A DNA stretch of 26,276 bases from a virus. Numbering within the stretch: position 1 is the first letter of the stretch; the number at the start of each line of letters is the position of its first letter. Positions 1-26,276 of the stretch are shown here, in pieces. The notes under the pieces were generated by a model that saw only the letters and a list, made by a program, of their open reading frames with translations, searched no databases and was not told the DNA's origin. The translations under genes and the position numbers were made by a program. The DNA is taken from the IMG/VR virus record IMGVR_UViG_3300024247_000020, positions 1-26,276 of that record; one strand, given 5' to 3'.

Positions 1-40
1 GAACTGTTGCGTTATATAAGGGGTGTCAGATATTTTTACC

Positions 41-80
41 AAAAATAGAACAGGGCCCCTAGCGTTAACTAAGAGCCCTG
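41..80 (-). terminator. Strong rho-independent terminator after the last gene
   Basis: On the minus strand CAGGGCTCTTAG pairs with CTAGGGGCCCTG (12 bp with two G-U pairs) around the loop TTAACG. It is followed by TTCTATTTTT. It begins 45 nt after the stop of the 72-aa gene. Confidence 0.9.
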
Positions 81-125
81 CCTAATGGAACAACGAATGC
101 AAAAGAAGCATTATGAGACCAACCG

Positions 126-344
126 TCAGTCATCTGAAAGTGGACCGAAGTCGATCTCGAAGCAGTTCATACCAGAACCAAGGCTATCGTCAATAGTATT
201 CTTTGCGACACTGACGAGTCCTTTAGCGGCAAAGTGATTATCAAAGATGATCTTGCAGCTGTGCTTAGAGTCAGCCACTAGGATCACATAGTTTTCAAAA
301 TGTTCTCCGAGGATAGCAGTGACGCTTTGTAAATCTTTGGCCAT
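126..344 (-). CDS. Small acidic hypothetical protein, last gene before the right-end terminator
   Basis: The product is 72 aa. The N-terminus SVTAILGEHFENYVILVADS looks like a helix followed by a beta strand. FDNHFAAKGLVSVAKNTIDD follows, then a Phe/Asp-rich end (FEIDFGPLSDD). It resembles small phage proteins of unknown function that start HF-NYV and have a helix near AKGL. No membrane segment or catalytic motif. It sits between the control region and a strong terminator, so it is probably a single-gene unit driven from the sigma70-like promoter or a phage promoter. In T7 this position holds gene 19.5, but that encodes a small membrane protein and is not obviously related. Confidence 0.7.
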   Translation of the reverse strand: MAKDLQSVTAILGEHFENYVILVADSKHSCKIIFDNHFAAKGLVSVAKNTIDDSLGSGMNCFEIDFGPLSDD

Positions 345-348
345 AGTT

Positions 349-455
349 ACTTAGAGTTAACTTAGAGTCTAACTATAGACTAACTTTAGTGTAATATTCA
401 ATATTGTTATTATCACTAATTACTGACTTTAGTTAACCTATAGTTACTATAGGGG
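349..455. repeat. Phased ACTWWAG repeats (right-end repeats)
   Basis: Plus-strand units begin at 349 (ACTTAGAG), 360 (ACTTAGAG), 372 (ACTATAGA) and 383 (ACTTTAGT), spaced 11, 12 and 11 nt. A second group begins at 426 (ACTTTAGT), 436 (ACCTATAGT) and 446 (ACTATAGG), spaced 10 nt. On the minus strand several read CTAAAGT or CTCTAAGT, close to the CCTAAAG short repeats of T7 ends. Confidence 0.7.
437..453. repeat. Perfect 17-nt palindrome CCTATAGTTACTATAGG
   Basis: Two 8-nt arms (CCTATAGT and ACTATAGG) flank one central base. Each arm ends in the ACTATAGG core that resembles the start region of T7-type promoters. It overlaps the -10 box of the sigma70-like promoter and could act as an operator or as a pair of opposed phage promoters. 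Confidence 0.75.
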
Positions 456-475
456 GACATTTCTACCCTTGTCAA
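446..475 (-). promoter_or_regulatory. Sigma70-like promoter reading towards the last gene
   Basis: On the minus strand a perfect -35 box TTGACA (475-470) is followed after 18 nt by TATAGT (451-446), a 5/6 match to the -10 box. Transcription would start near 439 and read into the 72-aa gene and terminator. The -10 box lies inside the palindrome 437-453, so a bound protein could block it. Confidence 0.5.
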
Positions 476-579
476 TACTGTATTTCCCCCATCCATATAA
501 AATCATCGGTTTTTTGTTCTTACATTAGTTAATATCGCTTATTGTTTTACCTATAGTCCTACAATATAGGCGGTACGAA

Positions 580-2247
580 TTACCAAGTGAGAATATTGGC
601 GCCCCCTCGCCGGACCTTAAAGTAAGCCTCGGCGTGTTTCTGGAGCTCTTTCTTTATATCCTCCTCCTTTCGCTCTAGGATGCGTTCTGACGCGTCTTGG
701 GCCATTTGCTGACTCCAGTAACCAACAGCCATCGAAAGCGCGTCTAAGCGGTCGTCATGGGTCACAGCGCCGCGATCTCGTGTTATGCGTGTTAGCTGGT
801 AGATCAACTGGTATTTTAGAGCGTGGTCTTTAGGATACACCTGGCTAGTCTCGTAGTCGTTCTGGATGACCTTAGGATCGACCACCAGCTTATGCCCAGT
901 CATCACTGGCTCTAGTGTATCGATTATACGTTTTTCTTTCTGTGTGCTGTGTCTCACCTCTTCGATTGTGCAAGCGTGGACTTTGCGCAACACAGGTTTA
1001 AGCAATTCGACAAACATGCCGTCACCGAAGTTAGACTCAACGACGATCTCGTTGACCTTGTGTTCTTTGGCGGTCATAGAGAGAAACTTGAGTGTTTCCT
1101 CTGAGTATCCTCCCTGGACTCCACCAGCCGCTGTGACATAAAGATACCCGTTTAACATTTTGACTACCGCGTAGCCTGTCTCGTCTTTACCTCGTCCTGA
1201 CGGGTCGATAGACATAACGGTCCCTGTGTATTCTATGTGTTTACCCAGGGTCTTCATAGGCCTGTAGAACCTATCGCCAGTCATGCCGACATTGGGGATC
1301 GATCCGTCCCACTCTAGGTCCGGGTCTTTGGCCCACACTAGTCGTTCTGGGGCAAGCTCAGTGTCCAACGACATCACAATCAGATCTGAGATCTTGAGTG
1401 GATACTTTTCGACATCACTGAGGTTCGAATCGAGCATAAACTGTAAGGCGTAACCTGCAGACCCATAGGATACTTTACGTTCTGCAAGATCCACATCAGA
1501 GAACCGGAGTGGCTCTGTTGACTTTCCTTTATTATCAATATTAATACAACACTCAGCGATGTGCCCATCGTATCGCTTCATGTTCTGGTCTGGGGTGACA
1601 TACTGCGCAGGCCAGACGCGGGTCTGGTAGCCACGCTCGGTTAGCTGTCGGTATATCGTGTCTTCGCACTGTGGTGTTCCTAGAAAGATTACCTTGGAGT
1701 CGTCGAGGGGCTTAATGATCGCATCGAACTCTTTGACTTGTTCTCCGAGCTTGTCTCGCATCATCTGGGTCGCCGAGTTATTCGGCACCTCGACGTCATC
1801 GGCTACGATAATGTCAGCACGAGACCCGGTCAGTTGAGATGTGATACCCAGGGACTTAACGGACGGGGCGTGTGACGCTGGGGCTGGCCCGACGTCAAAC
1901 GAGATCTTGGAGAATCGTTGTTTGTCCTGGGGTATAAGATGCTTAAGGAGTGGCATCTCATGGATAAGCCTAAGAGTAAAAGTTGAGAAGTCATCTGCTC
2001 TAGTCTTTGAAGCAGAGACAACAAGTATGTTCTTTGAGGGATCGAGGAGCAACTGGTGGACAACATAAGCAGAGCAAATCCAGCTTTTACCGACGCCTCG
2101 AAAGCCTTGGATAACTGCTCGTTTATCTCCGTGCTGCATGTAATCCGCGATTTCATATTGTATTTGAGTTGGTTCAGGTAGGTTAAGTTGTTTCCACACT
2201 AGGTAGAGAAAGTTCCTGAAGTCTTTGAGTTGCCTTAGGTCAGCCAT
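580..2247 (-). CDS. terL: Terminase large subunit, T7 gp19-like (DNA maturase B)
   Basis: The product is 555 aa from the ATG at 2247 (T7 gp19: 586 aa). A longer frame to 2388 is an artefact of the overlap with the HNH-like gene. It drives packaging by ATP hydrolysis and cuts concatemers. Motifs are the P-loop GFRGVGKS (residues 48-55), Walker B IIVADDVE (D150, D151, E153), ATP-coupling LGTPQ (189-193), and RNase-H-like nuclease acids in MSIDPSGRGKDETG (D348), VVESNFGDGM (E404) and THDDRLDAL (D499). Similarity to T7 gp19 is strong along the whole length. An A/T island (1529-1546) lies inside the gene. It ends at the right-end control region. Confidence 0.96.
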   Translation of the reverse strand: MADLRQLKDFRNFLYLVWKQLNLPEPTQIQYEIADYMQHGDKRAVIQGFRGVGKSWICSAYVVHQLLLDPSKNILVVSASKTRADDFSTFTLRLIHEMPLLKHLIPQDKQRFSKISFDVGPAPASHAPSVKSLGITSQLTGSRADIIVADDVEVPNNSATQMMRDKLGEQVKEFDAIIKPLDDSKVIFLGTPQCEDTIYRQLTERGYQTRVWPAQYVTPDQNMKRYDGHIAECCINIDNKGKSTEPLRFSDVDLAERKVSYGSAGYALQFMLDSNLSDVEKYPLKISDLIVMSLDTELAPERLVWAKDPDLEWDGSIPNVGMTGDRFYRPMKTLGKHIEYTGTVMSIDPSGRGKDETGYAVVKMLNGYLYVTAAGGVQGGYSEETLKFLSMTAKEHKVNEIVVESNFGDGMFVELLKPVLRKVHACTIEEVRHSTQKEKRIIDTLEPVMTGHKLVVDPKVIQNDYETSQVYPKDHALKYQLIYQLTRITRDRGAVTHDDRLDALSMAVGYWSQQMAQDASERILERKEEDIKKELQKHAEAYFKVRRGGANILTW

Positions 2248-2464
2248 TTCGTGATCTGTTTTGGCTTTTCTTTTGGAGCCGTAGGTTAGACGCAGCGTTG
2301 TTCCTTGGGTTTCGGTCTTTGTGATCGACGTCGCGCCCTTTGATTTTGCTGAGCCCCAGCTTGCGCGCCATGAGTCTCCGTGCGGCATTGCGTCCGGCTC
2401 GGCGTTTCTTTTGGTTCGGCTTAGCGTGGTAGTTAGCGTATTCGCTCTTGTAGTTTCTACTCAT
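2240..2464 (-). CDS. Small HNH-like protein between terS and terL
   Basis: The product is 74 aa and strongly basic. Residues 1-40 are helical (YHAKPNQKKRRAGRNAARRL). Residues about 43-74 hold RDVDHKDRNPRNNAASNLRL then SQNRSRN, matching the compact HNH-type pattern D-H, N-N..SNLR, QNRS. This could be a small nuclease, a homing-type remnant or a packaging cofactor. HNH proteins beside terminases are known to help packaging in some phages (for example HK97 gp74), though those act with a different terminase. It overlaps terS by 8 nt and its stop lies within the first codons of terL, so translation is probably coupled. Confidence 0.75.
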   Translation of the reverse strand: MSRNYKSEYANYHAKPNQKKRRAGRNAARRLMARKLGLSKIKGRDVDHKDRNPRNNAASNLRLQKKSQNRSRNG

Positions 2465-2693
2465 TGGACGCCATGTTTACAATTCGGTCTACGTTATCGT
2501 CGTGGAACGGCAAGGCGTTGACTAGTTCGTGGAGTGGTGAGCTTTCGGTGGCCACAGCGGACACGTTGTTGTCCTTGAGGAACTGTCTGACCGTCGATAG
2601 GTCAGCCGTGGATGCCTCTCCTGATTTGACCCTGAGTAAAAACTCTTCGATCAATAGGTCCTGGAGTTCATATAGTTTATCTGAGCGGTCCAT
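2457..2693 (-). CDS. terS: Terminase small subunit, T7 gp18-like (DNA maturase A)
   Basis: The product is 78 aa, close to the 89 aa of T7 gp18. TerS proteins recognise concatemeric DNA and guide TerL. The N-terminal half is helical (LYELQDLLIEEFLLRVKSGE), then STVRQFLKDNNVSAV and an acidic C-terminus with LVNALPFHDDNVDRIV. That layout matches small terminases of marine T7-like phages as I recall them. The start codon is preceded by AAAGGAACTAAAGTAAC, one of the few plausible Shine-Dalgarno sequences in the window. It lies between a holin candidate and the HNH-like gene, with TerL next but one. Confidence 0.8.
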   Translation of the reverse strand: MDRSDKLYELQDLLIEEFLLRVKSGEASTADLSTVRQFLKDNNVSAVATESSPLHELVNALPFHDDNVDRIVNMASNE

Positions 2694-2694
2694 G

Positions 2695-2844
2695 TTACTT
2701 TAGTTCCTTTCTTATTTTTATTATTAAATATGTAAGCGTGGTGACCCCGACGCAAATAGCGATCGAGGTGTTAACACTTTCAAGGGTGATGGCCCCGAGG
2801 AGCCCTGTTACGCCAACTAGTGACGGTGCATACGTTGAGTTCAT
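2695..2844 (-). CDS. Small two-span membrane protein, T7 gp17.5-position holin candidate
   Basis: The product is 49 aa. Hydrophobic segments lie at about residues 7-21 (PSLVGVTGLLGAITL) and 26-42 (TSIAICVGVTTLTYLII), followed by a basic tail (KIRKELK). Two short spans and a charged C-terminus fit a small holin. It sits directly before TerS, where T7 has the class II holin gene 17.5. The ATG overlaps the gp16-like stop (TAATG). The end of the gene contains the AAAGGAACTAAAG sequence that can serve as a ribosome binding site for terS. With the 61-aa protein near the amidase there are two holin candidates. Confidence 0.7.
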   Translation of the reverse strand: MNSTYAPSLVGVTGLLGAITLESVNTSIAICVGVTTLTYLIIKIRKELK

Positions 2845-5800
2845 TATTGTCTAGCGGCTCGTGCTTTCTGTATCGCTTCAATCTCACGCATGCGGAGCTC
2901 TGGGTTTTCTTGGAGCATCTTTGATTTCGCTACGCCCCTGTAAGCCCTGATCATGCGACGCAGCGCAACAACTTTAGGGCTGTCGCTTCCTGTTTCGTCT
3001 TTGAGATCTTCTCCAGACAACGCTGCGTATTCCTTGCTCTTAAACATACGCTCTAAGCTTTGACGTAGTGTCCGACCTCGGATCGTTGAGGTCCCGACGA
3101 GCTCTAAGAACCTATCGTAAGCCTGTTGGCCAGTCTCTGGGTTATAATATTCTTTCATATCTAACTCTTCAACGCCAGGCCTCAAGAAACGCGAAGGTTG
3201 TCTGAAGCCAGACCTAAGGTTAGAAATCTCGTATTCAACTGCGTTCTTCGGATCTTCTTTGATGTATAATGGATTAATAACACCAGCGACACCCCCGCTA
3301 CTAGGGACCGTCATAACTTCACCGAGAACATTACGCCTCGGAGGTAAGTTACCCCCAGCAGGTGTTCTTTTGATCATACGGTCAATGATACCACGGGCTT
3401 CACGCAGTGGTCTGTCTTCTTCGTAGTTAAGTGACTGGTTGATCACGTTAGGCACAAAGCCTCCAGCGATGCTACCGAGAAACTTCTCTGCGTCGCGCAC
3501 TGGGTCTTTGAACTTCAAGAAATCAAAGAGGTTATCAAGCCCCTGAACATAAGACTTAGACGTTATGTTGTTTGAGAACGCAAGGGCCGCAACGCTAAAG
3601 ACTTTCTCAAGGTCCCCGTCGTCGAGTTCATTGTATGTCTGTGCTTCGTTGATGTCAGCGACAACGCCGAGCATCGTAGCGATCGGATCGAGCCTGTTGT
3701 AGCTTACCCACTTGTCCCCGACTTTAATGGAATACTGTTGGTTGTTCATCTCCCAGGACTCTCGTTGCTCTTTGTTCTTAGGGCCATAGCCTGTGATGAG
3801 CCCTTGGCCTTTACCGCTCTGTAAGAAATACAGCAAGGCAGCCGTGGTGGTCACTGAGGTAGCAAGTCGTCCTCGTGTCTCGGCCCGCACTGTAGCGTCA
3901 GGGCTCATAAGCTTGGCCCTAAAGTCTTTACTTAGGACCTGCAGAGATCCAAAGGGAGACCGAGAGATACCGTAGGTCAACAGGTTCGTCGGTGTGCGCA
4001 CAAACGGAATCACAAACTTAAGCGTTGGGTGTTTCTGCGTTAACATAGACAACATGTTTGACACGCTGTTCTGTGAGTCCTGCGTGTGCGTGTTGATTTT
4101 CGCCATCTGCTCTGCCTTAGCAGTCAAGACGCCCCGGTCTTTGAAGCTGAGCTCTGTGCCATCAGGTAAAACAAAAGGCTGCTGGGTAGACTTAGCGACT
4201 TCCTTTTCGATAAAGTTCTGTCGTTCTTCAAACTTTAGATCCATCTCGTCAGCTTTGAGCTCTGCGTCTCGCCTAATGCCTGCCTCATTGAAGATCCTTC
4301 CGGTCTCAGTGGTGTAACCTTGGACTCTATCTGCAACATACTTAGATAGGTTTTTGCCCCTGAGTCCTTTCTGGATTGCTTCGGCTGCTAACTCTTGTTG
4401 AACGTAAGCTCGGTAGTTGAACGCCTTGAAAAACTCATCGCCAGCCACGAGTCCCCTCGATGGTAGTCGCACTACTTCCCCCAAGAAGTTAAAGGTGCTT
4501 GATATAGCATTATCACCCCCTGGAGGAGAATAACTAATAGCTTTACGCGCGCTCGCTCTGTCGTCAAATAGCCTTGCCTCGGGGATCGAGATGGCCTCTC
4601 CGTTCTTTAGGGCTCGTGCTGACAACTTGAAAGCATCGGCGACGGCTTGCATACTAAACGAATACTGTAGGGTAGCACGGGTGAGCGCAAAGTTACCTGA
4701 CAACGCGCTGCCTAGGGTTCTCTCGACGGTCCCTACGGCATAAGTTACCGCAGAGCCTATCAAGTTAACTAGTTGTGTAGTAGGACCTGAGAGCAGTGAA
4801 TTCATCCAGTATTCTTGCACCATGTTCATCATGTTGCTGCCTAGTCCGCCCTTAGCGATCTTATTGAGTCCGTGCTCTATGTCGTCTCCGGTCTTAGCGT
4901 TGACCACGAGGTCCAAGAGTTTCTCGTCGCTCATGCTACCCAGGCGCTGATCGCGGAACTTAGCGATGTCCTGTGGGGTCAGCTTGTCAGGCAGTGGGTC
5001 GATCTTCTTGCCTTTGATCTGTTTATACATGTATTTACGCTGGAGCATTCCTAGTGAAGCAGTGCGTCCAAACTGTGCAAACAGGTTCTGTGAGGCATTA
5101 GTAAGATTAAGGTGGAAGAGCATCTCAGTAAACTTCTCCTCGTAGGCGTCGGTTCCTTTGGTTAACCCTCGGACTTCAACGGCAAGGTCATGGGCTTTGC
5201 GTGCTAATGTATTATTTAAATATTTAATAGCCATCTGGTCCTTGTTGAACTGATCGGCGTATTGATCTCCGCGTGCCTTTAGCTTTTTATACTCAGCCTC
5301 AATAGAGTTCTTATTGCCCCCAAGCGCATCCGAGAGATCCATTGACTCTTGGAGAATATCTTTCTCAGTTGTCTTTTTGAGCGTTCCCTTTTCGATAGCC
5401 TCAAGCGTCTGGTTGGTAGACAATGCACGAACAAGAGGCAATAAGTCACTTTCAGACGACACGAGCCTTATGTTACTCATCAGCGCTTGCTTACCGCCTA
5501 CGCTTATGTCTTGGGCTAGTGCTCTGTTAAGCTTTGTTGCTTTTGCTTCGGCCTCTGGGTTTAATTTCTGTCCGTCTCTGAGTGGCGTATTAGCAAAGCC
5601 AAGTGATTTCTCTGAGTCAGCGTCGAGCCTAAATTGAAACTCTTGTTGCTCTAAGCCTTCAAAGCCGCTAGGTTCGTCAGGCTCGTCTTTGATTTTCTCT
5701 GCTTCAATATCAGGCTCTTCTCCTTTGGCTTTACTTTCTGGACGTGGCGCCTTAGGGGCTTCTACTTCGTTTGCACCAAACAACTCGTCTTGTGTCATGT

Positions 5801-6500
5801 CAGATTTTGACATCGCTTCTGCAGTGGCTTCCTCAGGGTCCATCCCTTCGGCCACTAGTCTCCCTCTATTTTTTATTAATTTAACACTCTTAAGGAACGG
5901 GACTAACAGAGCCGTAGCGCCGATCTCAAGGAACATCCCTTCCAAAACGTTCTTGAAGCGTCCTTCAATTTCATCTTCGTCCCCGGTAGCCTTAAGATAC
6001 TCAGTGACCGGATTCTGGAACATCTCGTATTGATACAAGAAGTTACTCAATCGTTCTTCTTGTCCGTTGAACGCCAGGAAGTCGGCGCCTGCACCAGCCG
6101 CGTAGTTCTTAACGAACGTGGCTTTCTTGGATGTCTTATTGATCGCTGCCATTTGTTTTGCAGGGATCTGGTTTCCACGTTTCAGCAGTTGTTTCGCTAC
6201 GTCACCGCCAAACATCTTTCTAGCTTTAACAACCTGACCTGCTTTACCTAACGCGCCTGCAACAGGAATAAACCCAGTGATAAACTGAGAGATACCCTCT
6301 ACAATACCACCGGCCATCGTTGAGGACCGACCAAGAGCACGTTGGTCGTAGTCTGGGAGAATATCTCCGGTAGCAAAGTCTAAGAAGTTGTATACCCCTT
6401 GTACTGCTCCCTCGGCCCCTCTGAACGGGGCTTTAACAATATCGAGGAACAAGTCGTCTTCTTCTTCGTTTGGAGGCATTAAGCTGTCTTCTATGGCCAT
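2844..6500 (-). CDS. Internal virion protein D, T7 gp16-like
   Basis: The product is 1218 aa (T7 gp16 has 1318). It should be packed in the inner core and ejected to form the DNA conduit. Residues 1-110 start with FLDIVKAPFRGAEGAVQGVY and a hydrophobic stretch (GIVEGISQFITGFIPVAGAL), a layout seen in marine T7-like phages. Residues about 830-940 hold the family C-terminal core: VIPFVRTPTNLLTYG, then GKDKW-like VGDKWVSYNRLDPIATML. No N-terminal SLT transglycosylase motif (ESRF... GPLGMMQ in T7) is visible. The middle (230-300) is acidic and Pro-rich. Two A/T islands (5210-5229, 5867-5884) lie inside it. Its stop overlaps the next start (TAATG). Confidence 0.85.
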   Translation of the reverse strand: MAIEDSLMPPNEEEDDLFLDIVKAPFRGAEGAVQGVYNFLDFATGDILPDYDQRALGRSSTMAGGIVEGISQFITGFIPVAGALGKAGQVVKARKMFGGDVAKQLLKRGNQIPAKQMAAINKTSKKATFVKNYAAGAGADFLAFNGQEERLSNFLYQYEMFQNPVTEYLKATGDEDEIEGRFKNVLEGMFLEIGATALLVPFLKSVKLIKNRGRLVAEGMDPEEATAEAMSKSDMTQDELFGANEVEAPKAPRPESKAKGEEPDIEAEKIKDEPDEPSGFEGLEQQEFQFRLDADSEKSLGFANTPLRDGQKLNPEAEAKATKLNRALAQDISVGGKQALMSNIRLVSSESDLLPLVRALSTNQTLEAIEKGTLKKTTEKDILQESMDLSDALGGNKNSIEAEYKKLKARGDQYADQFNKDQMAIKYLNNTLARKAHDLAVEVRGLTKGTDAYEEKFTEMLFHLNLTNASQNLFAQFGRTASLGMLQRKYMYKQIKGKKIDPLPDKLTPQDIAKFRDQRLGSMSDEKLLDLVVNAKTGDDIEHGLNKIAKGGLGSNMMNMVQEYWMNSLLSGPTTQLVNLIGSAVTYAVGTVERTLGSALSGNFALTRATLQYSFSMQAVADAFKLSARALKNGEAISIPEARLFDDRASARKAISYSPPGGDNAISSTFNFLGEVVRLPSRGLVAGDEFFKAFNYRAYVQQELAAEAIQKGLRGKNLSKYVADRVQGYTTETGRIFNEAGIRRDAELKADEMDLKFEERQNFIEKEVAKSTQQPFVLPDGTELSFKDRGVLTAKAEQMAKINTHTQDSQNSVSNMLSMLTQKHPTLKFVIPFVRTPTNLLTYGISRSPFGSLQVLSKDFRAKLMSPDATVRAETRGRLATSVTTTAALLYFLQSGKGQGLITGYGPKNKEQRESWEMNNQQYSIKVGDKWVSYNRLDPIATMLGVVADINEAQTYNELDDGDLEKVFSVAALAFSNNITSKSYVQGLDNLFDFLKFKDPVRDAEKFLGSIAGGFVPNVINQSLNYEEDRPLREARGIIDRMIKRTPAGGNLPPRRNVLGEVMTVPSSGGVAGVINPLYIKEDPKNAVEYEISNLRSGFRQPSRFLRPGVEELDMKEYYNPETGQQAYDRFLELVGTSTIRGRTLRQSLERMFKSKEYAALSGEDLKDETGSDSPKVVALRRMIRAYRGVAKSKMLQENPELRMREIEAIQKARAARQ

Positions 6501-6528
6501 AAGTGTGTTACGTTGTGTTTAATATTAT

Positions 6529-9500
6529 TTAATTTATTCGAGGTAGAAGCCCGGTGCCTTTTAACGCCCCGTCATCTGACAGGTTGTCGTCTGCGTCTAC
6601 AGGTTCTGAATCTCTAGGCTCAACAGCCGGGATATATGATATTCCGTTCGTGTTAAGAAGAAGTTCATAATCTTCCATTTCCTCCCTTTTTAAGTCTTTA
6701 CCAAGCGGAATATCAAAGCGGAATTCTGGTGCTGTTTTAAACATCTCACCCGTATCGTGGACAATAGCCCTTACGTTATTGAATGTCTTTTTCTCGCCAG
6801 TCTTAGGATCTTTATAAGGAAGAGCAGGTATAACATATTCTTTATTATAGAAAGCTGGATTCCCTGCGAGTGTTATGTAATCATGCTTACCCTCAGCATA
6901 CTCTTGAACGGTTCGAACTAAAAACTTCCCATCAGGCCCTGGACGTGACGACGGGTATCCGCCTTCCATCTTATCGCCTCCTTTTTGAGGTGAGTAGATC
7001 GAAATGTTACCTTTAGTTCCTGTTACTTTAGCTTCTACTGTAGGATCAGTCTTTATAGGTTCATCGAGATTCAACTCTAGTTGTTCTTGTTTAAACTTAG
7101 GTCCTTTAGGAATCGGAGGTAGCTCACGTTTAGGTTTAGCTTCCTGTTTAATTTCAGGTTCTTTAGGGGCCTCTTTAGGAGTCACTTTGGCTTCTGGGAC
7201 AGGTTTACGAACACCGCTGCGGTAATCCCGGTAGTCTTTTTGGCGCTGCTTTAAGATTTCAGGTGAAACATCAAGTAGCTTAGCGATCTCAGCGCTCTGC
7301 TCGTCCGTCATGTCTTTTAGAAGCGCAGAGGCCTTAAATCCACCTTTAGGTATGCGAGTTGCTCCTTCAAACTCTCCAAGTAACTCGTTTCTAAAGAAGC
7401 TCTTAGGGTCTTTTATTATAGCGCCTTCAGGGAGATACCCTGGTTCACCTTCTCGGCCACTAAGTGCTTTCTTGACTTCTTCAGGCGTGTATCCTTTGAA
7501 TAATCTCCTTGCTCTAAACACGTCGTTACTAAGCTCTTCATACTTCTGAACAAACACGGGCTTGTTTGGAACTGCACGTCTTCCTCTCCCCAGCACCCTG
7601 TCTTTGGCTTTCCTTAACTCTCCCTTGATAACTGGTTGTGCTTCATCGTATAACGCTTCAACATCTTCAAGTATTATTTTAGTTTCTTCAGGTGTATTAG
7701 GGTTGTATCGAAGCGTATGTTCAAGGCTATCATATAGCTTCGGCATATTAACGACGGTTTCAGCTTCGGCTCCAAAGAATTCGCCAATAGCGACGCCTAG
7801 TCCTCCTAGTTCTTGCTGGAGCTCAATTCCAGATCCTTGTAATCTTTTAGCGACGCGTGGACGCGCTCCTCTTCTTGTGCGGATTGTCCCAGAACCGACG
7901 CGGAGCATTTCCTTTGACTTTTCTTTTAAACCTTTTTCTGCTGCTATCTTGTCAAGTCTCGCCGTCTCTTCGTCTTTTACCTTAGTTTCTTCTTCGGTCT
8001 TTTTGACTGCGCTTGCAAGAAGATCGTCTACGTCTTCCTTAGCTGACTCCATGATAAGACCCATTCGGCTCGTCATGTGTTCGGAGATAATAGTATTACG
8101 CTTTCTTTCAATATTTTCACCATCCTTAATCGTGTAGACCTTATCACCTAGAGTTATTTCTTCTCCAGGATCTAAGCGCGCCACTAGTTCCATTGCTTCA
8201 GCACGATCGTTAAGAAATTGTTGGTTCTTTTCACTTAGGATTTTCTGCAACTCGGGTCCTAGCGCAAAAGTAGCAAAGTCATCCCCAGTCCGCGGATCGG
8301 CGGTTTTATCTGCCTGAATCGTCTTTCCAATAAGAGCTTCACTTACATCCACCCCTTTATACGTCTCCCCTTCTAAATCAAATTCAACATAACCAACAAG
8401 TAGCCTTCTTGTTTGACTGAGCATAGCCTGTGGAGACGCGTTGCTTCTTCCAGACTCTGCTTCTAAGTTATCGATGATGTCACTTTCTTCTCTGAACCCA
8501 TCGTTAACGCCTTGTTCAAGTGCCTTGAGGTATCCTTTTCTCTCGTAATCGCTTACGTCTAGGTTTTCAATCCGTCGTTCCTCTTCCTTTATGTCCTCAA
8601 ATACTTTCGTAGAGTTTTCCGTATGTCCGCTCTTAGACGCCGCTTTGTATTTATCTTCGTATTCTATCGTTTTTTCCCTTATCCTTACATTTGCGGCTTT
8701 ACGCTCTTTCTCAACAACAGCTTCACGCATCTCTTCAAGGTCATCAAGTTTCATTTCGTAAAAGCTTTCGCCTAAGGGTGTCCCTGATGAATCGAGGCGT
8801 GTGGTTCCGATCGTTACACCTGCGTCTCTCATGTTCTCTAGGAACGCAATGCCGTCGTCGAGCTCGTCCTCACTACTGTCAAAGTTAAGGATACCAAGGG
8901 TAGCATCGATGACCTTTATCTGTTCTGAGCGGGACAGACTGCTACTAGACGCTTCCCAGTGGCTCTTAAGTCTCTCTAAATCTCTGTCCTCTGAGCCGTG
9001 CATACGGGCCAGTGAGCTCGCTAAGTTCGGCATGAGCACTTCTTGTTTATGCTCTTCGGCCATAGCTGAAGGTAACGTCTGTTTTAATTTATTAATATTA
9101 ACAGAGGCTTCCTGTAAGAACCCAGTGCGCATAATAGCGTTTGCACTGAGAGTCGGGTCGTTCGTTAGGTAGTCGTCGGTGATCTCATTGATCGCGTTGC
9201 TTATCTGATTGTAACTCGGCTTGTCTCCGTTTTCTTTAAGAAACTTAGTCTTGAACTCTTCGATACGCTCAGTGAGCACTGCGTTAAACTCCACGTTCTT
9301 CTCAGCGCCCAACAACATCTTGGCGCGGTAGGTTGCCACAGGGTTAAGCTCGTAGTCGGACCTAAAGGCCTTAGAGAGGTTCACTTCGGCTTCTGGGCGT
9401 GCCAACAGTCTCTCTTTTTCGGCAGGGTCCATGCTCGAGATTTGCTGCTGGACATCTAAGATTTGTCTTTCGTTCTCTGCGATCTGGGCGTCACCGTATT

Positions 9501-9693
9501 TCGCGATGATCGGGTTGACTTTACCTAAGGCATCTGCGAGGCGTCCTAGCGTCGTCTGTTCGGCCTTGGGTGTCCGCTGGACCGCCACCGAATACTGTCC
9601 TGCCTGGAGTTCACGCGAGGTAACACTAGGCAACGATAAGTTAAAATCGACCTGCTGACGGCGTTGTTGTTGGAGAAGTTCTTGTGGTGTCAT
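6529..9693 (-). CDS. Internal virion protein C, T7 gp15-like, with possible C-terminal 3D-type domain
   Basis: The product is 1054 aa, against 747 in T7 gp15. The N-terminal about 600 residues are helical and charged, with a gp15-like start (LQAGQYSVAVQRTPK, LGRLADALGKVNPIIAKYG). The middle is Lys/Glu-rich and low in complexity (residues about 590-880, including a Pro/Lys-rich linker near 845-885). The C-terminus holds a separate domain (about 890-1025) with FNNVRAIVHDTGEMFKTAPE then FRFDIPLG. The DTG (D980) plus RFD (D994) pattern resembles the 3D domain of MltA-type lytic transglycosylases and related proteins. In T7 the muralytic domain is an SLT domain in gp16. The 3D assignment is tentative; the ejection-protein call is firmer. 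Confidence 0.8.
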   Translation of the reverse strand: MTPQELLQQQRRQQVDFNLSLPSVTSRELQAGQYSVAVQRTPKAEQTTLGRLADALGKVNPIIAKYGDAQIAENERQILDVQQQISSMDPAEKERLLARPEAEVNLSKAFRSDYELNPVATYRAKMLLGAEKNVEFNAVLTERIEEFKTKFLKENGDKPSYNQISNAINEITDDYLTNDPTLSANAIMRTGFLQEASVNINKLKQTLPSAMAEEHKQEVLMPNLASSLARMHGSEDRDLERLKSHWEASSSSLSRSEQIKVIDATLGILNFDSSEDELDDGIAFLENMRDAGVTIGTTRLDSSGTPLGESFYEMKLDDLEEMREAVVEKERKAANVRIREKTIEYEDKYKAASKSGHTENSTKVFEDIKEEERRIENLDVSDYERKGYLKALEQGVNDGFREESDIIDNLEAESGRSNASPQAMLSQTRRLLVGYVEFDLEGETYKGVDVSEALIGKTIQADKTADPRTGDDFATFALGPELQKILSEKNQQFLNDRAEAMELVARLDPGEEITLGDKVYTIKDGENIERKRNTIISEHMTSRMGLIMESAKEDVDDLLASAVKKTEEETKVKDEETARLDKIAAEKGLKEKSKEMLRVGSGTIRTRRGARPRVAKRLQGSGIELQQELGGLGVAIGEFFGAEAETVVNMPKLYDSLEHTLRYNPNTPEETKIILEDVEALYDEAQPVIKGELRKAKDRVLGRGRRAVPNKPVFVQKYEELSNDVFRARRLFKGYTPEEVKKALSGREGEPGYLPEGAIIKDPKSFFRNELLGEFEGATRIPKGGFKASALLKDMTDEQSAEIAKLLDVSPEILKQRQKDYRDYRSGVRKPVPEAKVTPKEAPKEPEIKQEAKPKRELPPIPKGPKFKQEQLELNLDEPIKTDPTVEAKVTGTKGNISIYSPQKGGDKMEGGYPSSRPGPDGKFLVRTVQEYAEGKHDYITLAGNPAFYNKEYVIPALPYKDPKTGEKKTFNNVRAIVHDTGEMFKTAPEFRFDIPLGKDLKREEMEDYELLLNTNGISYIPAVEPRDSEPVDADDNLSDDGALKGTGLLPRIN

Positions 9694-10332
9694 CTATTGT
9701 GTTCCAGTTTTCTGTTTTCCGATTGTAAGCTGACGGCCTTTTGCCGTTGAGTAAGCGTCGAGGCTTCCAAGTGCCGACGTTAAGGCTGTCCCTAAGAAGT
9801 CTGGTTGGTCAATCGGTCTATTAATATTAATATAATTCTGTTGAGTCTGGAGCCCCAGGTCACGGGCTTTAAGTTCATACGACTGGTCAGCCAGGGTCTG
9901 ACGTTGTTCAAAGGCAAAACTGTGCTCAGCTACTTGTCTCTCTAGGTCTCTCATCTCGGCCAAGTAGCTCGCAGACTCAGTGCTGATACCTGCGGCACCT
10001 GCGGCCACTTGTTTTCTCGCCATGGCCTCCATGCTCGCCCTGTTTGCCTGTTGGACCTCTTGGGCTACCCTGAGTGCATCAGCGGCTTGTTGTTGCCGTG
10101 TCGCCGAGATCTGCGCCATGTATCGTGCGTTCTCAGCGATCGACGCTCGTTTCTGTGCTTCGGCTTGCATACGGGCTTGTTGGGCCTGTGCGCCGAAACT
10201 CAGCATACCCTGGGCTATCGGACCGAGTATAGACATAGTGCCTGTGGCAGCTGCTAGGGTTCCTCCCGCTGCGGCAGTTCCTGTAGTCCCGAGTAGGGCT
10301 GCTCCGAGCGGAGCTAATGCTGGTAAACACAT
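9694..10332 (-). CDS. Internal virion protein B, T7 gp14-like
   Basis: The product is 212 aa, near the 196 aa of T7 gp14. It is ejected into the host and in T7 forms an outer-membrane pore. The first about 50 residues are Ala/Gly-rich and hydrophobic (LAPLGAALLGTTG, then SILGPIAQGMLSFGA). A long Gln/Ala/Arg-rich helical region follows (residues 50-155; AQQARMQAEAQKRASIAENA). The C-terminus has QQNYININRPIDQPDFLGTA, close to the gp14 family end. The leader is A/T-rich with no Shine-Dalgarno. The next gene's ATG directly follows the stop codon (TAGATG). Confidence 0.9.
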   Translation of the reverse strand: MCLPALAPLGAALLGTTGTAAAGGTLAAATGTMSILGPIAQGMLSFGAQAQQARMQAEAQKRASIAENARYMAQISATRQQQAADALRVAQEVQQANRASMEAMARKQVAAGAAGISTESASYLAEMRDLERQVAEHSFAFEQRQTLADQSYELKARDLGLQTQQNYININRPIDQPDFLGTALTSALGSLDAYSTAKGRQLTIGKQKTGTQ

Positions 10333-10338
10333 AGTAGT

Positions 10339-10806
10339 TTATTTAGTTGTAATAATAAATTCGTAAAAAGCCTGAGACGAGATCTCTACTTCGCGTAGAA
10401 ACTTAGCGCCACAGAACTTGAGCCAACGTATGGCCATCTTGTTGTCTTTGAGCACCACATTAGAGGTGACCCCAAAGGGCTTAGAGATATATTGCACCCA
10501 GTCACGCGATGCTCTTATGAAGTGCCTACGGTGCTTAGTGACATCCGGCGTTCCAAGCATCCAGATATAACCACCGTCTTTAGTAGGCCCTGAGCCGAAC
10601 ATAGCGAACGGCTTCTTGTCTCCATCGAGCGCCGTGTAAGTTGACCTGTCGGTCGTTAAGGCTAACATTAAGGCTTTCTTTGGCGTGCTGCCTAGGAGTG
10701 TGCACTCTAGGGCATCGTGGGGCCTCAGGTTATCTTTGAGCTCATGGACATGGTGTATCGCCGCCTGGACGATCGAACAGTCTCCGTAAGTCCTACTAGG
10801 CTCCAT
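10339..10806 (-). CDS. T7 gp13-like protein (internal virion protein A), GNAT-like fold
   Basis: The product is 155 aa from the ATG at 10806. A longer start at 10875 lies inside gp12 and is less likely. T7 gp13-like proteins (phage DUF2833, from memory) are needed for virion assembly, and the sequence resembles a GNAT acetyltransferase fold without clear catalytic features. Motifs: ALECTLLGSTPKKALMLAL, then PFAMFGSGPTKDGGYIWMLG, then HFIRASRDWVQYI and MAIRWLKFCGAKFL, the last corresponding to the gp13 RFLKTIGAVF region. It lies between gp12 and gp14 homologues, exactly as in T7. Confidence 0.82.
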   Translation of the reverse strand: MEPSRTYGDCSIVQAAIHHVHELKDNLRPHDALECTLLGSTPKKALMLALTTDRSTYTALDGDKKPFAMFGSGPTKDGGYIWMLGTPDVTKHRRHFIRASRDWVQYISKPFGVTSNVVLKDNKMAIRWLKFCGAKFLREVEISSQAFYEFIITTK

Positions 10807-13723
10807 ATCGACTTGACCGTGTGTGCACAAAGGTTTCGAACTCAGCGGACTGGAAGTTACTAGGCTTAGCCCCATCGTTCTCCAGCTTGATCTCTACGTT
10901 TTCACTAGAGGTAAACACAGGGGCCCTAAAGAACCCGTCTTTGAGCTCAGTGCGTAAAATCTGTAAAGAACCTCCTGACGACGTGAACGACTCAGGAAAC
11001 TCGTTAGTATACGTGTTGCGCTTGTCTGGTGTCACCTTGATCTTATAGTCTGAAGTTTGCGTGTGGTAAAGCGATAGGTTCTTGATGAACTGCTTGGCCG
11101 AAGCGTTAGGTGTCCGGGCTTGTCCTGCCTGGGCCTTAAAGATCTGCTCAGAGAACGTGTAGGCACTGGTGAACTCATAGCCTACCCAGACCGACGTGTA
11201 GTCATCCCATACGCCTGTGGTGGTCACGGCGAGCGAAGTAACACCTCCGGAAGTAGTAACTGTCACTGGTATATTTACACCCCTGTCAGTGTATACCTTA
11301 ATATCAGAGGCAGCTAAGTAGGGACTATAGGATGTACCTCCAACTACAAATGTGCTAATGTTTTCTCTAAGAGGCTTAGTGCTACCGGCGGTAAACGTAG
11401 GAAACTTCACCTGATCATTGTAGATTATTGCTGGAATACGCATGTCTAAGTGAGTGACATTGTCCTCAGGTGTTGTTGCGATTGATGTGGTTAACGCAGA
11501 TCCGTTAGCTGTGTAAGTCGCAAGCCCTTCGTCTTCTCCGTCAAAGTTCAAAGGCATACTAACTATAGAGGGAATGTTTGTTGTGGGGTTAGCGACAATC
11601 AAGTAAAGCGTTGAGTCAATAAACTCAAAGCCTCGTATCTTCATGTTAAAGTCCCACTTAAACCATGAGCTCAGAACCTTCTTGTTCTCGCTAAAGAAGT
11701 AACGATACATGTAAAGAGACTGGTCTTCGTCTTTGGACAAGACGCCCAGTAGGTTCTGTGAGAGCGACCCAGAGAAATACGTAATGTCCTTAGGAATATA
11801 CCGAGGAGCTTGCTCAGTGATCTCGTTGGACTCATAGACGTCAGTGGTCTTGTTGAGCGAAAACTCTCGGATACCTGTGTGGTTCCCTAAGTCAAATGGA
11901 TAATAAATATATGAACCGACAGACACAGGGTCGGTCTCATCGTTGTATTCAAAGTTAGTAATAGGCTTCACTGAGACCGTCTTAGGTGTCAGTAGGTCTT
12001 CGCCTTTGAGAACAAACTGCCCGTTATTTGAGAACAGTACGAGGTTCTCTTGGGACGTAGCGGCTGCAGTAAGACTAACGACACGCTGCGCCTCAACAAT
12101 GACGTCAATCGGGTCTGAGTCGAGAAGGGTTGTGACAGTGGTCCGTCCAAAGTTATACTCAAAGTCCCCTGAGCTATTACGTGCGCCTAGTCCCGCCTCT
12201 GAGAGTATCACGTTGCCTTCACAGATAAACCCTAAGCGGTTCTTGAAGAACACACTGTTCTGTATGTTCTTACCGACAAACGAAGCGAACGGATTAGAGA
12301 TCTCATCGCCTACAAACTTAGGGGCCGTTTTGATCTCATTGATCTCAAACTTGTTTAATGATGTATTAATAATTAATCGAGGCAGCGTGGAATTATCGTA
12401 ACTCCTAAGTTGTCCAGGCGCGAACGTCTCGACCCACGCACCGTTCCCTATGTCTTGTCCGTCGGTTGTCTCAAACTTAACGTAGTAGTCGTCAGCAGAT
12501 AACTCTTGGTCTCCTCGGACTTTAACTATGAAGCCATTTTTAGCGTAGAGTGGTAAGTCAGTAATCGAACCGACTTCCTTATAGACAACGCCGAGTGCGC
12601 CGTCGCCGAGACCGTCGTGGCCTCGGATCTCAAAGTCTCCTTTGTTTGATGCTCTGGTCAAGACAATGAGGTTTCCGTTGATGGTTTTAGAAAAATCAGA
12701 ACCAAGCGGAGAGGTAAGCGCAGTGTTTAATAAGCCTGCAATAACTGAAGTGTCTGCGTTCACTGCTGGAGTAGTGCCTGTGGATGGTCCTGAAGTTATA
12801 GACACATTACTAGTAGCTGTCCCTGCTGTAGCCACAGCTTCCCCTAGTTCCAGTGTAACTGTTATTGAAATAGTATCTCCTACGTTTTCATTGGCTCCGA
12901 TGCTCAGTGCAGGCCCTATGTTCCCTTTTGAAGCAGAAGTAACGACTCCTGTTGCTTCGTTTGAAACGCCTACAACTAGCGTTGCATCCACGTCACCTAT
13001 AGTCCTAACAACCTTTGAGCTATAAGTTCCAGGGAAACTAACAACAGTATAAGTTTGGCCGTTAGTATACCCTTGTCCACCATTAGCAATAGAGCCGACG
13101 GATGTTAACACGTATCGTGAGTTCCCCCTGTTGCTCGTCCTGCTATATGTAAGGTTTACCTGTGCAGCGACTGGCGACGTAGTAGAATAAGTAAGGTCTA
13201 CCGCGTATTTCTTTTCGTAGTCTCCTTGCTTAATAAAAATCAGCGCTTCTTTGTCTAAGTCAGGGGCACGAGACGATTGGTCTGTCGCTACTGTCTTAGA
13301 ACGGTTAACAAGAAAGGTGCCGTCAGAAACAGTAGAGGCCCTAAGAAGACTACGGGGGGTTCCGACCGACGATGGGATGTCTAGGTAAGAGAACGCTGTT
13401 AATAGTCCTCCTGAGACTCCGTTGATAGTCGCCTCGTCCCCACTGAGGACATTGTAAGCGTAGATCTTAGCGCCATCGTGTAGCAATACGTATCGCTCAG
13501 TTTCACTTCTGTTGATAAAGTGAATAAAGCTATCTTCCGAAAGAGTAAGACCAGGAGCACCTAGTCTTTGAACAAACCTAGTGCCGTTGCGTTTTGTTAA
13601 TCCATCAACAACACTGCTCATGAAGTTAACCTGTTCGTCGCATTGTCCCGAGAACCGTGTGGCGTCAGGCTGCTGGCTAACCCCTTGGATAAGGTTTGGT
13701 AATGATGTATTGATTAATGGCAT
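10796..13723 (-). CDS. Tail tubular protein B, T7 gp12-like (nozzle)
   Basis: The product is 975 aa from the ATG at 13723. A longer frame to 13759 is rejected because the overlapping TAATG junction and the family N-terminus MPLINTSLPNLIQGVSQQPD fix the start. The protein forms the tail nozzle and is beta-rich. Other motifs are QVNFMSSVVDGLTKRNGTRFV, KNRLGFICEGNVILSEAG, EFSLNKTTDVYESNEITEQA and KVLSSWFKWDF. It is about 180 residues longer than T7 gp12 (794 aa); the extra part seems to lie around residues 190-330, a Thr/Ser/Val-rich stretch that may be an inserted beta domain. Its stop codon overlaps the gp13-like start. Confidence 0.93.
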   Translation of the reverse strand: MPLINTSLPNLIQGVSQQPDATRFSGQCDEQVNFMSSVVDGLTKRNGTRFVQRLGAPGLTLSEDSFIHFINRSETERYVLLHDGAKIYAYNVLSGDEATINGVSGGLLTAFSYLDIPSSVGTPRSLLRASTVSDGTFLVNRSKTVATDQSSRAPDLDKEALIFIKQGDYEKKYAVDLTYSTTSPVAAQVNLTYSRTSNRGNSRYVLTSVGSIANGGQGYTNGQTYTVVSFPGTYSSKVVRTIGDVDATLVVGVSNEATGVVTSASKGNIGPALSIGANENVGDTISITVTLELGEAVATAGTATSNVSITSGPSTGTTPAVNADTSVIAGLLNTALTSPLGSDFSKTINGNLIVLTRASNKGDFEIRGHDGLGDGALGVVYKEVGSITDLPLYAKNGFIVKVRGDQELSADDYYVKFETTDGQDIGNGAWVETFAPGQLRSYDNSTLPRLIINTSLNKFEINEIKTAPKFVGDEISNPFASFVGKNIQNSVFFKNRLGFICEGNVILSEAGLGARNSSGDFEYNFGRTTVTTLLDSDPIDVIVEAQRVVSLTAAATSQENLVLFSNNGQFVLKGEDLLTPKTVSVKPITNFEYNDETDPVSVGSYIYYPFDLGNHTGIREFSLNKTTDVYESNEITEQAPRYIPKDITYFSGSLSQNLLGVLSKDEDQSLYMYRYFFSENKKVLSSWFKWDFNMKIRGFEFIDSTLYLIVANPTTNIPSIVSMPLNFDGEDEGLATYTANGSALTTSIATTPEDNVTHLDMRIPAIIYNDQVKFPTFTAGSTKPLRENISTFVVGGTSYSPYLAASDIKVYTDRGVNIPVTVTTSGGVTSLAVTTTGVWDDYTSVWVGYEFTSAYTFSEQIFKAQAGQARTPNASAKQFIKNLSLYHTQTSDYKIKVTPDKRNTYTNEFPESFTSSGGSLQILRTELKDGFFRAPVFTSSENVEIKLENDGAKPSNFQSAEFETFVHTRSSRYGA

Positions 13724-14313
13724 TAGAGAATGTCGTAGTTTCGGTTGACCCCGAGGCAAGACGCAACGTCATAGTTATCAAAGATAGTCCTGTCGGCTCC
13801 TTGGCCATCGGCTTCTTCGAGGTTATAGCGTGCTTTGAGTTCATCCCGTAGGATCTGTTGCTCAAGCTCCTGAGACCCGACGGTGCGTGCCTGGAAGACC
13901 CTTGAGGCTTTGAGTGTAATGTATCTCCGTGCTTGTTCAGGGAGATCTGTGAAATCTAAAAGGAACATCAACCTGACGTCAATGTCGCTTGTGAAAGTGA
14001 ATGTGTTGTCTTCACGGTTAAACAGTTTACCGCCGCGTTGCACAATGTCCTTAGAGTGATCTAGGGTATCTACGTGCATAATGTCAGCCGCGAGAACAAT
14101 CTCATCGCTACTGTTAGGGCTAAGCGTCTGCTTATTGACCGTATTGAAGTGCCATCCCTCTGACTGAACCTCGCGACTAACTTCGTCTAACACAGTGATC
14201 GCGGTGACCGCAGAGATAGGCAGTGAGGTAGTGACAGTGATCTGAGTCACGGGGCTTTCACCTATGGTGCTCAGCATCGTATTGACAGCTTCGAGTTCTG
14301 TAGTGAGTGGCAT
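13723..14313 (-). CDS. Tail tubular protein A, T7 gp11-like (adaptor)
   Basis: The product is 196 aa, the same size as T7 gp11. It forms the ring between portal and nozzle. Typical motifs are LEAVNTMLSTIGESPV at the start, a helix with EVQSEGWHFNT, a beta region with LFNREDNTFTFTSDIDVRL, then DLPEQARRYITLKASRVFQ and a helical C-terminus. The start ATG follows the A/T run at 14312-14330 and has no Shine-Dalgarno. The stop overlaps the start of the next gene (TAATG), suggesting coupled translation and defined stoichiometry. Confidence 0.94.
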   Translation of the reverse strand: MPLTTELEAVNTMLSTIGESPVTQITVTTSLPISAVTAITVLDEVSREVQSEGWHFNTVNKQTLSPNSSDEIVLAADIMHVDTLDHSKDIVQRGGKLFNREDNTFTFTSDIDVRLMFLLDFTDLPEQARRYITLKASRVFQARTVGSQELEQQILRDELKARYNLEEADGQGADRTIFDNYDVASCLGVNRNYDIL

Positions 14314-14331
14314 AATAATATTAATAAAATG

Positions 14332-14368
14332 AAAAAATACCCCGTCCCCAACTTAATGAGGACGAGGC
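14332..14368 (-). terminator. Rho-independent terminator after the capsid gene
   Basis: On the minus strand CCTCGTCCTC pairs with GGGGACGGGG (10 bp with G-U pairs) around the loop ATTAAGTT. It is followed by TATTTTTTC. It begins about 20 nt after the capsid stop codon and precedes the tail tubular gene. Position and form match the T-phi terminator that follows T7 gene 10. Confidence 0.9.
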
Positions 14369-14387
14369 ATGAATTTAGTGTGTGCTA

Positions 14388-15473
14388 TTAGCTAGCAGCA
14401 GAAGATCCTGCGCTGACCACAACAGCAGACTCAGGGCGAAGAACGCCGAGGCCCATTGCATACTTAGCAACAAAGAGAGTAGACTGACGTTCAATCAGAT
14501 ACTCAGACTCAGTCGCAAGGTCGAGGAGCTTAACGCAACCAACAGCCGATGGGTGTCCAGCGACGAAACCGAAGGTTCCTGCGCTTCCACCAGTTACACC
14601 GTCAAGCTCACCTTTGTAACCAGACGAAGGCGAAGCGATGTTAGTGTCTTCAAACGGGCTGTTAGCAACTGCGTTGTCATCAGTGGCTGTCTTAGTAGAT
14701 ACAGCAGTCTGAACACCTTCGATGTGTGGGCTCTTGTAAAGCTTGATGCCAGCGACTTCAACGATGTTACCCTTAGCTACGTCAGCAGAGCCACTTGAAG
14801 TGTCCTTGTTGATCGCTGCGTTGTCAGCAGTCAGTAGCTTGTAGTATTGTGATGGAGTCAAGATAGCAAAGCGGTCCTCAGAGGGGACTTCTTTTTCATC
14901 GAGGGCCTTAGCGCAATCGAAGAGTGCACCGATAATACCAGCGACTGTGCTAGTGTCTACACCGAAGATCTCAGTTCCGGTGTCACCGCCTGTGAAGTTA
15001 GCAGTGGTGGTGAGACCAGCAGCAAACAACGTGTTAAGAATCTGGATGTCCATGCGCTTAGCCAGGGCTTTACCAAGCTCAGCAGAGTAGATAGAACGAA
15101 GGTCATAGTGATTCTTCAGTTCATCAATGCGTGGAATCAGAGACGAAGCAACAAGCATGTCGTCGATGTTGATTACTTTCTCGTTGTGAGCAATCTGAGA
15201 CAAGTAGGCACCAGAGCCCAGGAGGTCGTCCCCGGCTTTGTGATACTTGGCTTCAGCGCGCCCTGAAACAGGGAACTGAGCAGATTTACCACTAGAGATA
15301 GTGCGAGTCATGATGAGGTCTTTAGCTACGTTCGTTTCGTTGAACGCAGTGAGGATCTCACCGCTGAATACTTTAAGGAACAACGCTGAGTCTGCGGTCA
15401 AAGCGCCAGCAGGTGTTGCGCGTCCCCCAGTTCCATTCACCTTACCCGGAATGGTGGGATTATTAGTTGGCAT
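14388..15473 (-). CDS. Major capsid protein, T7 gp10-like
   Basis: The product is 361 aa, close to the 345 aa of T7 gp10A. It builds the icosahedral head (HK97-type fold). Family hallmarks are ADSALFLKVFSGEILTAFNE, then a glycine-rich segment with GKSAQFPVSGRAEAKYH, then INIDDMLVASSLIPRIDE and ELGKALAKRMDIQIL. The C-terminal part has VGCVKLLDLATESEYLIERQ, also typical. A segment rich in Ser, Asp, Gly and Thr around residues 255-305 may be a surface loop. The 135-nt leader (15608-15474) has no Shine-Dalgarno but holds repeated ACTATA units. A strong terminator follows the stop codon, as after T7 gene 10. Confidence 0.96.
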   Translation of the reverse strand: MPTNNPTIPGKVNGTGGRATPAGALTADSALFLKVFSGEILTAFNETNVAKDLIMTRTISSGKSAQFPVSGRAEAKYHKAGDDLLGSGAYLSQIAHNEKVINIDDMLVASSLIPRIDELKNHYDLRSIYSAELGKALAKRMDIQILNTLFAAGLTTTANFTGGDTGTEIFGVDTSTVAGIIGALFDCAKALDEKEVPSEDRFAILTPSQYYKLLTADNAAINKDTSSGSADVAKGNIVEVAGIKLYKSPHIEGVQTAVSTKTATDDNAVANSPFEDTNIASPSSGYKGELDGVTGGSAGTFGFVAGHPSAVGCVKLLDLATESEYLIERQSTLFVAKYAMGLGVLRPESAVVVSAGSSAAS

Positions 15474-15608
15474 AATAAGTTATAGTTATAGTTTTGGTTT
15501 CTTTCGTCTGTGGACTTTAGTTTCTACTGTTCGCCGCAAGTTGTCCGACGCATCGGGCTTGGTGGTTACTAGTCTAGTTACTTCGGTTTGTTAGACTCAG
15601 GGAAAATT
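15474..15608 (-). promoter_or_regulatory. Capsid gene leader, probable control region
   Basis: This 135-nt non-coding gap precedes the capsid gene. On the minus strand it contains AACTAAAGTCC near 15520, and AAACTATAACTATAACTT just before the start codon. AACTAAAGT also occurs in the right-end control region (383-390 and 426-433) and before terS (near 2700). In T7-like phages the capsid gene normally follows a strong phage promoter, so one is expected here, but I cannot define its consensus from this window. No convincing sigma70 promoter was found. Confidence 0.4.
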
Positions 15609-16004
15609 TTAGTTAAATACATCTAGCTGTCTTATGCAGCTCCTGATGATAGTATAAGTGGTTCTGTTGGTGTCATCGTCGTCTTCGTAGGTTGGATGCC
15701 ACGATGTAATATTAATAAATGTTTTATCTATATGCTCAATGACTCCGTAGACAGTGCAGACCAGGGGCTTCCCTAAGTCTTGCGCGTGGTCCAAAAAGAC
15801 GACCCTAGCGATGTCTTCAAGCTCTATTTCTTGATCCGCAGCTTCACACGGGCAGCAGGGGTGTTTGCAACAAACTGCTTCCCCTTCGCACCAGCACGTT
15901 TCTTCTTGCGTGCAGTGGAGGCTCTCTGTGTCTGACTTAGGCTTTTCGCTTTCGATGATGGAAGACATCTGTCTGGATTTTTCTTGTTCTTTGAGGTTCC
16001 GCAT
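15609..16004 (-). CDS. Hypothetical protein with Cys-rich N-terminus, partly dual-coded
   Basis: The product is up to 131 aa. The C-terminal 70 residues look like a compact alpha/beta domain seen in small phage proteins (ARVVFLDHAQD, KPLVCTVYGVIEHIDKTFIN, SWHPT, YTIIRSCIRQLD). The first about 60 residues lie inside the 83-aa gene in another frame and contain eight Cys within about 25 residues, partly as CC pairs. ATG at 16004 follows AAAGGACC, a poor but visible ribosome binding site; ATG at 15968 (12 codons later) has none. No start codon downstream of the overlap keeps the conserved-looking domain. So the overlap seems real, although the Cys cluster could be a by-product of dual coding. Function is unknown. 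Confidence 0.65.
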   Translation of the reverse strand: MRNLKEQEKSRQMSSIIESEKPKSDTESLHCTQEETCWCEGEAVCCKHPCCPCEAADQEIELEDIARVVFLDHAQDLGKPLVCTVYGVIEHIDKTFINITSWHPTYEDDDDTNRTTYTIIRSCIRQLDVFN

Positions 16005-16075
16005 GGTCCTTTGATTTTACCGTCGGTGCCTATTCGGACCCAGTTCTGCTTTCGCCAGTTTGCTAGTTCACCCAC
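15824..16075 (-). CDS. Small Lys/Arg-rich protein, DUF5872-like
   Basis: The product is 83 aa, initiated at a GTG (16075) that overlaps the end of the 52-aa gene. Motifs are WVRIGTDGKIKGPCGTSKNK, then RCLPSSKAKSLSQTQRAST, then ARKKKRAGAKGKQFV. The W-IG...GPCG...KCLP-SKA...A-RKKR layout is what I recall as DUF5872, found in large DNA-virus and phage proteins. It ends in VKLRIKK, like its neighbours. Its 3' 181 nt are also read in another frame by the 131-aa gene. The function of the family is not known to me; strong basic charge hints at DNA or RNA contact. Confidence 0.65.
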   Translation of the reverse strand: MGELANWRKQNWVRIGTDGKIKGPCGTSKNKKNPDRCLPSSKAKSLSQTQRASTARKKKRAGAKGKQFVANTPAARVKLRIKK

Positions 16076-16226
16076 GTTTCTTTTTGATTTTAAGTTTAGA
16101 CCGCTTGCCCTTACCGTAGTTAGGGTCTTTGCAGTATTTCGATGCCGCCATGTTAGCGTAAGCGCTCGGATACTTATCGAACGTGCGCTTAGCCCATGCG
16201 ATTCCTTTAGGACATATTTTAGCCAT
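16068..16226 (-). CDS. Small basic protein, 52 aa
   Basis: The product is 52 aa. The N-terminus is MAKICPKGIAWAKRTFDKYP, then SAYANMAASKYCKDPNYGKG, and a basic tail ends KLKIKKKRG. The pattern KICPKGIAWAKRTFDKYPSA followed by a single Cys is one I recall from small cyanophage and pelagiphage proteins of unknown function. Two Cys residues (CPKG and YCKDP) are present. The stop codon (TGA) overlaps the GTG start of the next gene (GTGGGTGA), so translation is probably coupled. The shared Lys-rich C-terminus with its neighbours suggests a common role, perhaps nucleic-acid contact in the capsid, but this is inference. Confidence 0.6.
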   Translation of the reverse strand: MAKICPKGIAWAKRTFDKYPSAYANMAASKYCKDPNYGKGKRSKLKIKKKRG

Positions 16227-16252
16227 GCTTCAACTGAAGGTTACTTGTTCTT

Positions 16253-16309
16253 TCACTTCTTCTTTTTGATGCGAAGGCCTTTTCGTTTAACTTTGTTTTT
16301 ATTATACAT
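16253..16309 (-). CDS. Possible 18-residue basic peptide
   Basis: An ATG at 16309 opens a frame of 18 codons ending TGA at 16253. The peptide MYNKNKVKRKGLRIKKKK is almost entirely basic. Its end resembles the C-termini of the next two proteins (LKIKKKRG and KLRIKK). This may be a real micro-gene, or the remnant of a larger paralogue. No Shine-Dalgarno is seen. It fits exactly in the gap between the 79-aa and 52-aa genes. Confidence 0.35.
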   Translation of the reverse strand: MYNKNKVKRKGLRIKKKK

Positions 16310-16314
16310 AATCT

Positions 16315-16554
16315 TTAACATTTCCAGCGCCTTAGTGCTAACGCTTTGCGTGTAGGGCGTCCCTTAGCGTCTTTCATAGGGCCCTTAACGCCGCTCATGC
16401 GTGCACAGAACGATCTCTTACGGGGACCACCACCAGGCTGAGGTTTCTTAAGTTTACTCCCAGTCTTACTGTTGTAATACTTACGGCCTTTTTCTGTGAG
16501 GCCTCCCTTCTTAGACTTGTGTTCTTTCCTGAGACTGACTCCCTGTCTTTTCAT
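16315..16554 (-). CDS. Small Lys/Arg-rich protein of a family recalled as DUF6321
   Basis: The product is 79 aa, highly basic and Gly/Pro/Lys-rich. The C-terminal half contains GGGPRKRSFCARMSGVKGPM followed by GRPTRKALALRRWKC, a pattern I recall from small proteins of cyanophages and other marine phages (DUF6321, from memory). Two conserved-looking Cys residues are present (FCARM and the terminal WKC). Function is unknown; high charge suggests nucleic-acid binding or packing in the virion, which is inference. It overlaps the end of the amidase gene by 44 nt in another frame and starts after the A/T run at 16557-16574. It begins an island of tiny basic proteins. Confidence 0.75.
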   Translation of the reverse strand: MKRQGVSLRKEHKSKKGGLTEKGRKYYNSKTGSKLKKPQPGGGPRKRSFCARMSGVKGPMKDAKGRPTRKALALRRWKC

Positions 16555-17155
16555 TGTTATAATAATTAATAAATCCTTTTGCCAAAGAAGAACCTAAGGT
16601 GTCAAAGCTATGCTCAAACATCTCCCAGTCTTCTTCGTTGGATCCAAAGAACGGCTCAGTGATAACAGCAGGACAATGCGTTTCTCTTAGGAACTTAGCT
16701 CCTCGGCTCTTCGCTGTCTTCGGTTTAGCCCCTCGGTCTTTGACACCGAAGGTATTCACTACTTGATCCTGGAGGCACTTGGCCAACTTCTCGCTCTTCT
16801 TAGACTTATACCAGTAGAGCATCTCGCTGCCATGTGCCGCAGGTGTCGCCGCGTTAAAGTGTAGTTCGATCGCAGCGTTAACTTTGAGGGCCTTGAGATC
16901 AGCACTCAGGTTCTCCATAGACTCTGCGTAATTGTTCCCGGTATACTCGTGGACAATCACTGAGGGAACACCAGCGTCATCGAGTTCTTCTTTGATAGAC
17001 TTAGCGACCTGGAGGTTATACGTCCACTCGTTGGTCTCTCCGTCACACGCAACAGCGCCCATGTCATTGTATCGACTGTGGCCGACACATATAGCTAACA
17101 CTGGGTCAGCCGGGGGTAACTGTGCGTCATCAGTAAACCATGCTCTACAACTCAT
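16511..17155 (-). CDS. N-acetylmuramoyl-L-alanine amidase (Amidase_3 type), endolysin
   Basis: The product is 214 aa. It is predicted to cut the amide bond between muramic acid and the stem peptide at the end of infection. It fits the zinc amidase family Amidase_3: first zinc His in CVGHSR (H26), a likely Glu in TNEWTYN (E43), second zinc His in ELHFNA (H99), and a catalytic Glu in VITEPFF (E167). The C-terminus is basic and Ser/Gln-rich. T7 uses the unrelated-family gp3.5 amidase encoded in its early/middle region; this phage has an Amidase_3 enzyme placed between scaffold and capsid. No signal peptide is visible, so a holin is needed. Its ATG lies within the lipoprotein gene's last codons. 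Confidence 0.88.
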   Translation of the reverse strand: MSCRAWFTDDAQLPPADPVLAICVGHSRYNDMGAVACDGETNEWTYNLQVAKSIKEELDDAGVPSVIVHEYTGNNYAESMENLSADLKALKVNAAIELHFNAATPAAHGSEMLYWYKSKKSEKLAKCLQDQVVNTFGVKDRGAKPKTAKSRGAKFLRETHCPAVITEPFFGSNEEDWEMFEHSFDTLGSSLAKGFINYYNNEKTGSQSQERTQV

Positions 17156-17342
17156 TCTCTAGGTAGTTAATGTAGTGAAGTAACGCAGAGATCGTTTGTT
17201 TCTCCTCTTTGTCAAAGTCATGGGTATCAAGCCTCTGGATCATCTCGGGTATCCGGCTTGGCCTCAGAGTCGTGCACCCAGTTGTTGATAAGGATGCGAT
17301 TACGAGTGTGCCTGCGATTAGCAAGCTCTTTAGTGTATTCAT
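17145..17342 (-). CDS. Small lipoprotein, o-spanin (Rz1)-like candidate
   Basis: The product is 65 aa. Residues 1-22 form a signal peptide with a basic start and a hydrophobic core (LKSLLIAGTLVIASLS), then TTGC, a lipobox-like site with Cys near residue 23. The mature part is about 42 residues, charged and partly helical (KEEKQTISALLHYINYLENEL). It overlaps the i-spanin-like gene by 116 nt in a different frame and overlaps the amidase start by 11 nt. An outer-membrane lipoprotein embedded in or overlapping an inner-membrane protein gene is typical of Rz/Rz1 pairs. The lack of a proline-rich mature region is unlike lambda Rz1. If correct, the host has an outer membrane. Confidence 0.6.
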   Translation of the reverse strand: MNTLKSLLIAGTLVIASLSTTGCTTLRPSRIPEMIQRLDTHDFDKEEKQTISALLHYINYLENEL

Positions 17343-17412
17343 CTCTTATAGAAAGAAAAAGCCTCCCCAGTGACGGGAAGGCTATAAGTAATCTAACGAT
17401 AGACCCAATCAT
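17227..17412 (-). CDS. Small membrane-anchored protein, i-spanin (Rz)-like candidate
   Basis: The product is 61 aa. The first about 20 residues (MIGSIVRLLIAFPSLGRLFL) form a hydrophobic N-terminal anchor. The rest is charged and helical (SIRDEYTKELANRRHTRNR) and ends in a short acidic tail. One N-terminal span plus a charged helix, overlapping a lipoprotein gene in another frame (17342-17145), is the classic Rz/Rz1 gene layout. However, 61 residues is short for an Rz protein, so the call is tentative. The gene starts inside the stop codon of the candidate holin. A rho-independent terminator hairpin (17383-17351) lies inside its coding sequence, within the membrane-anchor codons. Confidence 0.6.
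   Translation of the reverse strand: MIGSIVRLLIAFPSLGRLFLSIRDEYTKELANRRHTRNRILINNWVHDSEAKPDTRDDPEA
17351..17383 (-). terminator. Intrinsic-terminator-like hairpin inside the i-spanin-like gene
   Basis: On the minus strand AGCCTTCCC pairs with GGGGAGGCT (9 bp, one G-U) around the loop GTCACT, and is followed by TTTTTCTTTC. The geometry matches a rho-independent terminator. It ends 9 nt before the start codon of the lipoprotein gene, so it separates the candidate holin from the lipoprotein and amidase. The same bases encode residues AFPSLGRLFLS of the upstream gene. Confidence 0.7.
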
Positions 17413-17594
17413 TTGTCTTTGGCTTTCCCTACGTTAAGAGCGAGCCAATCAACGACCTTGTAGAGTTTCGCTGCCCAACCGTCGTCAGCAGGTGTCGGTG
17501 TTAACGCTGCGATAGCTGATGCTGCTGCAACGATAGCCGTAAGTGTGCTAATGAGGGTGTCTTTGTTGTCTACGATGTAGTTGATTAGGTTCAT
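17409..17594 (-). CDS. Small single-membrane-span protein, candidate holin
   Basis: The product is 61 aa from the ATG at 17594. A longer in-frame start at 17690 would run back into scaffold and encode an Asn repeat, so it is unlikely. Residues about 12-30 (LISTLTAIVAAASAIAALTP) form one hydrophobic span, followed by a short soluble segment (WAAKLYKVVDWLALNVG) and a basic tail. Small size, one span and position at the head of a cassette containing an amidase make a holin plausible, but there is no diagnostic motif. Its stop overlaps the ATG of the following gene (ATGA), so translation is probably coupled. The leader is a TAA-repeat tract rather than a Shine-Dalgarno. Confidence 0.65.
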   Translation of the reverse strand: MNLINYIVDNKDTLISTLTAIVAAASAIAALTPTPADDGWAAKLYKVVDWLALNVGKAKDK

Positions 17595-17597
17595 GGG

Positions 17598-17618
17598 TTT
17601 ATTATTATTATTATTATA
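17598..17618 (-). repeat. (TAA)n simple repeat between scaffold and candidate holin
   Basis: This is a 21-nt pure A/T tract made mostly of the trinucleotide TAA (minus strand). It begins inside the scaffold stop codon and ends 3 nt before the next ATG. It supplies several in-frame stop codons and an unstructured A/U-rich leader. Length could vary by slippage. Confidence 0.8.
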
Positions 17619-18384
17619 GGATGTCAGACACAGAGAGCCTGCGGTGAACTTCAGCTTGGTAACTTGGGTCCTGCTTGTAACGCGGGTCACTCATGGCCTT
17701 CGACACCATAGCCGAAGACGTAAAGGGAGCAATAGCTTGTCCGGTGGTTTGACCTTGGACTAACTGAGGGGCGCCTCCGCTGGCCGCACGGAACTGTGAA
17801 TATAAGCCTTGTGCTGCCACCTTAGCTTGCTCAACAGTGCCAGTCTCAACGATCTGGTTAAACGCATCAAGTGAACCTTCGTCTAGGTTCTCTGTGGCCC
17901 ATTCAGCCATCGCTTGGTAACCTTCTTGACCACCAACAGACCCATAGACTTCGTTAGCCTGTGTGTCAGCGATTGCCTGTTGTCCTGCAATGTAAGACTC
18001 AACAAGTTGCTTTGGTAGCCCAGATTTCTCTAAGGACTCAAAGGTCTCATCGCTTAACTTACCGGACTCCATGAACTCATCAGTGGCCGCGTTGATAGCA
18101 CTAACAGACTCAGGTTGTTCACCTTCAGGCTCTGGTGTAGCCTCAGGGTTCCCAAGTTTACTTTCAAGTTCCTGGTAGGCAGTCGCCATGTCCTCGGCAC
18201 TCGAGAACTTCTCAGGTAACCACTCAGGGCGGTCAGGTTGCGGTGTGTCTTCTTGTTGTCCTAGCTGTTGCGCTAGTTGTTCCTGGTTATCATCCCAGGC
18301 CTGTGCCATTGAGTCCGTAGAGTCAACAGCTGCTTGTTCTTGAACGGACGGTTCAACGGTCTCGCTCGTTTGTAGTTCTGCCAT
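17614..18384 (-). CDS. Capsid assembly (scaffolding) protein, T7 gp9-like
   Basis: The product is 256 aa and very acidic, rich in Glu and Gln in the first 100 residues. PDRPEWLPEKFSSAEDMATA followed by YQELESKLG is the conserved core of T7-like scaffolds. The C-terminal RYKQDPSYQAEVHRRLSVSD contains the basic helix expected to bind the inner face of the capsid protein. It directs procapsid assembly and leaves before DNA fills the head. It sits directly after the portal, as in T7. Unlike T7, the capsid gene does not follow: about 2.1 kb of lysis and small genes intervene. The stop codon opens into a TAA-repeat tract at 17618-17598. Confidence 0.92.
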   Translation of the reverse strand: MAELQTSETVEPSVQEQAAVDSTDSMAQAWDDNQEQLAQQLGQQEDTPQPDRPEWLPEKFSSAEDMATAYQELESKLGNPEATPEPEGEQPESVSAINAATDEFMESGKLSDETFESLEKSGLPKQLVESYIAGQQAIADTQANEVYGSVGGQEGYQAMAEWATENLDEGSLDAFNQIVETGTVEQAKVAAQGLYSQFRAASGGAPQLVQGQTTGQAIAPFTSSAMVSKAMSDPRYKQDPSYQAEVHRRLSVSDIL

Positions 18385-18386
18385 TT

Positions 18387-19937
18387 TTATTCAGTGGGTT
18401 CTTCTACTCCTTGTTGCCTTTGTTGTTCTAAAGCTTGGTCGCCGAGTGCCTTGACGCCTTGTGGGGCTACTTGCTGCATCATGGCCATCTGTTGGGCCTG
18501 CTGTTTCTCAGCTTGGATCTGCTCATCGTCTTTCACGAGTCCTGCAGTCTTGATGCCTAGTGCCGTAGCGCGTCTCTGGAAATACTGGCTCACATTGACG
18601 AACTCAGCGATCGCCTGGGGGCCTACGACTTGAGCAGCGCCTGCCAAGAACAAGTCAAGTTTCTGTAAGTCGTTCCCTCGTCCTAACGCCTCGACCCCGG
18701 TGATGATCACTGGGTTAACAATGTCCTTAGGTAACGCAGGGAGCTTCTTCTTGCTCTTCATTACGTCCATCAGTCTGTTAACAAATGGCAACTGCATCTC
18801 GTTTGATAATAATGAATATAAACCACCTAACGCTGACTCAAGCTCTTGGGATAACATCCTGATCTCTTCTGCAGTAACACGCTCAGCTTGCCTAACGACA
18901 TTCGAGGTTAACAAGAAGGCAGCGCCGAGCCTGTCAGCAATAACCTTAATCGACGACTCAGCGGTCCTGAAGTCTGCGATCTTGTTGAGCTGTAAGGTCG
19001 TTACGTCCGCAGCGTTACCCTGGACTATCGCGCCACTCGGGGCTTCTGCGAGTGTCCGAGCACGCGTGGTGCCATTAGGATTCACCAAGAACATAACCTT
19101 AGCCGCCGCAGCAGAACCCTCAAGGATCGCCTTAGAGAGTCCCTCAAGTGACTGTAGGTCACCTAAGTATTCCTCGACGTATCCACGTCCATAGCTTTCA
19201 CCGTCGATCCGTGAGAACCTCAGCGGTATAAACGGGTTCTTCGCTTTGTTAACTCGTGACCCTGAGTTCTCCAGTGCGACACCGTTAATGTCTTGATATA
19301 TAATAAATTCATCACCATCGCGACAAGCAGCAGTATACAAGTGAACCTCATCGGTCGGCTGTCCGCCGTTAGTTGCAATCTGGGCCTTGATGTCTTCATC
19401 GAGCACGTCGTAACTGATGTTCTCTTTGGTAGCGATGTGGGTCACGTTGCCCATTGGGTCTCTATCGACGACAAAGCGATCTAAGTGGAACACCCGGATA
19501 CCCCCTTCGTCAGGAAGATACAGCATGACATTCCCTGTGATAATCAGGTGTTTAAGCGCTGAGTGAATCGCTGTGCGATACGCCTCGCGACTAATCTCAT
19601 CCATGACTGACTCTTCGACTTTCTGGAGTGTCTCTTCGATCTCAGAAATCAACTCTTCAGGTGCCCCTTCGTTAGCCAGGGCGTAACTGTCGATGTTCAA
19701 TCGGAAAAACGGGGCGTTAGGCGGAAGGAGTGCTAACAGTAATTTAGAGGCGAGGTTATTTACTCCGCGAGCCCCAACGCCCTGAAAAGGTGTGTCTAGT
19801 CTGCTGTGTGGTCCGTGGCCTTCGTCGGGCATGACGTAGGGTAACGTGAGCTTCGAGCAGGACCGTGCGCGATCTAGGTATTGATAGCGGTGTCCTTCGA
19901 GGCTTGTGTAGACCGCTTGGGCAGTGGTGAATTTCAT
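18387..19937 (-). CDS. Portal (head-tail connector) protein, T7 gp8-like
   Basis: The product is 516 aa, close to the 536 aa of T7 gp8. It forms the dodecameric ring at the capsid vertex through which DNA is packaged and ejected. The N-terminal segment has the typical arrangement: a tyrosine-rich helix (YTSLEGHRYQYLDRA), then LTLPYVMP, then a loop running into NNLASKLLLALLPPNAPFF. Middle motifs SYGRGYVEEYLGDLQSLE and RVTAEEIRMLSQELESALGG are characteristic of T7-type portals. The C-terminus is Gln-rich (residues about 475-510), as in the family. The start is clear, but no Shine-Dalgarno is visible; the leader is the A/T run at 19942-19960. The scaffold gene starts 2 nt after the stop. Confidence 0.95.
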   Translation of the reverse strand: MKFTTAQAVYTSLEGHRYQYLDRARSCSKLTLPYVMPDEGHGPHSRLDTPFQGVGARGVNNLASKLLLALLPPNAPFFRLNIDSYALANEGAPEELISEIEETLQKVEESVMDEISREAYRTAIHSALKHLIITGNVMLYLPDEGGIRVFHLDRFVVDRDPMGNVTHIATKENISYDVLDEDIKAQIATNGGQPTDEVHLYTAACRDGDEFIIYQDINGVALENSGSRVNKAKNPFIPLRFSRIDGESYGRGYVEEYLGDLQSLEGLSKAILEGSAAAAKVMFLVNPNGTTRARTLAEAPSGAIVQGNAADVTTLQLNKIADFRTAESSIKVIADRLGAAFLLTSNVVRQAERVTAEEIRMLSQELESALGGLYSLLSNEMQLPFVNRLMDVMKSKKKLPALPKDIVNPVIITGVEALGRGNDLQKLDLFLAGAAQVVGPQAIAEFVNVSQYFQRRATALGIKTAGLVKDDEQIQAEKQQAQQMAMMQQVAPQGVKALGDQALEQQRQQGVEEPTE

Positions 19938-19949
19938 AAAGATATAATA

Positions 19950-20288
19950 TTAAATAATTTCCTCAGGCTCAGGCTTGATCGACAAGAACTCTAACTGAGT
20001 TAACTCTTGGACACCCTCGGACCCCTCTAGCATAGCGTCGTCGTTGGATGTAAAGCGCCAGCAGTCGATGGCTATGAGTCGTCCACTGCCGTCGGTGGCT
20101 TCAGCCAGGCTTTCAACAGGTGGAAGTCCGGTGATCGTTGTGCCTTGCTTGTTCGGATAGCCACGGTCTGAGTCTACGGCTGCAACAAGTCCCGTGTAGA
20201 GTTCGTCGGGCTGCACTACGTAATAACGAAACCCTGTGTCAGCTCGTGACTGTTCGATGTCTGTAAGTGGTTCTTGTTGTTCGTCCAT
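19950..20288 (-). CDS. Hypothetical protein, small and acidic
   Basis: The product is 112 aa and acidic, with no visible signal, membrane segment or catalytic motif. The pattern GFRYYVVQPDELYTGLVAAV near residue 20 loosely parallels the start of the preceding protein. The C-terminal half (LIAIDCWRF, then QLEFLSIKPEPEEII) looks beta-rich. It overlaps the preceding gene by one nucleotide and ends 12 nt before the portal start codon. That spacer is the A/T run at 19942-19960. A virion or fibre-connector role is conceivable from position, but I do not recognise the family. Confidence 0.65.
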   Translation of the reverse strand: MDEQQEPLTDIEQSRADTGFRYYVVQPDELYTGLVAAVDSDRGYPNKQGTTITGLPPVESLAEATDGSGRLIAIDCWRFTSNDDAMLEGSEGVQELTQLEFLSIKPEPEEII

Positions 20289-20611
20289 TAGTCTATCAGT
20301 TCAAGTTCGTCGAGAAGCTCAAGGTCTTCTTCGACAGGTGGCTCCCAGCTTAGGCGTTGTAGGTAGGTCTCAAGGTTAATCTCTTCGATACCATCTAGGT
20401 CAAAGTTATCAGACTCAAGGATGCCACTGCGCTTAACACAATAGAGTCTGTCGCTGTTGGTCTCAGGGTCTAAGAAAGTGTTATCCCAAAGAGCAAGCCA
20501 GCGTTCACTTTGTTCGTCTGGTAGGTTCCTTGCGGTGTTACCAGCGGCTGTCAAGGTGTCATAAGATGCCTCGTTGCTGAACCTAAAGAATCGATGGGTT
20601 TCGTCTGTCAT
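20288..20611 (-). CDS. Hypothetical protein, small and acidic
   Basis: The product is 107 aa and strongly acidic at the C-terminus (VEEDLELLDELELID). The N-terminus has HRFFRFSNEASYDTLTAAGN, a possible beta strand followed by a helix. No catalytic motif, signal peptide or membrane segment is visible. Its ATG overlaps the stop of the upstream gene, and its stop overlaps the ATG of the downstream gene, which indicates translational coupling. It shows faint resemblance to the next protein (R-F/Y-F/Y, then L.AA, then R..P), perhaps an ancient duplication. Function is unknown; its place between fibres and portal suggests a structural or assembly role. Confidence 0.65.
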   Translation of the reverse strand: MTDETHRFFRFSNEASYDTLTAAGNTARNLPDEQSERWLALWDNTFLDPETNSDRLYCVKRSGILESDNFDLDGIEEINLETYLQRLSWEPPVEEDLELLDELELID

Positions 20612-20847
20612 TAGTTAAGGTCTTCTAAGGGTGGAAAGAAGTCGGAGATAGAGTCAACTGTAGGGGCATCTTCTTCGCCGTCGATGAGCTGGTAACCGTT
20701 GTGCTTAAGGATTGCAAAGCTCCCACCTTCGTGATGCTCAACCACATTAGCCCAGCGCACCGTAGTGCTGCCATCGTAGCCTTGGGCCTCCACGATTTTA
20801 TCGTTGTAAGCTTCAAGCTCTTCCTTGTCTTGTGATGTATAATACAT
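20611..20847 (-). CDS. Small acidic hypothetical protein
   Basis: The product is 78 aa, acidic, with no membrane segment. The N-terminus MYYTSQDKEELEAYNDKI looks helical. The core VRWANVVEHHEGGSFAILKH looks like a compact alpha/beta fold, and the tail is Asp/Glu-rich (FFPPLEDLN). I recall similar small proteins beside fibre genes in T7-like marine phages, but I cannot assign a family name. It starts two nucleotides after the LRR fibre stop codon, and its stop codon overlaps the ATG of the next gene. It therefore belongs to the same translationally coupled string. A role in fibre assembly or attachment is possible from position only. Confidence 0.65.
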   Translation of the reverse strand: MYYTSQDKEELEAYNDKIVEAQGYDGSTTVRWANVVEHHEGGSFAILKHNGYQLIDGEEDAPTVDSISDFFPPLEDLN

Positions 20848-20849
20848 AA

Positions 20850-23800
20850 CTAGTAGATGGTGTAAGTGTCGTTGATGTTAGCCTCAATGCCTGTGCGGTT
20901 GGCTGACTGGTCGGTGTTAAATATGACAACCTCGCTAAAATCAAATGAACCCGAAATTTGAGAGCCAAATGCGCCGATTCTATTAGCGTTTGTGGTGACA
21001 GTAGGAGCATTATTAGAGGCTGTAGCCGTTGCAACAGTGCTAAACGCTTGGCCGTTCTTAAAGCCCGAAGCTGTGCTTGCATCTACAGATAGCGTTATTA
21101 ACTGAAAGCCATTTGAGTATGCTCCATCTTGAAGCTTAACTGCCGAATCGTGGTAACCAATACTAAGGTTATTTGAACTCACATAAGGCACATAAATTCT
21201 ATTGTTTGGCTCACCCAAAACAACACCATAATCATTATTGCCGTCAGAGTTAGTAAGCACGGCACTGACTAACAATGTGTCAAGGTTTGAAATCAGGCCA
21301 GCAGGAATTGAAAATGAGTCATTGTTACCGTCGAAGTAAATCAGCGGTTTACTGTTTTGTGTCACTAATGCCCCTGACTCTACTAATAGAGGCTGGCTCG
21401 CTGCCGTTGATTGGGTTGCGTGGTTAGTGCCGCCTTGGTCATACCATGTGGTGACGTGGCCGTCGTTGCCTGCGCCTACAAAAGCTACAAGCGTCCCATC
21501 GCTAACCTCGGATGCCTTGAAGTCGCTCGTTGCGTTGTCGGAACTCCGTCGAACATTAACAACATTCGGGTCAAGGTCTGAGTCAAACGAACGGAGACTG
21601 TAAGCGGCTGCGGGTTCCAAGTCGAGAATGTTAGGAATCACTAGCACTCCGTTGATAAACACCTCCCAGCCTTTGCCGGAGAGACTGTCGATTGCGGTGT
21701 TCGTCGCGGCACTGAGTGAGCCAGTGGCTGTATTGTAATCGATGTCGATTCCAGCGTCAGATAAAGCCGAGCCACCAGATGCTCCGTTAGTCGTTGCGTA
21801 TTTGCCAGATGCGTCGATGGAGACAAGAATGTTCTCGACCGATTGAGCGGATAATGCGGAACAGCCGTCCCATGTGTCATTGAAGACTGCAGTATCTATG
21901 CTTGCTGGATTCCAGTTGGTAAACACATCGGCAGAAAAATCGACGAGTGAACTACACCCTTGCCACGCTTCAAGACAGTTGGCCGATTTAGGAAGTTTTG
22001 TGCTGAAAGATGCAAGCGGTGTTAGCTTCCATGTCCTTATGAACCTTGACCCTTTACTTAAATCAAGGGCTGCGGGAAAACTTGTGAGTCCGCTAGACAT
22101 CCATGCTAAGTTGAAATTTACATTAATCGCCTCCGTGCCGAGCTTTGCGCCCGCCGGAAATGACGTTAGGGCCGAGCAGCCATTGAAGGCATTGAAGAAG
22201 TTAGTGCAGACTCTCGCATCAATGGCTCCAAATGAACTTAGTGATGTCGCGTTATAAAATGCATATGACATATTTATCCCGTTGCTTAAATCCAACGCAG
22301 GGAAACTCGTAAGTCCACTAGACTGCCATGCGCTCGTAAAGTTCACATTGGTCGCCTCCGTGCCGAGCTTTGCGCCGCTTGGGAATGACGTTAGGGCAGA
22401 AGTGCCTCGCCATGCGGACGAGAAGTTTGAGCCGTTGCTGGCGTCAATGGCCCCAAATGAACTGAGTGAAGTCGAGTTATGCCATGCGCTTGTAAAGTTA
22501 ATGGTATTAGAAAGTCTTATAGATTTAAATTCAACAATGTCGGTTCGGTCTAGCCATGCGTATGAAAAAGAAATACCGATTATGTCGCCGTCGGAAGCAC
22601 CTCGGTCGATTAAGAGTTTCCTCGCCGACTCAATGTCAGCAGAACTTGCCGATTCGGGCAAAAGTATAATACCATACAAATCACCAGTTTTGCGGAACGT
22701 GCTACCAAAGTTACCCAAAAGGTTCAGCTCAGTGACTGCATCGTTGTCCACGCGATACACAAACGTCCCTAAGCTCGTGCCTACGATTTGCCAGCCAGCT
22801 TGCCCTCCTGACAGTGGACTTGCAACCACAAGGTGGTCAGCGTTGTCGTTAAATGTAACCTTGTAGCCATCCCGTGTTGGTCGGTCGTTGACTACAGATT
22901 GGCTAACAGAAGCGTTAAGTGTGAGATCAGAACCAACAATATTACCGTTCCAGTAAGAAACAAAATCAGCAGGGTCAACGATAGGGAAAATCTGCGGGTC
23001 AAAGAAATAGTAGCCTTGTGAGTCAATGAGACTAAACACGTTGTTCCTATTATTAATATAATTACGAACTGAGTCAGCTTGGGCGTCGGTGATGGTCGCA
23101 GGGAAGAGTGCAAGGAACTCTAGGTCGATTGCTGTGTTTTGGTCTACGCCGTCCTGTCTTACTGCTATATTGAATTCTTCTGCGCTGACCGTTGTTGAAA
23201 CACTCAACGTATGTGGTGCAGCGTTATTAACAGACGATTCAATACCTGTTGAAGTAAGTTTTGATTCAACAAGAATGTCCCCATTGTTTTCATCGAATAA
23301 ATCGGTTTGAATAATTGCGGAACCATTATAGTAAGTAGCTAAATCATTGGTTGAACTATTTTTATCAACAAACTGAAATCCTGTGGATGTTGCATCAGAT
23401 GCTCCTGTTGAGTTTATGCTAAACATCCTGCCCCATGTTTCTCCACCAGTCCCAAGGACACTGAACGCTGCAAACATGTAACCGTCAGTTATTGTTTGGT
23501 TTAACAAGCCGTTAAGACCATCATTAGTCCCATCGAACCGCAAGACACTCTTCTTGATAACCGTGGCTGGGTCGTTGCCGGATTGATTGACAGTCACCAC
23601 TTGGCCAGTCGCGCATTTGAACTTGGTGTCGCCGTGGCGAATGTGGCTTGCCGTGAAGTCGATGTTGAGTTGCTCAGTGCCGTTAATGGATAGCGTAACG
23701 CTTTGAATGTATCCGTTGAGTGGTAGGCGCGACGTTGAAAACTGACCATTAAAACTAAGGTGCGTAAACGTAGGGGCTGCTGTAATATTATTAATAGTGC

Positions 23801-24311
23801 CTTTTACCGCCCCGTTTTGTTTGAACACTAAAGTGCTGCCTGTTTTTTCAAATCTAAGTGTGCTTAGTCCTGCCGATAAAGAGCCGCTTAGGGATGCGTT
23901 ATTGTTGTTTGAGCCGTCTCGGTATTGAAACGAAGGAGAACCACCAGTATTATAAATCAAAATTCGGTGAAGACTTGAGCCAGAGACTACATGAAAATCT
24001 TCCACGTTCACAATATAAGCCACCATTTCAAGCACGAAGTCATCGTTAGCTCCGATAGCAGGAAAGGTAACAGCCGGAGCGTTCCCAGTGGTGACCGGCA
24101 GATAACAATAGCCTTTACCATTGGCGTCTAATGGCAACGCTTTAGGCTGGTTTAGGGCTGTCCCTTGTTTCGCATCGCCGCCCTTTTGTGAACCGCGAGC
24201 CAAGTTGCGTAACACTGGGACGTTCTCAAGGAAGTCAGCGGTCGTCAGGGCTTCTGCTAGAACGTCACCAGATGTCGAAGCGTTCGTCAGTGTATTTAAG
24301 TTAAGTGCCAT
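20850..24311 (-). CDS. Large modular fibre-like protein with BspA-like leucine-rich repeats
   Basis: The product is 1153 aa and is probably a receptor-binding protein. Residues 1-230 hold a LamG-like sandwich (LRFEKTGSTLVFKQNG, GYIQSVTLSINGTEQLNIDF). Residues about 230-440 hold a second concanavalin-like module starting VLRFDGTNDGL. Residues about 590-830 form a run of about 25-residue repeats of the BspA/DUF285 type, with the pattern F..AW...S.LTSFP. Two 75-residue blocks inside this run (residues 604-678 and 679-754) are near-duplicates. Residues about 898-1153 resemble the arabinofuranosidase B catalytic-like module often found in phage tail proteins (AYSLRSF, VRRSSDNAT, FVGAGNDGHVTTWYDQGG, PLIYFDGNND). 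There is no Shine-Dalgarno before the ATG. It lies upstream of the portal, not after gp16 as in T7. Enzymatic activity is not claimed. Confidence 0.8.
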   Translation of the reverse strand: MALNLNTLTNASTSGDVLAEALTTADFLENVPVLRNLARGSQKGGDAKQGTALNQPKALPLDANGKGYCYLPVTTGNAPAVTFPAIGANDDFVLEMVAYIVNVEDFHVVSGSSLHRILIYNTGGSPSFQYRDGSNNNNASLSGSLSAGLSTLRFEKTGSTLVFKQNGAVKGTINNITAAPTFTHLSFNGQFSTSRLPLNGYIQSVTLSINGTEQLNIDFTASHIRHGDTKFKCATGQVVTVNQSGNDPATVIKKSVLRFDGTNDGLNGLLNQTITDGYMFAAFSVLGTGGETWGRMFSINSTGASDATSTGFQFVDKNSSTNDLATYYNGSAIIQTDLFDENNGDILVESKLTSTGIESSVNNAAPHTLSVSTTVSAEEFNIAVRQDGVDQNTAIDLEFLALFPATITDAQADSVRNYINNRNNVFSLIDSQGYYFFDPQIFPIVDPADFVSYWNGNIVGSDLTLNASVSQSVVNDRPTRDGYKVTFNDNADHLVVASPLSGGQAGWQIVGTSLGTFVYRVDNDAVTELNLLGNFGSTFRKTGDLYGIILLPESASSADIESARKLLIDRGASDGDIIGISFSYAWLDRTDIVEFKSIRLSNTINFTSAWHNSTSLSSFGAIDASNGSNFSSAWRGTSALTSFPSGAKLGTEATNVNFTSAWQSSGLTSFPALDLSNGINMSYAFYNATSLSSFGAIDARVCTNFFNAFNGCSALTSFPAGAKLGTEAINVNFNLAWMSSGLTSFPAALDLSKGSRFIRTWKLTPLASFSTKLPKSANCLEAWQGCSSLVDFSADVFTNWNPASIDTAVFNDTWDGCSALSAQSVENILVSIDASGKYATTNGASGGSALSDAGIDIDYNTATGSLSAATNTAIDSLSGKGWEVFINGVLVIPNILDLEPAAAYSLRSFDSDLDPNVVNVRRSSDNATSDFKASEVSDGTLVAFVGAGNDGHVTTWYDQGGTNHATQSTAASQPLLVESGALVTQNSKPLIYFDGNNDSFSIPAGLISNLDTLLVSAVLTNSDGNNDYGVVLGEPNNRIYVPYVSSNNLSIGYHDSAVKLQDGAYSNGFQLITLSVDASTASGFKNGQAFSTVATATASNNAPTVTTNANRIGAFGSQISGSFDFSEVVIFNTDQSANRTGIEANINDTYTIY
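22050..22277 (-). repeat. LRR tandem block, copy 2 (228 nt)
   Basis: This block encodes residues 679-754. It keeps the framework TSLSSFGAID, SALTSFP, GAKLGTEA and SSGLTSFP of copy 1. It differs at the positions between them (for example WHNS against FYNA, and SNGSNFSSAWRGT against RVCTNFFNAFNGC). One extra alanine codon near its end accounts for the three-nucleotide length difference. Confidence 0.85.
22278..22502 (-). repeat. LRR tandem block, copy 1 (225 nt)
   Basis: This block encodes residues 604-678 of the LRR fibre protein. It matches copy 2 (22277-22050) at an offset of 225 nt, i.e. three 25-residue repeats. Shared nucleotide stretches include CCGTGCCGAGCTTTGCGCC (plus strand), seen at 22358 and 22133, and CCAAATGAACT seen in both copies. 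Confidence 0.85.
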
Positions 24312-24314
24312 TGC

Positions 24315-25574
24315 TTAGAGATTTGAGTTTGACACCGGCCAATATAAGACACGCTTTATATGCCCTAACAAATGGTCAGTATTATTATAAAAGCTTCCGA
24401 TGCAAAGCTTGGTCAAATTTGATAGATTACCGTTGTGAGTCGTTGTCCCAATCATTGCGGAGCCGTTAAGAGAACCAAATTGATTTGACGAATTGTAAGA
24501 AATCGCCGCACGACTCAAACCGCTTGGGACATTGCCGAAAACCAAACTTTGCGCCCCGTCATACGAATACAGCCTGTTCTGATAATTGCTGTAAAAGAAA
24601 CGACTTTGTGGATTTTGCCCGTTTAAAATGTAAAAATCTCGAAAGGCGTCTTTCGTCTCAAACTCAACGTAAAACGTGCCGTCACCGCCAGTGTTAAAGA
24701 AATTACTAAATGCAGTGCCGGTAATCTCAAGCTTGTCAGCGGCTCGCGTCACGGTGGAACCTGATGTCGGTATGTAGCTTGTGCTTACGCTTCCGAGTTC
24801 AATCTGGCCACCCCATAGGTCAACTGAGTCGGCTGTTGAACCAGATTCTTTTCTGATGGATACAGCGGCGTTTGTGTTGTCGGCTCCTAGTGTCATAGTC
24901 AACCCTTCAATTCGTTGCCAATCTCCTGTCAATGTAACTGTCTGAGGACCCGATGCGACATAGGCTCCTCCGGTGTATCTTTTAATCCTAAGAACAACAA
25001 CCTCACCAGCTATGCCTCGCACGTAGATAGAACCTGTTACTTGGGTGCTTGATGTTACAGTGGACGCGATGCTGTAAGCCATGTCTGAAGAGCTTGAAGA
25101 CAAAATCCCGCTGATTTTTGATGCAGTGTTAGTCCCGTCGGGTGCATCAATTCCTGTGGTCTTCGTAATGTCTACATTTTCAGTAAACGAAGTTGAGTTA
25201 GTCACCAAGTTAGTAGCACTCGGCTCCACCAGAATCATCGGCACTCCATCAACGTGGTCAACGCGCACCGTGTTGGCTGGGGCTGACGCTATGAGACCGT
25301 TGACATCTGTGAACGTGGCGGTTCCTGCGCGGGTCGCTGTGATAACATTAAGCGTATCCGGCTTAGAGGGGTCGAGGTCTAGTGTTGGGTTCTCAAGGGT
25401 TCCTATCATGGAATCCCGAGCGTCAAAAAGAAGATAGGGGTCCAGCTCGTTGGGGTGAAACTCATTCAAGTTACTTAGCCTTTGCGTAAGCGGCCTGGTT
25501 AACGGAAGCGTAACACTCCTGTTAATGGTGGGCCTACTTAGCCAAGGCTTCAAGCTGTCCTTCTTCTTCGACAT
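24315..25574 (-). CDS. Modular fibre-like protein with carbohydrate-binding and lectin-like domains
   Basis: The product is 419 aa. Residues about 30-125 match a module common at the start of phage receptor-binding proteins: an arginine-aromatic start, then TRAGTATFTDVNGLIASAPA and a segment ending EPSATNLVTNS. Residues about 125-275 look like a CBM_4_9-type jelly roll (SGSIYVRG-like strand, LTGDWQRI, ending VSTSYIPTSGSTVTRAAD). The last 140 residues look like a LamG/concanavalin-like lectin domain (FYVEFETKD, LGHIKRVLYWP). This architecture fits a surface-glycan-binding tail appendage. It is much shorter than T7 gp17 and has no obvious gp17 N-terminal anchor. The ATG lies just after CTATAGGGAAT, a weak Shine-Dalgarno (AGGGA) or a T7-promoter-like core. 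It is followed at once by the LRR fibre gene. Confidence 0.75.
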   Translation of the reverse strand: MSKKKDSLKPWLSRPTINRSVTLPLTRPLTQRLSNLNEFHPNELDPYLLFDARDSMIGTLENPTLDLDPSKPDTLNVITATRAGTATFTDVNGLIASAPANTVRVDHVDGVPMILVEPSATNLVTNSTSFTENVDITKTTGIDAPDGTNTASKISGILSSSSSDMAYSIASTVTSSTQVTGSIYVRGIAGEVVVLRIKRYTGGAYVASGPQTVTLTGDWQRIEGLTMTLGADNTNAAVSIRKESGSTADSVDLWGGQIELGSVSTSYIPTSGSTVTRAADKLEITGTAFSNFFNTGGDGTFYVEFETKDAFRDFYILNGQNPQSRFFYSNYQNRLYSYDGAQSLVFGNVPSGLSRAAISYNSSNQFGSLNGSAMIGTTTHNGNLSNLTKLCIGSFYNNTDHLLGHIKRVLYWPVSNSNL

Positions 25575-25579
25575 ATTCC

Positions 25580-25903
25580 CTATAGATAGATTGGTTTGAT
25601 AACAACCTTCACACTGAAGGAGCTACCGGCACCTGTAACATTTACGCGGATGTCTGACAAGGGAGTAGTGAACAATCCACCACCGTTACCAGTGAGAGTT
25701 GTGTCGTCACCGAGGGCTACCCAAGCGGTCCCGATCTTTTGCTCAAGGCTGACGGTGGCTCCGTCGAATGTCCCGGCTACAAAGAATCCACTAGGTGTCC
25801 CGGTCCCTGTGTTGACTGCGGGTGTGGTTGATGAATCAAAGGCACCAGCACCACCGCTTAGGTTGGAGTTGGCAAGTGTTATGTCTGTGCTAAAGTTTGG
25901 CAT
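25580..25903 (-). CDS. Small beta-rich hypothetical protein, probable virion or appendage protein
   Basis: The product is 107 aa, low in charge and rich in Gly, Thr, Ser and Val, with alternating hydrophobic residues typical of beta sandwiches. A middle segment, FDGATVSLEQKIGTAWVALG, resembles the short beta-domain proteins in phages that carry a 'measured value plus uncertainty' type fold near tail or decoration genes. That resemblance is from memory and not decisive. There is no signal peptide or transmembrane segment. The start ATG follows an A/T-rich leader (ACTATTAAACACTATT) without a Shine-Dalgarno sequence. It is followed six nucleotides later by the fibre-like gene at 25574. A decoration, adaptor or fibre-accessory role is inferred from context. 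Confidence 0.6.
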   Translation of the reverse strand: MPNFSTDITLANSNLSGGAGAFDSSTTPAVNTGTGTPSGFFVAGTFDGATVSLEQKIGTAWVALGDDTTLTGNGGGLFTTPLSDIRVNVTGAGSSFSVKVVIKPIYL

Positions 25904-25911
25904 AATAGTGT

Positions 25912-26121
25912 TTAATAGTTAGAGGTGTTAACGCCAGTGCTTGAGGCTGTTCCTAAGCCACCCATAGTTGGCCTACGTAACACAAGGGATGCAGCACCAC
26001 GTTTCTTCTTTTTCATCGGGCCTGCTTGCTCCGGTTGTTGGACTGTTTCAGCTACGGCTGTTGGGGGTGGTGGAGATGCGGGAGGCTCCGGGGGCTTGGG
26101 GGTCTTGACAGACATGCACAT
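25912..26121 (-). CDS. Small proline-rich protein, probable virion component
   Basis: The product is 69 aa. Residues 3-30 are proline-rich (KTPKPPEPPASPPPP), followed by a basic patch KKKKRG near residue 40 and a Gly/Ser/Thr-rich C-terminus. No catalytic motif or membrane segment is visible. A second in-frame ATG two codons downstream is an equally plausible start, since neither is preceded by a clear ribosome binding site. Proline-rich N-terminus plus basic patch is, from memory, a pattern of small structural or connector-associated proteins encoded near the head and tail genes of T7-like phages. Function is not established here. It lies directly upstream of another small probable structural gene (25903-25580). 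Confidence 0.6.
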   Translation of the reverse strand: MCMSVKTPKPPEPPASPPPPTAVAETVQQPEQAGPMKKKKRGAASLVLRRPTMGGLGTASSTGVNTSNY

Positions 26122-26124
26122 GGG

Positions 26125-26276
26125 TTATTCGGGGGTAAGGAATTGGTTCTCTAACTGGTCTTCGTGAAGGGTCTTTAGAAAGTTAACAAGTTCTCGCTTC
26201 CCCATATAAAAATCAATCTCCCGAAGCGAATCGCTAGGGGAGAAATCTTTGCTTGGCACGCGTTCGTCCAAGAACT
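26125..26276 (-). CDS. Hypothetical protein, cut by the window edge
   Basis: This open frame enters from the window edge and ends at a TAA at 26125-26127. The visible product is about 50 residues and ends in FLTPE. It is rich in charged residues, with an internal stretch REIDFYMGKRELVNFLK that looks like an amphipathic helix. The upstream end is missing, so the start is unknown; TTG and GTG codons near the edge could even make the gene almost complete. The next gene begins 4 nt downstream, so the two are probably co-transcribed. I do not recognise a domain. Its position just before small structural genes suggests a late or virion-associated role, but that is inference only. Confidence 0.55.
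   Translation of the reverse strand, partial: FLDERVPSKDFSPSDSLREIDFYMGKRELVNFLKTLHEDQLENQFLTPE

What the first reader, a model, noticed from the sequence alone, without database searches (positions are those of the whole stretch)
22050..22505. BspA-like leucine-rich repeats with a duplicated 225-nt block in a podovirus fibre protein
The 1153-aa protein has about nine 25-residue repeats of the pattern F..AW...S.LTSFP, typical of BspA/DUF285 surface proteins of bacteria and protists. Two adjacent three-repeat blocks match at exactly 225 nt offset, with near-identical framework codons and clustered differences at presumably exposed positions. LRR fibres are rare as podovirus receptor-binding parts. 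The pattern suggests repeat number and exposed residues evolve fast, perhaps by recombination between copies, to change receptor specificity.
Basis: partly seen in the sequence, partly recalled or inferred. Interest (0 to 1): 0.68.

Follow-up and report, generated by a model that had tools for sequence, protein, structure and literature searches.

The report
Phage fibre repeats shuffled at hinges
A marine T7-like phage carries a probable receptor-binding fibre built from leucine-rich repeats, and comparison with dozens of relatives shows that the repeat array is repeatedly cut and rejoined with other phages' arrays at one conserved 'hinge' repeat, so a virus can apparently swap whole pieces of its probable binding surface at once.

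Summary
ORF 20850-24311(-) encodes 1153 aa with nine repeats of 22-28 residues, and two stretches match at exactly 225-nt offset. AlphaFold2 predicts a confident LRR solenoid (pLDDT 92, pTM 0.89).

About 50 non-redundant relatives show that the two blocks are modules of different ancestry. Units 1-2 are 100% identical in another phage. Units 4-5 are 94% and 87% identical to a third, whereas the aligned units of the two window blocks are only ~71% alike.

Arrays hold 6-16 repeats and are mosaics. Every recurrent head is joined to several tails and vice versa. Mosaic boundaries cluster at a 28-residue 'hinge' LRR (core DNA GGCGCAAAGCTNGGCACG): 29 of 34 boundaries, against 15.7 expected. Worked junctions fall within about 10-25 nt, and three of four have only 9-12 nt of exact homology between parents. 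The 225-nt period is the hinge-to-hinge distance.

I tested for reverse transcriptase and resolvase (absent) and for integrase (2/10 records). Homologous or short-homology recombination at the hinge is therefore the best mechanism. It works like T-even gp38 motif swapping, in an LRR scaffold reminiscent of lamprey VLRs. Receptor binding is inferred.

The parts
20850..24311 (-). fibre / adhesin gene, 1153 aa
   Evidence: open frame; relatives in about 50 distinct viral contigs; fibre role inferred from lectin-like plus LRR folds and the neighbouring tail-protein gene
24102..24311 (-). conserved N-terminal segment (residues 1-70), probable virion attachment
   Evidence: mostly 79-91% nt identity to relatives, then similarity is lost; role inferred
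23577..24083 (-). first laminin-G / ConA-like domain (about residues 77-245)
   Evidence: AF2 strands and Foldseek PDB matches to LG-domain pairs, E down to 1.8e-10, low TM for the pair
23097..23543 (-). second laminin-G-like domain (about residues 257-405)
   Evidence: same model and search; conserved DNA anchor at codons 218-290
22599..23144 (-). conserved pre-LRR domain (residues 390-571), a shared anchor upstream of the array
   Evidence: 78-92% nt identity in most relatives; low model confidence at 421-547
21906..22568 (-). LRR array, nine repeats (residues 582-802)
   Evidence: AF2 of residues 557-893: pLDDT 92.2, pTM 0.89
22341..22424 (-). hinge repeat 1, FSSAWRGTSALTSFPSGAKLGTEATNVN (28 aa); core 18-mer at 22359-22376
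   Evidence: recombination boundaries of relatives fall here; core found
22116..22199 (-). hinge repeat 2, FFNAFNGCSALTSFPAGAKLGTEAINVN (28 aa); core 18-mer at 22134-22151
22296..22487 (-). block 1 of the 225-nt repeat (codons 609-672); units 1 and 2 identical in L018, unit 1 also in L031
22071..22262 (-). block 2 of the 225-nt repeat (codons 684-747); closest kin in L020
21633..21905 (-). C-terminal cap of the solenoid (residues 803-893), conserved downstream anchor
   Evidence: confident helices and strands in the model; about 69-85% nt identity in relatives
20853..21632 (-). optional C-terminal domain (residues 894-1153), absent from many relatives; matches S-CBS4 gp059 and actinophage tail proteins
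24315..25574 (-). upstream neighbour, tail protein (phrog_5939)
   Evidence: E 1.5e-43

Best explanation
The gene encodes a phage adhesin: an N-terminal attachment segment, two lectin-like domains, a conserved domain, a BspA-type LRR solenoid with a cap, and an optional C-terminal domain. The solenoid is a mosaic assembled by recombination within a pool of related T7-like phages. One 28-residue LRR subtype (FTSAWQxCSALTSFPAGAKLGTEANNVN) is conserved at DNA level, sits one to five times in each complete array, and serves as the homologous patch. An intermolecular crossover in it joins the head of one array to the tail of another. An unequal crossover between two hinges in one lineage deletes or duplicates a hinge-to-hinge cassette (50-122 codons). 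The window's 225-nt 'duplication' is two such cassettes, of different ancestry, with one hinge each. Shown: LRR fold by prediction, mosaic structure, and boundaries at the hinge. Inferred: receptor binding, host-range effect, and the use of the phage's own T7-type recombination proteins.
For: LRR model pLDDT 92, pTM 0.89; PDB matches all LRR but weak; viral matches are BspA/LRR phage proteins. Unit kinship: window units 1-2 are 100% in L018 and units 4-5 are 94% / 87% in L020, against ~71% for unit 1 versus unit 4 inside the window. All 9 recurrent heads are joined to more than one tail and all 6 recurrent tails to more than one head. Of 34 non-redundant boundaries of long shared runs, 29 lie within -60..+95 nt of the hinge KLGT codons, against 15.7 expected and never above 25 in 5000 draws. 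Four worked junctions switch parent within about 10-25 nt at FPxGAKLGT, with 9-12 nt of exact parental homology in three and 21 in one. L004 lacks exactly one hinge-to-hinge cassette of L014. L016 has an exact 291-nt tandem duplication from hinge to hinge. In phage pairs whose portal genes are near saturation (synonymous codon identity 0.38), the hinge is at 0.66 and the pre-LRR anchor at 0.62, so fibre parts move independently of the backbone. Hinge cores occur 1-3 times per record in 17 records, at fibre-gene positions, with none on the backwards-pattern control. No reverse transcriptase and no resolvase.
Against: Nearly all data are metagenomic contigs. No host, receptor or virion proteomics is available. 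The boundary statistic used a window chosen after seeing the data, and similarity within a conserved patch blurs the true crossover point. The hinge is hardly more codon-conserved than the pre-LRR anchor (0.66 against 0.62 in divergent pairs), so a dedicated DNA role is not shown. The low exact homology (9-12 nt) is between today's sequences, not the original parents.
Confidence: 0.78

Rival explanations
1. Local tandem duplication of a 225-nt block in this lineage, followed by rapid amino-acid change at exposed positions.
For: The two blocks are in exact 225-nt register over 64 codons, and changes cluster in codons 625-635. Tandem duplication does occur in the family (L016, exact 291-nt copies).
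Against: Each block is far closer to a module in another phage than to its neighbour. dN/dS is about 0.25 between blocks. An ancient duplication before spread of the modules is still possible.
Confidence: 0.12
2. The mosaics are assembly chimeras, made where assemblers join co-occurring phages at a shared conserved stretch.
For: The boundaries lie in the most conserved stretch, and some recombining contigs come from one sample (L009, L022, L024). L143 and the contig holding L043 and L058 look odd.
Against: Parents share only 9-12 nt of exact sequence at three of four worked junctions, too short for the k-mers assemblers normally use. Shared runs are about 88-98% identical, not 100%. The same arrangements recur in independent samples (window = L002 = L003; L011 = L012; L045 = L046 = L049). 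AP013544, from a fosmid library, shares its last LRR unit with L005 but not its head.
Confidence: 0.06
3. A dedicated diversification enzyme acts at the hinge (retroelement, invertase or site-specific recombinase).
For: A short conserved DNA core with sharp junctions; a tyrosine integrase in 2 of 10 records.
Against: No reverse transcriptase in 10 records, no resolvase in 10, no integrase in 8 of 10, and no hinge core outside fibre genes. Several records may be incomplete.
Confidence: 0.05

Closest known systems
T-even phage gp38 adhesins (constant glycine-rich motifs flanking hypervariable segments; Tetart et al. 1998 and Montag et al. 1987, reached through the reference lists of PMC6027323 and PMC12892980)
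   Same: Recombination between short conserved motifs in a receptor-binding protein swaps the variable segments.
   Different: gp38 is a poly-glycine sandwich with loops at the fibre tip of a T4-like phage. Here the motif is itself one repeat of an LRR solenoid, so repeat number changes as well, and the phage is T7-like.
Variable lymphocyte receptors of lampreys (PMC11335541)
   Different: VLRs draw on silent genomic cassettes somatically. Here no hinge core was found outside the fibre gene; the pool is the phage community. No homology is claimed.
BspA-type LRR proteins (Pfam LRR_5 PF13306, DUF285 PF03382)
   Same: Repeat pattern and predicted solenoid; relatives match LRR_5 with E down to 1.2e-11.
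   Different: The window protein itself does not reach any Pfam model, and a 28-residue hinge subtype is interspersed.
Cyanophage LRR proteins S-SKS1 SWZG_00142 and S-CBWM1 gp93
   Same: Similar repeat unit and cap (30-36% identity).
   Different: Short proteins with regular repeats; no KLGT hinge was seen in the arrays printed.
uncultured phage MedDCM-OCT-S45-C18 (AP013544, Ayaqvirus)
   Same: Same gene position and architecture, one hinge; portal 68% identical.
   Different: Different LRR modules and no C-terminal extra domain.

Membership tests
BspA-type LRR protein (LRR_5 / DUF285) | repeat of about 22-26 residues with AF/AW..C..L... | tested here: met
   unit spacing mostly 22-28 in 39 complete arrays
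BspA-type LRR protein (LRR_5 / DUF285) | LRR solenoid fold | tested here: met
   AF2 pLDDT 92, pTM 0.89; LRR structures in the top PDB rows, but best E 4.2e-3
BspA-type LRR protein (LRR_5 / DUF285) | reaches the Pfam cut-off | tested here: inconclusive
   window protein: none; relatives: 10 of 52 match LRR_5 at E up to 1, best 1.2e-11
T-even gp38-type adhesin | glycine-rich motifs / gp38 homology | tested here: not met
   no such family in Pfam or PHROGs scans; the motif here is an LRR
T-even gp38-type adhesin (works like) | variable segments exchanged at conserved motifs | tested here: met
Diversity-generating retroelement target | reverse transcriptase gene in the genome | tested here: not met
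   0 of 10 records, control genomes ring
Invertible shufflon-type fibre | serine recombinase (resolvase family) | tested here: not met
   0 of 10 records
Phage receptor-binding protein | binds host receptor / determines host range | not testable with these tools
   inferred from domains and position

The most novel reading that the evidence does not exclude
The hinge repeat is kept by selection as a recombination site: a community-wide, VLR-like LRR cassette exchange in which phages rebuild binding surfaces by crossing over at one universal repeat, with the conserved LRR serving both fold and DNA exchange.
Probability: 0.25. Interest if true: 0.8.

Novelty: new variant of a known kind. Interest (0 to 1): 0.6.

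Why it matters
It would be a natural, readable record of how a solenoid binding protein is diversified by swapping cassettes instead of point mutation, in marine phages found in many metagenomes. The rules (where arrays may be joined, which cassettes may be neighbours, how many repeats are tolerated) are directly testable from sequence. My searches of the held paper library found no description of LRR cassette shuffling in a phage fibre, though subscription papers are mostly not covered.

Tried and rejected
The repeat array found no PDB relative by sequence, and none of its kind turned up in plasmids. The whole-protein fold search was dominated by laminin-G pairs, so the LRR was modelled alone. 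A reverse transcriptase was sought and not found, nor was a resolvase; a tyrosine integrase is in 2 of 10 records and cannot be the common cause. Extra codon conservation of the hinge looked like a DNA-level signal, but the pre-LRR anchor shows nearly the same value, so it is read as horizontal exchange of fibre parts. A search of bacterial genomes found one MAG contig only (L147), probably a binned phage contig. Exposure of individual positions could not be scored because no coordinates were available; unit entropies are. Host unknown: the nearest cultured relatives by portal are Roseobacter and Rhizobium phages at about 50-53%.

Full report
WHAT IS THERE. The window is one 26,276-base virus contig holding the structural genes of a T7-like podovirus: terminase, internal virion protein, nozzle, major head protein, portal and endolysin. 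The reported gene is 20850-24311 on the minus strand, 1153 aa. The 225-nt repeat is real: codons 609-672 match 684-747 at exactly that offset, 78% identical, and no other offset comes near.

FOLD. Residues 582-802 are nine repeats of 22-28 residues. AlphaFold2 on residues 557-893 with 40 sequences gives pLDDT 92.2 and pTM 0.89, with short strands recurring at the repeat period. Foldseek against PDB lists LRR proteins in its top rows, but with weak E-values (best 4.2e-3). Against viral models it finds BspA-family and other LRR phage proteins. Pfam does not recognise the window protein; LRR_5 is matched in 10 of 52 relatives. In front of the LRR lie two laminin-G-like domains, a lectin-type fold. 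The role as fibre or adhesin is inferred from this and from the neighbouring tail-protein gene.

RELATIVES. About 50 non-redundant relatives were found in viral contigs, plus one annotated genome, AP013544. The gene is a patchwork: conserved DNA at codons 1-70, 218-290, 390-571 and 788-882, with stretches between that often share no detectable DNA similarity. The 39 complete arrays hold 6-16 repeats, and each holds at least one 28-residue KLGT-type repeat (hinge).

THE TWO BLOCKS ARE NOT SISTERS. By unit, window units 0-2 are identical in L018, and units 0-1 identical or nearly so in L031. Unit 4 is 94% and unit 5 is 87% identical to L020. Window unit 1 against unit 4 is 71%. The array of L018 is 95.5% identical to the window up to codon 676 and then differs. 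So the window's array is a join of modules that exist separately elsewhere. dN 0.23 and dS 0.92 between blocks do not suggest positive selection over the block; the one fast stretch is codons 625-635.

RECOMBINATION AT THE HINGE. Every recurrent head is joined to more than one tail (9 of 9) and every recurrent tail to more than one head (6 of 6); L042 and L089 are truncated contigs, so two of the head counts rest partly on incomplete arrays. Of 34 non-redundant boundaries of long shared runs, 29 fall within -60 to +95 nt of the hinge KLGT codons; random placement gives 15.7 and at most 25 in 5000 draws. The window was set after viewing the distances, so the p-value (0.0002 or less) is indicative. 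Four junctions were read base by base: the sequence changes from one parent to the other within about 10-25 nt at the codons FPxGAKLGT, with longest exact parental match 11, 12, 9 and 21 nt.

COPY NUMBER. L004 equals L014 minus one hinge-to-hinge cassette, with 96.7% and 98.9% identity on the two sides. L016 carries an exact 291-nt hinge-to-hinge tandem duplication. Hinge spacings group at 50-55, 74-75, 97 and 120-122 codons; the window's 225 nt is the 75-codon class. In the window's own population, L002 and L003 have the same array, and L002 has 25 substitutions, none in the LRR. Repeat number therefore varies between lineages; heterogeneity within this population was not seen.

EXCHANGE IS INDEPENDENT OF THE BACKBONE. 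Synonymous codon identity of hinge pairs is uncorrelated with that of portal genes (r = 0.05). In pairs with portals at 0.38, hinges are at 0.66 and the pre-LRR anchor at 0.62. Fibre parts thus circulate among divergent backbones. The hinge is hardly more conserved than the anchor, so the data do not prove a separate DNA function.

MACHINERY. No reverse transcriptase and no resolvase in 10 records each; a tyrosine integrase in 2 of 10. Hinge cores are confined to fibre genes in 17 records by their positions, so no silent cassette store was seen; L143's record is an oddity noted below. AP013544 encodes a phage single-strand binding protein and endodeoxyribonuclease 1, and from general knowledge T7-type phages recombine efficiently. 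Homologous or short-homology exchange at the hinge is the simplest mechanism.

ARTEFACT CHECK. Assembly chimeras are the main worry. Against them: parental exact matches of 9-12 nt at three of four worked junctions, flanks that are not identical, and the same arrangements in independent metagenomes. Long reads would settle it.

KNOWN KINDS. It works like the T-even gp38 adhesin, where recombination between conserved motifs swaps specificity (Tetart et al. 1998, seen as a reference in PMC6027323; constant and hypervariable regions described in PMC12892980). The LRR cassette idea recalls lamprey VLRs (PMC11335541). It is homologous to neither on present evidence. General protein-fragment shuffling in phage receptor-binding proteins is established (PMC10684548). 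New here is the LRR scaffold with a single repeat subtype as the exchange point.

Noticed in passing
L143:1-1490 (IMGVR_UViG_3300009124_000545): A fibre 3' end is followed by the start of the next gene (MTDETHRF...) fused in frame to a second LRR tail that starts at a hinge, then a second copy of that next gene; either a real partial duplication by exchange at the hinge or an assembly error.
   Followed up: partly
L043 and L058 (both from IMGVR_UViG_3300037635_003524): One 37.5-kb contig has a different fibre gene at each end: 92% identical before the LRR, different after it, with downstream DNA only 65% alike.
   Followed up: partly
window 22644-23531, against L002: The 25 substitutions between the window and L002 lie in clusters (codons 261-262, 444-478, 547-556), 15 of them in codons that change the amino acid, none in the LRR; looks like small imported tracts in the pre-LRR domain.
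   Followed up: partly
L148, L149 (AP013544 and the contig of L020): Tyrosine integrase in two of ten related T7-like records, suggesting that some members may be temperate.
   Followed up: no
L022 and L024: The fibre reading frame is broken in both contigs of sample 3300046170; sequencing error or real frameshift not resolved. Downstream of the hinge the two are 98.9% identical for 6.9 kb although the LRR heads differ.
   Followed up: partly
L147 (CAKZOI010000079.1): The same fibre type with two hinges lies in a contig of an Opitutae MAG, the only hit in bacterial genomes; probably a phage contig binned with the MAG.
   Followed up: no
window 20853-21632: The optional C-terminal domain is shared with cyanophage S-CBS4 gp059 and with Gordonia, Arthrobacter and Microbacterium phage proteins, so it also moves between distant phages.
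   Followed up: no
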